Assembly (NCBI RefSeq): GCF_000526795.1
Contig: NZ_JAGT01000001.1
Coordinates: 3,551,640 to 3,615,639, forward strand
Direction of reading: 5' to 3'
Source: Ruminococcus flavefaciens AE3010
GTDB lineage: Bacteria > Bacillota > Clostridia > Oscillospirales > Ruminococcaceae
DNA: 64,000 nucleotides
Shown: positions 1 through 64,000 of the stretch, one piece after another
How the letters are laid out: every line of letters begins with the position of its first letter
Position numbering within the stretch: the stretch's first letter is position 1
Position numbers and translations under genes: made by a program
Notes under the pieces: model-generated
Told to the model about the DNA's origin: nothing
Databases searched by the model: none
What the model saw: only the letters and a program-made list of their open reading frames with translations

Positions 1-2
1 CC

Positions 3-173
3 CAGAGATGCAAATCATGTCGTGATGCAAGAAAGAACGCAGGCAAGGCTGAGCGCGTAATGTACACAGCAGTTTGCGCTTCATGCGGCGGCGAAGCAAA
101 GGTTCCTTTTGAGCCAAAGGAAGGTAGAGCTGTATATTGCAGCGATTGCTTTGCCAAGATGAACGAGGCATAA
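3..173 (+). CDS. Zinc-ribbon protein, C-terminal fragment (5' end outside window)
   Basis: The window opens inside this reading frame, so no start is visible. The remaining 56 residues hold one Cys-x-x-Cys pair (CKSC) followed by a second module, CASC, exactly 17 residues, then CSDC. That is the CxxC-x17-CxxC signature, with the usual VPF and GR-VYC context between the pairs. The first pair is probably the second half of the treble-clef-like zinc ribbon that often precedes this module. Such proteins are small, cytoplasmic and probably zinc-binding; no biochemical role is established that I can name. A terminator follows at once, so this ends its transcription unit. Confidence 0.75.
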   Translation, partial: QRCKSCRDARKNAGKAERVMYTAVCASCGGEAKVPFEPKEGRAVYCSDCFAKMNEA

Positions 174-186
174 TTAATGAGACCGA

Positions 187-220
187 AAGCACAGTCGGAA
201 ACGGCTGTGCTTGGTTTTGT
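187..220 (+). terminator. Intrinsic terminator after the zinc-ribbon gene
   Basis: Ten-base-pair inverted repeat (187-196 with 203-212, one T-G pair) around a 6-nt loop, followed by a T-rich stretch (ggttttgttt). It separates the zinc-ribbon gene from the methyltransferase gene at 270. Confidence 0.75.
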
Positions 221-269
221 TTATGCGTACTGCGGGGCGGTGCGCTATTTTAATGAATGAGGTACAATA

Positions 270-1730
270 ATGCTTGATAACAGACTTAAAAAAATTGCAG
301 AGCTTGTAAGCGGAGAGGGTGCTGCTGCCGATGTGGGCACCGACCACGCCTATCTGGCAGCGGAGCTCATAAACAGCGGGAAATGCAGCAGGGTAATAGC
401 CTCCGACGTGAAGGAGGGACCCCTTGAAGCTGCAAGGAATACCGTGGAAAAATACGGCATACAGGATAAGGTGGATCTTGTGCTCTCCGACGGTCTGGAC
501 GCTGTTGACCTGACAGGCGTGACCGATATCGTTATTGCAGGTATGGGCGGAGAGACTATCCTTGAAATAATGGCAAGAGTCAGCAGAGACGGCAGAGCTG
601 CCGAGGGTGTGAAGTGGATACTGCAGCCCATGACCAAGCCCGAGGTGCTGAGAAAGGGAATGTACGATTGCGGATTCGCCCTTAAAAATGATCTGATCGT
701 GGAGGAGGGGGACAAGCTGTACAACATTATGACAGCTGATTACGACCCCAATTATCTCTGCGACCTTACGGAAGCGGAGAGCATAATGGGATATCTGGAC
801 GATGAAGAGGCTCTGACACAGAAGTACTACAGCCGTGAAGCCGAGCGCTGCTCAAAAGTCAGCGAAAGCCTTAAAAAAGCAGGCAAAGCGGCGGAAGCTC
901 AGCACTATGAAGCTCTTGCGGCGAAGCTGAAAAACGGCGTAGTAAGCGAAAACGTAAACCATATTGCGGAATACCTCGACAGTCTGTATCCTTTCGGTTT
1001 ACAGGAGAAATGGGACAATTCGGGATATCTGGTTGAGTGCCCCATTGACGAATGCAGAAGGATACTTCTGGCGCTTGACATAACAAACGAAGTGGTTGAT
1101 GAAGCCATAAAAAAACAGGCAGACCTTGTGGTTTCCCACCACCCTGTCATATTTGAGCCCCGAAAGCGCATTATGAAAAACGACCCTGTTTACAGGCTCA
1201 TTGCGGACTGCATAGGTGCTATCTGTCTCCATACGAATCTTGATATAGCCAATGGCGGCACAAACGGTGTTATACTGCGTAAGCTCGGTGAGAAGCTGGA
1301 GCTTGCAGGCGAGCCTGTACCCTTTGAGGAGCTCGGCGGCGAGAAGGGGCTGGGCTGGATAATAGAGCTGAAAGACAGCATCTCAGGAAAAGCTCTTGCA
1401 GAGCTTTGCAAGGGAATACTCGGCTGCGGCGTGGTAAGAACTTCGCACTGCACCGATATGGAAATATCAAGGATAGCGTTCTGCTCGGGTTCGGGCGGCT
1501 CTATGCTGGGACTTGCGGCTGAAAAGGGCTGCGACGCTCTTATCACGGGCGACGTGAAGCACGACGTCTGGATAGACGCCAATAACCGCGGCATGGCACT
1601 CCTTGACTGCGGTCACTTCCACACCGAGAACATTGTGCTGTGGGAGCTCCGCCGTGTGCTGGAAGAGAGATTCCCACAGCTTGATATCGAGATAGCTGAG
1701 TGCTCAGTCGACCCCTGCGAATATGTCTGA
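270..1730 (+). CDS. trmK: Fusion of tRNA (adenine-N1)-methyltransferase TrmK with a NIF3-family protein
   Basis: 486 residues in one uninterrupted frame. Residues 1-228 are TrmK (formerly YqfN), which methylates N1 of A22 in bacterial tRNAs using SAM: DVGTDHAYL at 21-29 is the SAM motif, with IAGMGGETI near 89-97 and ILQP near 117. Residues about 229-486 are a NIF3/YqfO-type dinuclear-metal protein: HHPVIF at 290-295, HTNLD, and HFHTE at 449-453 supply the metal ligands. The NIF3 part has the short form without the PII-like insert. In most Firmicutes these are two adjacent genes; here no stop or start separates them. rlmA follows after 9 bp, so the two form an RNA-modification operon. The function of the NIF3 half is not firmly known. 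Confidence 0.92.
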   Translation: MLDNRLKKIAELVSGEGAAADVGTDHAYLAAELINSGKCSRVIASDVKEGPLEAARNTVEKYGIQDKVDLVLSDGLDAVDLTGVTDIVIAGMGGETILEIMARVSRDGRAAEGVKWILQPMTKPEVLRKGMYDCGFALKNDLIVEEGDKLYNIMTADYDPNYLCDLTEAESIMGYLDDEEALTQKYYSREAERCSKVSESLKKAGKAAEAQHYEALAAKLKNGVVSENVNHIAEYLDSLYPFGLQEKWDNSGYLVECPIDECRRILLALDITNEVVDEAIKKQADLVVSHHPVIFEPRKRIMKNDPVYRLIADCIGAICLHTNLDIANGGTNGVILRKLGEKLELAGEPVPFEELGGEKGLGWIIELKDSISGKALAELCKGILGCGVVRTSHCTDMEISRIAFCSGSGGSMLGLAAEKGCDALITGDVKHDVWIDANNRGMALLDCGHFHTENIVLWELRRVLEERFPQLDIEIAECSVDPCEYV

Positions 1731-1739
1731 GGTGGGACC

Positions 1740-2558
1740 ATGAGTATATTCACCTGTCCTGTTTGCGGCGAAAAGCTGGATATAACGGGAAATACATACA
1801 TCTGTCCTAAACGTCACAGCTTTGACAGGGCAAAGAGCGGCTATGTGAACCTGCTGCTGTCGAAGCATATGGGCAAGACTGTTCACGGCGACAACAAGCT
1901 CATGGTGCAGGCGAGGAGAAGCTTTCTTGACAAGGGCTACTACTCTCCGCTGTGTGATGCTCTGTGCGAAGCGGTCAGCGCCAACATAAAAGGTAATACA
2001 ATTCTTGACGCGGGCTGCGGAGAGGGCTATTATACCACCGCAATAATTGGTAAGCTTCAAAGTGAAAACAAGGCTGCCGAGGTGTACGGCATAGATATTT
2101 CCAAGACTGCTGTGGAGTACTCGGCAAAGCGCTGCAAGTCCGCAGAGCTTGCGGTGGCAAGCGTGTTCCACATCCCTGTTTCGGAGGGCTCCTGCGACAT
2201 GCTGGTAACGCTTTTTGCACCCTACTGCGGCGAGGAGTTCCAAAGAGTACTGCGCAAAAATGGTATAATGATAATGGTGATACCATCAGAAAATCACCTG
2301 TGGGAGCTTAAAAAAGCTATATATGACACTCCCTATAAAAACGAGGTGAAGCCCTATGAGTTAGAGGGCTTCGGGCTTGTTGACAGGAAGCGCATTACCT
2401 ATGAGATGAAGCTTGAACAGCAGGAGGACATCGACGCCCTCTTCTCAATGACACCTTATTATTACAGGACGGGCAGGGAACAGCAGGAGCGGCTGGCTGC
2501 ACTGGGACAGCTCACCACAACAGCTGATTTTGAGCTCCTTGTATACCGCAAATTTTGA
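1740..2558 (+). CDS. rlmA: 23S rRNA (guanine-N1)-methyltransferase, RlmA family
   Basis: 272 residues, the usual family length. The N-terminus carries the RlmA zinc finger: C6, C9, C22 and H26, followed by the FDRAKSGYVNLL segment typical of the family. A class I SAM-binding motif, DAGCGEG, lies at 90-96. RlmA enzymes methylate N1 of G745 or G748 in helix 35 of 23S rRNA; which of the two cannot be told from sequence alone. The ATG at 1740 lies 9 bp after the TrmK-NIF3 stop and is preceded by a GAGGTGGGA Shine-Dalgarno that overlaps that stop, so the genes are probably co-transcribed. No terminator was seen directly after the gene; a structured region follows. Confidence 0.9.
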   Translation: MSIFTCPVCGEKLDITGNTYICPKRHSFDRAKSGYVNLLLSKHMGKTVHGDNKLMVQARRSFLDKGYYSPLCDALCEAVSANIKGNTILDAGCGEGYYTTAIIGKLQSENKAAEVYGIDISKTAVEYSAKRCKSAELAVASVFHIPVSEGSCDMLVTLFAPYCGEEFQRVLRKNGIMIMVIPSENHLWELKKAIYDTPYKNEVKPYELEGFGLVDRKRITYEMKLEQQEDIDALFSMTPYYYRTGREQQERLAALGQLTTTADFELLVYRKF

Positions 2559-2582
2559 TTAGCAAAAGTACTCGCAAAAAGC

Positions 2583-2762
2583 TATAATTAATGTGTAGAC
2601 AATAACCGCTGTAAGGCGGTTATTCCTGCGAACACTGTTCGTGGGAGCGCAGTTCCTTTATAGGCTAACGGATCTGCGCATCAGATTAATTATATTTTAT
2701 GTAAAGCTTTTTGGCGGAGCTAAGAACGCAGCAGCCTTTAAGCGGCTCCTGCGTTTATTTTT
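2583..2762 (+). ncRNA. Candidate structured RNA or leader between rlmA and rqcH, ending in a terminator hairpin
   Basis: About 220 bp without a convincing gene. A TATAAT box (2583-2588) is followed by three compact hairpins: 2601-2609 with 2616-2624 (9 bp), 2629-2633 with 2637-2641 (5 bp, 3-nt loop), and 2672-2676 with 2682-2686 (5 bp). A long hairpin at 2725-2755 ends in gtttattttt and looks like an intrinsic terminator. It stops 26 bp before the rqcH start, so the element could be a free-standing small RNA or an attenuating leader. No good -35 box lies 17 bp upstream of the -10. I considered 6S RNA but could not match its conserved bubble with confidence. Confidence 0.45.
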
Positions 2763-2780
2763 GTGTAAAGGAATGATTCT

Positions 2781-4532
2781 ATGGCTCTGGACGGAGCTTT
2801 CTTGTATGCCGTTAAAAGCGAGCTTATGCCGCTCATAGGCGGACGCGTTGAGAAGATACATCAGCCCTCCCGTGAGGAGGTCATCATCTCCATACGCACC
2901 AGAGGCGGCAGCAAAAAGCTTTATATCTCGGCAAATGCAGGCAGTGCGAGAGTTCACATTACCGAAAACAGTGTGGATAACCCTCAGACGCCGCCTATGT
3001 TCTGCATGCTGCTGCGAAAAAGACTTGGCAGCGGAAAGCTCATAGACATAAGGCAGGACGGTCTGGAGCGTATACTCTTTCTGGACTTTGAATGCGTCAA
3101 TGAGCTGGGCGATATAGTGACCATAACTCTTGCCTGCGAGATAATGGGACGCTGCTCGAACCTTATCATTATCAGCAGCGAAGGCAAGGTCATCGACAGC
3201 ATCAAGCGTGTTGACGAGGATATGTCCCGTGAGCGACTGGTGCTCCCGGGCATGAAGTACACACTTCCGCCCCGTGACGACAGACTGAATTTCCTGATAG
3301 CTGAGCCCGAGGACATAGTTTCAAGACTGCAGGGCACCGAGCCAAAGGAGCTCTCAAAGGCTCTGATACGCATTTTCGAGGGAATATCTCCTATACTTGC
3401 AAGAGAATGGGCGTTTTTTGCAGGCAGAGGAGTCCACATCGAGAGCGATACCATAAGCGGTGACCAGCTGGACAGACTTCTCTTTGCTGTTAAACGCACA
3501 CGTCAGCAGCTGGAGAGCAGTGAGTGTTGTTTCTCGGCGGTCAGTGACAAGGAGGGGCAGCTTAAAGACTTCTCTTTTATAAGACTGTCCCAGTTCGGTA
3601 CTCTCATGTACACAAAGGAGCTTGGCAGCGCTTCGGAGCTTCTGGACTATTTCTACTCCGAGCGTGACCGCGCAGCACGTACAAAACAGCGTGCCAACGA
3701 CCTGTTCAAGCTGCTGATGAATCTCACAGACCGTACTTCAAGACGTATTGCTGCACAGCGGGACGAGCTGGCAGCCTGTGCCGACAAGGAGCACGCAAAG
3801 CTCTGCGGAGACCTTATCTCGGCTAATATGTACCGTATTCAGAAAGGCGACAGTGTGGCTGTGGTGGAGAACTTCTACGATGAAGCCTGTCCGCAGGTGA
3901 CTATTTCTCTGGACGTGAGAAAGACTCCTGCACAGAATGCGCAGCACTACTACAGCGAGTACAAGAAGTCCGTTACCGCAGAGGAAAAGCTGACAGAGCA
4001 GATACAAAAGGGCGAAGAGGAGCTGCAATACCTTGAAAGCGTATTCGATGCGCTGACAAGAGCTTCCTCCGAGAACGATATCATTCAGCTTCGCTTAGAG
4101 CTTAAAGAACAGGGCTATGTCCGCTATGCAGGCGGCAAGGCTAAACCGCCCAAGGCACTTCCGCCTATGGAGTACAAGTCAAGCGACGGCTATTCCATAC
4201 TGGTGGGCAGGAACAACAAGCAGAACGACCAGCTGAGTCTGAAATTTGCCGAAAAAACAGATATATGGCTTCATACTCAGCTCATTACGGGTTCTCACGT
4301 GCTGATACTCACAAACGGCGAGACGCCGCCTGAAAAAACCATAGAAGAGGCGGCTGTCATAGCGGCTGTGAACAGCAGAGGCAGAGATTCGGGACTTGTG
4401 CCCGTGGATCATTGCCTTGCAAGGTACGTAAAGAAACCCACTGGCGCTAAGCCCGGCAAAGTCATATTCACAAACTACAAGACCATTTTTGTCAAGCCTG
4501 ACACTGAGCTTGAACAAAAACTGAGGGTGTGA
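2781..4532 (+). CDS. rqcH: RqcH/NFACT-family ribosome quality-control factor
   Basis: 583 residues with NFACT architecture: an NFACT-N domain from residue 5, a middle region rich in charged heptads (about 280-440) that fits the coiled coils which contact the split 50S subunit, and an NFACT-R (DUF814) domain from about 455 to 575. Members were once called fibronectin-binding proteins. In Bacillus subtilis RqcH binds stalled 50S-peptidyl-tRNA and recruits Ala-tRNA to add C-terminal alanine tails. That role is inferred here from family membership. The start ATG has an AAAGGAATGATTCT leader. The stop is 1 bp before mpg, so the two are co-transcribed. Confidence 0.93.
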   Translation: MALDGAFLYAVKSELMPLIGGRVEKIHQPSREEVIISIRTRGGSKKLYISANAGSARVHITENSVDNPQTPPMFCMLLRKRLGSGKLIDIRQDGLERILFLDFECVNELGDIVTITLACEIMGRCSNLIIISSEGKVIDSIKRVDEDMSRERLVLPGMKYTLPPRDDRLNFLIAEPEDIVSRLQGTEPKELSKALIRIFEGISPILAREWAFFAGRGVHIESDTISGDQLDRLLFAVKRTRQQLESSECCFSAVSDKEGQLKDFSFIRLSQFGTLMYTKELGSASELLDYFYSERDRAARTKQRANDLFKLLMNLTDRTSRRIAAQRDELAACADKEHAKLCGDLISANMYRIQKGDSVAVVENFYDEACPQVTISLDVRKTPAQNAQHYYSEYKKSVTAEEKLTEQIQKGEEELQYLESVFDALTRASSENDIIQLRLELKEQGYVRYAGGKAKPPKALPPMEYKSSDGYSILVGRNNKQNDQLSLKFAEKTDIWLHTQLITGSHVLILTNGETPPEKTIEEAAVIAAVNSRGRDSGLVPVDHCLARYVKKPTGAKPGKVIFTNYKTIFVKPDTELEQKLRV

Positions 4533-4533
4533 T

Positions 4534-5061
4534 ATGAACAGGCGGCTTGACGCGGAATTCTTCCACAGGGACGTGCTGGAGGCAGCTCCCGACCTTGTGG
4601 GAAAGATACTTGTCCATAAGCTTTCCGACGGCACAGAGCTCCGCGAGCGCATCGCAGAGACCGAAGCCTACAGAGGCGAGGAGGACAAGGGCTGCCACGC
4701 GGCAAAGGGCAGAACAAAACGCACCGAGCTCCTCTACGGAGAGAGCGGTGTTATCTATGTATACCTGTGTTACGGTATGCACTGGCTGATGAATGTCATT
4801 ACAGGCGAAAATGACCAGCCGCAGGGATTACTTATTCGGGCAGGGAAAAAATATAACGGACCTGCCAAACTGACAAAAAATCTGAAGATCGACGGAAGCT
4901 TTAACGGCATTTATCTCAAAGACAATGAGGAAATATGGTTCGAGGACGACGGATACCGCCCCAGAATAAAGACTGCTCCGCGTGTAGGCATTGATTACGC
5001 GGGAGAGTACTGGAAAGATATAGAGTGGCGGTTTATAGACGACGGGGAGTTGATACTGTGA
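4534..5061 (+). CDS. mpg: 3-methyladenine DNA glycosylase (AAG/MPG family)
   Basis: 175 residues, somewhat short for the family (typically about 190-210). The catalytic segment is IAETEAY near residues 40-46, whose first Glu corresponds to the general base of human AAG. The YVYLCYGMHWLMN segment supplies the DNA-intercalating and base-pocket region. These enzymes excise alkylated purines such as 3-methyladenine and hypoxanthine in base excision repair. The gene begins 1 bp after the rqcH stop, and its own stop overlaps the GTG start of the AraC-type gene, so translation of all three is likely coupled. Confidence 0.92.
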   Translation: MNRRLDAEFFHRDVLEAAPDLVGKILVHKLSDGTELRERIAETEAYRGEEDKGCHAAKGRTKRTELLYGESGVIYVYLCYGMHWLMNVITGENDQPQGLLIRAGKKYNGPAKLTKNLKIDGSFNGIYLKDNEEIWFEDDGYRPRIKTAPRVGIDYAGEYWKDIEWRFIDDGELIL

Positions 5062-5834
5062 ACATTCGCTGTATAGGCTGTAATTCTATTTATGACAGCA
5101 GCTCTGTATTCCGCAGAGCCGCAGCTAAGGAGTATATGCTGCTTCTTATGCACAGCCGCTGTAGATTTGACATTAACGGGCTGACTATGAGGACGCCTGC
5201 TGACACACTTATTGTACTGGACGGAAGATACCCTGTGGTGTACTCCGCCGAGGAGAGCCCTCTCGTATGCGACTGGGTATGCTTCGACGCTGAGGACGAG
5301 CAGGAGTTTATGGATTCGCTGGATCTTATGTACAACCGCCCTCTGAGCGCTGTGGATACGGAGTTTGTTTCCCAGCTTATAAGAAATGTTGCCAATGAGT
5401 TCTATTCGCTTGAGTCGAGAAGACTCAAAATGCTGGACAGCCTCATGCGCATACTTCTTGTAAAGGTGGGAGAGACCACGGTGAACAGGGAAGCGCCTGT
5501 GCAGGCTGCCGAGCCGCATTACGGGCTGTTGGTGGAGCTGCGCGAGAAGATATACCGCAATCCGCAGATGAAGTGGAATGTGGACGCAATGGCGGCATAT
5601 GTGAATATGTCACGCTCATATTTCCAGCACCTCTACCGCGAGACCTTCGGCGTTTCATGCATCGCCGATGTCATAAGCGGCAAGATAGAAAAGGCAAAGG
5701 AAATACTCAGCGAGACGGGCTGTACTGTTTCGCAGGTAGCTGCAATGTGCGGCTATGATAATGAGGAGCATTTCATGCGCCAGTTCAAAAAGATGGTGGG
5801 AGTTACTCCTACCAGATACAGAAAACAGGGATAA
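5058..5834 (+). CDS. AraC-family transcriptional regulator
   Basis: I place the start at GTG 5058, which overlaps the mpg stop and has a GGGGAG Shine-Dalgarno at 5044-5049. An earlier in-frame ATG at 5025 lies deep inside mpg and lacks a ribosome site. The product is about 258 residues. The first 150 look like a cupin-type sensor domain. The last 100 form the paired helix-turn-helix of AraC proteins, with SRSYFQHLYRETFG for the first and CGYDNEEHFMRQFKK for the second, ending in the canonical TPTRYR. The ligand and targets are unknown. Its place in an operon with rqcH and mpg does not reveal a function. Confidence 0.88.
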   Translation: MNIRCIGCNSIYDSSSVFRRAAAKEYMLLLMHSRCRFDINGLTMRTPADTLIVLDGRYPVVYSAEESPLVCDWVCFDAEDEQEFMDSLDLMYNRPLSAVDTEFVSQLIRNVANEFYSLESRRLKMLDSLMRILLVKVGETTVNREAPVQAAEPHYGLLVELREKIYRNPQMKWNVDAMAAYVNMSRSYFQHLYRETFGVSCIADVISGKIEKAKEILSETGCTVSQVAAMCGYDNEEHFMRQFKKMVGVTPTRYRKQG

Positions 5835-5856
5835 TCAGCGGATTATCCCCAATTAT
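5828..5856 (+). terminator. Terminator hairpin at the end of the AraC gene
   Basis: Perfect 9-bp inverted repeat (5828-5836 with 5841-5849) with a 4-nt loop, overlapping the stop codon and followed by caattatt. The T tract is weak, so termination may be partial. Confidence 0.55.
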
Positions 5857-6128
5857 TGCTTGCACTATTCAATTATTGCGCAATTTAAGCTTTTTTAATG
5901 GAAAATTAATATTTCTGTAACATTAAAATGTTCTGTGATAGACAAGTGAACGAAAATTCATGATCATTCCACACTCGATTTTGTGCATATTTTTTTGAGA
6001 TAGTTACACTACTAAGCAGTAAAACAACGTAATATAGCCTTTTTAAGAAGTTTAAACATTTGATTTAGTGATGATTTCAAAAATGGTTATTTCTAAGGAA
6101 AATTAAGACTATTTTAAGAAAAGACTAC

Positions 6129-6198
6129 TATAATGTAATCAAACGATACGAAAGGAGTGTGAGACTCCGGGCAGTTAGGCGCTGCTGCGGAAGCGATT
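6129..6198 (+). promoter_or_regulatory. Probable promoter and leader of the VTC operon (interval 5857-6198 otherwise without features)
   Basis: The 340-bp AT-rich stretch before the VTC gene holds no gene that I can support. Near its end is TACTATAAT with the -10 box at 6129-6134; only a poor -35 (TTAAGA, spacing 20) is visible. The leader then shows AAAGGAG at 6151-6157, part of which pairs with ACTCC at 6164-6168 in a small hairpin, and GGAAG about 8 nt before the ATG at 6199. Confidence 0.45.
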
Positions 6199-7008
6199 AT
6201 GGCTATTAATACATTCGCTCGTAAAGAGATCAAGTTCCTCCTTAATATGGATCAGTATCACGGACTTATGGAGGTCATCAATGAATACATGAATCCTGAT
6301 AAGTTCTGTATTGGCGGCAAGGAATACGGCATTTACAATATTTACTACGATACACCCGACGATTACCTCATCAGAGAGTCACTCTCCAAGCCTTACTATA
6401 AGGAAAAGATAAGACTTCGCAGCTACTATTCACCTGCTGCACCTGACGATACGGTCTTCCTTGAGATCAAGAAGAAGATCGGCGGCATCGTTACAAAGAG
6501 AAGAGTTTCCATGACTCTTGAGGAGTCCGATGCATATTTTAAGGACCGCTCAAAGCCTGAGTTCACTAAGTATATCACAGAGCAGGTCTTCAGAGAGCTC
6601 GATGTGTTCCTTGACAACTACCCGATAGCTCCAAAGCAGTACATCAGCTATCAGAGAGAAGCATTCTTCGGTAAGGATGATCACGATTTCCGCCTTACCT
6701 TTGACAGAAAGATCACCGAGCGCCGCTATGACCTCGGTCTCAACTACGAAAGCTACGGCAATTACATAATAGGCGCTGACCAGAGACTTATGGAAGTCAA
6801 GGTCTCAAATGCGATTCCTGATTGGCTTGTTAAGAAGCTTTCGGAGCTTCAGATCTACAAGACAAGTTTCTCAAAGTACGGCAGAGCATACCAGAATTTT
6901 GTAAAGAGTCAGCTTGAGGACGCTCAGCAGACCGGTGGTCGCAGACGTATTTACATATCGGGTATCTCTATGGTAAATAATAATATTTTGATGAACAGGA
7001 GCGTTTAA
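6199..7008 (+). CDS. VTC-domain (polyphosphate polymerase-like) protein
   Basis: 269 residues forming a single VTC domain, the tunnel fold of yeast Vtc4 and related triphosphate-tunnel enzymes. Visible signatures are RKEIKFLL near residue 8, a basic strand pair EIKKKIGGIVTKRR near 91-104, and EVK plus FSKYGRAY near the C-terminus, which supply the acidic metal site and basic tunnel. Yeast Vtc4 makes polyphosphate from ATP; whether bacterial stand-alone copies do so is not settled. There is no membrane segment here. The DUF4956 membrane gene begins 3 bp after the stop, the usual partner of this domain in Firmicutes, so the two products probably work together at the membrane. Confidence 0.88.
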   Translation: MAINTFARKEIKFLLNMDQYHGLMEVINEYMNPDKFCIGGKEYGIYNIYYDTPDDYLIRESLSKPYYKEKIRLRSYYSPAAPDDTVFLEIKKKIGGIVTKRRVSMTLEESDAYFKDRSKPEFTKYITEQVFRELDVFLDNYPIAPKQYISYQREAFFGKDDHDFRLTFDRKITERRYDLGLNYESYGNYIIGADQRLMEVKVSNAIPDWLVKKLSELQIYKTSFSKYGRAYQNFVKSQLEDAQQTGGRRRIYISGISMVNNNILMNRSV

Positions 7009-7011
7009 TTT

Positions 7012-7752
7012 ATGTTTGAACACGGTTTTTTTGGAAATGTACTTTCAAAGTACTATGAGTCTGACTCTGTTATCAACAGCAGCACATTGGCACTCAGCAC
7101 TATTAAGCCCGGAGAGTTCTTCCTCTGCGTAGGCGCTGCGATAGTGATAGGATTTCTTATAAGTCTTATCTATATGGTCACACACAGGAAGGAAGGCTAC
7201 TCACAGAGTTATGTTCTTACAATGATAATGCTTCCTACTATAGTTGCGGCTATACTTCTCATTATAAATACCACTGCAGGTGCTCTTACTCTTGCGGGTA
7301 CACTTACTCTTGTAAGATTCCGAAGCGTTGCAGGCGATCCTAAGGATATGGCTTATATCTTCTTCGCGATGGGAATCGGTGTTGTCTGCGGAGTCGGATA
7401 TATCGGATTTGCACTTATATTCTTCATGGCACTCGCTGCTATCCTTTTCGTACTCAGCGAGACAGATTTCGGCGGCTGCAAGAAGAGACACATGACTCTC
7501 AAGATAGCTATCCCCGAGAATCTGGACTATCAGGGCGTTTTCGAGCCTGTACTTGCAAGATATACAACATTCCACAAGCTCAGAAGAGTTAAGACAACCA
7601 ACTTCGGTACACTTTTCGAGCTCATCTACAGCGTTGATGTTCTTGATAACATCGACCAGAAGAAATTCGTTGACGAGCTTCGTGCCCTCAACGGCAACAT
7701 GACTATCAATCTTGTCTTCTTCAAGTATGATGACAAGATCTATGAAAACTGA
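7012..7752 (+). CDS. DUF4956 membrane protein
   Basis: 246 residues. The N-terminal half has about four membrane helices (roughly residues 36-57, 68-98, 111-130 and 131-148). Between the second and third lies LVRFRSVAGDPKDMAY, the conserved motif of DUF4956. The C-terminal 90 residues are soluble. No activity is known. The gene is 3 bp downstream of the VTC gene and closed by a strong terminator. Co-occurrence of VTC, DUF4956 and secreted beta-helix or CotH-type proteins is common in Clostridia, which suggests a shared envelope role. Confidence 0.88.
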   Translation: MFEHGFFGNVLSKYYESDSVINSSTLALSTIKPGEFFLCVGAAIVIGFLISLIYMVTHRKEGYSQSYVLTMIMLPTIVAAILLIINTTAGALTLAGTLTLVRFRSVAGDPKDMAYIFFAMGIGVVCGVGYIGFALIFFMALAAILFVLSETDFGGCKKRHMTLKIAIPENLDYQGVFEPVLARYTTFHKLRRVKTTNFGTLFELIYSVDVLDNIDQKKFVDELRALNGNMTINLVFFKYDDKIYEN

Positions 7753-7784
7753 TAGATCAATACTATAGAAAATCCTCTCCAACG

Positions 7785-7828
7785 TTTGCCAGACTTAATA
7801 ATACGCTTATTGAGTCTGGCAAATTTTA
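7785..7828 (+). terminator. Strong terminator after the DUF4956 gene
   Basis: TTTGCCAGACT pairs with AGTCTGGCAAA across 7785-7823 (11 bp plus partial pairing inward), followed by ttttata. A separate small hairpin (AGAGC gaa GCTCT) and an AAGGAG ribosome site lead into the lipoprotein gene, which could still be read through. Confidence 0.8.
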
Positions 7829-7871
7829 TATAGGAGAGCGAAGCTCTATAAGGGGAAAAGGAGAAAAAATT

Positions 7872-9209
7872 ATGAAGTATGCAAGACTCTGGGCAGCTGC
7901 GGCTGCGGTAATGATGATGTTCAGCGGCTATTCATGCGGAAAGGACGAGATGACGTCCTCGGACGTGACTGACAGTGCCGTAACTGAAGCTGACGAGACT
8001 ACGACAAAGAATGATGATCCCAAGAAGTCGGATTCGTCTGACACTGACAAAAAAGATGACGATGACAAGACTACTACAACCAAGGCTGACGGAAAGTCCG
8101 ACAGCAAGACTACTACAACCAAGGCTGACGGAAAGTCCGACAGCAAGACTACTACCACCACAAAGGCAGGGGAGAAGAAGTCTGATACGACTACTACCGC
8201 AAAAAGCAGCAATTCCTCAGGCGGCAGCTCCTCCAATAATAACTCCCCACAGGGCGGTTCGGGAAATGAGGGAGGCTCAGGCGAAGAGGCAAAGGAATAC
8301 ACCGCAGAGATCACCCTCGGCGGTTCACCAAAGGTAAACGGCAGCGGTGTAACTGTCAGCGGCTCTGTTGTTACAATAACTTCAGGAGGAGACTATCTCT
8401 TTACAGGCAGTGTTGACAACGGTCAGATACGTGTAAACACAGGTGCTTCCGAGGAGAAGGTAACTGTAGTTCTCAACGGCGTAAATATCACTAATTCGGG
8501 GGCTCCTGCTATATTCATAGAGGAAGCCAAGCGCTGTACCATAAAGCCTAAGGATGGCTCTGTGAACTACGTCAGCAGCGACGTGGAGAAAAAGGGCGTA
8601 CAGGATACAGGTACCATATTCTCAAATGATACCATAAGGCTCAAGGGCAACGGCGAGCTGAATATCACAGCTACAGCTTCCCACGGCATAAACGCGGACG
8701 ATGATGTTATCATTGAGAGTGGTACATACAATATCGATTCAAGAAAGTCGGGCATCATTGCTAACGATGATGTTACCATAAATGACGGCAGTCTTAACGT
8801 CAAGGGCGGTACAAACGGTATCAAGTCCAAGGGGACTATCAATATAAACGGCGGCTACACGGTCGTTTCGGGCGGCACAAAGGAGGAGAAGAGCTCTCTC
8901 TATTCGGGAAGCACATTCAGCTACACAGGCGGATATCTCTATGCCGCAGGCAATAAGGTGTCAGTACCGACACACACTGATATTCCTTACATAGTAGCCG
9001 ATATCGGTGAGACAGTGGGGGCAGGAAGCTCTGTGGAGCTCTTCCTTAACGGAAACAGCGTGATAACTATGAATCCTCACAATGATTTCCGCTGTGTAAT
9101 GATGCTTTCTCCTGAGGTGTCAAGCGGCAGCAGCTTTGGTATTTCCGTAAACGGTGAAAGCAGGGAATTCACGGTTTCGGGCAAAGAGAATTCCTTCTCC
9201 TTGAAGTAA
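7872..9209 (+). CDS. Surface lipoprotein with Cthe_2159-like carbohydrate-binding beta-helix domain
   Basis: 445 residues. A lipoprotein signal ends in SGYSC (Cys about residue 22). A low-complexity linker rich in Thr, Lys, Asp and Ser (about 40-135) follows and includes two exact copies of a 13-residue repeat (39 bp at DNA level, 8067-8144). The rest resembles the right-handed parallel beta-helix of Cthe_2159 (PF14262), with recurring turns such as ININGG, INDGS and GINADDDV. Cthe_2159 binds cellulose and acidic sugars; binding here is inferred. The context downstream of VTC-DUF4956 suggests an anchored surface adhesin displayed with the help of that module. Confidence 0.82.
   Translation: MKYARLWAAAAAVMMMFSGYSCGKDEMTSSDVTDSAVTEADETTTKNDDPKKSDSSDTDKKDDDDKTTTTKADGKSDSKTTTTKADGKSDSKTTTTTKAGEKKSDTTTTAKSSNSSGGSSSNNNSPQGGSGNEGGSGEEAKEYTAEITLGGSPKVNGSGVTVSGSVVTITSGGDYLFTGSVDNGQIRVNTGASEEKVTVVLNGVNITNSGAPAIFIEEAKRCTIKPKDGSVNYVSSDVEKKGVQDTGTIFSNDTIRLKGNGELNITATASHGINADDDVIIESGTYNIDSRKSGIIANDDVTINDGSLNVKGGTNGIKSKGTININGGYTVVSGGTKEEKSSLYSGSTFSYTGGYLYAAGNKVSVPTHTDIPYIVADIGETVGAGSSVELFLNGNSVITMNPHNDFRCVMMLSPEVSSGSSFGISVNGESREFTVSGKENSFSLK
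8067..8144 (+). repeat. Two exact 39-bp tandem repeats in the lipoprotein linker
   Basis: 8067-8105 and 8106-8144 are identical and in frame, each encoding KTTTTKADGKSDS; a third, degenerate copy follows. Such a stretch can vary in copy number by slippage and so change linker length. Confidence 0.9.
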
Positions 9210-9298
9210 AAAAAGTTATTTTATATATTAAATATAAATATGTATAATCATAAAACATATTAATAAAAAATTAACTGCAAAAATATATAAAAAAAGAG

Positions 9299-9341
9299 CA
9301 AAAGTACACTAAATTATATTTTGGGGTACTTTTGTTTATTG
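9299..9341 (+). terminator. Terminator after the beta-helix lipoprotein gene
   Basis: CAAAAGTAC (9299-9307) pairs perfectly with GTACTTTTG (9326-9334) around an 18-nt loop, then tttatt. The next promoter begins on top of its 3' flank. Confidence 0.6.
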
Positions 9342-9635
9342 TAAACTACGCAGATTTGCAATATAATAATATCAGCAAATGAAGATTATTGGTATTCGAT
9401 ATCAAGTACCCTCCCCTCTCATGTGCTTGATATTGTGTATTAGTTCACTTGCACGCCATAGAAATAGTTTTGTCAAGTAATAAAACTAACCCCTTTCATT
9501 TGTAATTTTTTCATGTTTTCTATTCTCAATAACTTTTTTTAACTTATTAATCTATGGCTCGACCTACAGTGCTAAGCGATGAAAATCGTTTGGGTCGAAT
9601 TCTCCGCTCTTCGTGAGCGGACTTTTTTTACTCTG
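9339..9635 (+). ncRNA. Candidate small RNA with its own promoter, C-rich loop and terminator
   Basis: No plausible gene lies here. TTGTAA (9339-9344), a 17-bp spacer and TATAAT (9362-9367) form a good sigma-A promoter. About 30 nt into the predicted transcript an 8-bp stem (9399-9406 with 9426-9433) displays a loop containing CCCTCCCCTCTC, complementary to Shine-Dalgarno sequences. Further on, CGACC pairs with GGTCG and encloses AAGCGAT gaaa ATCGTTT with a one-sided bulge. The unit ends with TCCGCTC ttcgt GAGCGGA and seven T residues (terminator about 9600-9630). Expected length is about 255 nt. It is not recognisable as tmRNA, RNase P RNA, 6S RNA or a riboswitch class I know. Confidence 0.5.
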
Positions 9636-9650
9636 TGAAATTTGCGTGAA

Positions 9651-9695
9651 AGATTATATAATCTGCTTGACAAATTCTATAATCTGTGCTATTAT
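9651..9695 (+). promoter_or_regulatory. Promoter with palindromic operator sites for the ribbon-helix-helix gene
   Basis: TTGACA (9667-9672), a 17-bp spacer and TATTAT (9690-9695) form a near-consensus promoter. A perfect 14-bp palindrome, AGATTATATAATCT, lies at 9651-9664 just upstream of the -35. Its half TATAATCTG (9657-9665) recurs at 9678-9686 inside the spacer, exactly 21 bp away, so on the same DNA face. This is the arrangement expected for autorepression by a dimeric ribbon-helix-helix protein. Confidence 0.7.
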
Positions 9696-9727
9696 CTATA
9701 TAACAACAGAAGGGAAGTGATGTGCCC

Positions 9728-10372
9728 GTGAAAAAAAGCGTTTACAGCCTCGTCCTCATGGACGATGTCATAAAAGCCGTGGATAAGCAGGCGTACCGAC
9801 TGGGGACAAGCCGCTCAAACCTCATAAACCAGATACTTGCAGAGCATCTGTCCTGCGTTACTCCCGAAATGCGCATGAGGGAGATATTTGAACAGGTGGC
9901 TGAGCTGGTCAGCAGCAGCTTCCGCGTACAGGAGCAGCGCTCACCGTCGCTTATGACAGTGCGGACGGCTCTGGAATACAAGTATCGTCCTACTATAAAT
10001 TATAAGGTGGAGCTTGAACGTGCTCCCGCGGAGTATCTCGGAACGCTCCGAGTGAATATACGCACCCAGAGCACGGCGCTCATAGATATGTTCCACAGCT
10101 TCTTCGCCTACAGGGCAAAGCTGGAAAAAGCCTACCTGTCAAGGCTGGGCGTGGACAGCTACAGCTGCGAGATAGGTGAGGGAAGCTTCTCACGAAAGCT
10201 TATAAACACCCGTATTCTCAGTGAGGAACAGGTAGGGGCGGCCATAGGCGAGTACATCAAGGACCTTGACCGTGCGGTAAAGACCTATTTTGCAGCGCCT
10301 GCAGAGTTCGGAGACAATGCGCCCCTATTGGAGAAGAATTACCGCGCTTTGCTTGAAAAGTACATTATTTAG
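9728..10372 (+). CDS. Ribbon-helix-helix DNA-binding regulator with a novel C-terminal domain
   Basis: I prefer the GTG at 9728, which places AGGGAAG (9711-9717) 10 nt upstream; an in-frame GTG at 9722 is only 4 nt from it. The product is about 214 residues. Residues 1-45 fit a MetJ/Arc-type fold: a short strand (KSVYSLVLMDDV), then helix, turn (GTSRS) and helix (NLINQILAEHL). The remaining 165 residues resemble no domain I recognise and may sense a signal. Repeated half-sites in its promoter point to autoregulation. clpB starts 45 bp downstream with no terminator between, so this protein may also control clpB. Confidence 0.72.
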   Translation: MKKSVYSLVLMDDVIKAVDKQAYRLGTSRSNLINQILAEHLSCVTPEMRMREIFEQVAELVSSSFRVQEQRSPSLMTVRTALEYKYRPTINYKVELERAPAEYLGTLRVNIRTQSTALIDMFHSFFAYRAKLEKAYLSRLGVDSYSCEIGEGSFSRKLINTRILSEEQVGAAIGEYIKDLDRAVKTYFAAPAEFGDNAPLLEKNYRALLEKYII

Positions 10373-10416
10373 TATAAAAGGAAAGTCTCAAAGTAAAATT
10401 TGAAAGGAGAATAAAT

Positions 10417-13014
10417 ATGAATGCTGAAAAATTAACTCAGAAGTCCATTGATGCCGTAAGAAAGGCTCAGAGCATTGCTGTTATGCAGTCAAATTCCGTT
10501 ATCGAGCCCATACATCTCCTTGCGGGACTTGTTCGGCAGGAGAACGGTCTTATACCCCAGCTTCTGAAAAAAATGAACATAGACGAGGATATCTTCGACA
10601 GCGAGGTTGAGAAGAAGATAAACGGACTTCCCAAGGTAACTGGAAGCGGCAGAAGCAGCAATATCGGTATCTCTGCGGAGTGTGACCGCGTGCTCACAAA
10701 TGCTGAGGGTATCGCTTCAAATATGAAGGACGAGTACGTTTCCGTGGAGCACCTTATGCTTGCCCTTATCGACAGCAAGGACAGGGACGTTTCGCAGCTT
10801 CTCGGCACCTTTAATATCACTAAGGATTCCTTTCTCGGAGCTCTTATGTCCGTCAGAGGAAGCACCAGAGTTACCACGGAAAATCCCGAGGACACCTACG
10901 ATGTCCTCACAAAGTACGGTCAGGAGCTTGTGGGACTTGCCCGCAGGAACAAGCTTGACCCTGTTATCGGACGTGACAGCGAGATACGAAACGTTATCCG
11001 TATCCTCTCAAGAAAAACGAAAAACAACCCTGTCCTCATTGGTGAGCCGGGCGTCGGAAAAACTGCCATTGCAGAGGGACTTGCCCTTCGTATCGTGGCG
11101 GGAGACGTTCCCGACAGCCTTAAAGACCGCAAGGTATTCTCCCTTGATATGGGAGCTCTCGTGGCAGGAGCCAAGTACCGCGGCGAGTTCGAGGAGCGTC
11201 TGAAAGCTGTCCTCAATGAGATAAAGAACAGCAACGGTCAGATACTTCTCTTTATTGATGAGCTGCATACTATTGTTGGTGCAGGCAAGACTGACGGCGC
11301 TATGGACGCAGGCAACCTCTTAAAGCCAATGCTGGCAAGGGGCGAGCTCCACTGCATCGGCGCTACGACCCTCAACGAGTACCGCCAGTATATCGAGAAA
11401 GACCCCGCTCTTGAAAGACGTTTTCAGCCTGTTATGGTGGACGAGCCAAGCGTTGAGGACACTATATCAATACTCCGTGGCCTGAAAGAGCGCTACGAGG
11501 TATTCCACGGCGTTAAGATAAGCGACAATGCCCTTATATCTGCGGCTGTGCTGTCAAACAGGTACATCACGGATCGTTTCCTCCCCGACAAGGCTATCGA
11601 CCTCATAGACGAAGCCTGCGCAACTATCCGTACAGAAATGGACTCCATGCCAACTGAGCTGGACGTTATCTCCCGTAAGATAGTTCAGCTTGAAATTGAA
11701 GAAGCTGCCCTTAAAAAGGAGAGCGACAATATCTCACAGGAGCACCTTGAAGAAATTCAGAAGGAGCTTGCGGAGCTCCGCGAGAAGTTCAAGGGCATGA
11801 AAGCTAAGTGGGAGAACGAAAAGAACGACATATCCGCTGTGCAGAAGCTCCGTGAGGAGATAGAGCGTACAGGCGGCGAAATAGAAAAGGCAGAGCGCGA
11901 GTACGACCTGAACAAGGCTGCCGAGCTTAAATACGGCAAGCTGCCGCAGCTGCAAAAAGAGCTGGAGGAGCTTGAAAAGCAGGCAGAGCACGATGTTGAA
12001 AACGGCAGACTGCTCCGTGACAAGGTCACTGAGGACGAAATTGCCAAGATTGTATGCCGCTGGACAGGTATCCCCGTTTCAAAGCTCATGGAGGGCGAAA
12101 AGGAGAAGATACTGGGTCTGGAAGGACTGCTCCACAAGAGAGTTATAGGTCAGGACGAGGCTGTAACCAAGGTCAGCGAGGCTATACTCCGTTCACGTGC
12201 AGGCATACAGGCACCCGACAGACCTATCGGCTCTTTCCTATTCCTCGGACCTACAGGTGTTGGTAAAACAGAACTTGCAAAGGCTCTCTCGGAGATACTT
12301 TTCGATGACGAGCGCAATATTATCCGTATCGACATGAGCGAATACATGGAGAAATTCAGCGTAAGCCGTCTTATCGGAGCTCCTCCCGGATATGTTGGCT
12401 ACGACGAGGGCGGTCAGCTCACAGAAGCAGTACGCAGAAAGCCGTACTCAGTTGTACTCTTTGACGAGATCGAAAAGGCACACCCTGATGTGTTCAATAT
12501 ACTGCTGCAAGTCCTTGACGACGGTCGTATCACCGATTCACAGGGCAGAACAGTGGACTTCAAGAACACTATAATCATACTCACATCAAACCTGGGTTCG
12601 CCGTATATCCTTGATGGTATTGACGAAAACGGCGAGATAACCGACGAAGCCCGCGCACAGGTGGAGGGACTGCTGAAAACACAGTTCAGACCTGAGTTCC
12701 TCAACCGTCTTGACGAGATTATCTTCTACAAGCCGCTGGCTAAGACTGAGATAATCAAGATAGTTGATCTTATGCTGGCTGATTTACAGAAGCGTCTTGA
12801 CGACAAGCATATCCGCATAAATGTAAGCGAAGCGGCTAAGAACTATATCGTTGACTGCGGTTATGATCCCAATTTCGGTGCAAGACCGCTGAGAAGGTTC
12901 ATACAGCGCAATGTGGAGACTTTGGCGGCAAAGCGCATCATAGGCGGTAATCTGGCAGCAGGTGACGTCATTGATATCGACCTTGACGCAAACGGCAAGC
13001 TTGCTGCAACATGA
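10417..13014 (+). CDS. clpB: ATP-dependent disaggregase ClpB
   Basis: 865 residues, full ClpB length. In order: the Clp-N repeat domain (1-145), the first AAA+ module with GEPGVGKT near 206, a long coiled-coil middle domain (about 405-525, rich in E, K and L), the second AAA+ module with GPTGVGKT near 608, and a C-terminal D2-small domain. The long middle domain separates ClpB from ClpC and ClpA. It is cytoplasmic and rescues aggregated proteins with DnaK. No CIRCE or CtsR box was recognised upstream. The GAAAGGAGAATAAAT leader gives a strong ribosome site. The nearest promoter is that of the preceding ribbon-helix-helix gene. Confidence 0.97.
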
Positions 13015-13017
13015 TGA

Positions 13018-13058
13018 AAAAAAGCTCCCGAGAGCGTATTGCTCTCGGGAGCTTTTTT
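13018..13058 (+). terminator. Strong terminator after clpB
   Basis: AAAAAAGCTCCCGAGAGC pairs perfectly with its complement across a 5-nt loop and ends in a T run. The A run on the other side would let it act in both directions. Confidence 0.95.
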
Positions 13059-13059
13059 G

Positions 13060-13400
13060 TAGGGAACGCCGCCCCCGGCGTCCCGCTGATATGATCTGTA
13101 GGAGACGGCGTCCTCGACGTCCCGATGTAGGGGCGGATATTATCCGCCAGTTAAGGGACGCCTTCACTTGCAAGGCCCCCTAATTGGGTCCGTCCCCTCT
13201 GTCGCGTTGCGACATCTCCCCACCCCGTGGGGAGTCACCCTCTTTCAAAAACAGTCCACTGGACTGTTTTTGAAATTCATCCTTGCGAGGCGCCTTACGT
13301 ATTTTTGGGGCGCCGCCCCGAACCCTGCAAGGGCTGTCAGCCCTTGACCTGACAAAAGGGTTGTGAACCCTTTGGAATCCCTTTCATATTCTAATAATAC
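13060..13400. repeat. Intergenic repeat patch with nested palindromes
   Basis: The 380 bp between clpB and the convergent GH30 gene hold no gene. They carry two diverged copies of a GTAGG-GACGCCGTC-type unit (from about 13061 and 13098), a gcggatattatccgc palindrome, a perfect 16-bp-arm palindrome at 13243-13275 and GC-rich inverted repeats (ggggcgccgcccc; aagggctgtcagccctt; aaagggttgtgaaccctttgg). This composition is typical of the dispersed non-coding repeats found between genes in Ruminococcaceae. Confidence 0.7.
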
Positions 13401-13407
13401 TATAAAA

Positions 13408-13434
13408 AAAGCCCACTCGTTATGAGTGGGCTTT
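13408..13434 (-). terminator. Terminator of the GH30 gene
   Basis: AAAGCCCACTC (13408-13418) pairs perfectly with 13424-13434 around a 5-nt loop; in the minus direction it is followed by seven T residues. It lies 7 bp beyond the GH30 stop. Confidence 0.92.
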
Positions 13435-13441
13435 CGTTTGT

Positions 13442-16039
13442 TTATGCGCTCTTTATGAGCAGCTTTCTCAGTGTCACAAGGTCAAATACGTCGATATTGC
13501 CGTCGCCGTTGACATCTGCATTGTCGGGAGCTGTCAGCTTTCCTGCGCCGAGAATGTACTTCTGCAGCATTACAAGGTCTGCCACAGCAACCGAGCCGTC
13601 GCCGTTCACATCGCCTGTTACGTCTGCGCCCTGTGAGCCGAATACCGCTATCTCCGCAATATTGCAGAGGTAAACGTCGTCCTTGCTGAGAGGACTTGTG
13701 GAAGCTCCCGTAGGGACTTCATAGCGCACATAGCGGGCTTTGAGGTTCTCAAATTCCTCGGTGTAGTTCATCTTGTAAGCAGGCTTGTTCTCAACGGTGT
13801 AGATCTTTGTCCAGTTCTGACCGTCAGTGGATACGCTTATGAAGCCGTCTATCATTCGGTACTCATAGCCCTCACGGGGACAGAAGCCGATATTGCCGAT
13901 ACTGCATACGCTGCCGAGATCAAGCTGTACGTAGCCGCCCTCAAGACCGTCGAAGTATGTGCCCAGATCGCCGTCGTAAGCCTTTTCGTAGCTCACGGAA
14001 GCTGTGTCCTTCCATGACTTGCTTCCCTCAGCGGAAACAGGTACCAGCTTGTCGTACTTTGGACGTGTGCTCTGGGAAGCCTTGGTTCCGTAGAGAGCTA
14101 TCTCCGCTATGTTCGCGCAGTACGCGCTGTCGGGATTGTCGCTGTTCTTCGGAGCACCTGTGGGCACCTCATACCGTATATACCTTACTGTCGTATCCCC
14201 TGAAAGAGCAGTTACAAAGTGCATACCCGAAGATGGTTTGCCTTTTACGGTATAAAGTGTAGTCCAGTTGGTGCCGTCTGCGGAAGCCTTGAACATTCCG
14301 TCTATCATGCGGTATTCATAGCCGCCTCTTGGAGCATAGCCGATAGCGGACAGGTCGTAGAGCTCGCCTAAGTCTACCTGTACCCAGCCGTCTGCAACGC
14401 CGTCGAAGTAGGTGCCTGTGCTGCCGTCGAAAGCTTTGGCGTAGCCTGTTGAAGCGTCACTCTTCCATGAGTCCGAGCCGCTTATCATGCCCGATGTGAT
14501 GTCGATTTTATCGGTGAGAGTTGTTCCGCCCTTGACTCCGTCGATTATGAAAGTTGTAACGGAATTGCCTGCAAGGGAAGTCTTGAGGGCTCCGCCGCTG
14601 ATGTCTATAGTACCTGCGTCAGCCCAGTTTTCTGAGCTGCTTGTGCGTATCACCTTTGCGCTTGTACCGCACTGGCTGAACTGTGAAAGGTCATAGACCA
14701 TATCCGACTTGTTAGCTGATGTATTATATGATACGATAACCAGCTGTCCGTTTTTCTCGTCAAATGCAGCCAGCGTATTTCCCGAGGTTTTCAGCATTGT
14801 CATACCGGGACGGATATATCTTGTGTACTGACCGAAGCAGTAGTACTTCTTGGAGAGAACTATCTCGTTCTTGTCGTGGTCTGCAACAGCGGTTCCCCAG
14901 AAGCCCTTGGTCATGTCCACCATGCCCGAGTCCTTTTTGCCGTTGTAGCCCGTTGAGCTTACGTGCTTGTCGATTACCTGCCAGAGTATCCACGCTGACG
15001 AATTAAGTCCGTTGCAGTCAGTGGTGATACGCTCCGAAAGCCAGAGTCCGGGAGCCATAGCACCTGCATTCTGACCTGCTGTGCCGTTGCCGTCCACCTC
15101 GCTCATCCAGAGATTCCTGCCTGCGTTAATGGCAGTATTTTTCAGCTGTGTACGCTGACTTCCGCCGTATGTATGTGTGTCGATACGTCCGATAAGAGCC
15201 TTTGTGGTATCGGACATCTTGTTCCAAGAGCTTATCTGAGTGTCGATGATAGACTCGTCGTTGGCGCTGATGATGATATCGTTGAGATTGCGTTTTTTGA
15301 GGGATTTTGCAAGCTCCTGATATATCTTGTCCATTGAAGCGCCCTGGTCGAAGTGGCAGCCCTCCTGTTTTGCGCTGTATGCGCCCCAGTAGTTGGTGTA
15401 GGGCTCGTTCATGGGAGTGATACTCTGAACGTGAATGCCCCAGTCGTTTTCGTAGTGGGCAGTTACTTCCGCGAGGTACTCCGCAAAATCTGTATATTTA
15501 TCGTCGCGGAGATTATTCTTTCCCGAGTTCTTATTTCCTGAGCTGCAGCCGCTCTGCGTCATGTAGTAGGGCGGAGAGTTTGAGAACATCTCCACTATCA
15601 TGTCGTCGCCTGCGGCTTCGATACATTTGCGGAGCACGTTTCGCTGATTGGCGTCAGCGTTCCAGTCGTAGGTGACTGCGCCGTTGTTGTACTTGGTATA
15701 GCCCGGCATATTGGAGTCGGTACGGGTTATGTGGTCGTGAGTAGGATCGTCTCCTCCGCCTATATTGAATCGTGCGATGTTCAGACGGAGACCGTCGTCA
15801 CCGTAAAATGTGTCTGCTGCTTTCTGAGCGAGGGTGTCCGAATAGCCTACACGGTTCGCCCACCAGCACAGAGATGTGCCCCAGCCTTCGAACTTACCGC
15901 CGTTTATGTCGTAAACGTCGTAAGGGGAAAGGCTGATGTTAGTTGCTGCACTCGCTTCAAATGCAGGCAGAGCAGAAGTCATAGATGTCAGGACTGCGAT
16001 TGCCGCAGCAGCCGAACATATCTTGCGTAAAATTTTCAT
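13442..16039 (-). CDS. Secreted GH30 glycosidase (beta-1,6-galactanase-like) with two CBM32 domains and a dockerin
   Basis: The start is ATG 16039, with AAGGAG upstream and a signal peptide (1-32) right after it; the frame extends upstream but without a ribosome site. 865 residues. The catalytic GH30 domain (about 35-520) begins with GTSLCWWANRVGY, typical of subfamily 5 endo-beta-1,6-galactanases. E212 (PMNEP) is the likely acid/base and E314 (WMSEVDG) the nucleophile. Two F5/8-type (CBM32) domains follow (about 525-665 and 670-800). A type I dockerin closes the protein with two calcium loops (GDVNGDGS, ADVNGDGN). The enzyme would be secreted and plugged into a cellulosome-like complex to attack arabinogalactan side chains. 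Substrate is inferred. Confidence 0.9.
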   Translation of the reverse strand: MKILRKICSAAAAIAVLTSMTSALPAFEASAATNISLSPYDVYDINGGKFEGWGTSLCWWANRVGYSDTLAQKAADTFYGDDGLRLNIARFNIGGGDDPTHDHITRTDSNMPGYTKYNNGAVTYDWNADANQRNVLRKCIEAAGDDMIVEMFSNSPPYYMTQSGCSSGNKNSGKNNLRDDKYTDFAEYLAEVTAHYENDWGIHVQSITPMNEPYTNYWGAYSAKQEGCHFDQGASMDKIYQELAKSLKKRNLNDIIISANDESIIDTQISSWNKMSDTTKALIGRIDTHTYGGSQRTQLKNTAINAGRNLWMSEVDGNGTAGQNAGAMAPGLWLSERITTDCNGLNSSAWILWQVIDKHVSSTGYNGKKDSGMVDMTKGFWGTAVADHDKNEIVLSKKYYCFGQYTRYIRPGMTMLKTSGNTLAAFDEKNGQLVIVSYNTSANKSDMVYDLSQFSQCGTSAKVIRTSSSENWADAGTIDISGGALKTSLAGNSVTTFIIDGVKGGTTLTDKIDITSGMISGSDSWKSDASTGYAKAFDGSTGTYFDGVADGWVQVDLGELYDLSAIGYAPRGGYEYRMIDGMFKASADGTNWTTLYTVKGKPSSGMHFVTALSGDTTVRYIRYEVPTGAPKNSDNPDSAYCANIAEIALYGTKASQSTRPKYDKLVPVSAEGSKSWKDTASVSYEKAYDGDLGTYFDGLEGGYVQLDLGSVCSIGNIGFCPREGYEYRMIDGFISVSTDGQNWTKIYTVENKPAYKMNYTEEFENLKARYVRYEVPTGASTSPLSKDDVYLCNIAEIAVFGSQGADVTGDVNGDGSVAVADLVMLQKYILGAGKLTAPDNADVNGDGNIDVFDLVTLRKLLIKSA

Positions 16040-16093
16040 TTCCCAATTCTCCTTTATTTTAAATTTCCGTCCGCGGATACAAATCCTATATAT

Positions 16094-16122
16094 ATTATAC
16101 CGCAACATTTGGAAAAAGTAAA
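16094..16122 (-). promoter_or_regulatory. Promoter of the GH30 gene
   Basis: Read on the minus strand: TTTACT (16122-16117), 17-bp spacer, TATAAT (16099-16094). The leader is about 50 nt. The remaining AT-rich DNA up to about 16392 shows no gene or clear signal. Confidence 0.7.
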
Positions 16123-16392
16123 TAAAAAACCGCAATAATTGAGAATTATATGATATAATTTTTCTAATACAGCATAAATAATATATATTATGCACAATAT
16201 GTTATGTCAATTATGACGCTCTCAGCCTATAGCATAGTTTGCTGCCGTGGCAGCTGTTCTATTTGGTTTTATGTTATAAGCAAGGTGCCTGTACTGCTTT
16301 TAGGCACTGAGATAAATTGATGATATAGTTTTTTTGCTGTGCTTGTTGCTATTTGGGGATTTATATGCTATAATCAAAATTGCAGTGCCGTC

Positions 16393-16500
16393 GCCGTGCA
16401 GAGGCGGAGCTCCGCTCCGCCTGACGGTTTCGCGCATTATAAAAAATGAACACTTTGTATTCGGCAGCGAAACCGTCGGACGCAGGCGTCCCTGCACGGC
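16393..16500. repeat. 108-bp palindromic element (REP/MITE-like)
   Basis: The ends are perfect inverted repeats (GCCGTGCAG 16393-16401, CTGCACGGC 16492-16500). Nested inside are a second pair (GACGGTTTCGC 16423-16433, GCGAAACCGTC 16467-16477) and, in each arm, a local hairpin (aggcgga/tccgcct; ggacgc/gcgtcc). No coding sequence. The whole would fold as a cruciform with two side arms, like a mobile or dispersed repeat. It is 50 bp upstream of the ABC gene. Confidence 0.75.
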
Positions 16501-16549
16501 TTCAATGCTGCGATACTGCAATAAATACAAGCTTTGAGAAAGGAAAACT

Positions 16550-17254
16550 ATGAGCGCTTACGTTGAGTTTAAAAATGTGAAAAAGACCTATAAGACGGGC
16601 GAGATAGAGGTACACGCCCTTAACGACGTAAACTTTGAGATAAATAAAGGGGAGTTCTGCGTTATTGTTGGAGCTTCGGGTGCGGGAAAGACCACAATCC
16701 TCAATATACTTGGAGGTATGGACACTCTCACCGAGGGCAGCGTTTTTCTTGACGGTATGGAGATATCCGCCCTCAGCAAGAAGAAGCTGACCGCCTACAG
16801 GCGCTATGATGTGGGCTTTGTGTTCCAGTTCTACAATCTTGTGCAGAACCTGACCGCCCTTGAAAACGTGGAGCTTGCTTCACAGATATGCCGCGAGCCA
16901 CTTGACGCAGCTAAGATACTCGAACAGGTGGGACTTGCCGAGCGTACAAAGAATTTCCCTGCGCAGCTGTCGGGCGGCGAACAGCAGCGAGTTGCTATCG
17001 CCAGAGCCCTTGCCAAAAATCCAAAGCTTCTCCTGTGCGATGAGCCTACGGGTGCTCTGGATTATGCCACAGGAAAGCAGGTTTTGCAGCTCCTGCAGGA
17101 TACCTGCCGAAAGAACGGCATGACGGTAGTGGTCATCACCCACAATCAGGCTCTCACGCCTATGGCTGACCGTATCATAACCGTCAGCAGCGGTACCATT
17201 TCAAGCGTGCGAATGAACGACAATATCGTGGATATTGCCGACATCGAATGGTGA
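16550..17254 (+). CDS. ABC transporter ATP-binding protein (MacB/LolD type)
   Basis: 234 residues. Walker [10 protein letters not shown] near 41-49, Q-loop in [12 protein letters not shown], signature LSGGEQQR near 141-148, Walker [13 protein letters not shown], and the switch histidine in VITHNQ. The sequence type matches ATPases that pair with FtsX-like permeases and drive mechanotransmission rather than classical transport. The start has AAAGGAAAACT upstream. The permease gene starts 4 bp after the stop. The substrate is unknown; peptides, lipoproteins or lipid-linked molecules are typical. Confidence 0.93.
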
Positions 17255-17258
17255 CGCC

Positions 17259-19988
17259 ATGGGTTCTGCTGTAAGAAAGAACACACTCCGTGAGATACGG
17301 GGCACGTTCGGAAGATTTTTTGCAATAATGGCTATCATAGCTCTGGGAGTGGGCTTCTTTACGGGGGTAAGGATAGTTACTCCCGCTATGGTGAAAACGG
17401 TGGACAAGTTCCTTGACGACAATCAGCTTTACGACTACAGGCTGCTCTCGTCCATAGGCTGGGAAGAGGACGACGTTGACGACTTCAGGAGCCGTCCCGA
17501 GGTACGCTATGCAGAGGGCTCATATACCCTTGATATACTGACGGCAGGCTCCAGCGAATATGTTCTGAGAGCTCATTCCCTTACCGACAATATAAACGGT
17601 ATACGCCTGACCGCAGGAAGAATGCCGCAGAATGAGAACGAGTGCATAATCGAGGACGGAAAATTCACTATCGGCGGCACTATCGCTCTTGCCGAGGATA
17701 ATTCCGACACCGTGAAAAACGCACTGAAAAGCCATACATTTACCATAGTTGGTTCTGCGGATTCGTCTATGTATATCAATTTCGAGCGCGGAACTACCTC
17801 CGTGGGAAACGGCGAGGTATCCGCATTTGTCTATCTTCCCAAGGAGGCTTTCGACCTTGAGGTCTATACCGAGGTCTATGTGCGCTTCGATCAGGACTAT
17901 GAGATATACTCCGACGAGTACGACACATTTATGGACGGCAGGGACAAGCAGTGGGAGGGCTTTGCCCGTGAACGTACTGATATCCGCTTTGACAGGCTTT
18001 ACAGTGAAGCTGAGGACAAGCTCAGCGACGGCAGGGAAGAGCTTGAAAAGAACCGCGCCGACGGTCAGGAGAAGCTTGATAAGGCTAAGACCGACCTTGA
18101 CAGCGGCAAGGCTCAGCTTGACGAGCAGCTTGCACAGCTTGAACAGATACGGGACGTAGCTCCTCAGCAGTATTCCGCAGGTATGGAGCAGTACAACGCT
18201 GCTTATGCGGATTACGAAAAGGGTCTGGCGGACTATGAGAGCTCCAAGGCTGACTTCGACAAGCAGATATCCGACGCTGAGGCGGAGCTCAAAAAGGGCG
18301 AGAACGACCTTGCAGCGCTGAAAAAGCCCGATATTTACGTCCTTGACCGCAATGCCAATATCGGCTACGCCTGCTTTGAGAGCGATTCTGATATAGTCGC
18401 GCAGGTCGCTCGTGTTTTCCCAATATTCTTTATCCTTGTGGCAGCTCTTGTGTGTATGACTATCATGAGCCGAATGGTCGAGGAGCAGCGTACACAGATC
18501 GGCGTTTTAAAGGCGCTGGGCTACTCCGAGGGCACTGTTATGGGCAAGTTCATATTTTATTCGGGACTGGCAGCTATGATAGGCTGCGTGCTGGGCTACA
18601 GTCTTGGCACATATATCTTCCCCAAGATTATCTGGAAGACCTATACCCTCATGTATCTTGAACTGCCTATAGACTATATGTTTGACAGCAGGCTTGCCCT
18701 CATTGCACTGGCGGTATCGCTGATATGCTCTGTTGGAGTTACATGGTTCAGCTGCCGCGTGGAGCTCTCCGAAACAGCAGCAAGCCTTATGAGACCAAAA
18801 GCTCCCAAGGCAGGCAAGCGCGTTCTTCTTGAATACGTTACTCCGGTGTGGAAAAGGCTGAAATTCCTGCACAAGGTATCCATACGCAACATATTCCGCT
18901 ACAAAAAGCGCCTTTTTATGATGATACTTGGTATCGGCGGCTGTACAGCCCTGCTCGTTACGGGCTTCGGCATAAAGGATTCTATTGCAGGCTTTGCGGA
19001 TATGCAGTACGACGAGATACAGGTGGCTGACGCCTCGGCTAACCTGAGAAATATCGGGACAGAGTTCCCCGAGGGGCTTGCAGACGTTCTCAGCGAGAAT
19101 ACTCAGAACTACACTCTGCTTTACACGGGAGCGTGGGACCTGCTCTACGGGAAAAAGGTCAAAAGCGTTACCGTGAATGCTGCGGATTCCTTTGACGGCA
19201 TGGAAAAGTATTTCGACCTGCACAGCGTAAAGGGCGAAAAATTAGCTCCTCCTGCTGAGGGAGAAGCCATAGTCAGCCACAGCATTGCCGAGCGCTACGG
19301 TATAAAAAAGGGCAGCATGATGAAGCTCCGCGACGAGAATATGCGTGAGCTTAACGTAAAGGTAACGGGTGTTTTCGAGAACCACGTTTATAATGTGGTA
19401 TTTCTGAGCAAAAGCACCATGGAGCAGCAGCTTGGAGAGCCCGTGTCCGTGAACTACGCTTTTCTCAACTTCAAGGAGGGAGCGGACAACTACAAGACTA
19501 CTGCTGCACTGTCCAAAAACGGCAATATCACCGCAGTAATGATATTTGACGACTTAAAGGAAAGACTGGGCAAGATGATGAGCAGCCTTGACTATATCGT
19601 GCTCATTGTTATCATATGCGCCGCAGGACTTGCCTTTATCGTACTTTACAGCCTTACAAACATAAACATAACCGAGCGTGTCCGCGAGATAGCCACTATC
19701 AAGGTTCTGGGCTTTTTCAGGCATGAGACCTCGGCTTATGTGCTCCGCGAGAATCTCGCTCTTACAGCCTTTGGCACTGTAGTCGGACTTGGTGCGGGAG
19801 TACTGCTCCATGCCTTTGTTATGGCTCAGATACGGGTGGACCTTGTGGACTTCAGCGTCCGTATATTGCCGAAAAGCTTTCTTTGGAGCGCACTGCTCAC
19901 ATTCCTGTTCAATTTCATCGTTGACCTGTTCATGGTGTTCAAACTGGAGCGCATAAATATGGCTGAATCACTTAAATCAATCGAGTAA
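17259..19988 (+). CDS. FtsX-family ABC permease with extracellular coiled coil
   Basis: I choose ATG 17259, 4 bp after the ATPase stop; a TTG upstream inside the ATPase gene is less likely. About 909 residues. One membrane helix near 20-45, a large extracellular region (about 50-370) that contains a Lys/Glu/Asp-rich coiled coil (about 245-345), an FtsX domain of three helices (about 385-515), a second helix and extracellular domain (about 545-770), and a final FtsX domain (about 780-905). This is the long 8-10-helix form common in Firmicutes. The coiled coil suggests reach across the cell wall. The partner is the ATPase directly upstream. Confidence 0.92.
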   Translation: MGSAVRKNTLREIRGTFGRFFAIMAIIALGVGFFTGVRIVTPAMVKTVDKFLDDNQLYDYRLLSSIGWEEDDVDDFRSRPEVRYAEGSYTLDILTAGSSEYVLRAHSLTDNINGIRLTAGRMPQNENECIIEDGKFTIGGTIALAEDNSDTVKNALKSHTFTIVGSADSSMYINFERGTTSVGNGEVSAFVYLPKEAFDLEVYTEVYVRFDQDYEIYSDEYDTFMDGRDKQWEGFARERTDIRFDRLYSEAEDKLSDGREELEKNRADGQEKLDKAKTDLDSGKAQLDEQLAQLEQIRDVAPQQYSAGMEQYNAAYADYEKGLADYESSKADFDKQISDAEAELKKGENDLAALKKPDIYVLDRNANIGYACFESDSDIVAQVARVFPIFFILVAALVCMTIMSRMVEEQRTQIGVLKALGYSEGTVMGKFIFYSGLAAMIGCVLGYSLGTYIFPKIIWKTYTLMYLELPIDYMFDSRLALIALAVSLICSVGVTWFSCRVELSETAASLMRPKAPKAGKRVLLEYVTPVWKRLKFLHKVSIRNIFRYKKRLFMMILGIGGCTALLVTGFGIKDSIAGFADMQYDEIQVADASANLRNIGTEFPEGLADVLSENTQNYTLLYTGAWDLLYGKKVKSVTVNAADSFDGMEKYFDLHSVKGEKLAPPAEGEAIVSHSIAERYGIKKGSMMKLRDENMRELNVKVTGVFENHVYNVVFLSKSTMEQQLGEPVSVNYAFLNFKEGADNYKTTAALSKNGNITAVMIFDDLKERLGKMMSSLDYIVLIVIICAAGLAFIVLYSLTNINITERVREIATIKVLGFFRHETSAYVLRENLALTAFGTVVGLGAGVLLHAFVMAQIRVDLVDFSVRILPKSFLWSALLTFLFNFIVDLFMVFKLERINMAESLKSIE

Positions 19989-20081
19989 CTTAAATTCGGC
20001 AGTGAAATTCACAGCTCATTCAAAATGGCATGTGACTTTTTGTGCAAGTATCTGAATATAAACTATATATTTTGCTCCTGA

Positions 20082-20110
20082 TTGACATTTTGGTAGTTTT
20101 ATGTTATACT
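20082..20110 (+). promoter_or_regulatory. Promoter of the leucine-rich-repeat gene
   Basis: TTGACA (20082-20087), 17-bp spacer, TATACT (20105-20110): a near-consensus sigma-A promoter giving a leader of about 55 nt with AAGGAG before the ATG at 20174. Confidence 0.85.
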
Positions 20111-20173
20111 ATGGTTGAGCCAATGTGGGGCTCTGGGGATTGTATCGATGTTTTTCGATAAGGAGAAAACTGA

Positions 20174-20632
20174 ATGAATTACAAGATCAGAAGAGGTGTA
20201 CTTAAAAAGTACAAAGACGAAAAAGGCGTTACCGAGATCTTCATTCCCGATAATGTCGGAATTATCGATGAGGGCGCTTTCAGTGGCTGTACGAATCTTG
20301 TGAGGATACTGGTACCCGAGACAGTGCAGGTCATTTCGGATACAGCGTTCAGCGGCTGCGAGAACCTCAGATCTATCAATCTTCCTGAAAGCACTATCAG
20401 GCTTGGTTGGTATGCATTCCGTGGATGCCATCGCCTTGCTGATCTCACCATTCCCTCTACTTTACAGGAGATCGGTCAGCATGCCTTTGCAGGCTGCAGC
20501 GACCTTTCCACAGTAAAGGTCATTCACGATGACAGGGTCTATGAATTTGTGATAAGCGGTGAGTTCGACAATAAGGAATGGCAGAAGATAAGACATTCGC
20601 TCAACCACGTGAGCAAATCTATAGCTGTATAA
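20174..20632 (+). CDS. Small leucine-rich-repeat (BspA-type) protein
   Basis: 152 residues without signal peptide or membrane segment. It contains about four BspA-like LRR_5 repeats of 23 residues, each with the pattern I-x-x-x-A-F-x-G-C-x-x-L-x-x-I-x-(L/V)-P, for example GAFSGCTNLVRILVPE and YAFRGCHRLADLTIPS. These repeats mediate protein contacts. Family members are often surface proteins with long arrays; this one is unusually short and apparently cytoplasmic. It has its own promoter and terminator, so it is monocistronic. Function unknown. Confidence 0.85.
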   Translation: MNYKIRRGVLKKYKDEKGVTEIFIPDNVGIIDEGAFSGCTNLVRILVPETVQVISDTAFSGCENLRSINLPESTIRLGWYAFRGCHRLADLTIPSTLQEIGQHAFAGCSDLSTVKVIHDDRVYEFVISGEFDNKEWQKIRHSLNHVSKSIAV

Positions 20633-20636
20633 CTTC

Positions 20637-20670
20637 ACACCCCCGTCCGTAATAATGGGCGGGGTGTTTC
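20637..20670 (+). terminator. Terminator of the leucine-rich-repeat gene
   Basis: ACACCCC-CGTCC pairs with GGGCGGGGTGT (one irregularity) across an 8-nt loop, followed by ttcctttttg. Confidence 0.8.
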
Positions 20671-20758
20671 CTTTTTGCTGCGCTTACACACGCAGCTGTG
20701 CCGTGGGTACGCTCAAAGCAGCGGTTCTCGGATATTGTATTCAGGCTATTACATTAAG

Positions 20759-20791
20759 AAAAGCGCGGGAGTTCAATTCTCCCGCGCTTTT
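20759..20791 (-). terminator. Terminator of the frameshifted lipoprotein gene (can act both ways)
   Basis: AAAAGCGCGGGAG (20759-20771) pairs perfectly with 20779-20791 around a 7-nt loop, with T runs in both directions. It lies 28 bp beyond the stop of the minus-strand lipoprotein gene. Confidence 0.85.
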
Positions 20792-20818
20792 GCTGTAAAT
20801 TATGATAATTCGGTCAGC

Positions 20819-21798
20819 TTACCTTTCGTTTGAGGCAGTCAGGTACTCATAATTTGAAGTAAAATCCTCCATTTCAAAGTCCTTGGAATCGAATTCATAA
20901 TCATCAAGCTTATATAAAAAATTCCGTCCGTCTGAATAGGATTTTTCATATGAGAGCAGATTCCCGTTTTCATTCAGCACAACTGTGTAGTATATGGTAT
21001 ACTCCCCTACATTGCCTAATTTATAAGTGATGCTGTATTTATACTTTGTACCGTCTTTTACCTTGCTGCTTTTAAAGGAACACTTCTTTTCGTCATATGA
21101 ATTATTGTAAGCAGTAAATGAGGCTTTGTTAAGATCATATCTCAGATCCTGATAAACGGAGAAATATTCAAAGCCGGGTGCATTATATGAAAAATATAAA
21201 AATTTGTCATTAAGTTTATCTGTTTTTTCTTCGCCTGTTTCCTTGTCAAGTATCGTATATACTGATTTTTCGTTCTTGGAAAAAAGATCAAACGATGACT
21301 CTTTGCGTTTGTATATTCCCTCGCCTGTAGTATGTGTTATTCTTTTTTTACAGTCGCATTTGAACTCGCCTGTAATATTTTTATTGTAAATCTTTTTTTC
21401 TGCTTTGACCCATTTCAGCTCTGAAATCTCGTCTTTTAAGCCCTGCGGATCTAATAAATAGCAGCTTGTCCAGTTAAACTCCTGACTGCTTGTGGGGGAC
21501 AGGGATAGTAAGTAGCGTGTTTGTCTTCGGGATCTTCCGCAAATATCGCCCTTACTTCTTCCTTTGACAGGACATTTGGGTCATATTCCTCGGTTTCGGG
21601 CTGAGTAGTAACAGCGCTTTCGGCAGTCGTTTCCGTACTGCTTGTTGAAGCAGTATTTTCTGAGCTGCTTTGTGCAGCAGTATCTTCCGAACTGCTTGGC
21701 GCAGCTGGATTATTTCCGCATGCCGCTGTGCCGCAGACAAGCAAAAGAACGCCTAAAAGTCCGCTGTAAAATCTGTTATGCCGCATTGATAGTTTCAT
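20819..21798 (-). pseudogene. Lipoprotein gene broken by one frameshift
   Basis: The first part (21798 down to about 21490) encodes a lipoprotein signal ending in TAAC (Cys about residue 27), a Ser/Thr linker and a segment ending YYPCPP. The frame then drifts to a stop at 21451. Shifting by one base at the run of five C residues near 21495 continues smoothly for over 200 more codons (from TSSQEFNWTSCYLLDP) to TAA at 20819. One extra C would give a 326-residue secreted lipoprotein. The C-terminal part has many aromatic residues and the look of an outer-surface beta domain, but I recognise no family. GGAG lies 8 nt before the ATG. Sequencing error or phase-variable slippage are alternatives to true loss. 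Confidence 0.78.
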
Positions 21799-21884
21799 TT
21801 TTTTCTCCGATCAGGCAAGATATGTGTTAAATGGTAAAATCTTAATATGCATTATAGCACACAAAAGTCCATGTGTAAATAAAA

Positions 21885-21921
21885 ATGCCATAATGCTTCC
21901 TGGGGAGAAGTATTATGGCAT
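21885..21921 (-). terminator. Terminator of the VOC-ANTAR-GS group
   Basis: ATGCCATAAT-CTTC pairs with GAAG-ATTATGGCAT (one G-T pair) around a short loop; in the minus direction TTTTTATTT follows. Confidence 0.85.
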
Positions 21922-21927
21922 GATGTT

Positions 21928-22311
21928 TTATACTGTAAGCTCTATCTGATTGCCCTCTATACCCACGATACAGCTCTCATAATAGCCGTCACCCGTAGTT
22001 CTCGGACCGCTGAGCACCTCGTATCCGTCAGCTTTCAGACGCGCGGTCAGCTCATCTACTTTTTCCCTGCTGCCGAGACTGAACGCAATGTGGACAAAGC
22101 CCATTCGAGCAATAGCATTGTCGGAGTCCGCAAGCTGAGGACGTGTCATTATCTCCAGTCTTGCACCGCCGTCAAAGCTGAGGAAATATGAGCGGAAATC
22201 GGTAGTCTTGTTATGGTAGCCGCTGTTAGAAGAAGCTCCCAGATACTTCAAAAAGAAGGCTCTTGCGGCTTCAAGGTCGCGGACGTACATTGCAATATGT
22301 TCTATCTTCAT
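21928..22311 (-). CDS. VOC-family (glyoxalase/dioxygenase fold) protein
   Basis: 127 residues: one vicinal-oxygen-chelate domain with two beta-alpha-beta-beta-beta units. It starts with EHIAMYVRDLEAARAFF, and metal-ligand candidates are H5, E in RLEIM, H in FVHIAF, and E in NQIELTV at the C-terminus. That set resembles glyoxalase I, but many VOC proteins with the same set do other chemistry, so the substrate is open. The gene is 6 bp after the ANTAR gene and shares its terminator, so it is probably the last gene of the GS-ANTAR-VOC unit. Confidence 0.85.
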   Translation of the reverse strand: MKIEHIAMYVRDLEAARAFFLKYLGASSNSGYHNKTTDFRSYFLSFDGGARLEIMTRPQLADSDNAIARMGFVHIAFSLGSREKVDELTARLKADGYEVLSGPRTTGDGYYESCIVGIEGNQIELTV

Positions 22312-22317
22312 GGTATA

Positions 22318-22887
22318 TCATTCATACTGGGCAAGGATACGCTGCGCCACCTCAAGACGGGTCTGGCGGTTGTTCATTGCCTGTTTTTCGATGTATTTAT
22401 GAGCCTGTGGCTCTGTGAACTTCAGATACTTCATAAGAGTGGTCTTGGCGCGGTTGATAGTGCGCATCTCCTCGATACGGCTGAGTATATCCGCGCTTTC
22501 CTTTTTTACGCCTGCCATACGGGCACGAGCCGAGAGGACGAGCCTGATAGTACGCTGTAATATCTCACGGGTATACGGTCTGGAAATGACGTTTATACCG
22601 CTGTCTGAAACACGGTCTGCCACTTCGTCGGCAACGTCGCCGCCGCATATGAGTATTATGCCTGCCGAGGTAGTCTCGGCTATCATTTCCGCAAGCTCCT
22701 GTCCGAATTCGTCGGGCAGGGGAGTGTTTATTATGACCAGCTCGGGCTCGCTTTCGTTTTTGACAAGTCTGCGGGCTTCGCTTCCGCTTACGGCTACTGC
22801 TGTCCTGCCGCAGCCCTCTATGCGCAGGAGCTGCTCGGCAAGCTCCGATATCTCAGCTCTTGCTGATACAATGAGCGCTCTGTCCAT
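22318..22887 (-). CDS. ANTAR-domain RNA-binding regulator with a degenerate receiver
   Basis: 189 residues. Residues 1-120 have a response-regulator-like fold, but the phosphoacceptor position in VIINTPLP is N54, not Asp, so phosphorylation there is unlikely. Residues about 130-186 form an ANTAR domain (INRAKTTLMKYLKFTEPQAHKYI), which in NasT, EutV and AmiR binds paired hairpins in leader RNA to prevent termination. The gene starts 8 bp after the glutamine-synthetase-like gene and is clearly co-transcribed. ANTAR proteins next to glnA are known in Clostridia (GlnR-type antiterminators). The signal may come by direct protein contact with that neighbour; this is inference. Confidence 0.9.
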   Translation of the reverse strand: MDRALIVSARAEISELAEQLLRIEGCGRTAVAVSGSEARRLVKNESEPELVIINTPLPDEFGQELAEMIAETTSAGIILICGGDVADEVADRVSDSGINVISRPYTREILQRTIRLVLSARARMAGVKKESADILSRIEEMRTINRAKTTLMKYLKFTEPQAHKYIEKQAMNNRQTRLEVAQRILAQYE

Positions 22888-22895
22888 TGATTACC

Positions 22896-24191
22896 TCACA
22901 CGAATTTGAAATAGGACTCTTCCTCAAATTTATCCTTGTCTGCTGCAAGCTCATAGTCGCGGAGCTGTCTGTCCAGCTGAGCGAAAATGCTGCTCCTTAT
23001 CTCGGGAGAAAGAGTACGCTTTACGAAGTCGCTTTCCTTTGCGATAGCGGCAGCCTCCTCAAGAGTTGAGGGGAGCTTCTGGAACAGGTCGCAGTTTTCG
23101 CCGCTGTGCATTGCACTCTCGAAAAGTGAGGAGTCGCCTGCGCGGATACCCTCTATACCTGCGGCAAGAATGAGCTTGAAGGTGATATAAGGGTTACAGC
23201 AGGCGTCTGCGGAACGCAGCTCGATACGGGGAGTTATTCCCACGGGTTTTGGTACGCGGATAAGCTGAGCGCAGTTTTCCGACGACCAGTTGATGTATTT
23301 AGGCGCAAAGCCTATGCCGAAGCGCTTGTAGGAGTTTGTGGTGCTGTTGAGAAAAGCGGTTATCTCCCTCATTCTGCCAAGAATACCCGATATGAAGCAC
23401 TTGCCCTCAAAGGGCATATTCTCGGTATCATTGCCGATGATGTTCTCGCCGCCCTTTTTCACGCTTATGGATATGCTGAGAGCGCTTCCGTGCTCGTCGG
23501 GGAGCGGCTTCGGCATGAACGATGCGAAAAGACCGTTCTGTGCGGCAATGGACTTAACTACGGTCTTGTAATGTACCATATTGTCGGCAGCGGTTATTGG
23601 CTCGCTCTCGCGGAACTCTATCTCGTTCTGTGCGGGACCGTGCTTGTGGCAGGAGCTCTTCGGGCTCATGCCCATTTCCTCCAGGGAGAGACATATCTCA
23701 CGTCTTGCGTTCTCGCACTTGTCAAGGGGAGCAACGTCAAGATAGCCGCCCTTGTCGTGGGGTATCTTTGTAGGCTCGCCCCGCTCGTCAAGCTCAAAGA
23801 GGTAAAACTCGCACTTTGTGCCCATTTCGCAGGAATATCCGTCCAGTCGTAGCTGATTGATGTAGCTGGTGAGCTCGGTACGCATATCGCCCACGTAGTC
23901 GCTTCCGTCGGTGTTTTTCAGCGAGCAGAAGAAGCGGACAACGCGTCCCGACTTAGGTCTCCACGGGAGAACGGAAAGCGTTGATATATCGGGCACAAGG
24001 AGCAGATCGGAGCAGCCCTCGGCGATGCATGAAGCATCGAAAGGTATGCCGTACTCAAATGCTCTCGGCAGCTCGTTTGGCATGATAGCCACGTTTTTGA
24101 GATTGCCGAACATATCACAGAAAGTAAGTCTTATAAATTTTACGTCGTTCTCTTCAACGAATTTCAGTATCTCTTTAGGAGAAAAGCTCAT
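22896..24191 (-). CDS. Glutamine synthetase-like protein lacking key catalytic residues
   Basis: 431 residues, aligned by eye with Bacillus GlnA over nearly its whole length (IRLTFCDMFGNLKNV, DKGGYLDVAPLD, FMPKPL, NSYKR, IELRSAD). Several catalytic residues are missing. The first Glu of the GPEPEFF motif is K126 (GTKCEF); the Glu of HHEV is K183 (CHKHG); the metal His of GSGMH is S239 (GSALS); and the flap Glu of GYEAP is absent (GF-AP). E128, E190, E324 and R326 remain. It is therefore probably not an ammonia ligase and more likely a sensor or regulatory homologue. It lies 8 bp upstream of the ANTAR gene. The start has GGGGG seven nt upstream. A second, functional GlnA must exist elsewhere if the cell makes glutamine. 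Confidence 0.88.
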   Translation of the reverse strand: MSFSPKEILKFVEENDVKFIRLTFCDMFGNLKNVAIMPNELPRAFEYGIPFDASCIAEGCSDLLLVPDISTLSVLPWRPKSGRVVRFFCSLKNTDGSDYVGDMRTELTSYINQLRLDGYSCEMGTKCEFYLFELDERGEPTKIPHDKGGYLDVAPLDKCENARREICLSLEEMGMSPKSSCHKHGPAQNEIEFRESEPITAADNMVHYKTVVKSIAAQNGLFASFMPKPLPDEHGSALSISISVKKGGENIIGNDTENMPFEGKCFISGILGRMREITAFLNSTTNSYKRFGIGFAPKYINWSSENCAQLIRVPKPVGITPRIELRSADACCNPYITFKLILAAGIEGIRAGDSSLFESAMHSGENCDLFQKLPSTLEEAAAIAKESDFVKRTLSPEIRSSIFAQLDRQLRDYELAADKDKFEEESYFKFV

Positions 24192-24231
24192 TTATATACC
24201 CCCATGTCTATTGTATAACAATAGAATAGTT

Positions 24232-24921
24232 TTATTTTTCATTAAGGCATTTAGTCCTGTTGCAATTACTGCAATTTAAGCCAGGACACTTCAAAACAGG
24301 TTTATCCATTTCATCATTCAGATCAAATCTATGAATTACCCTTTGGTTCTTGTATTCTTTTTCAAAAACATTATTATCATCATAGTCGTCACAGTTTTTA
24401 CCACATATAAGGCATTTGTCATTCTTATATATATGTTTGCATTGCATATTACATATAGAGCATACTCCATTTATAAAGTTATGCCTATGATCAGGATCAA
24501 TAATCCCACAAATAGTACACTTTGAATCCACATACTTTATATGCATACATTCGATATTGCAAATAGTACATTTTCCGTCTTTATAAATATGCTTGCATCT
24601 AATATTACATATTTTACATCTTCCGTTTTGGTAACTATGTTTATGTGAAGGATCAATTTGATCACAAACGGTACATCTATAATTATAGTAAGAATGTTTG
24701 TGAGTTGGATCAGTTTTACCACATTTTGTGCATTTGCCATTTATGTATACGTGTATATGTTCAGGCTCATTTATATTTTCATACGTAGAGGGTGTAGTAT
24801 TATCGACATTGGTATTTTTTTGAAAAATATCACGTAATAAACTTATTATTAAAGGCAGTATAGGTAGGATTATTATTATACATATAATTAAAGTGAAAGA
24901 ATTTGATAAAAAATCAGCCAT
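24232..24921 (-). CDS. Membrane-anchored protein with seven zinc-knuckle-like repeats
   Basis: 229 residues. An N-terminal hydrophobic helix (about 8-30) anchors it. Residues about 55-185 hold seven tandem units of 16-20 residues, each H-x(5-6)-C-x-x-C. Two flavours occur: CxxCGxxDPxHxH (units 1, 2 and 5) and CxxCNxxCxH (units 3, 4 and 6). Each can supply a Cys/His zinc site. A last cluster, CPGLNCSNCNRTKC, sits at the C-terminus. I know the HxYxxGxCxxCGxxDPxH unit from anonymous Firmicute proteins but no function. Its codons are AT-rich compared with its neighbours, which hints at transfer. It ends 40 bp before the glutamine-synthetase-like start, so a shared transcript is possible. Confidence 0.72.
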   Translation of the reverse strand: MADFLSNSFTLIICIIIILPILPLIISLLRDIFQKNTNVDNTTPSTYENINEPEHIHVYINGKCTKCGKTDPTHKHSYYNYRCTVCDQIDPSHKHSYQNGRCKICNIRCKHIYKDGKCTICNIECMHIKYVDSKCTICGIIDPDHRHNFINGVCSICNMQCKHIYKNDKCLICGKNCDDYDDNNVFEKEYKNQRVIHRFDLNDEMDKPVLKCPGLNCSNCNRTKCLNEK

Positions 24922-25027
24922 AATAATACCTCACTAATTAGTTTAATTACTTATCGTAATATAAATATGCTTTTTATTAACAAGGATTTGTAAAGTTATA
25001 TGGCAAAATTTCACCTATGCCCTTGAT

Positions 25028-25486
25028 TTATTTTAATGCCATAACATATATCTGGCAGGGGTTATCCTCGTCCCAGAGTGTGGGGAATACCTCGAATTCC
25101 TTGAAGCCGCAGCTTATATAGAACATATTGGTCTTGTCGTAGTCCTCGTATTTGCCCATCTGAACTGTTTTAACCTGCATGAAGGAATAGCCTTTTTCAA
25201 CAGCGATAGCCTTAGCATTCTCAAAGAGCTGCCGACCGATTCCGCTGCGGTGATAGTCCTTCAGCACACCCATTACAGCCAGTTCAACGGTAGCATTTCC
25301 TGTTTCTTTCAGACACAGGAAGCCCACGTATTCGTCATTCTCTTTAGCTGCGATAAATATCTGGTCAGCACTTTCGCGGATATACTGTTCGCGGCTCTCG
25401 TCAACCTCGAACCATTCCCTGAGTGCTTCAAGGACTTTTCGTGCTATTGTCCTTTTTGCGTCTTTATCAAAAATCTGCTCTATCAT
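25028..25486 (-). CDS. GNAT-family N-acetyltransferase
   Basis: 152 residues, one GNAT domain. The acetyl-CoA pyrophosphate-binding motif is present as HRSGIGRQLFENA near residues 88-100, preceded by the beta-4 strand VELAVMGVLKDY. The acceptor cannot be predicted. The sequence is typical of the small stand-alone acetyltransferases of gut Firmicutes. A broken SMI1-like gene lies upstream on the same strand; no shared role is evident. Confidence 0.88.
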   Translation of the reverse strand: MIEQIFDKDAKRTIARKVLEALREWFEVDESREQYIRESADQIFIAAKENDEYVGFLCLKETGNATVELAVMGVLKDYHRSGIGRQLFENAKAIAVEKGYSFMQVKTVQMGKYEDYDKTNMFYISCGFKEFEVFPTLWDEDNPCQIYVMALK

Positions 25487-25504
25487 TTATTGTTTCTCCG
25501 TAGG

Positions 25505-25939
25505 TCATGAAACTGCTATGTCGATAATGTAATCCATTACCTCATAAAAATCAGAAAACGCCAGACATTCTTCTTTTATATCATCATAATTTTCATATTC
25601 ATAGAAAATAAAGGAATCATATCTTTTATCAAAGCATATATGTTTTGAATTATAGTAGCCAAGTATCAGCAATTCATCAGGGACACTGCCATCTGAATAA
25701 TCAAAGTTTATTCTGAATTAATCATTCAGATCGACGCTGAATAATTCACAGTCACCGCCGAATAACACAGCGCCGTTTGACAGCCTCAGAAAGTCCTTGT
25801 AAGACTCGGGAATAACGACATTGGCAGCCTTTTCAAAAGTCTCTATCTGGGAATCAGATGCAGGAGAAGCAAATTCAGACTTCATCCAGTTGTCTTGTAT
25901 CGCTTTTATGCGTTCGATACGTTCTTTCATATCAGACAT
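25505..25939 (-). pseudogene. SMI1/KNR4-family gene interrupted by an in-frame stop
   Basis: Reading from ATG 25939, 73 codons encode the start of a SMI1/KNR4 fold (IPESYKDFLRLSNGAVLF). Then TAA appears at 25720-25718, after which the same frame stays open for 70 more codons (FRINFDYSDGSVPDELLILGYY and onward, ending MDYIIDIAVS) to TGA at 25505. Without the stop the protein would be 144 residues, the normal length. SMI1/KNR4 proteins often serve as immunity proteins against contact-dependent or polymorphic toxins. The start overlaps the ychF stop by 8 bp. A base-call error cannot be excluded. Confidence 0.8.
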
Positions 25940-27026
25940 TGAATCTGAACAGAACTATATCTCCGTCCTGCATAACGTACTCCTTGCCCTCAAGGCGGAC
26001 AAGTCCCTTTTCCTTTGCGGCAGCCATGCTTCCGCAAGCCATAAGGTCGTCGTAGGAGATGACCTCGGCACGGATAAAGCCCTTTTCAAAGTCGGTATGT
26101 ATCTTACCTGCTGCCTGGGGAGCCTTAGTGCCCTTGGTGATAGTCCATGCGCGGACCTCCTGCTTGCCTGCTGTGAGGTAGGAGATAAGTCCCAGAAGCG
26201 CATAGCCCTCCTTGATGATACGATTGAGACCTGATACTTCCAGACCAAGCTCACTGAGGAACATTGCCTTGTCCTCGTCGCCCATATCCGATATCTCAGC
26301 CTCTATCTGTGCGCAGATAGGAAGCACAGCGGAGTGCTCCTCAGCTGCAAGAGCGCATACAGCCTTGTAATTCTCATTTGTGTCTATATTGTTTGTGAAG
26401 TCGTCCTCGCTGAGGTTAGCCGCATAGATAACGGGCTTTGCGGACAGCAGGGGAGTTGACTTAATGAGCTCGCGCTCCTCGTCTGTGAAGTCAAAGCCTC
26501 TTGCGGACTTGCCGTTTTCAAGGTGAGCCTTTAATCTTTCAAGGAACTCAGCCTCCGCAAGGTACTTTTTATCGCCCTTTGCAGCCTTTTTAGCGCGGTC
26601 GATACGTCTTTCAACCATTTCGATATCGGAGAATATGAGCTCCAGATTGATAGTTTCGATGTCGCGGAGAGGATTTATGCTTCCGTCAACGTGAATGATG
26701 TTGGGGTCCTCAAAGCAGCGTACAACGTGAACGATAGCGTCCACCTCACGAATATCCGCAAGGAACTTGTTTCCGAGACCCTCGCCCTTTGAAGCTCCCT
26801 TTACCAGACCTGCGATATCAACGAATTCCAGAGTTGCGGGAGTGAACTTATCAGGCTCGTACATTTCTGCCAGCTTGTCCAGTCTCTCATCGGGAACTGA
26901 TACTATACCTACGTTCTTTTCGATAGTACAGAACGGGTAGTTTGCAGATTCTGCACCTGCGTTTGTGAGTGCGTTGAAAAGTGTGCTTTTGCCCACGTTG
27001 GGCAGACCGACCATACCAAGTTTCAT
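25932..27026 (-). CDS. ychF: Obg-like ATPase YchF
   Basis: 364 residues, the standard length. G1 is GLPNVGKST (residues 7-15), G3 DIAGLVKGASKGEGLG, and the G4 position reads NLSE rather than NKxD, the hallmark that gives YchF its ATP preference. A coiled-coil insertion (about 130-190) and a C-terminal TGS domain follow. YchF binds ribosomes and 26S-like complexes and modulates stress responses; its precise role is unsettled. AAGGTAAGAAATAAAT precedes the ATG. Confidence 0.96.
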   Translation of the reverse strand: MKLGMVGLPNVGKSTLFNALTNAGAESANYPFCTIEKNVGIVSVPDERLDKLAEMYEPDKFTPATLEFVDIAGLVKGASKGEGLGNKFLADIREVDAIVHVVRCFEDPNIIHVDGSINPLRDIETINLELIFSDIEMVERRIDRAKKAAKGDKKYLAEAEFLERLKAHLENGKSARGFDFTDEERELIKSTPLLSAKPVIYAANLSEDDFTNNIDTNENYKAVCALAAEEHSAVLPICAQIEAEISDMGDEDKAMFLSELGLEVSGLNRIIKEGYALLGLISYLTAGKQEVRAWTITKGTKAPQAAGKIHTDFEKGFIRAEVISYDDLMACGSMAAAKEKGLVRLEGKEYVMQDGDIVLFRFNV

Positions 27027-27070
27027 ATTTATTTCTTACCTTTCTTAATCATATACTTTATCATATGTAT

Positions 27071-27089
27071 CCCCGCCGTAAAGGCGGGG
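27071..27089 (-). terminator. Hairpin after the EAL-beta-helix gene
   Basis: CCCCGCC (27071-27077) pairs with GGCGGGG (27083-27089). In the minus direction only a weak T stretch follows, so this is a probable but imperfect terminator. Confidence 0.5.
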
Positions 27090-27098
27090 AAATAATTC

Positions 27099-29837
27099 TT
27101 AATTGCTTGCGTAAGTTATGCGCTTGTTGTTTACAAGTGAGCTTACGGTGGAGTTCTGTATCTGGACATCGCCGCTGTTTGTGCCGATATCCTTTGGATT
27201 TCCTGCGTTGACAGTCATGGACACCTTTGAGTCGATGATAGTGAGATTTCCAGCACCTGCTGCGTCGCCGATGCCTGTTACCTCGTCGCCCTCGGAGTCA
27301 ATAGTAATCTCTGCATTCTTTATCTTAGTGTTCACACTGCCTTTCATAGCACCGATACAGGAGTGCTTGGCGGAACGCATTTTCATATTGATCTTGCCCT
27401 GCTTGATGTAGATGCTGCCCTCGCCGTCTTCGAGAACGCCGATGCCTACTGCCTGAGCGCCTGTGCAGGACATGGTGATGTCAGCTCCCGAGCTTATGGT
27501 AGCAATGCCCTTGCAGCTTCCGATACCTGTTACCTTGATACCCGAGATAGTGATATCCAGCTTGCAGTCCTCGCCGATGTCGATATTGGCGTCGCCGTTG
27601 AAGCTGCCGACAGCAAGACCGTTATGTGAGTACATGAATATCTTTATATTGCCCGAGCGCAGGTCGATATCCGAGTCGTCATCGTTATGGCCGCCGCCTA
27701 TGCACATGGACTCGACGCTGTTGGAGATTATCTCCAGATTTCCGCTGAAATCAATGATTATATCGCCGTAGCCGTGGTCGTAGTCGTTGCCGATACCGAT
27801 TCCCTCAGAGGCATAGCAGTCGATAGTCAGGTCGCCCTTGCCGCCCAGTACGAACTGGGAGCCCATAGGTACATAGATGCCCGAGTAGCTCAGCTTGTTG
27901 GTCTTGACAACATTGAGCTCCAGGCGTGCGTACTCGCCCACGGTGATAGTTGGCTTGCTGTTGCCGCTTATGATGTTGCAGTTCTTCAGGGTCAGCTCGC
28001 AGCTGTGATTGTCCATGATGGAGATATTCATCTTCACGGGCTTGTCGGGATCGCCGACTATAGTGAGCTTGCTCTGATAAACGTGGATATCGGTGTATTT
28101 TTCCAGCGCCAGCTTCAGCAGATCGATCTCCGTGTCGTTCTGGGCTGCGTATATCTTCTTTACGCCGCCGGGACGTGTTTCGAGATTGGTCTTGATTATC
28201 TCGTCCTTTATATCTGCGGAAATGCTGTTGAGGAGCAGGGGCTTTGGCTTCGATGTGTAATAGCCCTGCACAAGGTCAACTCCGAGACGGATAACGGTTT
28301 TCAGCTCCTGCACTGTCTCAACGCCCTCAGCAAGGGATTTGAGCTGATTCTCGTGGCAGAACTCGATAACAGATGTTACCAGCTGCTGCTTTTTCAGATC
28401 GTTCTGGATATCGCTTATGAGTGAACGGTCTATCTTGATGTAATCCGGTGAATAGTGCAGCAGATTGGACGAGTTGGAATAGCCTGTGCCGTAGTCGTCG
28501 ATAGCAAGCGTGGTATGTGCGAAGCCGCAGCGCTTTTTGAGCAGCTCTATGCTCTCGGCTGTAGCCGCAGATTCCTCCACTATCTCGATGACTGTCTTTT
28601 CAAGGAGCTCGCCGTATGTAAGGTACAGCTCGTTGAAGTCCTCGTCGCTGAGGAGATTGTTTGAAAGGCAGTTTATAAAGAGCTTGCGGTTTTCAAATAC
28701 CTGCTGATTATCGCTGAGGAGCTTCATGGTGTTGAAGAAGGTCAGCTTCTCGATAGCATACAGGTCATTCTGAGCGGCAGCTATTTTCAGTATCTGATTG
28801 GGAGTCATCTTTATATCGCCGATGGTTCTCATGAGAGCCTCATAGCCCACTATCTCGCCCTTCTGGGTCTCAACGATAGGCTGTAGGTGATAGGTGAGGA
28901 GATTCTCCTGCACGATACGTGAAAAGGTCTGTGCATTGCGGTAGGAGTCCTTTTCGTGGACGTAGTTTTCCTCCGAGAACCAGTTGATAACGGCTCGTTT
29001 TGCGGTCTTGGCTTCAAAGAGAGCAAATTCCGAATAATTCACCAGCATATTGAAGTCCGAGGCTTCCTCGGGATAGGAAGCGCAGCCTATGGACAGACTT
29101 ATCCTGCTCTTGTCGGAGATGTCGATTATCTCGCCGAAATCGTCAGTGAGGATACAGTTCTGCACAGCCTCGTCCATGCTGTTGAGGATATTGTATATGC
29201 TCATCTTGTCGCTGTCGCAGAAGAAAACGCATATCTCATAGTTGGATTTTGAGCCGATTATGAGAGTATCGCTGGCAAAGCCTTTCAGCGCTTCCGCAAC
29301 TGATGTGATACAGCTGTTGGTGTTGTCAACAGTTAGATATGAGCCCAGCTTGTCTATGCCGTTTATGTAGATAGTGGCAAGGCAGCCGTGCTGTATATCG
29401 GTGAGTATCTGCTTTATTTTCTGTGAGAACGACGGGAATGAGGGCAGTCTTGTAATGGGATCGTACTCCACAAAGGCTTTTTTGTCGCTGAGCTCTGTGA
29501 TCTGGCGGGTGAAGTCCTGAATAAAGCCCAGCCATTCGTCGCTGCTCTCATAGATGTTCATTTTTATATAACGAGTTGTATTTCCGTCAGTAAACTTGTA
29601 AATATGCTTCTGCCCCTCTAAAGGGCATTTTGAGATCTTTTCAAGAAGATTGAAGAACTCGAATTCGTTGATCTTTTCACTCGGGCAGCCGAGCATATGA
29701 CAGGCGGATGAATCAAGATATGCAGCCTTGTCCTTTGCGATGTATGTAAACGCACCAATATTACCGACAAACTGCTGGAATACCTGCCAATCATGGCTTA
29801 ACACGGGCGGAGTCTGGCTAAAATCAAAAATACTCAT
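27099..29837 (-). CDS. Cyclic-di-GMP phosphodiesterase (EAL) fused to a beta-helix domain
   Basis: Start ATG 29837 with AAAGGAG five nt upstream; a GTG two codons earlier overlaps that site. 912 residues, with no signal peptide or membrane segment. Order: PAS-like region (about 15-115), degenerate GGDEF domain (about 120-290, with SNYEI in place of GGDEF), EAL domain (about 300-540), then about 320 residues of repeating short strands and Gly/Asp turns (IGIGNDYDHGYGDIIIDF, GSGNI-type units) that look like a right-handed parallel beta-helix. The EAL catalytic set is intact: EALMR 333-337, DDYGTGYS 447-454, EGVET 504-508, QGYY 524-527. It should hydrolyse c-di-GMP in the cytosol. The helix resembles carbohydrate-binding helices of secreted proteins, which makes its place here odd. 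Confidence 0.85.
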   Translation of the reverse strand: MSIFDFSQTPPVLSHDWQVFQQFVGNIGAFTYIAKDKAAYLDSSACHMLGCPSEKINEFEFFNLLEKISKCPLEGQKHIYKFTDGNTTRYIKMNIYESSDEWLGFIQDFTRQITELSDKKAFVEYDPITRLPSFPSFSQKIKQILTDIQHGCLATIYINGIDKLGSYLTVDNTNSCITSVAEALKGFASDTLIIGSKSNYEICVFFCDSDKMSIYNILNSMDEAVQNCILTDDFGEIIDISDKSRISLSIGCASYPEEASDFNMLVNYSEFALFEAKTAKRAVINWFSEENYVHEKDSYRNAQTFSRIVQENLLTYHLQPIVETQKGEIVGYEALMRTIGDIKMTPNQILKIAAAQNDLYAIEKLTFFNTMKLLSDNQQVFENRKLFINCLSNNLLSDEDFNELYLTYGELLEKTVIEIVEESAATAESIELLKKRCGFAHTTLAIDDYGTGYSNSSNLLHYSPDYIKIDRSLISDIQNDLKKQQLVTSVIEFCHENQLKSLAEGVETVQELKTVIRLGVDLVQGYYTSKPKPLLLNSISADIKDEIIKTNLETRPGGVKKIYAAQNDTEIDLLKLALEKYTDIHVYQSKLTIVGDPDKPVKMNISIMDNHSCELTLKNCNIISGNSKPTITVGEYARLELNVVKTNKLSYSGIYVPMGSQFVLGGKGDLTIDCYASEGIGIGNDYDHGYGDIIIDFSGNLEIISNSVESMCIGGGHNDDDSDIDLRSGNIKIFMYSHNGLAVGSFNGDANIDIGEDCKLDITISGIKVTGIGSCKGIATISSGADITMSCTGAQAVGIGVLEDGEGSIYIKQGKINMKMRSAKHSCIGAMKGSVNTKIKNAEITIDSEGDEVTGIGDAAGAGNLTIIDSKVSMTVNAGNPKDIGTNSGDVQIQNSTVSSLVNNKRITYASN

Positions 29838-30018
29838 ACTCACTCCTTTTTGCTTGCGGATACAAAGGATATTTCCGCAGCGTGCCTGACTTCTGACGGT
29901 GAACAGGCGACCGTGATAACGTACATTTTATACTCTTTTATTATACCACATATTTTTTAAAATAGCAAGACTCGCGGTGAAAACAATAATGTAAATTTTC
30001 TGCGTTATTGAGCACAAA

Positions 30019-30042
30019 AAAGCCGCCATTTCAGGCGGCTTT
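30019..30042 (-). terminator. Terminator of the dgt-dnaG-rpoD operon
   Basis: AAAGCCGCC (30019-30027) pairs with GGCGGCTTT (30034-30042); TTTTTTG follows in the minus direction, 21 bp beyond the rpoD stop. Confidence 0.92.
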
Positions 30043-30062
30043 CGGAAATACTGATATATGTA

Positions 30063-31142
30063 TCAGTCAAGGAAGTCCTTGACCTTTTTGCTTCTGCTTG
30101 GGTGACGGAGCTTTCTCAGCGCCTTTGCCTCTATCTGGCGGATACGCTCACGGGTTACGTCAAAGCGCTGTCCGACCTCTTCGAGGGTACGGGACTTGCC
30201 GTCTTCAAGACCGAAGCGGAGCTTCAATACCTTAGCCTCGCGGTCTGTAAGTGTAGCAAGCACCTCGTTGAGCTGCTCTTTGAGAAGAGTATGTGAAGCT
30301 GCCTCAGCAGGTGCGGGAGCGTCATCATCGGGGATAAAGTCGCCGAGGTGGCTGTCCTCCTCCTCACCGATAGGAGTTTCAAGGGATACAGGGTCCTGAG
30401 CCACACGCATGATCTCACGAACCTTGTCCACAGGCATATTGAGCTTGTCTGCTATCTCCTCGGGGCTCGGGTCATGACCGTTCTCATGGAGAAGCTGGCT
30501 GGAGACCTTCTTTACCTTGGTGATAGTCTCTACCATATGAACGGGGATACGGATAGTTCTTGCCTGATCGGCAATAGCACGGGTTATAGCCTGTCTTATC
30601 CACCATGTTGCGTATGTGGAGAACTTGAAGCCCTTGGTGTAGTCGAACTTTTCAACGGCCTTGATAAGACCAAGATTTCCCTCCTGAATGAGGTCCAGGA
30701 ACTGCATGCCTCTGCCCACGTACTTCTTGGCGATAGAAACAACGAGACGGAGATTTGCTTCGGACAGTCTCTTCTTTGCGTAGGGGTCGCCCTTTGCCAT
30801 TCTCTGAGCAAGCTCGATCTCTTCCTCTGTTGTAAGGAGCGGTACACGACCGATCTCCTTGAGGTAGATCTTTACAGGGTCATCAATGGCGATACCCTCT
30901 GTGGAGAGAGCCATTTCAAGGTCGTCTGTCATATTTGAATCGAGACCAATCTTCAGGTCGGCGTCAAGGTTCATATCCTCGACGATCTCGATATTGAGGT
31001 TTTCGCAGTTGTCATAGAAGGTATTTATCTGGTCGACGTCAAAGTCAAGCTCCTCCAGAGCGTCGGTTATCTCCTTTGTGGTGAGCTTTCCGTTAGTCTT
31101 GCCCTGTTCAATAAGGGCTTCGATGGTGTTCTTTTTTTCCAT
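30063..31142 (-). CDS. rpoD: Primary sigma factor RpoD (SigA)
   Basis: 359 residues, short N-terminal region 1.1 as usual in Firmicutes. Region 1.2 begins near 85, region 2 contains [19 protein letters not shown] with the -10 recognition and melting residues, region 3 follows, and region 4.2 ends in [29 protein letters not shown], which reads the -35 box. The many TTGACA-17-TATAAT promoters in this window fit this factor. It is the last gene of the operon, 13 bp after dnaG, with a strong terminator behind it. Confidence 0.98.
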
Positions 31143-31155
31143 ATTTTATATCCTC

Positions 31156-32892
31156 CTATTTGTTTTTGGAGCGGAAAAGCTTCAGCAGCTCGTCGTTGCT
31201 GAGCTCTCCCTCTGCCTTGGGTGTGCTGCTTTTCAGTACCTGCGCACAGTCTGCGACAACGTCACGTGTTACGGCGACTTCGCGCTTTTTAGCTGCTATT
31301 CCGCTTATTCTTCCCATTTCCTCCGTGGAAAATTCATCGGAGAGAAGTGAAAGGGAGAATTTGTCGGAATTTTTCATTCGCTCCAGAAGCGCTCTGTAGA
31401 CCTTTTTATTGAATGCGGTCACGAAGCACTCGGGGGGCGCCAGCTGCTGAACGTCCTCATATTCCTGAGGGCGGGTGAGCAGGTAGCTGATTATAGTCTC
31501 CTCGGCGCGGGCTTCTCTCTTGTTTGAAACTGCGTCGGGGTTGATATCGTCGCGTATGTACGAGGTCTGCGCCTTAATGGCGCGCCACTCGTTCTTCTTG
31601 GCACTCTTGCTGTTCTTTTGCAGCATGGTGTCAATGTGAGTTTTAAGCACCTGTACGGGAATATCGCACTTCTTGGACGTTCTGGAGATGTACACCTCCC
31701 GTTCAAGGGGCGATTCTATGCCTGCAAGTACCTTTGCTGTGCGTTTGAGGAGCTCCACACGACCTATCTCAGTGGTCAGGTCAAGACCGTCCTCACACTT
31801 ATCCAGCATGAAATCGTTGGCGTCGTTGGAGCTGTCAATGAGCATACGGAAGCGGTCTCTGCCGAACTTCTTGATGTACTCGTCGGGATCCTTTGCGCCC
31901 TCCATGTGGAGTATCTTGGTGCGAAGACCAACGTCTGCAAAGTGGTTGATAGCCTTTTGTGTAGCCTTTTGTCCTGCGCCGTCGCTGTCGTAGGCGACTA
32001 TTACTTCCTCGGCGTAGTGGCTTATGAGCCGCGCCTGATCGGGAGTTATAGCAGTTCCGAGGGTGGCGACCACGTTCTCGAAGCCTGCCTGATTGACGGC
32101 TATAACGTCCATATATCCCTCACAGAGTATCAGACGCTTGGCGTTGGAGTTCTTTGCGAAGTTCATGGAGAACAGGTTAGAGCCCTTGTCGAATACGGGA
32201 GTTTTGCCCGTGTTCAGGTATTTTGGCTGGGAGTCGTCAAGGACTCGTCCGCCGAAGCCTATTATATTGCCCCGCAGGTCAACGATTGGGAACATGACCC
32301 TTTTGCGGAACATATCGAAGGTGCGTCCGTTTTTCATGCCTGCAAGCCATGCATCAGCCATTTCCTCGTCGGAGTAGCCCTTTGAGCGCAGCAGGTCTGT
32401 CAGCTCGTTCCATGAGTCGGAAGCGTAGCCGAGACCGTACTTCTTTATGGTCTGTGGAGTTAGCTTGCGGTTTGCGAAATATTGCAGCCCTGTCTTGTCC
32501 TTGCCCTTGAAAAGGTTGGTGAAGTAGTAATTGGCGGCAATGCGGTTCATCTCATAGATACGGGTCTTGCGCTTTGCGTAGCCGCTGTCCTTGCTGCCGT
32601 AGGCAGGGACTTCCATGCCTGCCCTCTGGGCTAAAAGCTTGACAGCCTCGGGGAAGGTCAGGTTCTCGATCTTCATTATGAAGGTGATAACGTCGCCGCC
32701 TGCGCCGCAGCCGAAGCAGTAGAAGTTCTGTGTATCGGTGAAAATGGTGCAGGAGGGCGTCTTTTCCGAATGAAAAGGGCATGAGCAGACGTAGTTGCGC
32801 CCTCGTCTTATGACGTTGACGTAGCCGCCCATGACTGTCTCGATAGGGTTGGCATTTCGCAGATTATAGAGAAATTCGTCGTTCTGAGGCAT
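31156..32892 (-). CDS. dnaG: DNA primase DnaG
   Basis: 578 residues. An N-terminal CHC2 zinc finger (CPFH near 39-42, then CFGC near 59-62) binds template. The catalytic core has a TOPRIM domain with LCEGYMDVIA near 258-267 and the AYDSDGAG acidic motif near 304-311. The C-terminal region (about 430-578) is the helicase-binding domain. It synthesises RNA primers at the replication fork. It lies between dgt (8 bp) and rpoD (13 bp), the classic macromolecular-synthesis arrangement. Confidence 0.97.
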   Translation of the reverse strand: MPQNDEFLYNLRNANPIETVMGGYVNVIRRGRNYVCSCPFHSEKTPSCTIFTDTQNFYCFGCGAGGDVITFIMKIENLTFPEAVKLLAQRAGMEVPAYGSKDSGYAKRKTRIYEMNRIAANYYFTNLFKGKDKTGLQYFANRKLTPQTIKKYGLGYASDSWNELTDLLRSKGYSDEEMADAWLAGMKNGRTFDMFRKRVMFPIVDLRGNIIGFGGRVLDDSQPKYLNTGKTPVFDKGSNLFSMNFAKNSNAKRLILCEGYMDVIAVNQAGFENVVATLGTAITPDQARLISHYAEEVIVAYDSDGAGQKATQKAINHFADVGLRTKILHMEGAKDPDEYIKKFGRDRFRMLIDSSNDANDFMLDKCEDGLDLTTEIGRVELLKRTAKVLAGIESPLEREVYISRTSKKCDIPVQVLKTHIDTMLQKNSKSAKKNEWRAIKAQTSYIRDDINPDAVSNKREARAEETIISYLLTRPQEYEDVQQLAPPECFVTAFNKKVYRALLERMKNSDKFSLSLLSDEFSTEEMGRISGIAAKKREVAVTRDVVADCAQVLKSSTPKAEGELSNDELLKLFRSKNK

Positions 32893-32900
32893 ATCCTACC

Positions 32901-33896
32901 TCACTTCCAGAATTTCGGCACGAAAAGCTCGGTGTAAAGGTCAACGGCGTACTCGTCGCTCATTCCCGATATGTAGTCGCAGACGGCTCTGTCGGGGTCG
33001 GCAATTTTGATTATATTGCGGTATTCCTCGGGGAGCTTGTCCGTGTGCTCGATGAAGTAAGCGTAGAGCTTGCGCACCAGCTGTTCAGCCTTGCCCTCCT
33101 CCTGCTTGGCAGAGGGATTGGTGTAGACCTTCTCGAACATGAAGCGCTTGAGCTCGTCGTGAGCCTTTCGTATATCGGGCGCAAAATCTATATCCACAGC
33201 TCCGTGCCCGATAACGGAGGCTATGAGAGTAGTTATTCTCTTGGTCTTGGTATTTCCGAGGGCTATAACGCAGCTTCTCGGCAGGTCGTTTGGTGAGAGT
33301 ATGCCTGCGCGGATAGAGTCCTCGATATCGTGGTTTATGTAGGCGATAGTGTCCGCAAGTCGGACAATATTGCCCTCTTTGGTATCAGCCACCATGTTTG
33401 TGTGGCAGAGTATGCCGTTTCTTACGGCGTGGGTAAGGTTGAGCCCCTTGCCCTTTTTTTCAAGGACTTCCACCACGCGCACGCTCTGCTCGTAGTGCTT
33501 GAAGCCGTGAGGGCATATCTCGTTGAGAGTGCGCTCACCGCAGTGACCGAAAGGGGAGTGTCCTAAGTCGTGTCCGAGAGCTATAGCCTCAGTGAGGTCC
33601 TCGTTAAGGCGCATACCTCTGGAAATAGTTCTTGCTATCTGTGATACCTCAAGGGTATGTGTAAGCCGTGTTCTGTAGTGGTCTCCCACAGGGGACAGAA
33701 AGACCTGAGTCTTACGCTTTAGTCTGCGGAATGAGTTGCAGTGGAGAATACGGTCGCGGTCTCGCTGGAACTCGGTGCGGTAGGGGCACTTGTCCTCATA
33801 GCGTTCACGCTTGGTGCCGACCTCGTCTACGCTGGCGCAGGCGTATTTGCTGAGCATACCTGCTTCGCTTATCTCGATCTGTTCGCGTACTGTCAT
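32901..33896 (-). CDS. dgt: dGTP triphosphohydrolase-like HD protein
   Basis: 331 residues. The HD metal motif is visible as HTLEVSQIARTI, then GHDLGHSPFGHCGE, and a distal Asp in RLADTIAYINHDIED. Members hydrolyse dNTPs to nucleoside and triphosphate and help keep the precursor pool balanced. It is the first gene of the dgt-dnaG-rpoD operon, as in many Clostridia, which ties dNTP supply to priming. GGGGG lies 8-9 nt before the ATG. Confidence 0.92.
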   Translation of the reverse strand: MTVREQIEISEAGMLSKYACASVDEVGTKRERYEDKCPYRTEFQRDRDRILHCNSFRRLKRKTQVFLSPVGDHYRTRLTHTLEVSQIARTISRGMRLNEDLTEAIALGHDLGHSPFGHCGERTLNEICPHGFKHYEQSVRVVEVLEKKGKGLNLTHAVRNGILCHTNMVADTKEGNIVRLADTIAYINHDIEDSIRAGILSPNDLPRSCVIALGNTKTKRITTLIASVIGHGAVDIDFAPDIRKAHDELKRFMFEKVYTNPSAKQEEGKAEQLVRKLYAYFIEHTDKLPEEYRNIIKIADPDRAVCDYISGMSDEYAVDLYTELFVPKFWK

Positions 33897-33916
33897 ACAA
33901 ATATCCCCCTTGCTGC

Positions 33917-33945
33917 AGAAAAAATTTAGCGGATAATATTCCGCT
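33917..33945 (-). terminator. Terminator-like hairpin in the leader of dgt-dnaG-rpoD
   Basis: On the minus strand AGCGGA-atatta-TCCGCT (33945-33928) is followed by AAATTTTTT, and the dgt ribosome site comes right after. It could end upstream transcription or attenuate the operon. Confidence 0.5.
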
Positions 33946-33998
33946 GAAAAATGCCTACATAATACTTATACTAAAACGGGACAAAAAACCCTTTATTT

Positions 33999-34640
33999 TT
34001 ATTGTGAAATTTTTTTCACAGAGGAGAAATCCTCAAAAAGCTCTCCCATATCCACAATTTCGGCAGTTCCGTTGGTGACCTCGGTGAGCTCCTTTGTGAG
34101 AGTTTCAAGCTTTTCCGACAGCGCCAGTATTTCCAGAACTACATCGCTTCCAAAGTCGGAATTAACGGTGATAGTCTCGTAATTGGGCAGAAGATAGGAG
34201 ATCTTGCCGTACATACCGTAGTCTGCGGTTATTTTCAGACGGTGACACAGGCACATATCCATGATGTGAGCTGCATCGCAGGCAAGTGAAGCTGCATGGG
34301 AATAGGCTCTCACAAGTCCGCCGCCGCCGAGAAGTATGCCGCCGAAATATCTTGTAACTACCACGCATACATCGGTGAGACCGCGTTTTTTCAGCACGTC
34401 CAGTACGGGAACTCCCGCAGTGCCCTGTGGTTCTCCGTCGTCTGAATATCGGGAAATATTGTCCTCGCGGAGAATATATGCGTAAACGTTGTGCTTGGCC
34501 TTGCGGTGCTCGGCTTTTATGGAATTTATAAAGGCTACCGCCTCGTCGTTTGTCTTAACAGGGGAGATATAGCCGATGAACTCCGAGCGTTTTTCTATGA
34601 ACGAAGCCTTGGCATTTTCGGAAATTGTCAGATAGTTCAT
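33999..34640 (-). CDS. yigZ: YigZ/IMPACT-family protein
   Basis: 213 residues. The N-terminal UPF0029 (Impact) domain shows the typical KRSEFIGYISPV start, the DGEPQGTAG motif and the VVTRYFGGILLGGGGLVRAY segment; a smaller DUF1949 domain fills the C-terminus (about 140-205). Eukaryotic IMPACT modulates GCN2; the bacterial role is unknown, though ribosome binding is suggested by fold. It lies 48 bp downstream of rpmE with a terminator between, so it is probably transcribed separately or by read-through. Confidence 0.93.
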   Translation of the reverse strand: MNYLTISENAKASFIEKRSEFIGYISPVKTNDEAVAFINSIKAEHRKAKHNVYAYILREDNISRYSDDGEPQGTAGVPVLDVLKKRGLTDVCVVVTRYFGGILLGGGGLVRAYSHAASLACDAAHIMDMCLCHRLKITADYGMYGKISYLLPNYETITVNSDFGSDVVLEILALSEKLETLTKELTEVTNGTAEIVDMGELFEDFSSVKKISQ

Positions 34641-34660
34641 AATACTTACCTATGTACGAA

Positions 34661-34683
34661 AAGCCCCGTCATTGACGGGGCTT
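34661..34683 (-). terminator. Terminator of rpmE
   Basis: AAGCCCCGTC (34661-34670) pairs with GACGGGGCTT (34674-34683) around a 3-nt loop, followed by TTCG in the minus direction. The T tract is short. Confidence 0.75.
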
Positions 34684-34688
34684 GTGGA

Positions 34689-34901
34689 TTACTTGTCCAT
34701 ATTGAAACGCTTCTTGAATCTGTCAACACGTCCGCCTGTATCAACAAGCTTCTGCTTACCGGTATAGAAAGGATGGCACTTTGAGCAGATTTCAACCTTG
34801 ATGTTTTCCTTTGTAGACATAGTCTCGATCACGTTACCGCAGTGGCAGGTAATTGTGGTCTTCTTGAACTCAGGATGGATTCCCTCTTTCACGATTTTCA
34901 C
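34689..34901 (-). CDS. rpmE: Ribosomal protein L31 (zinc-binding type)
   Basis: 70 residues. The sequence begins [12 protein letters not shown] and carries four zinc ligands, CHCG near 19-22 and CSKC near 38-41, so this is the C+ form rather than the zinc-independent paralogue. It forms part of the 50S central protuberance and bridges to the 30S head. AAAGGAG precedes the start. It is monocistronic with its own terminator. Confidence 0.97.
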
Positions 34902-35026
34902 TCCTTTATATTAATTTGTAGATCGTGCAGCCCATCAGTTCCTTTAGACAGTAGTGCCGAATATACATTACAGTAATATATTATATCACACTGTGCCGTG
35001 TGTGTCAAGCCCTTTTTGACTTTATT

Positions 35027-36691
35027 TTATTTTTTAACTCTTACAGCAGTGTATTCTCCCAGTTTATAGAATGTCATGCCGCTTGTGTCCTTGGGTATGT
35101 CATCTTCCGTGAAGAATACATACAGGGCGTCATTTCTGCCTTTTCCCGATGTGAGGAGCTTATACTGCTCATCGGCATATTCAGCAAGAACGCCGTAATC
35201 GGAACGTGCAAGGTAGAAGCTGCTGAGCTTTATATTCTTTTCGGAGGCAAGCTGTGCAGTGGTAAAATAGAGCTGCATATAGGTCTTGTAGGTATCGGGC
35301 AGGGGCAGGTAGATTATCTCATTGATGCCCTCCGAAGCCTTTTCCCATTCCACAGGGTCGATCTCCGAGACATATGCAGGAGTTTCAGCGTACTGCTTGT
35401 GCATTTCGTCGTGGTAGTTGCGCAGATCCATGTAGTTGAGCCATGCGCATATAGCTACTGCGGCAGCTGCCGAATGTTTGTCCAGCTTAGTTACCAGCCA
35501 CAGGGCAGTGGTCATGACCATGATGCAGGGCAGCCATATGAATCTACCCGATGCGCGGAATATGGAGAATACTCCAAGTATGGGACGTGGAAGCTTTATA
35601 TCTATGAGGACGGTCTGGTTAACAACAACGGTGGTGCTGACAGCCCACATAAAGCTGATAATGAATACTATGAGGAAAGCGTTTATCTGTACGCGGTGAC
35701 TTTTGTAGTATTCCCTGATATTCTTTAGCGCCTTGCCCTCTCTGCGCTCCAGACGGCTCAGGGCTATGATAATACCGAGAAAGCAGCATACCAGCATGCC
35801 CATTCCGAGATAGCCGTAGCCCTCGCCCTGATCTCTGGTGGTGCTCAGCATACGGATATACTTTGAATGTCCCATGCTGTTGAAGAATGTATTGAGATTT
35901 GCGGAGAATGCGCCGAATCCGCCGTCAACATAGCTGCCGTTGCCGTAGAATGCGCCTATGATCCACATGGTGATCACGGTGAAGAATGTGGAGGAAGCAA
36001 AGGTGCAGGCAGCAAGACGCTTTTTCTTGCCGATGTATACAAGGAGTATCATATATCCCAGCATGACCATATATATCATGGGCAGGAAATATATGTGTAT
36101 CAATGCGGCAAGTGAACATAAGACTGTCCACAGTACAACGGGGGTGAATTTGTGCTTGTACTGGCGCTTGTAGTCAAGAGTGAGTATCAGCGCCGCCATT
36201 ACCAGCCATATGGCTCCCAGGGTATTGTGCTGAGGGATGCGCTGTATGGACGGGAAGAAGCCCGAATAGAATATGGAGCCCACAGATGTGAAAAACAGGT
36301 TGTCTTTTACGCGTCTGAGAAGTAAGGCTCCGAAGCCGCCGTTAAGTGCGAAGCATATCACGCCCCATAGTCCGAAATACTGGAAGGTATCAGGGAGCAG
36401 GGGGGAGAGGAGCTTGAAGAAAACTGCAAACAGCGGCAGGGAATCGGTGTACATGCATGATACCATGCTTCCCGAGGATATGCCGTCTGTAAGACCTATG
36501 GGGAATGTCCACGGGGTATTTCTGAAATACACCCAGCCTAAGTGATGCTGAGTGACATCGCCCATATTGTTGTATATCCAGTCAGTGCCGGTGGGATCAA
36601 TTGTCTTTAAGCCAAAAAACTGGATAAAGACAATTGCTCCGAGGATAGCTCCTATAAGAAAGGTAAGAGGAGCGGTTTTGTTTTTTGTCAT
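35027..36691 (-). CDS. DUF6311 multi-pass membrane protein (GT-C-like)
   Basis: 554 residues with about ten membrane helices and a soluble C-terminal tail (about 430-554). The N-terminus has the DUF6311 pattern: an extracellular loop DPTGTDWIYN-MGDVTQHHLGWVYFRNTPW with the acidic residue typical of GT-C glycosyltransferases, then TDGISSG and YTDSLPLFAVFFKLL. GT-C enzymes transfer sugars from polyprenyl carriers outside the membrane; donor and acceptor are unknown. The next gene upstream is a PPOX protein, with no evident link. No terminator was seen. Confidence 0.8.
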   Translation of the reverse strand: MTKNKTAPLTFLIGAILGAIVFIQFFGLKTIDPTGTDWIYNNMGDVTQHHLGWVYFRNTPWTFPIGLTDGISSGSMVSCMYTDSLPLFAVFFKLLSPLLPDTFQYFGLWGVICFALNGGFGALLLRRVKDNLFFTSVGSIFYSGFFPSIQRIPQHNTLGAIWLVMAALILTLDYKRQYKHKFTPVVLWTVLCSLAALIHIYFLPMIYMVMLGYMILLVYIGKKKRLAACTFASSTFFTVITMWIIGAFYGNGSYVDGGFGAFSANLNTFFNSMGHSKYIRMLSTTRDQGEGYGYLGMGMLVCCFLGIIIALSRLERREGKALKNIREYYKSHRVQINAFLIVFIISFMWAVSTTVVVNQTVLIDIKLPRPILGVFSIFRASGRFIWLPCIMVMTTALWLVTKLDKHSAAAAVAICAWLNYMDLRNYHDEMHKQYAETPAYVSEIDPVEWEKASEGINEIIYLPLPDTYKTYMQLYFTTAQLASEKNIKLSSFYLARSDYGVLAEYADEQYKLLTSGKGRNDALYVFFTEDDIPKDTSGMTFYKLGEYTAVRVKK

Positions 36692-36712
36692 TTTGTTTCT
36701 CCTGTTTTGTAT

Positions 36713-37183
36713 TTAGCTGTGAGTTTTTGAGAATCCGTTTTCAAGCACACATTTCTCGTCGAAGGTCGATATATCATGGGCTGTGATATCGGCTTTGCCG
36801 TCAAAGCGGTAGTATCTGCCGCTTTCGGCGATGAACTCTATTATGCAGTAGTCCTCGTCGTCAATGCCCTTGGAGTAGTACTTCTCGTCGCCCTCGTTCC
36901 AGAGGAGCTCCTTATACTTTCTGTCAAAGCTGATATTTGCCTTTCCGCAGAGACAGACAGCTTCAAATGTGGTATCGTCGGCGAAGTAAAGGCAGGCGCT
37001 GCCGTTTTTCAGCAGGCTTTGAACGTGTGAGGAGCTTGTATTGGTGGAGATGAGGTGCTTGCCTAAGCCCTTGTGCCATACACAGAAAACGCGGCGGATA
37101 TTCTGTCTGCCGTTTTCGTCGGTATAGCCCAAAGAAGCAAAGAGGGAACGGTCTATAAGAGCTTTTATTTCGTCTTTTGTCAT
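36713..37183 (-). CDS. Pyridoxamine 5'-phosphate oxidase-like flavoprotein
   Basis: 156 residues forming a split-barrel FMN-binding domain of the PPOX class. The N-terminus begins MTKDEIKALIDRSLFASLGYTDENG, and the segment GLGKHLISTNTSSSHVQSLLKNG fits the FMN-phosphate region. Members of this small type reduce or bind diverse cofactors, and general stress proteins also fall here, so no substrate can be named. It stands between the phosphosugar mutase terminator and the DUF6311 gene and probably shares a transcript with the latter (21 bp apart). Confidence 0.82.
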   Translation of the reverse strand: MTKDEIKALIDRSLFASLGYTDENGRQNIRRVFCVWHKGLGKHLISTNTSSSHVQSLLKNGSACLYFADDTTFEAVCLCGKANISFDRKYKELLWNEGDEKYYSKGIDDEDYCIIEFIAESGRYYRFDGKADITAHDISTFDEKCVLENGFSKTHS

Positions 37184-37204
37184 ATCCTGTGCCTTTCTGC
37201 GAAA

Positions 37205-37226
37205 AAGGCGAACCGAAGTTCGCCTT
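37205..37226 (-). terminator. Terminator of the phosphosugar mutase gene
   Basis: AAGGCGAAC (37205-37213) pairs with GTTCGCCTT (37218-37226), loop of 4, followed by TTTTCGC in the minus direction. Confidence 0.85.
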
Positions 37227-37231
37227 ATTTC

Positions 37232-38947
37232 TTATTTCATGCTCTGTGTAAAGTCTGCGTATATCTTCTGCTCGATAGCCTCGGCTTCTGCCTTTGTAGG
37301 AGCCTTTGCAGTGATATATGTCTTGATCTTGGGCTCTGTACCCGAAGGACGAACGATAGCCTTGCAGCCGCCTTCAAGGTAGAATGCGAGAACGTTGGAC
37401 TTTGGAAGTGTAAGCTCCTTGACCTCGCCTGTAGCGATATTCTTGGAGATGCTTGCCTTGTAGTCCTCGAAGCGCTCTACCTTTAAGCCGCCGATAGCGG
37501 TCGGGTGATCGTTTCGGAGACCTGTCATGATATCTTCCATGTGCTTCATGCCGCTCTCACCCTCGAACTCAAAGCTGTAGAGTGTCTGGAGGAACATTCC
37601 GTACTTCTTGTACATATTCTCGCGAGCCTGCATGAGAGTAATGCCCTGTGTGCGGTAGTATGCAGCCATTTCGCAGATAAGCATTGAAGCGTCAACTGCG
37701 TCCTTGTCTCTTACGTAGCCGCCCGAGAGGTAGCCATAGCTCTCTTCAAAGCCGAATACATAGCGGTTCTCCTCACCCTTAGCTTCAAGGAAGCCGATCT
37801 GCTCGCCGATGAACTTGAAGCCTGTGAGAACGTCTATTACCTCTACGCCGTATTCCTTGGCGATGAGGTTTACTATATCGGTAGTAACGATAGTCTTTAC
37901 AGTAATAGGGTTCTTTGGCATTGTGCCCTTTGCCTTGCGCTGTGAGCAGATATACTCAAGGAGCATAGCTCCTACCTCATTGCCTGAGAAGAGAGCGTAG
38001 CCGCCCTGTCCGTCGGGAACTGCTATACCTACACGGTCGCAGTCGGGATCGGTAGCAAGGAGAAGGTCTGGCTTTACTTTATCGCAGTAGCTGAGACCTA
38101 CCTGTAATGCCTCGCGTATCTCGGGATTCGGATATGGGCAGGTAGTGAAGTTGCCGTCGGGCTCTTCCTGCTCTTTTACTACAGTAACATCTGTGATGCC
38201 GATACGTTTTAATATCTCGCGGACGGGCTTGTTGCCTGTGCCGTTGAGAGGAGTGTATACGACTTTGAGTCCGCTTGAAGCGCAGAGGTCTGTGTTGATG
38301 CCCTCTGCAAGGACTCTCTTGTAGAATTCCTCGATAACGCTGTCATCGATATATGAGATATTGCCTTTTTTCAGCTCTTCGCTGAAATCGGAATGCTTTA
38401 CGCCGCTGAATATATCAAGTGAGTTGATCTTCTCAAGGATTATCTCTGCACCTCTGAGAGTGATCTGGCAGCCGTCCTCACCGTAGACCTTGTAGCCGTT
38501 GTACTTGGCAGGGTTATGGCTTGCTGTAACCATGATACCGCCCTGGCACTTCAGTGCGCGGACAGCCCATGAAAGGCATGGTGTAGGCATAAGCTGCTTA
38601 TAGATATGTACCTTGATGCCGTTTGCTGCCAGTACCTCTGCGGCAGCCTTTGAGAACACGTCGCTCTTGATACGGCTGTCATATGAGATAGCCACGCTTG
38701 GGTTCTTGTACTCCTGGTTGAGGTAGTCCGCAAAGCCCTGTGTAGCGCGTCTTACAGTGTATATATTCATTCGATTGGTTCCAGCGCCGATAACGCCTCT
38801 CAGACCGCCCGTTCCGAATTCGAGATCACGGTAAAATCTGTCGTTTATCGCTTCGCTGTCGCCCTTGATTCCCTCGAGCTCAGTCTTTAAGTCGGGATCC
38901 TCCTTGGCGTTTTCACACCAAAGGCTGTAAAGTTCCAATTCTGACAT
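37232..38947 (-). CDS. Phosphoglucomutase/phosphomannomutase (alpha-D-phosphohexomutase)
   Basis: 571 residues, the long bacterial PgcA-like form. All four active-site loops are visible: GTGGLRG near 47, TASHNPAKYNGYK (phosphoserine S near 142), the metal loop DPDCDRVGIA, the sugar loop GFEESYGYL, and the phosphate loop RPSGTEPKIKTYI near the C-terminus. It interconverts glucose-1-phosphate and glucose-6-phosphate (or the mannose pair), linking glycolysis to wall and capsule precursors. It lies upstream of the PPOX gene and downstream of the phosphofructokinase gene, with terminators on both sides. Confidence 0.95.
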   Translation of the reverse strand: MSELELYSLWCENAKEDPDLKTELEGIKGDSEAINDRFYRDLEFGTGGLRGVIGAGTNRMNIYTVRRATQGFADYLNQEYKNPSVAISYDSRIKSDVFSKAAAEVLAANGIKVHIYKQLMPTPCLSWAVRALKCQGGIMVTASHNPAKYNGYKVYGEDGCQITLRGAEIILEKINSLDIFSGVKHSDFSEELKKGNISYIDDSVIEEFYKRVLAEGINTDLCASSGLKVVYTPLNGTGNKPVREILKRIGITDVTVVKEQEEPDGNFTTCPYPNPEIREALQVGLSYCDKVKPDLLLATDPDCDRVGIAVPDGQGGYALFSGNEVGAMLLEYICSQRKAKGTMPKNPITVKTIVTTDIVNLIAKEYGVEVIDVLTGFKFIGEQIGFLEAKGEENRYVFGFEESYGYLSGGYVRDKDAVDASMLICEMAAYYRTQGITLMQARENMYKKYGMFLQTLYSFEFEGESGMKHMEDIMTGLRNDHPTAIGGLKVERFEDYKASISKNIATGEVKELTLPKSNVLAFYLEGGCKAIVRPSGTEPKIKTYITAKAPTKAEAEAIEQKIYADFTQSMK

Positions 38948-39164
38948 TATAATACCTCCTGAACAGATATATAATTATTATAGCACATTCTGACAGCTTT
39001 GGGAATAGCTTTTTTCAAAAAATTCCAAATATTTATGATTTAATCAGTTCATAAACGCTGTTATAATGCGAAAAACAGGGAACGCACAAGTGATATATCG
39101 ATTTTTAATATTAGTATTTTTAAATGTATATATTACTACTTGTATACTAAAAACAGGGCAAAAA

Positions 39165-39197
39165 CGGCAGTCTGCTGGTACTGTCCGCGGACTGCCG
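39165..39197 (-). terminator. Terminator of the phosphofructokinase gene
   Basis: CGGCAGTC (39165-39172) pairs with GACTGCCG (39190-39197), with further pairing inside; TTTTTGCCC follows in the minus direction. Confidence 0.85.
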
Positions 39198-39205
39198 AAT
39201 GTGGG

Positions 39206-40288
39206 TCAATCGCCGAAAGATACGCCGATATCGCGTGCTGCGATGACCAGATGATTCTCTGTATCGACGAATTTTGTCTTTCCTGCTATGTCCTCCAGCT
39301 TGTTGGAGGTGATCTTATTGCCTATTTTAGCTACTGTTCTGCCGTAGCGCTCCTTGGCTATGAGGTAGGCTGCGTGTACTCCGAACTGTGTGGAGAGTAC
39401 GCGGTCATAAGCGCTCGGTGCGCCGCCTCTGAGCATATGTCCGGGAACGCATACACGGGCTTCAAGGCCTGTATTATGCTGTATCTGAGCTGCAATGCGG
39501 TTTGTGGCTGTGAGTATGCCTGCCTCTGCACGCTTCTTTGCACGCTCCTTTTTCTTCATCTGAGCCTCGTTGATATCGAATGCGCCCTCAGCAACTGCGA
39601 CTATTGAGAATGTCTTGCCGCTTGCACTTCTTGCCATTACTGCGTCGCATATCTTGTCGATATCGTAGGGTATCTCGGGGATAATGATAACGTCCGCACC
39701 GCCTGCGATACCTGCGTTAAGTGTGAGCCAGCCTGCCTTATTGCCCATTATCTCGCAGAGAAGTACTCGTGAGTGGCTTGCGGCAGTGGTATGAAGTCTG
39801 TCAAGGACATCAGTGGCAATGTCAACTGCGGTATGGAAGCCGAATGTAACGTCTGTACCGTAGATATCGTTGTCGATAGTCTTTGGAAGTCCAATAACGT
39901 TCAGACCCTCGTCAGACAGGAGCTTTGAGGTCTTGTGAGTACCGTTTCCGCCGAGAGTGAGGAGACAGTCCAGCTTCTGCTTCTTGTAGGTCTCCTTCAT
40001 ATTCTTGACCTTGTCTATGTTGTCCTCACCGATGACCTGCATCATCTTGAAGGGCTGACGCTTTGTTCCGAAGATCGTTCCGCCCTGTGTGAGTATGCCT
40101 GAGAATGAGGAGGGGGACATCTCCTTGCAGAGATTGTTGATAAGTCCGTAGTAGCCGTTGGAGATGCCTACTATCTCAACATTGTCCTCGCCGAAGCGCT
40201 CATAGCAAGCCTTTGCCACGCCGCGTATAGTAGCGTTGAGACCCGGGCAGTCGCCGCCGCTTGTGAGAATTCCGATACGTCTTTTCAT
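39206..40288 (-). CDS. pfkA: 6-phosphofructokinase
   Basis: Start ATG 40288 with CGGAGG about 9 nt upstream; the frame runs 21 codons further up without a ribosome site. 360 residues. The N-terminus ILTSGGDCPGLNA binds the nucleotide phosphates. The donor-site motif reads GGNGT (Gly at the position that is Gly in ATP and Asp in PPi enzymes), while the catalytic loop reads PKTIDND (Lys typical of PPi-type or mixed lineages). EIMGNKAGWL replaces the usual EVMGRxxG. So the sequence belongs to the plant/PPi-related branch that often uses ATP; donor specificity needs testing. A TTGCCTG/CAGGCAA hairpin lies in the leader. Confidence 0.9.
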   Translation of the reverse strand: MKRRIGILTSGGDCPGLNATIRGVAKACYERFGEDNVEIVGISNGYYGLINNLCKEMSPSSFSGILTQGGTIFGTKRQPFKMMQVIGEDNIDKVKNMKETYKKQKLDCLLTLGGNGTHKTSKLLSDEGLNVIGLPKTIDNDIYGTDVTFGFHTAVDIATDVLDRLHTTAASHSRVLLCEIMGNKAGWLTLNAGIAGGADVIIIPEIPYDIDKICDAVMARSASGKTFSIVAVAEGAFDINEAQMKKKERAKKRAEAGILTATNRIAAQIQHNTGLEARVCVPGHMLRGGAPSAYDRVLSTQFGVHAAYLIAKERYGRTVAKIGNKITSNKLEDIAGKTKFVDTENHLVIAARDIGVSFGD

Positions 40289-40398
40289 AATGATGACCTC
40301 CGTGACCGTTAAAATGTTTTTATGCCCGCACAATTGCCTGCGGACAGGCAAATAGCAAACTCTCCTGATCGTATGGTCTGCTATATTAGTACAAAGTG

Positions 40399-42672
40399 TT
40401 ATCTCTTGGTATTGATCTCACGCCTTACGTTCTGCTCAAAGAAATCCTGTATTTTCTCGGGGGGCATGGGCTTTCCGTAGAGATAGCCCTGTCCGTAGTC
40501 ACAGCCTGCCATGCGCAGGATAGACTCCTGTTCCTTGTTTTCGATGCCCTCTGCGATAGTTTCTATGCCTTTGGATTTTGCTATGCGTATTACGGCTGAA
40601 ACTATCTCGAATGAGATCTTTTCGTGCTCGATATCGATAATGAATGATCGGTCCAGCTTCAGCAGAGTAATTGGGAGTATCTGGAGATATTTCAGTGAGG
40701 AATAGCCTGTGCCGAAGTCGTCCATGGCAAGCTTTACGCCAAGCTCGCGGAGACGGTTCATCTGGTCGACCGCAAAGTCTATGTCCTTCAGCGCAAGAGT
40801 CTCGGTGAGCTCGACCTCCAGCCACTGAGGCGGCAGAGCCGAACGTGCAAGGGCTTCGTAGACCTTGTCTTTAAGGTCGGTCTGATAGAAGTCAGATGAC
40901 GCGAAGTTTATGGACATAACTATAGGCGGATAGCCCATTTTCTGCCAGAGCTTGTTCTGGCGGCAGCCCTCGTTCAGTACGAACTCGCTTATCTTTCCGA
41001 TAAGGTGAGAGCTCTCTGCGATAGGCACGAATGCATCGGGAGTAACTATGGTGCCGTCGGGCTTTATCCAGCGGATAAGCGCTTCAACGCCCATTATCCT
41101 GCCTGATGCAAGGTCTATCTTAGGCTGATAGTAGAGCTGGAGCTCGTTGTTGTCGATAGCAAGTGCAAGAGCCTTTTCAAGCTCGGTATCGCCTATGATG
41201 GAGTCGTGCATACTGGGTTCATAGCCGCAGATGCTGCCCTGATTGCTGTCGTTGGATTTGAGCGCGAACTCAGCATGCTCCATTACCTCAAGGAAGGATC
41301 TGCCGTCCTCGGGCATTTTGGAGTAGCCTGCCGAGCAGGTAAGGCTTATGGAAGCCAGCTCGTCAACTGCAAGCTTTGCGAACTCGTCCTGTATGGACTT
41401 CACAGTTCTTGTGGGCATTTCGTCGTCGCCGTAGTCTCTCAGCAGAAGTGCGAAGTTATCGCCGCTTATTCTGGCTGCAAGACCACCGGGAGTAACGAAT
41501 TTATACAGTATATGAGCAAAATTTTTCAGAATGTAGTTACCGTTTGAATAGCCGCAGGTATCATTTATGATATGGAAGCGGTCAATGTCGAGAACGATTA
41601 TCCAGAATGAATAGTCCAGTACCTTGCAGGAGTCGTATATCTCCTGTCCTGTTACCACAAGCTTGTTGCGGTTGGCTATCTCCGTTACCTCGTCCATGTA
41701 CGCAAGACGCTCGATGAGGATATCCTTTTCGTGCTCCTCGGTCACATCGAGAACAGCTCCGCCGAAAAGGGGCAGGCTGTTGCCTGTACCCGTAATTGAC
41801 TTGAAGCGGTGTGAGAACCAGCGGTAAGCCCCGTCGGCAGTCCTGAGCCTTATCTCGATATTCTTGATGTCGGAGATGTCGCGGCTGCGGACAGCTCCGT
41901 CAAACTGTATCCTGTCGTTGGGGTGTATCAGAGCGCGGTATTCGTTGATATTGACGGTACCGCTCTTTAGTCCCAGCATATTGACCATTTCAGGTGATAC
42001 ACGGAACACCTTCTTGTCGGTGCTCATAACGAGACCTATTTCTGCAAGCTCCATAGCCGAGTGGAAGAAATCGTTGGCATTGGCGAGATTTACTCGCATT
42101 TTTTTCAGCTCTGTGAGGTTGAAGCCTGTACTCAGGTAGACTGAGCGTCTTCTGTATCTCTTGACCTGTGAAGTGCTCCATGCGATAGAAACGAATGCGC
42201 CGCTTGGATTGCGGAACGTTGACTCGTAGGAGTTACTGTCGACTATCTTGTTGAGAGCAGTGGGGTCGGGAGTGTTTATGCCGAAGGCTGTCCAGACGCC
42301 CTCCTTTTTGTCCGAGTAATCCGCGGTTATGCCCAGCAGGTCGCGAAGCTTCTTGTTGATATATACATATTCAAAGTCGTCCGACCAGATTATCATTTCC
42401 GTGTTGAGGTTTTCGGTTATCTTGATGATCTCCTTTTCGTCAACAGAGGTCTTCCTGTTCTTATATATCCAGCCCGAGATCGCGAGAATAAGAGTTGCGC
42501 ATACCATTGTGCATACGTAAATGATAAGTGCCATCCTGGCGTTTTCGGGGCAATTAATGCAGTAGCCTATAACAATTGCACTGGCAATGACGATTATGAG
42601 TGCGGCTGCGAGCGGATTGAAGCTTCTGGTACGTGTGTTGCTTTTTGTGGTGGGGTGTTTCTTGTTATTCAT
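40399..42672 (-). CDS. Membrane PAS-GGDEF-EAL protein (probable c-di-GMP phosphodiesterase)
   Basis: Start ATG 42672 with GGGAGG 9 nt upstream (a GTG two codons before is too close). About 757 residues. Two N-terminal membrane helices (about 20-40 and 46-67), two PAS-like regions (about 80-190 and 205-325), a GGDEF domain whose motif reads SGDNF and is therefore probably inactive, and an EAL domain (about 505-745). EAL residues are intact: EALIR, ELTET, DDFGTGYS, KLDRSFI, AEGIEN, GQGYLYGKP. It likely breaks down c-di-GMP in response to a membrane or PAS signal. It is divergent from the response-regulator gene at 42916. Confidence 0.93.
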   Translation of the reverse strand: MNNKKHPTTKSNTRTRSFNPLAAALIIVIASAIVIGYCINCPENARMALIIYVCTMVCATLILAISGWIYKNRKTSVDEKEIIKITENLNTEMIIWSDDFEYVYINKKLRDLLGITADYSDKKEGVWTAFGINTPDPTALNKIVDSNSYESTFRNPSGAFVSIAWSTSQVKRYRRRSVYLSTGFNLTELKKMRVNLANANDFFHSAMELAEIGLVMSTDKKVFRVSPEMVNMLGLKSGTVNINEYRALIHPNDRIQFDGAVRSRDISDIKNIEIRLRTADGAYRWFSHRFKSITGTGNSLPLFGGAVLDVTEEHEKDILIERLAYMDEVTEIANRNKLVVTGQEIYDSCKVLDYSFWIIVLDIDRFHIINDTCGYSNGNYILKNFAHILYKFVTPGGLAARISGDNFALLLRDYGDDEMPTRTVKSIQDEFAKLAVDELASISLTCSAGYSKMPEDGRSFLEVMEHAEFALKSNDSNQGSICGYEPSMHDSIIGDTELEKALALAIDNNELQLYYQPKIDLASGRIMGVEALIRWIKPDGTIVTPDAFVPIAESSHLIGKISEFVLNEGCRQNKLWQKMGYPPIVMSINFASSDFYQTDLKDKVYEALARSALPPQWLEVELTETLALKDIDFAVDQMNRLRELGVKLAMDDFGTGYSSLKYLQILPITLLKLDRSFIIDIEHEKISFEIVSAVIRIAKSKGIETIAEGIENKEQESILRMAGCDYGQGYLYGKPMPPEKIQDFFEQNVRREINTKR

Positions 42673-42915
42673 AGGCACCGCCTCCCTTCATTTACAATTA
42701 TCCAAGTACATTATAGCAAAAATTACTGAAAATGTCAATTACAAATTTACGGACTCTAACAAATTTGATAAAAATGACGGAAATTCACATAAATATTTCA
42801 CGTAGTCTACACTTTTATCTGATATAATGTTATAATATAAACGTAAGACAGCGAAAAGCTGTTCGTTGTATGTTTTAGACATATTGGTTAAATACAAATA
42901 CGCGGAGGTAGAAAT

Positions 42916-43593
42916 ATGGCACATATTTTAATTGTTGACGACGAGGTGAACATAAGAAAGGTAGTGCGTGAATATGCTGAATTTGAGGGCTATGAGGTAA
43001 CAGAAGCCGAGAACGGCATGGAAGCTGTAACGCTCTGCCATGATAATGATTACGACCTTATCATCATGGATGTTATGATGCCCAGACTTGACGGCTATTC
43101 TGCCTGCAAGGAGATACATAAGACCAAGAATATCCCTGTTATCATGCTGTCCGCAAGAGGCGAGGAGTACGACAAGCTCTTCGGCTTTGAGATAGGCGTT
43201 GATGACTATGTTGTAAAGCCGTTCTCACCAAAGGAGCTCATGGCGAGAGTAAAGGTGGTCCTCAAGAGAAATACCCGTCAGGAAGAGACTGTGCTCCCCG
43301 ACAAATTCTCCTTTGAGGGACTTGAAGTTGACATTGCGGGACGTGAGGTCTACGTAAACGGTCAGAAGGCTTCCATGACTCCAAAGGAGTACGACCTGCT
43401 CTTTTATCTTGTAAAGAACAAGAATATCGCCCTTTCAAGAGACAAGCTCCTTGAAGAGGTATGGGGCTACGACTTCTTCGGCGATGACCGAACAGTTGAT
43501 ACCCACATAAAAATGCTCCGCAACAGCCTCGGAGAGTACCGTAAATTCATCGTTACACTGAGAGGAATGGGATACAAGTTTGAAGCCGATTAA
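42916..43593 (+). CDS. OmpR-family response regulator
   Basis: 225 residues. The receiver domain (1-120) has the acidic pair DDE near residue 8, the phosphoacceptor in IIMDVMMP (D about 52), T/S in MLSARG and the conserved Lys in VVKPFSP. The C-terminal winged helix (about 130-223) ends TLRGMGYKF. It binds promoters as a dimer when phosphorylated by the sensor kinase encoded directly downstream. CGGAGGT is 8 nt upstream of the start. Two TATAAT boxes (42824-42829 and 42832-42837) upstream suggest a promoter, but no clear -35. Confidence 0.95.
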   Translation: MAHILIVDDEVNIRKVVREYAEFEGYEVTEAENGMEAVTLCHDNDYDLIIMDVMMPRLDGYSACKEIHKTKNIPVIMLSARGEEYDKLFGFEIGVDDYVVKPFSPKELMARVKVVLKRNTRQEETVLPDKFSFEGLEVDIAGREVYVNGQKASMTPKEYDLLFYLVKNKNIALSRDKLLEEVWGYDFFGDDRTVDTHIKMLRNSLGEYRKFIVTLRGMGYKFEAD

Positions 43594-45070
43594 GCATTTC
43601 AAAAGGGCAGAGAGCAGGATACCGCTTAAATTCACTGTATGGCTGTACTTCGTCATCTTTACCGTAGCAGTATTTGCCCTTATATGGGTGTTCCAGATAT
43701 TCTTCTTTGAAAAATTCTATGAGCGTATGAGGATACACTCCGCGGCAAAAAGCATGGAGTCCATAGCCGAGGTCTACAGCAGCTGCGACAAGGAAAAGCA
43801 TTATGATAATGCTATGAAGATAACGTCCGATGACGAAATAAAAGAAAAGCTATATAATATAGTTTACGAAACAGGCGATTCCGAGGATCTTTGCGTGGAA
43901 ATACTGGACAAGTACGGGCGCGAGGTAATGAAGAAGCATGTAATGGGCGAGTGCATCATACACGACAAGGGCGGCAGCGTTCTGTGGCTGCTGAACGGGA
44001 TAGACGAAGCTGACGACGGCATTATCAAATTAAAGATGAAGCACCCGAGAAGCGGGAGCGATATGCTGGTATATGGCTGTAAACTGGGCAGCATGTCCGA
44101 GCCTGACGGCTATTTGCTTATAAATGCGACTATCGTACCCGTAGAAGCTACCGTAATGATAATTAAGCGTCAGCTCATGACCATAACCGTGATACTTATT
44201 ATACTTGCGTTTATAATTTCCCTTTACCTTGCAAAGAGGATATCCGCACCTATCGACAGGATAACAAAGTCTGCGGAGATACTGGCAAAGGGCGATTTCA
44301 ACACCAAGTTCGACGGAAGAGGCTACCTTGAGGCTAAAAAGCTGGCGGATACCCTTACATATGCGGAAAAGGAGCTATCCAAGGTGGACACCATGCAGAG
44401 AGACCTTATCGCAAATGTGTCCCATGACCTGAGAACTCCGCTGACAATGCTGAAAGCCTATGCGGAAATGATACGGGACCTTTCGGGAGACAATCCAGTT
44501 AAGCGCAACGAGCACCTTGAAATTATCATCAGCGAGACCGACCGTCTGGCACTTCTTGTAAATGATATGCTTGATCTCTCAAAGCTGGAGAGCGGCAAGC
44601 AGAAGCTGAATCCTACGGAATTCGGTATAAGTGCTAAGCTCAGCGAGATAATGGACCGCTTCAAGGGACTGTCCGAGAAAAACGGCTACCAGATACATTT
44701 TACTCCCGACGAGGAGCGCACTGTGTACTGCGATTCCATTAAGATCGAGCAGGTCATCTACAACCTTATTAATAATGCCATAAACTACACTGGCAAGGAC
44801 AAGCAGGTATTCGTCCGCCAGATCAACACCGACAGCGGCGTCATTGTTGAGGTGGAGGATACGGGCGACGGTATCGAGGAGGACAAGATCAAGCTTATCT
44901 TCGATAAGTATTACCGCTCCGAGAACCATAAGCGCGAGGTAGTGGGTACAGGTCTGGGTCTTTCTATCGTCAAGGCTGTGCTGAAAATGCACAACTATGA
45001 CTACGGCGTGCGCAGTACACTTGGCAAGGGCTCGACGTTCTGGTTCAAGATAAGCGATGTGAAGAAATGA
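43580..45070 (+). CDS. Sensor histidine kinase
   Basis: 496 residues. It begins at TTG 43580, overlapping the response-regulator gene by 14 bp; no later ATG or GTG lies before the first membrane helix, so an unusual TTG start with translational coupling is likely. Helix 1 (about 17-45), an extracellular sensor loop (about 46-193), helix 2 (about 194-216), HAMP, HisKA with NVSHDLRTPL (phospho-His), and HATPase with NLINNAINYT, EDTGDGIEED and GTGLGLSIVK. It is a complete PhoR/WalK-like kinase. The stimulus is unknown. Confidence 0.93.
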   Translation: MKPIKHFKRAESRIPLKFTVWLYFVIFTVAVFALIWVFQIFFFEKFYERMRIHSAAKSMESIAEVYSSCDKEKHYDNAMKITSDDEIKEKLYNIVYETGDSEDLCVEILDKYGREVMKKHVMGECIIHDKGGSVLWLLNGIDEADDGIIKLKMKHPRSGSDMLVYGCKLGSMSEPDGYLLINATIVPVEATVMIIKRQLMTITVILIILAFIISLYLAKRISAPIDRITKSAEILAKGDFNTKFDGRGYLEAKKLADTLTYAEKELSKVDTMQRDLIANVSHDLRTPLTMLKAYAEMIRDLSGDNPVKRNEHLEIIISETDRLALLVNDMLDLSKLESGKQKLNPTEFGISAKLSEIMDRFKGLSEKNGYQIHFTPDEERTVYCDSIKIEQVIYNLINNAINYTGKDKQVFVRQINTDSGVIVEVEDTGDGIEEDKIKLIFDKYYRSENHKREVVGTGLGLSIVKAVLKMHNYDYGVRSTLGKGSTFWFKISDVKK

Positions 45071-45280
45071 TTTCCGTTCCTTTGAACCTGTCATAAGGTT
45101 GGATTCGACACAATATGTAATAACTGGGACTAATTCGGTTACAATTCTGTACGACAGGTATAAAACAGGTGGATTCAGAAAAGATGTATTGTGCAATACA
45201 AACTATGCTAACAGGTCTGATGTTGAAAATTTTCTATACTGCTGATTAAAGTTTTTCACACAAAATACATAAAAATATGC

Positions 45281-45420
45281 TATAATATAGTTGCTGAGGG
45301 AGAAGATCCCGAAGCTGATTTTCATGGTAGTTTAATGTTTACCCCAACATTAAATTATTAAATCCCCAATAATCCCTATATCATGGCAGATGAGCTTCCT
45401 TAAACGGAGGCTCATTTGTT
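45281..45420 (+). ncRNA. Candidate small RNA between the kinase gene and the metK riboswitch
   Basis: TGC-TATAAT (extended -10, 45281-45286) starts a unit of about 125 nt without a reading frame. It has GGGA/TCCC, a perfect 9-bp hairpin TTTAATGTT taccCC AACATTAAA near 45330-45355, and a final hairpin (45390-45415, ATGAGC-TCC with GGA-GCTCAT) followed by ttgtttt. It ends before the metK promoter, so it is a separate transcript. I cannot assign a family. Confidence 0.45.
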
Positions 45421-45458
45421 TTGCGGAAAAAAATTTGTTGCATCAGGGAAATATCCTA

Positions 45459-45487
45459 TTGACAAATTTCCGACAATAGTGTATAAT
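45459..45487 (+). promoter_or_regulatory. Promoter of the SAM riboswitch-metK unit
   Basis: TTGACA (45459-45464), 17-bp spacer, TATAAT (45482-45487): full consensus. The start of transcription would be near 45494, just before the aptamer. The preceding interval 45071-45280 shows no usable gene. Confidence 0.92.
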
Positions 45488-45498
45488 AACTCACGTAA

Positions 45499-45599
45499 CC
45501 TTATCAAGAGCGGCGGAGGTACAGGACCTGTGAAGCCGCAGCAACCCGAACGTAATGAGTCGAAGGTGCTAATTCCTGCGGTTTATCCGAAAGATGAGG
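45499..45599 (+). ncRNA. SAM-I (S-box) riboswitch
   Basis: Conserved S-box features appear in order: CTTATCAAGAG, CGGCGGAGG, CAGGACCTGTGAAGCC, GCAGCAACC, and the closing GATGAGG that pairs with the 5' CCTTATC. A terminator follows at 45613. The class switches transcription off when SAM is bound, and here it controls SAM synthetase itself, a feedback loop. Confidence 0.96.
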
Positions 45600-45612
45600 A
45601 CATTAGGTAACT

Positions 45613-45650
45613 ATGACTTCTCTTCGGATGAGAAGTCATTTTTTATTTTT
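45613..45650 (+). terminator. Riboswitch-controlled terminator before metK
   Basis: ATGACTTCTC (45613-45622) pairs perfectly with GAGAAGTCAT (45630-45639), followed by TTTTTTATTTTTT. Confidence 0.95.
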
Positions 45651-45666
45651 TCAGGAGGTCATTTTA

Positions 45667-46851
45667 ATGAGTAAATGCTTTTTCACATCTGAATCAGTAA
45701 CTGAGGGACATCCCGATAAGATCTGCGACCAGATCTCGGACGCTGTTCTCGACGCTATCCTTGAGCAGGATAAAATGGGCAGAGTTGCCTGCGAGACCTG
45801 CGTTACAACAGGTATGGTGCTCTGTATGGGCGAGATCACTACTTCGGCTGATATAGATATCCCCAAGATAGCACGTCAGGTCATCATCGACATCGGCTAC
45901 GACAGAGCTAAGTACGGCTTTGACGGCCATACCTGCGCTATCCTTACTTCTATAGACGAGCAGTCTCCCGACATCGCTATGGGCGTTAACGAGGCTTTCG
46001 AGTACAGAGAAGAGAACGGCGAGTCCGACGGACTTTCCAACGGTGCAGGCGATCAGGGTATCATGTTCGGTTTTGCTTGTAATGAAACTCCTGAGCTCAT
46101 GCCCCTTCCTATCTCACTTGCACACAAGCTCTCACTGAAGCTCACAGAGGTACGCAAGGACGGCACTCTCCGTTACCTCCGTCCCGACGGTAAGTCACAG
46201 GTAACAGTTGAGTACGACGACGGCAAGCCCGTAAGAGTTGACGCAGTTGTTGTTTCTTCACAGCACTCTGCTGATATCTCACTCAAGCAGCTCCGCAAGG
46301 ACATTGAGGAGTACGTTATCAAGGCAGTTATCCCTGCTGACCTTATGGACAAGAACACAAAGATATTCATCAATCCTACAGGACGTTTCGTAGTAGGCGG
46401 ACCTCAGGGCGACAGCGGTCTTACAGGACGTAAGATCATCGTTGATACATACGGCGGATATTCACGTCACGGCGGCGGAGCTTTCAGCGGTAAGGACCCG
46501 ACAAAGGTCGACAGAAGTGCTGCTTATGCTTCACGTTATATCGCTAAGAACATCGTTGCAGCAGGTCTTGCTGACAAGTGCGAGGTTCAGCTCTCATACG
46601 CTATCGGCGTTGCAAAGCCTATCTCTATCCTTGTTGATACATTCGGCACTGGCAAGGTAGACGAGGAGAAGCTCTCAGAGGCTGTTGCAAAGGTATTCGA
46701 CCTGCGTCCTACAGCTATCATCAATATGCTCGATCTCCGCAAGCCCCAGTACAGACAGCTTGCAGCTTACGGTCACATGGGTCGTGAGGATCTGGGCGTT
46801 GCATGGGAAAAGACAGACAGAGTTGACGCTCTCATGGCTGCCCTCAAGTAA
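45667..46851 (+). CDS. metK: S-adenosylmethionine synthetase MetK
   Basis: Start ATG 45667 with CAGGAGGT 7 nt upstream; the frame extends into the riboswitch but that part is not translated. 394 residues. Signatures: [12 protein letters not shown] near 14-25 (ATP and Mg), [10 protein letters not shown] near 117-126, and the P-loop-like [16 protein letters not shown] near 262. It makes SAM from ATP and methionine. SAM levels feed back through the S-box upstream. A strong terminator ends the gene. Confidence 0.98.
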
Positions 46852-46866
46852 TCAGATATAAATATT

Positions 46867-46896
46867 GCCCGAAGTCGGCTGACTTCGGGCTTTTTT
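46867..46896 (+). terminator. Terminator of metK
   Basis: GCCCGAAGTC (46867-46876) pairs perfectly with GACTTCGGGC (46881-46890), loop of 4, then six T residues. Confidence 0.95.
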
Positions 46897-46899
46897 GTT

Positions 46900-47226
46900 T
46901 TATTTAGAAATTTTCAGCATTTCCACTCTTTCCAGCACACGTCCCTGTGCTATGCTGTCGAGCTTGCGGAAACCGTTTATGAGCTGAGTTTCGTTCTCCG
47001 TGAGGGCTGAGCGTGTAAGTCCGCGCTTGTCGTCGGTGAGTCCTGCGATGTAGTCTAATGACACATTATAGAGTTTTGCAATGTTTATGGCTATGTGAAG
47101 CGGTATCTCGCTTTCGCCGCATTCGTAGCGCCTGTACTGTGTAAGGTGTAGAAAAAGCTTTTCGGCAGCCTGTTTCTGCGTCATATCAGCGTCCTCGCGC
47201 AGGTCGCGGACTCTTCCGTAATTCAT
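46900..47226 (-). CDS. XRE-family transcriptional regulator
   Basis: Start ATG 47226 with GGGAG 8 nt upstream; a TTG five codons earlier lies on the ribosome site. 108 residues. The helix-turn-helix (about 8-62) is of the Cro/CI type: MTQKQAAEKLFLHLTQYRRYECGESEIP. A helical C-terminal tail (LTENETQLINGFRKLDSIAQGRV) probably dimerises. It is divergent from the small-ORF operon at 47359, and three copies of a T-T/A-TGTGTT motif plus palindromes lie between them, so it likely represses both promoters. Confidence 0.87.
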   Translation of the reverse strand: MNYGRVRDLREDADMTQKQAAEKLFLHLTQYRRYECGESEIPLHIAINIAKLYNVSLDYIAGLTDDKRGLTRSALTENETQLINGFRKLDSIAQGRVLERVEMLKISK

Positions 47227-47242
47227 TTTATCAACTCCCAAA

Positions 47243-47311
47243 TTTGTGTTATGATAATTTTATCATATAGCACAATTTTGTGTTGACAATTGTGAAAATA
47301 TGTGTTATAAT
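47243..47311. promoter_or_regulatory. Divergent promoter with repeated operator-like motifs
   Basis: Plus strand: TTGACA (47283-47288), 17-bp spacer, TATAAT (47306-47311). Minus strand, for the XRE gene: TTGTCA (47289-47284), 16 bp, TATGAT. Overlaid are TTTGTGTT at 47243-47250 and 47277-47284, TATGTGTT at 47299-47306, the palindrome ATGATAA-tt-TTATCAT (47251-47266) and CACAA-tt-TTGTG (47271-47282). This is typical of a repressor-controlled divergent switch. Confidence 0.8.
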
Positions 47312-47358
47312 ATGAGTATAAAAACACGAATTAGTGCTTTTAAAAGGAGCGTGGCGTT

Positions 47359-47517
47359 ATGAAAGAATCTATGAAATTTCTTGTTTTGATCTTTGTTTTG
47401 TTTTATTTTGTAGCACCGGATCCTGTGCCCGGTCCAATTGATGATGCTATTATAGCGATAATTGGACTTACTTTGAGGGCAAAACTTACTGATAATTCAA
47501 ATCTGCCTAAAGAATAA
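47359..47517 (+). CDS. Small membrane protein with a DUF1232-like motif
   Basis: 52 residues. ATG 47359 follows AAAAGGAGCGTGGCGTT, a good ribosome site. Residues 5-18 and 28-40 are hydrophobic. Between and after them, YFVAPDPVPGPIDDAI closely matches the core of DUF1232 (YkvA) membrane proteins (P-D-x-x-P-x-x-x-x-D-D), but the rest of that domain is absent. First gene of a four-ORF unit under the XRE-flanked promoter. Function unknown. Confidence 0.68.
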   Translation: MKESMKFLVLIFVLFYFVAPDPVPGPIDDAIIAIIGLTLRAKLTDNSNLPKE

Positions 47518-47531
47518 ATGGAGGTGATAAA

Positions 47532-47693
47532 ATGGCATTCAGAAAAACCCGAAGTGATTGTACAGTGGGGACGTTTGAAAAGAAACATGGTTTGCCTGCT
47601 GGAACTATTCGTAATAAAAACGGACGTGATACAAGAGCTGATAAGCTTATTGGAACTATTAGAAAAGAAAATAAGAAAAACAAAGGCAAATAG
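47532..47693 (+). CDS. Small basic protein, unknown family
   Basis: 53 residues, start ATG 47532 with GGAGGTGATAAA directly upstream, an excellent ribosome site. It begins MAFRKTRSDCTVGTFEKKHG and has 17 Lys/Arg of 53, with one Cys. The middle (GTIRNKNGRDTRADK, then LIGTIRKENKKNKGK) suggests nucleic-acid binding. It is 14 bp after the previous ORF. An overlapping frame is open but lacks a comparable start site. No homologue that I recognise. Confidence 0.65.
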   Translation: MAFRKTRSDCTVGTFEKKHGLPAGTIRNKNGRDTRADKLIGTIRKENKKNKGK

Positions 47694-47711
47694 TAAACGT
47701 GAGGGGATAGT

Positions 47712-47771
47712 ATGTCGTTTATCGGAAAACTGCATGAGATAGCTTTTTATGCGCTATTAACTGTTATATGA
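47712..47771 (+). CDS. Very small ORF (19 residues) coupled to the next gene
   Basis: MSFIGKLHEIAFYALLTVI, preceded by GAGGGGATAGT. Its TGA overlaps the ATG of the 98-residue ORF in the form ATGA, a common mark of translational coupling. It is amphipathic to hydrophobic, so a membrane peptide is possible, but it could equally serve only as a translational leader. Confidence is low because of its size. Confidence 0.4.
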   Translation: MSFIGKLHEIAFYALLTVI

Positions 47772-48064
47772 AAGGTACTATGTCAGCAAGAATTCTTTTC
47801 TGGACAGCTGTAATATTTCTTGTAATTGCTATTATATCAGCATTTTCAACAAAGTATTCAGATGAAGGAATAGGAATATCTTTTATGTCAGATAACATAT
47901 TTGTTATAATGTTTGCGCATATTGCTGAAGAAATACTTGGTATTATTTTTACGCCTTTTTGTTTTTTAAGAGATTTGTTTACTAAGGAATTAACTTTTAT
48001 AAATGTTATTGATTATCTAACATTTACAATTGAGGTTATAATTGCAGTTGTATGTTTGGTTTAG
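47768..48064 (+). CDS. Small hydrophobic protein with two or three membrane helices
   Basis: 98 residues from ATG 47768 (coupled by ATGA) or 94 from ATG 47780, which has AAAGG 5 nt upstream. Predicted helices are about 8-26, 42-62 and 80-97, with a short acidic loop (KYSDEGIG). No family recognised. Its low GC and place in a unit of tiny ORFs next to XRE and RadC genes fit a recently acquired module. It ends in a good bidirectional hairpin. Confidence 0.62.
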   Translation: MKGTMSARILFWTAVIFLVIAIISAFSTKYSDEGIGISFMSDNIFVIMFAHIAEEILGIIFTPFCFLRDLFTKELTFINVIDYLTFTIEVIIAVVCLV

Positions 48065-48070
48065 TAATCC

Positions 48071-48097
48071 GCCGCCTGTCCCAGACAGGCGGCTTTT
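48071..48097 (+). terminator. Terminator of the small-ORF unit
   Basis: GCCGCCTGTC (48071-48080) pairs perfectly with GACAGGCGGC (48084-48093), loop of 3, then TTTTC. It sits 3 bp before the stop of the convergent RadC gene. Confidence 0.88.
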
Positions 48098-48099
48098 CG

Positions 48100-48816
48100 C
48101 TATTTCCCGCACTTATATCCCTTAACGCCGTCGGGAGCCATTTCGGGCAGAAGCCCGCTCTCACGCATGGAGAACGCTCCCTCGGCGCCTACGATAATGT
48201 GGTCGGCGAGGACTGCTCCCAGCTTTGAGAGGGTATTTATGACGTTCCGCGTGAAAAGCACATCGCTGTCCGAGGGCGAAGCTTCGCCGTGCGGATGATT
48301 GTGCGCCACAAAGAATATATCGCAGTCGCTCCTGACTGCCATGCCTGCGATATCGCGGTATGAAGCCGTAAGCCGCGAGGCTGTGCCGAATGCCAGAATC
48401 TTTGTTTCGTATATTCGGAAACGGCTGCTGACCGACGTCATTATGAGCTTTTCGCCCACGGCTCCGATAAAATGGCTTGAAAAGAACTCCTTTGCCGCCT
48501 TTGAGCTGCTGAGAGTACGTATAGTAAAGCGCTCGGTGTAAAGCTTACGGCTTATACATGGGATAAGCCGCAGAAGCACGGCGGTCTGCTCGTTGACATG
48601 GGGAGACTTCATAAGCAGGGCGGTGTCCGCGTCGGCAAGGGCATTTACGCTGCCGTATTCGCTGAGAAGCTCCGCCGCTGATATGGCAGGCTCGTCTGCC
48701 TGAGCGTATGTGAGCAGGAGCTCCAGCTTCTCATGCTCCGAGAGCCCATCAAAGCCGTTCTTATGATATTTTTCGAGAAGCTGCTCCCTGCGCAGCTTTT
48801 TGTTTATGTCAGCCAT
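48100..48816 (-). CDS. RadC-family JAB-domain protein (intact JAMM motif)
   Basis: Start ATG 48816, 2 bp after the stop of the upstream RadC paralogue; the frame runs on into that gene but the overlap is unlikely to be used. 238 residues: a UPF0758 helix-hairpin-helix-like N-terminus (about 20-95) and a JAB/MPN domain (about 105-230). The metal motif HNHPHG-x-x-x-PSDSD is complete. RadC proteins are probably zinc-dependent proteases or nucleases of unknown substrate and often occur in mobile elements and defence-related islands; they are not firmly linked to repair. Confidence 0.9.
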   Translation of the reverse strand: MADINKKLRREQLLEKYHKNGFDGLSEHEKLELLLTYAQADEPAISAAELLSEYGSVNALADADTALLMKSPHVNEQTAVLLRLIPCISRKLYTERFTIRTLSSSKAAKEFFSSHFIGAVGEKLIMTSVSSRFRIYETKILAFGTASRLTASYRDIAGMAVRSDCDIFFVAHNHPHGEASPSDSDVLFTRNVINTLSKLGAVLADHIIVGAEGAFSMRESGLLPEMAPDGVKGYKCGK

Positions 48817-48818
48817 GG

Positions 48819-49502
48819 TCAGAATGTGAATGCGCCGCTGCTGCGCATTGAGAAGCACTTGCCGCCGCCCGATATGATGAGGTCGGTGAAGCTTATGCCT
48901 ATTGCGGACAGCAGCTCTCCGAATATTCGGGCGATGCGGTAGTCGTTATCTGTTGGTATGGGGAGCTCTTCGCCGTGGTTTATGCCTATGCATAACGCGG
49001 CGGCTTCGCTTTTCAGTATCATAGCTGCCAGCTCCTTGGGAGTTATGCTGCCGCTGAGAAGCTCGTCTATGGGCAGAGTTATGGTGCGCATGAGCTCGGA
49101 GCGCGTTGAAAGGCAGAGTATATTGCATATTTTAGCGGTAATGCCCTTGAATTGCAGGGACAGGCAGTCGCAGAGCTGCTTGCAGTCGGTGAGAGTCTCG
49201 CTGCTGTGTGAGCTGCGCATATAGCTGATACCGAAGTCGTTTATGAGCTTCAGAAATGCGGCTCCTCCTGCGCCCACGCCCTTTACGCTGCGGAGCTTTT
49301 CCGCGTCGGCTGAGAGCACCTTGCTGAGGCTGCCGAATTCGTTTATAAGGTCATGGGCAATACCGTTGGTGTTCACCACTGGACGGGCGTAAAACAGTAT
49401 CAGCTCCAGAAGTTCATGCTCGAAGAGCCCGTCCTGTCCAGAGGCAAGAAAGCGCTGCCTCATGCGGCTCCTGTGTCCTGCGTGAGAGTTCCTTTCGTTC
49501 AT
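48819..49502 (-). CDS. RadC paralogue with a degenerate JAMM motif
   Basis: 227 residues with the same two-part architecture as the next gene: an N-terminal UPF0758-like helical part with a helix-hairpin-helix (RSVKGVGAGGAAFLK, about 68-82) and a JAB-like domain. The HxHP of the metal site has become INHG and the PSxxD part reads PTDND, so the first His and the Pro are lost and catalysis is doubtful. The stop is 2 bp before the neighbouring start, which points to a co-transcribed pair and perhaps a heterodimer in which one chain is inactive. AGGGGGATAAAT precedes the ATG. Confidence 0.85.
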   Translation of the reverse strand: MNERNSHAGHRSRMRQRFLASGQDGLFEHELLELILFYARPVVNTNGIAHDLINEFGSLSKVLSADAEKLRSVKGVGAGGAAFLKLINDFGISYMRSSHSSETLTDCKQLCDCLSLQFKGITAKICNILCLSTRSELMRTITLPIDELLSGSITPKELAAMILKSEAAALCIGINHGEELPIPTDNDYRIARIFGELLSAIGISFTDLIISGGGKCFSMRSSGAFTF

Positions 49503-49525
49503 ATTTATCCCCCTTTTAAGTATGC

Positions 49526-49753
49526 TCAGGGCTGTTTAGGCTTGCTGAGCTCCTTGATATTTGTTCTGCCGAGGATATAGTCCACGGAAACGCCGTAAAA
49601 GTCCGCAAGTATCAGCAGATGCTCCACGGGGATAGTCTGGAATCCTCTTTCGTAGCGCGAATACACTGTCTGGCTCGTGTGCAGGAGCTGAGCTATTTTA
49701 GTCTGGGACATATCCATGTCCTCACGCAGGTCTCTTAGTCTTTGAAAATGCAC
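49526..49753 (-). CDS. Small XRE-family transcriptional regulator
   Basis: I place the start at GTG 49753, with AAGAGGTGAT directly before it; an upstream ATG (49810) has no such site. 75 residues, almost only a helix-turn-helix (LRDLREDMDMSQTKIAQLLHTSQTVYSRYERG) and its closing helices (YGVSVDYILGRTN). These short Cro-like proteins commonly control mobile-element or phage-derived genes. It is 23 bp upstream of the RadC pair on the same strand, so it likely heads that operon. A palindrome upstream (49832-49855) is a candidate operator. Confidence 0.85.
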   Translation of the reverse strand: MHFQRLRDLREDMDMSQTKIAQLLHTSQTVYSRYERGFQTIPVEHLLILADFYGVSVDYILGRTNIKELSKPKQP

Positions 49754-49831
49754 ATTATCACCTCTTGAATGAGCAGTTTTAGAACCTTTTGGTACTATTG
49801 ACTTTATCACATACAGTTGGTTATGTGGGAC

Positions 49832-49855
49832 TTTTAGTACTTGCAGGTACTAAAA
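49832..49855. promoter_or_regulatory. Palindrome upstream of the small XRE gene
   Basis: TTTTAGTAC (49832-49840) and GTACTAAAA (49847-49855) are perfect inverted repeats, 6 bp apart. A weaker copy, TTTTAG-ACC-ttttGGTACTA, lies about 55 bp nearer the gene. Both are good candidates for binding by the XRE protein. Confidence 0.6.
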
Positions 49856-50052
49856 TAATAATATTCGGATAATTCTTCCCCCGAATGTTGATATGTTCAT
49901 AATTTTGTGGTATAATAATATAAATATATGTTATGTTTACGTAATTTTTGTATCAAATCATTATAAATGCTGCTTTTATCATAGTTTAAAGCCGAAGCAC
50001 TTCAATTCATTTTTTCTGTAAACATCATTTTTATCCAAGGGGGGGGACAGAG

Positions 50053-52020
50053 ATGATCAGATATACGGATTTCTGTTTTGGTGTGGCACTTTCCGCTTTA
50101 TTGATATGTCTTGGAAATCTCACGTTCACTATACTGGACGGTCATACACGAAAGCCTCAGAACCGCGTTTATATGTCGCTTCTGATGCTGCTTGCCGTCA
50201 ACGCTGTCTGTGAGATGATAAATGTACGCATCGGAGCATTTGACATGAGCTCTGATGTTGCTTTTATGACAACACGGTCGGCAAAATATGTGTATTTTCT
50301 CAGCCATGCCCTCATAGCGCCTGTGCTGTACTACTACCTTTCATTTGTCATCGGACGCTCCGTGGGGACAGGCTTTCGGTTCGGGAGCAGGACTCTGCTG
50401 AAGGAGAAGCTGCGTATAATTATCCCGTGGACAGTGGTTATCATTTCCGAGCTTGCTATCGCACTTAATCCGCTGACTCACTGGTGCTGGTATTACACAG
50501 ACAGCAGGATATTTCACAGAGGCTGGGGAGAATATGTCTTTCTCTATACCTTTTCGTTCCTGTGGATAGCTGCCGCTTTTATCATGTGCATGAGGTCGTG
50601 GAATATCCTGTCAAAGGGACGCAAGCGCTCTATCGCCATATGCTTTCTGCTTGCAGCGGTGGGTATCTGTGTGCAGCTCATGGTGCCTCAGATGAGAGTG
50701 GAGATACTCATGGAGGCAATAGGCTTCTCGGGGGTGCTGCTCTTCATTGAAAATGAGGACGACCGCAAGAATGTTGAGCTTGACACTTATAATTCCGCAG
50801 CTTTCTCCCTTGACCTTGCTGCAACTCTTAAAAACCGCATACCTGTAAGGATACTCATACTCCGCAATATACGCTTCGATAAGACAGCAAATACCGTTGT
50901 TTTCGGAAAGATGAACCGCGACCTTATAATAAAGCAGGTTTCGGATTATCTCGGAACTGTTGTGCAGCGCTACTTTATCTACTCTGTGGGCTACGGAAGA
51001 TTTGTGGTAACACTGTACGATCATACCGCCGAAGAAGCCCATGCGCTTGCGGAAAAGGTCAGCAGGCGATTTGATGAGCCGTGGCTGGTTAACGGAAGTG
51101 ATATTATCCTTACTTCAAGGATAATGCTTGTCAGCGTCCCCGACGGTGCGAAAAATGCAGAGGAAGTCAACTACATAGCCGAGTGCCCAATACCCGAGCA
51201 GGTGCAGGAGCGTATAATCGAGGGCAAGTCACTTGACTGGATAATACGCCGTGCGGCTGTGGAAAAAACAGTCACACGCGGTCTTGAGGACGGCTGCTTC
51301 GAGGTCTACTATCAGCCTACATACAATATGGACAAGACCCTCCACGGTGCAGAAGCGCTTCTGCGCATGAACGACAAGGATATGGGAATAATTTACCCCG
51401 ACGAGTTCATTCCTATCGCCGAGCAGCTTGGTATTATAGATGTTATTGACGAGTTCGTGCTGAAAGAGGTGTGCAAGTTCATATTCACGGGTATCCCTCA
51501 GAAATGCGGAATGGACTGCATAAACGTCAATCTCTCCGTTCTGGAGTGCATGAAGGAGGGCTTTGCTGAATATATCAGCGGTGTCGTCGAGTCGGAGGGA
51601 ATACGCAAGAAGATGATAAACTTTGAGATAACCGAGTCCGTTGCCGCAAAGGACTATACCCACCTTGCCGACGTTATCGAGCAGCTGAAGCAGGAGGGCT
51701 TCCAGTTCTCTATCGACGATTACGGAACAGGCTATTCAAATATGACCTCGCTGTTCTCTCTTGGCGCTGATATCATAAAGATAGACAAGAGCATACTCTG
51801 GAACGCCGAAAAAAGCGATCTTGGCATGACGCTGCTGAAAACCTCTATCGATATGGTGCATAAGATGGAGAAAAAGGCTCTTATGGAGGGTGTTGAGACA
51901 GAAGAGCAGATAAATATACTCAGGGAGCTTGGCTGCGAGTATTTACAGGGCTATTACTTCTCAAAGCCGCTTCCGAAAGCTGAGTTCATAAAGCTTATCG
52001 AGGGAAAAACAGTTATATGA
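50053..52020 (+). CDS. Seven-helix membrane EAL-domain protein (probable c-di-GMP phosphodiesterase)
   Basis: 655 residues. The first 240 hold about seven membrane helices (MASE or histidine-kinase 7TM-like sensor). A degenerate GGDEF region follows (about 255-395; the motif position reads VGYGR). The EAL domain (about 410-650) is complete: EALLR, NVNLS, FEITES, DDYGTGYS, IKIDKS, EGVET, QGYYFSKP. A long G run (GGGGGGGG) near the start may vary by slippage but lies outside the frame. Likely a membrane-gated c-di-GMP hydrolase. It is monocistronic with its own terminator. Confidence 0.92.
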   Translation: MIRYTDFCFGVALSALLICLGNLTFTILDGHTRKPQNRVYMSLLMLLAVNAVCEMINVRIGAFDMSSDVAFMTTRSAKYVYFLSHALIAPVLYYYLSFVIGRSVGTGFRFGSRTLLKEKLRIIIPWTVVIISELAIALNPLTHWCWYYTDSRIFHRGWGEYVFLYTFSFLWIAAAFIMCMRSWNILSKGRKRSIAICFLLAAVGICVQLMVPQMRVEILMEAIGFSGVLLFIENEDDRKNVELDTYNSAAFSLDLAATLKNRIPVRILILRNIRFDKTANTVVFGKMNRDLIIKQVSDYLGTVVQRYFIYSVGYGRFVVTLYDHTAEEAHALAEKVSRRFDEPWLVNGSDIILTSRIMLVSVPDGAKNAEEVNYIAECPIPEQVQERIIEGKSLDWIIRRAAVEKTVTRGLEDGCFEVYYQPTYNMDKTLHGAEALLRMNDKDMGIIYPDEFIPIAEQLGIIDVIDEFVLKEVCKFIFTGIPQKCGMDCINVNLSVLECMKEGFAEYISGVVESEGIRKKMINFEITESVAAKDYTHLADVIEQLKQEGFQFSIDDYGTGYSNMTSLFSLGADIIKIDKSILWNAEKSDLGMTLLKTSIDMVHKMEKKALMEGVETEEQINILRELGCEYLQGYYFSKPLPKAEFIKLIEGKTVI

Positions 52021-52026
52021 AAATGT

Positions 52027-52065
52027 AAAAAGCTTCGTTTTACGTTTATGTAAGACGAAGCTTTT
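52027..52065 (+). terminator. Terminator after the 7TM-EAL gene
   Basis: AAAAGCTTCG-TTAC pairs with GTAA-CGAAGCTTTT (short irregularity) around a 6-nt loop; it can serve both this gene and the convergent DAHP synthase gene. Confidence 0.85.
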
Positions 52066-52081
52066 ATGTTTGCGTATTCGC

Positions 52082-53110
52082 TTATGCTCTTTCTGCGATA
52101 TCGAAGATCATCTTCTCGGTCTTTTCCCAGCCGATGCACGGATCGGTAATGGACTTTCCGTAGATATGCTCCTCTACCTTCTGGTTGCCGTCCTCGATGT
52201 AGCTCTCTATCATGAAGCCCTTAACCAGCTTGCGGATACTGTCGTTGTACTTGCGGCTGCTGAGAACTTCCTTGACGATACGGGGCTGCTCTAAGTACTG
52301 CTTGCCGGAGTTGCAGTGGTTTGTGTCGATAATGCAGGCAGGATTGCTGAATCCCTTTTTCTCGTAGAACTCGTTGAGGAGCTGGAGATGCTCATAGTGA
52401 TAGTTGGGCATGCTCTGGCTGTGGTGGTTCTCGTAGCCTCTGAGGATAGCGTGAGCGAGAGGATTGCCCTCGGTAACTACCTCCCAGCCTCTGTAGAGGA
52501 AGGTGTGTCCCGACTGAGCAGCTTCGATAGAGTTCATAAGAACAGGCATGCTGCCGCTTACGGGGTTCTTCATACCAACAGGAACATTGAGACCGCTGGC
52601 TGTGAGTCTGTGCTGCTGGTTCTCAACAGAACGTGCGCCAACAGCTACGTAGCCCAAGAGGTCGTTTACGTAGCGGTGGTTCTCGGGGTAGAGCATTTCG
52701 TCAGCACAGGTGAAGCCTGTTTCCTGAATAGCTCTGAGGTGGGTCTTTCTTATTGCAACGATACCCTTGTACATATCGGGCTTCTGGCTCGGGTCGGGCT
52801 GGTGGAGCATGCCCTTGTAGCCCTTGCCTGTTGTACGGGGCTTGTTTGTATAGATACGGGGAACGATGAGTATTTTGTCATTGACCTTTTCCTGTACCTC
52901 TCTCAGACGGTTGATATAGTCGAGAACGCTGTCCTCGTTGTCTGCGGAGCATGGTCCGATGATAAGGAGTATCCTGTCATTTTCGCCCTTGATGATATCA
53001 GCGATGAGCTTGTTTCTCTCGGAGATGACCTTGGCGAGCTCTTCTGAAACGGGATATTCGCTCTTTACCTCGGCAGGTATGGGAAGCTTGCATTTGAAGT
53101 TCATATTCAT
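52082..53110 (-). CDS. 3-deoxy-7-phosphoheptulonate synthase (type I DAHP synthase)
   Basis: 342 residues. Signatures of the AroF/G/H class: IGPCSADN near 50-57, PRTTGKGYKG (PEP/E4P binding, about 91-100), RKTHLRAI, GARSVENQQHR near 158-168, GMKNPVSG near 179-186, and DTNHCNSGKQ with the metal Cys/His region near 262-271. It condenses PEP and erythrose-4-phosphate at the entry of the shikimate pathway. No ACT-like regulatory domain beyond the core is evident. AAAGGA lies about 12 nt before the ATG. No attenuator or riboswitch was seen. Confidence 0.95.
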   Translation of the reverse strand: MNMNFKCKLPIPAEVKSEYPVSEELAKVISERNKLIADIIKGENDRILLIIGPCSADNEDSVLDYINRLREVQEKVNDKILIVPRIYTNKPRTTGKGYKGMLHQPDPSQKPDMYKGIVAIRKTHLRAIQETGFTCADEMLYPENHRYVNDLLGYVAVGARSVENQQHRLTASGLNVPVGMKNPVSGSMPVLMNSIEAAQSGHTFLYRGWEVVTEGNPLAHAILRGYENHHSQSMPNYHYEHLQLLNEFYEKKGFSNPACIIDTNHCNSGKQYLEQPRIVKEVLSSRKYNDSIRKLVKGFMIESYIEDGNQKVEEHIYGKSITDPCIGWEKTEKMIFDIAERA

Positions 53111-53322
53111 AGCTTTGATATCCTTTCTTTAACGATTTTTTTCAAGATGATTATAGCACATTTTTTCGGAAATAGCAATACTCGCAGCTCAAACCGTATC
53201 AATATTATAGCTTTAGTACGAAAAATTCGTTTTTATGTCCCGATATTCAGCCAAAACTGTGATAAAAGATTAAAATAAGCTGAAAAAAGCCTGTCCAAGC
53301 TGAAAGGGGATAAGCTCATTCG

Positions 53323-53351
53323 TTGACAGCGGAGGACTGCTGTGATATAAT
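53323..53351 (+). promoter_or_regulatory. Promoter of the S41 peptidase gene
   Basis: TTGACA (53323-53328), 17-bp spacer, TATAAT (53346-53351): full consensus, about 33 nt before the ATG at 53385. Confidence 0.88.
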
Positions 53352-53384
53352 TTAACAGAAAGGATATGAGACAGGAGCAGGGAT

Positions 53385-55094
53385 ATGGATAAATTCTTCG
53401 GAGCATTAGGCTTTATGCTGGCAAATACCGATAAAATACAGATAATATGGTATGGGGCTGTTCTGCTTACAATGCTGATACTGGCAGTGCTTCACCACCG
53501 CTTGAAGCATTACGAAAGGGAAATGAAGCTGTGGAAAAAGCTGTGCCTTATACCGCTGCTGATAACAACAGTTCACTATTTTGTATATGTCTGGGGAGTT
53601 GACAGCTTTCTGCGGCGTTATACTCCAATGTACCTTACGGCGCTTTTAGCTTTATTGCCTGCGATGTGTGCGGGATTGAAAAAGAGCTGCAAAGCTGTGT
53701 CAGTCATAACAGGAGCATTGTCGGTCGTTTTTGCTGCATATTTCTTTACCTCGTCTACGAAGCCACATAATTTTACGCGGAAAAGCTATACCAAGTCCTT
53801 TCACGCAATGGTCAGGGAAATGGACAGGAGCTACGTCCTCAAGGAGTGGAAGGATATCGACTTTTACGCTCTTGAGGATAAGTATATGCCGCTGGTGGAG
53901 GAAGCGGAGCAGGAAAAAGATCCTGCTAAGCTTGCAGATGCTGTGACGATGTTCTGCAATGAGCTCCACGACAACCATGTAAGAGTGGGTGCGGATTATG
54001 ACTTTGAAAAGTACAGTTCTTCATTTATGCTGCGGGACTACGGATTCTCCATGGTGCAGCTGGACAGCGGCGAGGTCATTGCCGTATGCACTGATGCTGC
54101 GGTGAACGAGCTCGGCATAAACGACGGCACGGTCATAACTAAATGGGACGGTGAGCCTGTTTTGCAGGCTGCCGAAAAAATAGGGGACTGCGGTCAGCCT
54201 GTAAAGTCAAACGACGAAATAGAGATACTGGCTGAGCTTGCGGGAACAGGCGGAGATACGGTAAAGGTATCGTTCATTGACAGTACAGGCAGAGAACAGA
54301 CCGCAGAGTTGATTGCTCTTGAAAATGAGCATACATATGATGATGCTCTCAATGCGTTCCTGCATTGTCCCGAGGATATGCGGGAGCTTATCAATTCTAA
54401 TTTCAGTGCGAAAATGCTGGACGATAAATGCGGATATCTTGTGCTCAGCGCTGAGACAACGGGCAGCAGTATCCGTGATGATATCAGCTTTTATACGGGT
54501 AAGAGCAAGTGGGCAAGGGAGCTGTTCCGCGAGAGGCTACGTGACCTGAGAGAGCAGGGAATGGAGTATCTTGTGGTTGATATGCGCAATAATGTGGGCG
54601 GCTGCGGTCCTATCGGCTATGAGCTGTGTTCACTGCTCAGCGACAAGGATATTTATGCTATGGGGCTGGGAGTTCGCAAAAACGGCGGCTATAAGCGCCT
54701 GACAACTCAGATGATACGTTCTGACGGGGAGTTTGCTGATCTGAAAGTGGTGGTCCTGACAAATTGTCAATGCATCAGCGCAGGGGACAGTACAGCACTT
54801 TGTCTGTCGAGACTTCCCAATGTAACGCTGGCAGGTATAACCGATCCCAACGGCAGCGGTCAGATCACGGGAGGCTGCTGTGTGCTCTCTGGCGGCATAG
54901 TCAGCGTGAATTACCCTATCGGACTTACTCTCAACGAAAATGACGAGCCCGATATCGACACCCGTGCCGACCGCATAAGCCGTGATCCTGTGGAGGTGCG
55001 CATACCTCTTGACTATGACGCGGCTATGAGGATATTTCGTGACAAAGAGGATCATGAGCTTGACTGGGCTGTAAAATACCTTGAAAACGAATGA
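53385..55094 (+). CDS. Membrane-anchored S41-family peptidase
   Basis: 569 residues. Four N-terminal membrane helices (about 18-37, 50-70, 77-92 and 102-120), then a soluble region. A PDZ-like module (about 205-285) contains GINDGTVITKWDGEPV. The C-terminal S41 core has the VVDMRNNVGGCGP motif and CQCISAGDST, which carries the presumed catalytic Ser; the general base Lys could not be located with certainty. Tail-specific proteases of this class cleave misfolded or signalling proteins outside the cell. The multi-helix N-terminus is not the usual signal-anchor type. It is monocistronic. Confidence 0.82.
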   Translation: MDKFFGALGFMLANTDKIQIIWYGAVLLTMLILAVLHHRLKHYEREMKLWKKLCLIPLLITTVHYFVYVWGVDSFLRRYTPMYLTALLALLPAMCAGLKKSCKAVSVITGALSVVFAAYFFTSSTKPHNFTRKSYTKSFHAMVREMDRSYVLKEWKDIDFYALEDKYMPLVEEAEQEKDPAKLADAVTMFCNELHDNHVRVGADYDFEKYSSSFMLRDYGFSMVQLDSGEVIAVCTDAAVNELGINDGTVITKWDGEPVLQAAEKIGDCGQPVKSNDEIEILAELAGTGGDTVKVSFIDSTGREQTAELIALENEHTYDDALNAFLHCPEDMRELINSNFSAKMLDDKCGYLVLSAETTGSSIRDDISFYTGKSKWARELFRERLRDLREQGMEYLVVDMRNNVGGCGPIGYELCSLLSDKDIYAMGLGVRKNGGYKRLTTQMIRSDGEFADLKVVVLTNCQCISAGDSTALCLSRLPNVTLAGITDPNGSGQITGGCCVLSGGIVSVNYPIGLTLNENDEPDIDTRADRISRDPVEVRIPLDYDAAMRIFRDKEDHELDWAVKYLENE

Positions 55095-55096
55095 AA

Positions 55097-55125
55097 AAAC
55101 ACCCGACCTGATAGGTCGGGTGTTT
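55097..55125 (+). terminator. Bidirectional terminator between the S41 gene and the ABC permease gene
   Basis: AAACACCCGACCT (55097-55109) pairs perfectly with AGGTCGGGTGTTT (55113-55125) around 3 nt, with A and T runs on both sides. It serves both convergent genes. Confidence 0.92.
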
Positions 55126-55135
55126 CTGTTATACA

Positions 55136-56302
55136 TCAGCCGTTTACGATCTTTTCCTTGTTGAAGAGTCTGCCTACAACGAAAACGCCGAGGGCAGCTG
55201 CGGCTATATTTACTGCAAAGGTTATAAGTGCGTCGGAAATGTTGTATTCAACTCTGATAACGTCCTGAAGAAGCTTTACAGAGTTCCATACGGGGATGAA
55301 ATAATTTGTGTTGCCAAGCTTTTCTACGCTCTCTGAGAAGCTCTCGGTGGAGTTGAGCAGCGAGGGTACCATGATCACGAATATAAGTATCGGGGAAAGT
55401 GTTGTTGCCTGCTTTACGTCCTTGGCAATAGTGGAGAATATCAGCAGTAATGCCACAAGCACGAATGAGCCTGTGACTACGGCACAGAACAGTAATAGAT
55501 ACTCTAAAACGCTGTAGCTTACGCCCTCTGACATCGCCATAGCCTTTGAGAGCCTGGGCAGCGAGATCGCCATTCCTATGAATGCGGAGCAGCTTGCCGC
55601 TATGGCTACCGCAAGTATGGAAAGGGATTTTCCTATTGCAAGGCTTCCGCGCTTGATAGGCGTGATGAGCAGCGTGTTGAGGAAGCCCTTTTCCTTGTCG
55701 CCTGCGATAGAGTTAGCGGCAAGGTTCATACAAACAAGGTATACTGCCATGAATACCATGAGAGGGATTATTCCTCCGAGGAGCTTTCTGAACATTGCGT
55801 CGCTGTCAAAAAGGTCGTAGTTATTGTCTGATTCGTTGAATGTAAATATACGGGGCTGCATTGTTGTGAAAACAAATGTGGTCTTTGAATACAGCTCCAT
55901 TGAATTGTTCTTCTGTGAGTTGTAATATATGTCGATATTTGAAAGATCAGCTGCGCCGGGCTCTGCCATTTTGAAGCCGTCGGGGAATACCATGAGAAGA
56001 TCGGTCTCCTTGTTCTTGATCTGGTTCTGGTATTTTTCAATGTCATTATCGGGAGCAGGTATTATTTTCAGCTCATTAAGTGCGTCACTGAATTCCTCGG
56101 GAGCGTTTATGCTGTAAGCAACAACGGGCTTTTCGAGGTCCTCAGAGGATTCTCTCTGAGCGTTTGATATGGACGACATAAGCATACAATAACCGAAAAC
56201 AAAAATGAATGGCAGTACGAACATCTGGAGCAGTATTGCCTTATCGCTGAAAAATGCTTTAAGCTCTTTTTTTGCGATTGTAATTATATCTCTCATGGTC
56301 AC
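55136..56302 (-). CDS. ABC-2 type permease (NatB-like)
   Basis: 388 residues. One N-terminal helix (about 22-44), a large extracellular domain (about 45-180), and five helices in the second half, as in NatB and YhaP. The start overlaps the ATPase stop by 4 bp, so the pair is translationally coupled. NatAB exports sodium ions; homologues also extrude peptides or drugs, so the substrate is open. Confidence 0.9.
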   Translation of the reverse strand: MTMRDIITIAKKELKAFFSDKAILLQMFVLPFIFVFGYCMLMSSISNAQRESSEDLEKPVVAYSINAPEEFSDALNELKIIPAPDNDIEKYQNQIKNKETDLLMVFPDGFKMAEPGAADLSNIDIYYNSQKNNSMELYSKTTFVFTTMQPRIFTFNESDNNYDLFDSDAMFRKLLGGIIPLMVFMAVYLVCMNLAANSIAGDKEKGFLNTLLITPIKRGSLAIGKSLSILAVAIAASCSAFIGMAISLPRLSKAMAMSEGVSYSVLEYLLLFCAVVTGSFVLVALLLIFSTIAKDVKQATTLSPILIFVIMVPSLLNSTESFSESVEKLGNTNYFIPVWNSVKLLQDVIRVEYNISDALITFAVNIAAAALGVFVVGRLFNKEKIVNG

Positions 56303-57078
56303 ACCTCATCATTTCCGCCGTTAAGGCTTGTATAAATATCGTAGAAAGCGTCCTCAAGGGAGCGTCCCTGCATGAGGTTTTCCAGTGTATCGTCCGCAAC
56401 TATCCTGCCGTCCATTATCATGGCAGCTCTGTCACAGACCTTTTCTACAAGGTCAAAAAGGTGAGTGGAGATTATTACGCACTTGCCTGTTTTTTTCATG
56501 TTGAGTATGAACTCGCGGACTTCACGGGCAGCGATGATGTCCAGTCCGTTTGTGGGTTCGTCAAGGATAACGAACTTCGGATCGTGGATAACGGATATTA
56601 CCAGCGATACCTTTTGTCTCTGTCCCTGAGAGAGCTTTGCAATAGTGGTATCTGCGAATTTGTTTATGCCGAACTCGTCAAAGAGGAGCTTTTTTCGCTT
56701 TTGCGCAGCGTCCTTTGGTATGTGGTAGAGTTCTGCAAAGAAGTCGAACATGATGTTGGGTGTGGACTTCATGTCGGGTTTCAGATCAGTAGTGAGAAAT
56801 GCCAGCTGTGAGCGTATCTCCTCGGGCGACTTTACGGCGCTGACGTCATTGTAGAGCGCGTCGCCGCTGTCGGGAGCGAGAAGTGTAGCCAGCATACGCA
56901 TGGTAGTTGTCTTGCCTGCGCCGTTAGGTCCGATAAGTCCGAAGACCTCGCCTGATCTTGCGGTAAAGCTGATACCGTTTACGGCGACCTTTTTCTTTTC
57001 TGTGATCCCGAGAGCTTTGCGTTGTTTTTCACTTATAGTGAATGATTTTACGAGTTTTTCTGCTTTCAGTATTTCCAT
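56299..57078 (-). CDS. ABC transporter ATP-binding protein (NatA-like)
   Basis: 259 residues. Walker A GPNGAGKTT near 50-58, Q-loop in FLTTDL, signature LSQGQRQK near 144-151, Walker B FVILDEPTNGLD, and switch His in ISTHLFD. The family fits the NatA/YhaQ group. It forms the ATPase of the exporter with the permease that follows. The start has CAAGGAGGATATA upstream. A dyad at 57223-57253 separates it from the anti-sigma gene. Confidence 0.93.
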   Translation of the reverse strand: MEILKAEKLVKSFTISEKQRKALGITEKKKVAVNGISFTARSGEVFGLIGPNGAGKTTTMRMLATLLAPDSGDALYNDVSAVKSPEEIRSQLAFLTTDLKPDMKSTPNIMFDFFAELYHIPKDAAQKRKKLLFDEFGINKFADTTIAKLSQGQRQKVSLVISVIHDPKFVILDEPTNGLDIIAAREVREFILNMKKTGKCVIISTHLFDLVEKVCDRAAMIMDGRIVADDTLENLMQGRSLEDAFYDIYTSLNGGNDEV

Positions 57079-57222
57079 TATATCCTCCTTGAAATTATTG
57101 GATCATGCTGTGTTCAGGGCACAGCGGTGCATATATATACGTTTGCACACCATTTTTTATTATACATCATAATACATTATTTTTCAATAGCAAAGTCATT
57201 TTGTCCTACAGGTATACTCAAA

Positions 57223-57253
57223 GATATAACCACCGTCATGCGGTGGTTATATC
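57223..57253 (-). terminator. Hairpin after the anti-sigma gene
   Basis: Perfect 13-bp inverted repeat (57223-57235 with 57241-57253), loop of 5; only TTTGAG follows in the minus direction, so termination strength is uncertain. Confidence 0.65.
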
Positions 57254-57280
57254 CTGTATTTTACTATATCATGTTATGCA

Positions 57281-58591
57281 TCAGTAAGGGTGGTTCATTG
57301 CTATATCAGGAAGAGGCTCTGCATTTTCGTTGAAGGCTACCTTGGAATACCCCGTTCCGTAAATAGCTTCACCGTTTTCATTTTTGAAGAGCTGTTTCAT
57401 GATAGTACCTGTTTCTTTATCTACGAGCATTTCTGCGTATTTTATCTTACTTACATTTTCAGCTATCGGGAAACCGCTGTTTTCTGAATAAGAGCCGTCT
57501 GTAAAGCCTGTAGGTATGCCATTAATTGTCATCATATCTGCTTTCAGAAGCAGACATTCTCTACCCATATATTTTTTGCCGTATTCGATCTCAACAGATG
57601 AAATATCTATTGTGTTCAGCTTCGCCAATGTACTGATCGGAGATGCAGTGTATGCACAGGAGGACGAGCTTGTAAGGTCAATGCTTCCGTCGAATGTGTA
57701 ATACTGCTTTGTATCTTCATACTTTTCATAAAAATCATCATAGGAAAGAGCTGTTTTATCGCGGTTGTAAGTGATATAATCATCGGCATCCAAAAAGAAG
57801 GATTTACGGTCGTTTTTCAGGTCACAGTACTTTGGGAAGTTGGGATTGCCACGGAATTCCTCGCCAAAAAGTGCACCGTCGGTATTCATGTACATAGTTC
57901 TGCCTTCAAAGAAATAATTGTAGTTCATACGGTAACCGTTTGATGTAAGTACGGGATCGCCGATTCTGTACCAGTTTTCTTCCATGATATCGTTTGATAT
58001 CACATCGATGCTGACGCTCTCTGCACTCCATAAGCCTGTATCATTTGCAAGATCGAACCAGAATGATGTTATGCAGTCCGAGCCGATGACTTCGCCGCTT
58101 ATCTTATCCATGAAATGGAAGTCATTGAGCATTCTGCCGATAACAGCTTTTTTCTGAGCTCATGTCATATTCGTCAAGGTCAACTTCATCAGCTGAGTAT
58201 GCCTTATCGGCATTGGGATCGGCAGCTTCGGTGGTCGGTTCAGTGGCAGGCTCGGTCACAGCAGATCCAGAGCTGTCGGTTTTGAATGTGTGCTTGTTCT
58301 TCATCAGATACACGCCGCCTGCGATACCGCCTACAAGGATCGTACATGCAGCGGCTGAGGAGATCACTTTTCGGAGAGTGCGGGGACGGTAAGGCTCCGA
58401 GCCGCTTACAGATTCCTCGTCAGCGGCTGCAATGCCATTTTTTCTCATATTATACTTTCTTCTGCTCATTTCAAGTATCCTGGTTTTTTTCTTCATTGCC
58501 TGCTGCAGGGACTTTTTCGGAAAAGGGACTCCAACTCATTTATCTCAGCGTTTTCCATAATGCCGAAATCAACTTCTTTCTTGTTCGTCAT
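57281..58591 (-). pseudogene. Anti-sigma factor-like membrane protein, frameshifted
   Basis: Start ATG 58591 has AAAGGAGG 7 nt upstream and overlaps the sigma-factor stop (ATGA). The frame encodes MTNKKEVDFGIMENAEINEL and breaks in an A run near 58515, continues as MKKKTRILEMSRRKYN through a membrane helix (about residue 75-95) and a Thr/Glu-rich linker, breaks again in an A6 run near 58145, then runs to 57281 as a 275-residue extracellular domain. Removing or adding single A residues restores one protein of about 435 residues. Gene order and membrane topology fit an anti-sigma factor, but the extracellular domain is not a family I recognise. Confidence 0.72.
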
Positions 58592-59172
58592 AGTTCTGCC
58601 TCCTTTAAAGATATACCAATATTACTCAGCTTATCTTTCAGTTTTTTTTATGGCTCGGGAGCATCTTGTCCTGACGTTGGCAGGCTCAAGTGAAACAGAA
58701 TCTGCTATTTCTTTTTGAACTCATGCCGTAGTAGTATTTTTGTATGATGATGATTGAATCGGGTTCTCCAAGCTCTTCCACAAGACGGAGAAGCGTGCTG
58801 CGGAGCTCTCCGCGTTCAGCGTTATCGGCAATATCCGTACTGTCTGAAATGCTGTCTGCGTCACTTTCTTCAAGTGAAACTGTCCTTCCGCTTTTTGAAT
58901 TAAGGCTGTGGAACATATTGATAGCTTTTCTTATCGCCACGGTGCTGATAAAGCCTTTTACATCAGCGTTCTGTACAGATGTTTTGTCAAGGTATTCAAA
59001 TACGTCTGCAAAGACATCGCTGACACATTCTTCCATATCCTCTTTGACAGCGCAGCTTCTGAGCTTGTTGAAAACGATAGTGTAAAACATAGTTGAAATA
59101 TTCGTCAAACAGCTTGCTCTGAGCTTCCTGCGGAGATCTGGTGAAAAGTATTCGGTATTCCTTGTCCGTCAT
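58588..59172 (-). pseudogene. ECF-type sigma factor gene, frameshifted
   Basis: Start ATG 59172 with GGAGG 8 nt upstream. Region 2 begins SPQEAQSKLFDEYFNYVY and continues, after a shift in a T4 run near 59090, as TIVFNKLRSCAVKEDMEECVSDVFADVFEYL. Region 4 follows (LVEELGEPDSIIIIQKYYYGMSSK), then a shift in an A5 run and another in an A8 run before the expected EIADSVSLEPANVRTRCSRAIKKLKDKL. Each shift is a single extra base. The reconstructed factor is about 194 residues and its stop overlaps the anti-sigma start. Confidence 0.78.
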
Positions 59173-59384
59173 GACTGATACCTCCATTTATTTGAAAAGT
59201 TGTAATGCGCATTTCCGCTTTCATAATATATACTCAAAATGATATTGTAAAGTGTGACACGATCAATGTAAAATTAATGATCACCGTCAGGTGGCAGAAA
59301 AAAAGAAAGCGATACATCCTGATCCGCAGATGAATCGCAAGTGTCAGTATTATAAAAAAATATTGAGAAAAAAGGACTTTCACA

Positions 59385-61378
59385 TTATATCTGTCTGCAA
59401 TGTTCATATGCTTCAATTGGCTGTATCAGCAGCCCCAGAAAGTTGTACATCTCAAAGAATATCATTGCGGATACGGTGATAAGGTTTCCCGCAAAGCATG
59501 ATATGCTGCGTATTTTTTTTGTAGGGGAGCTTCTTTTTTGCTATGAGTGAGTAAGCGGCAGCAAGAAGTGCAAGTACGCAGACTCCAAGGCATAGGAGCT
59601 GTGTAATGCCTATGACCATGCCCTGTGTCTTGGTGAGACCGTCGTTGTCACCCTGTATACGAACGACTACAATGGATATCATTGCAGCAAGGGAATACTA
59701 TCTTTGCAAACTGTCCTGCGGTGATGATATGGGCAAAGGACAGGGGAAGCAGCCTTGTGTGCCTTGTTTAGCTTCCGCTTTGCAAGGAGTATGAACAGTG
59801 ACGCAACGCCGCAGAGCATAAAAGCCTGCAAGGAGACAGAGCTTGGGTATGTAATGCTTTATTTCAAGGTATTCCGAGCAGCTGTTAAAAAAAGCCCCGT
59901 CTGCCGTCAGAGTGTTCGACTATGCCGTAATATAGCATCATCATAATAATCTTCGGAATGATATTCAAGAAATACATCGTCAGCTACCTTTACAGCGTCT
60001 ATATTGTCAATTGAGAATGCGTCCATATACAGTATGAATCTTCCCATTCCTGCCGCATGTGTGCGGGTGTCGGAAATAGTAGCCGCTGTAGGGCGTCAGA
60101 TCTGCTTTCTCGAAGTTTTTCTCCGATATAGTTCTTGGTCTTCAAGCTTCCGAAAACAAATGAGCACAAATAGTTTGGAAAATCATCGCGCAGTTTGAAA
60201 GACCTACGACTCCGAACTTTGATACGGGATCGAATTCCATATTAGAAACACAGCCAAAGGTACCTCCTGTATGTCCGAAGGAGCGGACGTTGTTGTATTC
60301 ATGGACGTCAAAGCCATAGCTGAAGCTGGGGATATCAGTGTTTCCGTAGAATGAGGAGCCTGAGAAAGAGCTTCTCCTGAGTTTTGGCATTTTTGAACAG
60401 GGGTGGTCGTCGTTGACCAAAGCCTGTGCGAAGGTGGCAAGGTCGCCGATAGTACCCGTTATTGAGCCGCAGGGGTAGAGCTGGTCGTTGAAAAGGCAGG
60501 TGCCCTTGGACTTGAATTCTTCAATAATTCCTTCCTCTATTACTCCGTCTTCGTTTTCTTTATACCCGCCATGGGTAGATAAATCATAGCAGATAGTTTT
60601 TCAGACGCTGCTCTCTTACCCATGGGTTATCTGTAAGGTTAGGAGCTACTGCGGTGTGCTCCATACCGAGTGGCTCGAAGATGTTCTTGTGAATGTAGTC
60701 AACGTAGTCCATGCCGCTTACCCGCTGAACGATAAGTCCTGCAAGTGAAGCAGCCCAGTTTTGAGTAGGAAGCTACTTCACCGGGGACGGTAGGTCTGGG
60801 CGGGCCTCCACATTTTTGAGAGCTTCTTCAAGTGAGGGCATTTCAGCCATATCCTCTGAGGTGGAGTCGTAGAACTTCTCGCACCAGCCGCCCTTGTGGT
60901 TCATGATGTCCCATGAGTGTAATTGGATCGTCATATTTTAAGGCGGCGGAAGAAGTCATCTGGGAGATATGTGCGGATATCCGCTTTCAAGGTCTATCTT
61001 TTCCTGTTCCCAGAAGCTGCATGATGCTGGACCCATGTAAAGGTCTTGCTTATGCTTCCCCCATTCAAATACGCTGTTCTCGTCGGCAGGGGTGTGCTCC
61101 TCCAATATTAGTGCAGCCGTAGTAGCGTGTATAAAGTATCTCGTCCCCGTGGAAAAACAAGCTCCACATGAGGCGCTGTCAGTCTTGCTGTTTTTTGATA
61201 TTGGTGGGATGTGCGTTTAATTTTTTTCTGACTGCTTATAAGTTTTACTGACGGTTATTCCCGATGGACATTTCGGCTCGTCTTCATTTTCTGCAAAAGC
61301 GCTGAATGGCTGAGTGCAGACTGTAAGCCACTGCCGCAGCAATAAAAAGCGGCAGTGCTGCGCAGAAAATCCTTTCAT
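59385..61378 (-). pseudogene. Beta-lactamase-related serine hydrolase with C-terminal membrane domain, frameshifted
   Basis: Start ATG 61378 has GGAGG upstream and a signal peptide visible across two frames, ending PFSAFA before ENEDEPKC. A SxxK motif (GSISKTFTW, near 61050), a GSITGTIGDLATFAQAL segment (near 60450) and HTG in place of KTG (FGHTGGTFG, near 60280) identify the class C beta-lactamase fold (PF00144). The last 250 codons hold four or five membrane helices, ending at TAA 59385. The frame breaks many times. Such proteins hydrolyse peptides or esters outside the cell; the substrate is unknown. It is the last gene of the operon. Confidence 0.72.
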
Positions 61379-61392
61379 GTATATCCACCTCC

Positions 61393-62194
61393 TCAAAGCT
61401 CACGGGCTTTCATAGTCCACTACCGAGCATACAAGCTGAAATAGAGGTGTGAAGCCGAAGCCGATAAAGATAAGTACGATACTGCTGAGCAGCAGTCCGT
61501 TCATGGGAGCTGCCAGCGCCATTATCATATTTAAAAAGTACTATAAGTACAGGCTTGAGTATATCTACATTGAATTATCAAAGATAATGACAGCAGGCTA
61601 TGGCATAGAACAGAGCAATTCCGCCTAAGATTTTAAGGAAGCTTATCAGCAGGGAGTTGCTCTTGCTTGAAATGCCCTTTTTGAAATATCTTCTGTGCTG
61701 TCCTGGCCATGACTATAAGGGTAACAGCGAAAAAACAAGCCAGAACATTGAGTTTTCCAGAGCCTTCATCTGTACACCTGTGCCGAAACCGTGTGATACT
61801 TCGTATACATCTCTTACGTCCTTGGAAATGGTTATTCCATGAAGCTCACTGAATTTTTCCATTATGAGGTACAGGATAAAAATAATTGCCGAAAATACGG
61901 TATATAATCCCGTTTGTGAGAGCAAAGCGTGAAATGACAATGCTTTTTCTGTCGGTGGGGATGACTGAGAATATTTTTCCTGCATTGTGAGTCTTTTCTG
62001 CCATTGTGATAAACGGCACGAGCATGACTCCCAGTACAACTATGCTGAATACCATGAATATGGCTTCCGTGAGCAGTCCCATGACCACAAACATTGCGGT
62101 AAGCAGGAGCATAACGAAGAATTCTTGCCTTGTTTTCTGCCCTTTGCCGATATGAGGTCCACTCGCATAAGGTCCGATCATCCTTCTTTTTCAT
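61393..62194 (-). pseudogene. ABC-2 type permease, frameshifted (operon member 4)
   Basis: Start ATG 62194 with GGAGG upstream. The longest intact piece contains FFVMLLLTAMFVVMGLL and KTHNAGKIFSVIPTDRKSIVISRFAL, the ABC2_membrane_5 pattern. Other helices are found in shifted frames up to a stop at 61393 (ending KAREL). Expected length is about 265 residues. The next gene's ribosome site overlaps its end. Confidence 0.65.
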
Positions 62195-62205
62195 ATTGTC
62201 CCTCC

Positions 62206-62945
62206 TTACAGCTCTTTTGCGGACGCCTTTTTTAAATAGTGACCGTGCAGAAAAGGTATGGCCGCAGCTAAGGTAATTGGCCATTGAGTATAGCAATGGA
62301 CAGCCATTTGGGCCTGCCGAAGTTGGCGGCATAATTTATATCCTTAAAGGCGCCGGAGCTTTTCCGTTGTACATCATAACCGATATGAATGCTGTGACGG
62401 GCTGCCAAATACAGCAACTAATTATCATAAGCTCACGAATGGCTGTCTCCATGTTCTTTACGCTCCGAGCGCATCTGGGCATAGCAGAGAACTATTGTTA
62501 TGAAAGCAAATGCCGCAGCGGGCCGAGCAAATATAATTTTTTCAAATTTGTAATCGGGCATTGTAGGGAATCTCTCTGCGAAATGGGAAAAGCTTTTCGG
62601 GGAGTATCTCATAACAGAGAGGAGCACTTTACTATTAGCAGACACAGAAAAGACAGCAGTTCTCCTATGAACATAGTAACAAATATTTCCGTGAAAAGTG
62701 CCTTTATTAGCAGGCGCTTCTGCTGACAGGCAGTATACCGTAGAGCTTCTTGCAGCTTGAATTGTTGATACCCTGCACGGGGGCGATTATCATTACAAAG
62801 CTTACCAACACAAGGATACCGATAGGTTAGACTGAACAGTGGCCCGCAATGATACTTACAATGCCAAATACAGCTACATAAAGGAACAGTGAGCCTGCTG
62901 ACAGAGATAAGGTCAAACCTTATCATTTTTCATTATGTCGTTCAT
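62206..62945 (-). pseudogene. ABC-2 type permease, frameshifted (operon member 3)
   Basis: Start ATG 62945 with AAAGGAGG upstream; it overlaps the ATPase stop. Pieces in different frames read IRFDLISVSRLTVP, GIVSIIAG, SFVMIIAPVQGINN, LLIKALFTEIFVTMFIGELLSFLC and finally LKKASAKEL at the stop 62206. They match the ABC2_membrane_5 pattern with about six helices. The start is clear; the internal frame must change at least five times. Confidence 0.65.
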
Positions 62946-63812
62946 GTCTGTCCTCCTTTGGCAACATAGACCAGTTATCTCCGTCGATATTAGCCTTTTC
63001 GGTCTCAAGGGCCCGTCTGGATACCTCGCCCGAGGATACTCAGTACTTAGAAGTGCGTCGAAGCCGTTTTCTGTAGCCGTGGAAGCCTATGCATTTTTCG
63101 CGCAGGGCAGAGGAGATGTCCTCCTCGGCGCCTCTGAGGATAACGTATTTTTCGCTGAGCTCGTCCTTTGTTCCCGTGAACCCACACTCTGCCGTTGTGG
63201 AGTATGGTAACGTAGTCGGCGATACGCTCCACATCAGATGTGATATGTGTGGAGAAAAGGACGCTTCTGTTTTCGTTCTCGATGTACTCCGCAAGTATAT
63301 CAAGGAGCTCATCCCGGGCAACAGGGTCAAGTCCGCTGGTAGGCTCGTCAAGTATCATGAAGTCAGCCTTGTGGGACAGTGCGATAGCTATCATGAATTT
63401 CATTTTCATGCCCTTTGAGAATTCTCCCACACGCTTGTTATCGGGAAGCCCGAAGGCTCTGAGCCTGCCTGCGAATTCCTTGCTGTCCCAGTCCTTATAG
63501 AAGGGTTTCAGCTGCTTTTCTATCTGTTTAGCGGTGAGGTGGTCTGCAAGGTAAAGGCTGTCAAAACACCACGCCCAGCTTTTCCTTTATGGTGATAGTG
63601 TCTTTAACGCTGTCAAGAACCGAAGACGCTTATCTTTCCGCTGTCTATATTTGCCATATTGAGTATGGGAGCGGATAGTAGTGGTCTTGCCCGAGCCGTT
63701 TTCGCCTACGAAGCCCATGATATACCCTTTTGGCAGGGAAAAGGTGACGTCCTTCAGCGCGAAGGCTGTCGTAAGACTTGTTAAGTCCGCTTATCTCAAG
63801 AATGTTCTCCAT
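62942..63812 (-). pseudogene. ABC transporter ATP-binding protein, frameshifted (operon member 2)
   Basis: Start ATG 63812 with GGAGG 7 nt upstream. Walker A appears as GENGSGKTTT near 63690, the signature region as FSKGMKMKFMIAIALSH near 63420, and Walker B as FMILDEPTSGLDPVARDEL near 63350. The frame is broken at several points. The FSKGMK form of the signature is typical of the YtrB-like ATPases. The stop overlaps the permease start by 3 bp, so the operon is translationally coupled. Confidence 0.75.
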
Positions 63813-63815
63813 AAA

Positions 63816-64000
63816 TCATTCCTCCAGAAATTTTTTTAGGGCGGCGATGATCTCGTCATCGGAAAGTCCCGCATTTCTGCCGTTAAGTACGGCTTTTCTC
63901 GAAGCCCTCCTCCATTTCGCACAGCATACGCTCACGGAGGAGCTCATTGTTGCTTGGTGCAACGAAATAGCCCTTGCCTGTGACGGAGATGATAAATCCC
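63816..64000 (-). pseudogene. GntR-family (YtrA-like) regulator, C-terminal part, frameshifted
   Basis: The window edge cuts the gene. The visible frame GFIISVTGKGYFVAPSNNEL is the wing of a GntR helix-turn-helix, followed by a helix (LLRERMLCEMEEGFE). One extra A in an A4 run near 63900 breaks it. Past that point, KAVLNGRNAGLSDDEIIAAL and KKFLEE complete the YtrA-type C-terminus, ending at TGA 63816, 3 bp before the ATPase start. YtrA-like repressors control the ABC operon they head. Confidence 0.75.

Follow-up and report, generated by a model that had tools for sequence, protein, structure and literature searches.

A gene in the 64,000-nucleotide stretch of Ruminococcus flavefaciens AE3010 DNA analysed here (the window) encodes a protein, P0001, that by its sequence should be an EAL-type c-di-GMP phosphodiesterase with a predicted C-terminal beta-helix, representing a new architecture for a known enzyme class. 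In the relatives of P0001 the core of EAL domain and beta-helix is constant while the part before the EAL domain is variable, and we rate the chances as about even that the beta-helix is a rigid cytosolic docking or self-association scaffold for the phosphodiesterase. The following parts were assigned to P0001:

27099 to 29837, minus strand: whole coding sequence of P0001 (912 amino acids), with PAS-like, degenerate GGDEF, EAL and beta-helix parts
29508 to 29726, minus strand: residues 38-110, tentative PAS-like input domain (pLDDT mostly 50-68)
28995 to 29468, minus strand: residues 124-281, degenerate GGDEF domain with SNYEI at the GGDEF site
28245 to 28925, minus strand: residues 305-531, EAL domain, assigned from the Pfam match and the catalytic positions
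28053 to 28244, minus strand: residues 532-595, comprising a short alpha-helix, a hinge modelled with low confidence (554-559) and the beta-helix N-cap
27117 to 28154, minus strand: residues 562-907, beta-helix, predicted to be right-handed and parallel

The EAL domain matched PF00563 with 159.7 bits (gathering score 31.3), and P0001 retains all ten putative catalytic positions (E333, N389, E418, E421, D447, D448, K468, E504, E507 and Q524), a residue set taken from RocR that we presume to comprise the catalytic and metal-binding positions of EAL domains. Across 88 aligned EAL domains these positions were intact wherever the residue was present, the sole exception being an E-to-D change at 421. 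Close orthologues were sought at 80 loci, six of which were omitted as incomplete or not found, and the resulting alignment of P0001 with 74 orthologues contained single exceptions at three of the ten positions. None of these 75 sequences has a GGDEF motif at the corresponding site of the upstream domain; 65 of them read SNYE, and P0001 has SNYEI in place of the GGDEF active-site motif of diguanylate cyclases (PF00990). Among 45 upstream GGDEF domains of relatives with the EAL-helix core, the pattern GG[DE]E[FYL] was kept in 4 and absent from the searched stretch in 41. Since the catalytic residues are kept and the GGDEF site is lost, the phosphodiesterase of P0001 is probably active and its cyclase domain inactive. 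Residues 38-110 had no Pfam match, and a LacI-type Peripla_BP_3 domain (PF13377) was absent from P0001 by Pfam.

The predicted beta-helix spans about 345 residues. The model of this domain (pLDDT 91, pTM 0.87) is a right-handed parallel beta-helix, and its fold agrees with solved right-handed beta-helices in VIA-align. A Foldseek search of the helix against the PDB returned nothing at E≤1e-3, so that the fold call relies on the confident model and on VIA-align; weak rows to the cytosolic proteins SufB and SufD had E values of 0.45-1.3. Autocorrelation of hydrophobicity gave no clear peak for a coil period in the helix. The full-length model of P0001 had a pTM of 0.45 and low confidence at the hinge (554-559), and we therefore see no sign of a fixed arrangement of the EAL domain and the helix. 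In a fold search with the full-length protein, the best 50 matches listed were all of GGDEF/EAL type. The first-pass annotation had described a complete EAL domain fused to a beta-helix and had proposed structure prediction of the C-terminal region as a check; the bit score, the catalytic residues and the helix model agree with that description.

EAL domains usually terminate the protein chain. P0001 shares the EAL domain and the putative catalytic residues with the phosphodiesterases BlrP1, RocR, MorA and DosP, and its upstream GGDEF domain is arranged as in tandem proteins, but it differs from them by adding a large beta-helix after the EAL domain. Indeed, in 47 PDB sequence matches of P0001 the best stretches stop at or before residue 541. 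YkuI (2bas) is among these matches, and it resembles P0001 in having a further domain C-terminal to its EAL domain. A census published in 2022 on the input domains of c-di-GMP proteins (PMC8846402) describes this YkuI_C domain as presumably intracellular, a further likeness, and as Cache-like, unlike the predicted beta-helix of P0001. The census names Periplas_BP and YkuI_C, and its main text does not contain the terms beta-helix, right-handed, pectate or bactofilin (PMC8846402). No description of an EAL plus beta-helix architecture was found among the papers listed from the open-licence PubMed Central literature, in line with the earlier remark that no described signalling protein with this layout was known; one article in which both 'beta-helix' and 'EAL' are mentioned (PMC12750041) was, going by part of its text, unrelated to these proteins. 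In the same open-licence literature, 'Ruminococcus flavefaciens' and 'c-di-GMP' occurred together in seven papers but in no title or abstract, and c-di-GMP control in these Clostridia seems to be little studied.

The helix is widespread in the genus. A helix-only query matched 23 of 40 genomes including the own genome, i.e. 22 of the 23 other genomes of the same genus, whereas none of 16 genomes representing other families of the order was matched. When a profile of the helix (alignment A1) was used, matches were obtained in 65 of 297 genomes in a sample of the family (61 strong, four weak), in 18 of 295 in a sample of the order (12 of them strong and confined to this family), in 16 of 391 in a sample of the class (13 strong, with two other families contributing nine genomes) and in 4 of 398 in a sample of the phylum (3 strong, none outside the class). 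These counts each include the own genome and come from overlapping samples, all taken within the phylum. Among the best 80 of 86 relatives, 75 are named as Ruminococcus, the nearest being R. flavefaciens MA2007 with 96% identity; the nearest named carriers in this set are mostly Ruminococcus, many of them from the rumen.

The strong matches from the family, order and class samples were combined with the three own loci into an architecture set of 93 loci with one helix frame each, for which a gene split into two pieces was counted once and a match in G013 was omitted as being the same gene as L030. An EAL domain precedes the helix in 89 of these 93 frames. This architecture search had been set beforehand as a check, and an assembly artefact can be rejected because the fusion recurs in many genomes. 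Three of the four helix frames lacking an EAL domain (L172, L218 and L237) are cut by a contig end. The fourth, at 1953-2528 (minus strand) of L236, is an orphan helix fragment of 192 residues; none of the neighbouring frames listed has an EAL domain, and the fragment is probably a decayed copy. The distance from the EAL end to the start of the helix profile is usually 7-10 residues, and 20-55 residues in a few relatives.

The N-terminal parts of the 89 proteins were labelled by means of a hydropathy threshold and small profiles made in-house. For the 8 EAL-bearing proteins that were also scanned with Pfam, the EAL, GGDEF and LacI-type assignments concur. No sensor or GGDEF domain was recognised in 31 proteins (two of which have one hydrophobic stretch), 31 are of the GGDEF-EAL-helix type and lack a LacI-type domain (two hydrophobic stretches in 16 of them and one in 2), and 27 carry a LacI-type domain, 12 of them without and 15 with GGDEF. 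The genome of strain AE3010 itself encodes two paralogues with the same core, namely L002 (702 residues), which has no recognised input domain, and L003 (1114 residues), which by Pfam has a LacI-type Peripla_BP_3 domain in front of the EAL domain and helix. The gene beside this LacI-type paralogue (1-1155 of L003, minus strand) encodes an exported-type protein with a stretch that looks dockerin-like by eye, a label that is our assumption; its position next to L003 may be due to chance in a cellulosome-making species.

The near-constant linkage to an EAL domain together with the variable N-terminus makes the helix a fixed partner of the phosphodiesterase, and a partner that is always joined to the catalytic domain is less likely to be a sensor than a scaffold for docking or assembly, or an output. 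Such constancy amid varying inputs would also be expected if the EAL domain served mainly as a c-di-GMP sensor and the helix as an output that binds a target upon c-di-GMP binding or hydrolysis. Trigger phosphodiesterases are known from E. coli. With the catalytic residues kept almost everywhere, turnover is favoured, though a trigger role is still compatible with their retention, and we hold this explanation to be rather unlikely.

The two parts of the protein appear to have a long common history. In a tree, 88 helix-bearing EAL domains fell on one side and seven EAL domains without helix from the same genome on the other, with a support of 0.61 and a small outgroup. The distances between EAL domains and those between helices were correlated with r=0.91, as compared to a maximum of 0.14 in 1000 permutations. 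The tree grouping and this correlation suggest that the fusion is old and that both parts were inherited together, but species history common to both parts would account for some of the co-divergence.

Cellular location was judged from hydropathy. The highest 19-residue hydropathy in P0001 is 1.14, and the protein has no hydrophobic stretch that would export the helix. Of 88 relatives with the EAL-helix core, only one (L222) has a membrane-type stretch within or after the EAL domain, and where GGDEF-EAL-helix relatives have two hydrophobic stretches, both are N-terminal and precede the GGDEF-EAL-helix part. Judging from P0001 and these relatives, the helix should be cytosolic. For the same reasons an exported phosphodiesterase is not favoured.

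With respect to conservation, the helix consists of two unequal halves. Among the 75 subfamily sequences, at least 95% identity was observed at 49% of the sites in the N-proximal half (596-740), at 50% of those in the EAL domain and at only 28% of those in the C-proximal half (741-905); the linker and cap (532-595) were the most conserved of the segments compared, with 59% of sites. In the 88 family members, helix sites with at least 75% conservation are occupied almost exclusively by glycine, by hydrophobic residues or by residues of turns, the main exceptions being Y563 and N647, and a polar/aromatic set typical of carbohydrate binding is not conserved across these members. This preponderance of structural residues argues against a family-wide sugar or catalytic site. 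It would fit a helix that has no specific partner and merely stabilises the protein or acts as a passive spacer, and the weaker conservation of the C-proximal half points the same way. However, a mere spacer would hardly require an N-proximal half that is as conserved as the catalytic domain, or a fusion that is present in three families of the class, and we regard this explanation as quite improbable. Within the P0001 subfamily, polar residues are kept in turns of the N-proximal half, namely D609, N610 and H611; N684, D685 and H688; N718; and H738. We infer from the strand boundaries in the model that some of these residues stack on one edge of the helix. The polar residues mark the conserved N-proximal half as the surface most likely to make contact with either a protein or a ligand. 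Points against a scaffold are the full-length model, with its lack of a fixed arrangement, the weaker conservation of the C-proximal half, and the subfamily polar residues, which could equally be a ligand site.

The ligand could be an intracellular saccharide, such as an oligosaccharide, a storage glucan or a nascent polymer, the binding of which to the helix would gate the phosphodiesterase. The fold is like that of beta-helices that act on polysaccharides or serve in adhesion, the polar residues are retained in the subfamily orthologues, and one of 16 helix sequences had a sub-threshold match to Cthe_2159 (PF14262) at E=0.037. Yet P0001 itself has no match to this family at E≤10, no polar/aromatic set is conserved across the family, the helix should be in the cytosol, far from fibre, and relatives already bear LacI-type input domains at their N-termini, through which a sugar input is more plausible than through the helix. 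Gating by a saccharide is accordingly an explanation to which we give little credence. Altogether, the initial interpretation was partly upheld: the fusion, the predicted helix, the probable cytosolic site of the chain and the option of a scaffold, which fits the data best among the options offered, were retained, but we found no support for fibre sensing by the helix or for its proposed binding to a sugar polymer.

No Pfam family matched the helix above the cut-off, and no match to the bactofilin family, which we take to be PF04519, was found at E≤1 among the 16 helix sequences scanned. Membership of the helix in the Cthe_2159 or bactofilin families was rejected on these grounds. Bactofilins are cytosolic beta-helix scaffolds and as such resemble the role proposed for the P0001 helix, despite the absence of a Pfam match. 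The pectate-lyase-like helices of AlgG, AlgE4, tailspikes, Vag8, PfbA and SRRP, which are exported or viral, have about 6-14% identity to the P0001 helix. Unlike such right-handed beta-helices, the helix of the P0001 family has no conserved catalytic set, and a carbohydrate-active enzyme is not favoured, as catalytic-type residues are not conserved family-wide.

The helix was found to be related to exported-type proteins of Clostridia, in keeping with the previously noted likeness to repeats of secreted proteins. Its profile matched five of the 13 loci examined (L241 at 1.9e-36 with six repeats, L069 at 1.1e-16, L242 at 6e-9, L240 at 8.3e-8 and L246 at 3.6e-4), and these five share the pattern N-L...GI-VP...L-I-G-G-L...GIG with the P0001 family. 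The other eight, L070 included, fell short of E 1e-3, though they had been matched in the genome scans. Unlike P0001, the exported-type loci have long frames, several with N-termini that by eye resemble signal peptides; a simple pattern search found no EAL-type motif in L069 and L070, and L070 also had no EAL hit in Pfam. These profile matches show homology between the helix and the repeats in long Clostridia proteins of exported type. A helix sharing ancestry with an exported-type repeat would thus now be working inside the cell.

The genomic context of the gene was compared among relatives. In 80 loci of relatives, the P0001-type gene stands before ychF in 76 of the 76 loci with room, and rpoD lies upstream in 48 of the 69 loci with room; one of the 80 loci has it on the opposite strand. 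Between rpoD and the P0001 gene, the following sequences were noted:

30016 to 30042, minus strand: terminator-like hairpin and T run after rpoD, seen by eye and not listed by the scan that gave the promoter-like match
29940 to 29968, minus strand: promoter-like TTGCTA-17-TATAAT with extended -10, a consensus match
29841 to 29850, minus strand: ribosome-binding-site-like AAAAGGAGTG before the P0001 ATG, seen by eye

These three sequences weakly suggest that the gene is transcribed separately; promoter-like matches in the region numbered 4, compared to 5.3 in shuffles. An operon with rpoD is not favoured in view of the terminator-like hairpin. Elsewhere in the window there are two more EAL-containing frames, at 40402-42687 (minus strand, 762 amino acids) and 49990-52017 (plus strand, 676 amino acids). 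At 22321-24191 (minus strand), a gene for an ANTAR-domain response regulator adjoins a glutamine synthetase gene. The frame at 24235-24921 (minus strand) encodes a protein of 229 residues that is hydrophobic near its N-terminus and contains several H-x-H ... C-x-x-C units, zinc-ribbon-like by eye; it had no Pfam match at E≤0.01.

Outside Ruminococcus, no universal neighbour of the EAL-helix genes was observed in 304 neighbouring frames. Recurrent neighbour sets of 6, 5 and 4 loci were each restricted to one architecture group; the other recurrent neighbours were ychF in the genus and a LacI-type/GGDEF set of 12 loci. In the sensor-poor subtype of about 870-910 residues, a gene for a LacI-type protein with GGDEF comes next on the same strand at 4 of 15 loci (L250, L251, L252 and L263). 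The motif reads GGDEF in three of these downstream proteins and GGDEL in the fourth, and Pfam confirmed the domains for one of the four. At the remaining 11 loci no such gene was present within the stretch fetched, and L197, a sixteenth sensor-poor locus, has a LacI-type gene downstream. The four neighbours may possibly form cyclase-phosphodiesterase pairs with the EAL-helix proteins, and there is modest support for a repeated link between LacI-type sensing and proteins of this kind.

Under the scaffold reading, the N-terminal part would serve as the input, being PAS-like with an inactive GGDEF domain in P0001 and LacI-type, membrane-anchored or unrecognised in relatives. The EAL domain would hydrolyse c-di-GMP, and the beta-helix would place the enzyme beside a partner or set its oligomeric state, with the N-proximal half as the contact surface. 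P0001 would then show a fold at work in the cytosol that is otherwise found mainly on exported proteins, and an EAL-helix core with exchangeable inputs, LacI-type ones included, would amount to a sizeable unannotated c-di-GMP family in Clostridia. Going further, and speculatively, such proteins might constitute a new class of spatial c-di-GMP regulators, in which an exported-type helix, now cytosolic, docks or assembles the phosphodiesterase in local patches, and interchangeable N-terminal domains read sugar and other signals, so that in fibre-degrading Clostridia of the gut c-di-GMP would fall at one selected site only; we put this forward as a distant prospect for the family.
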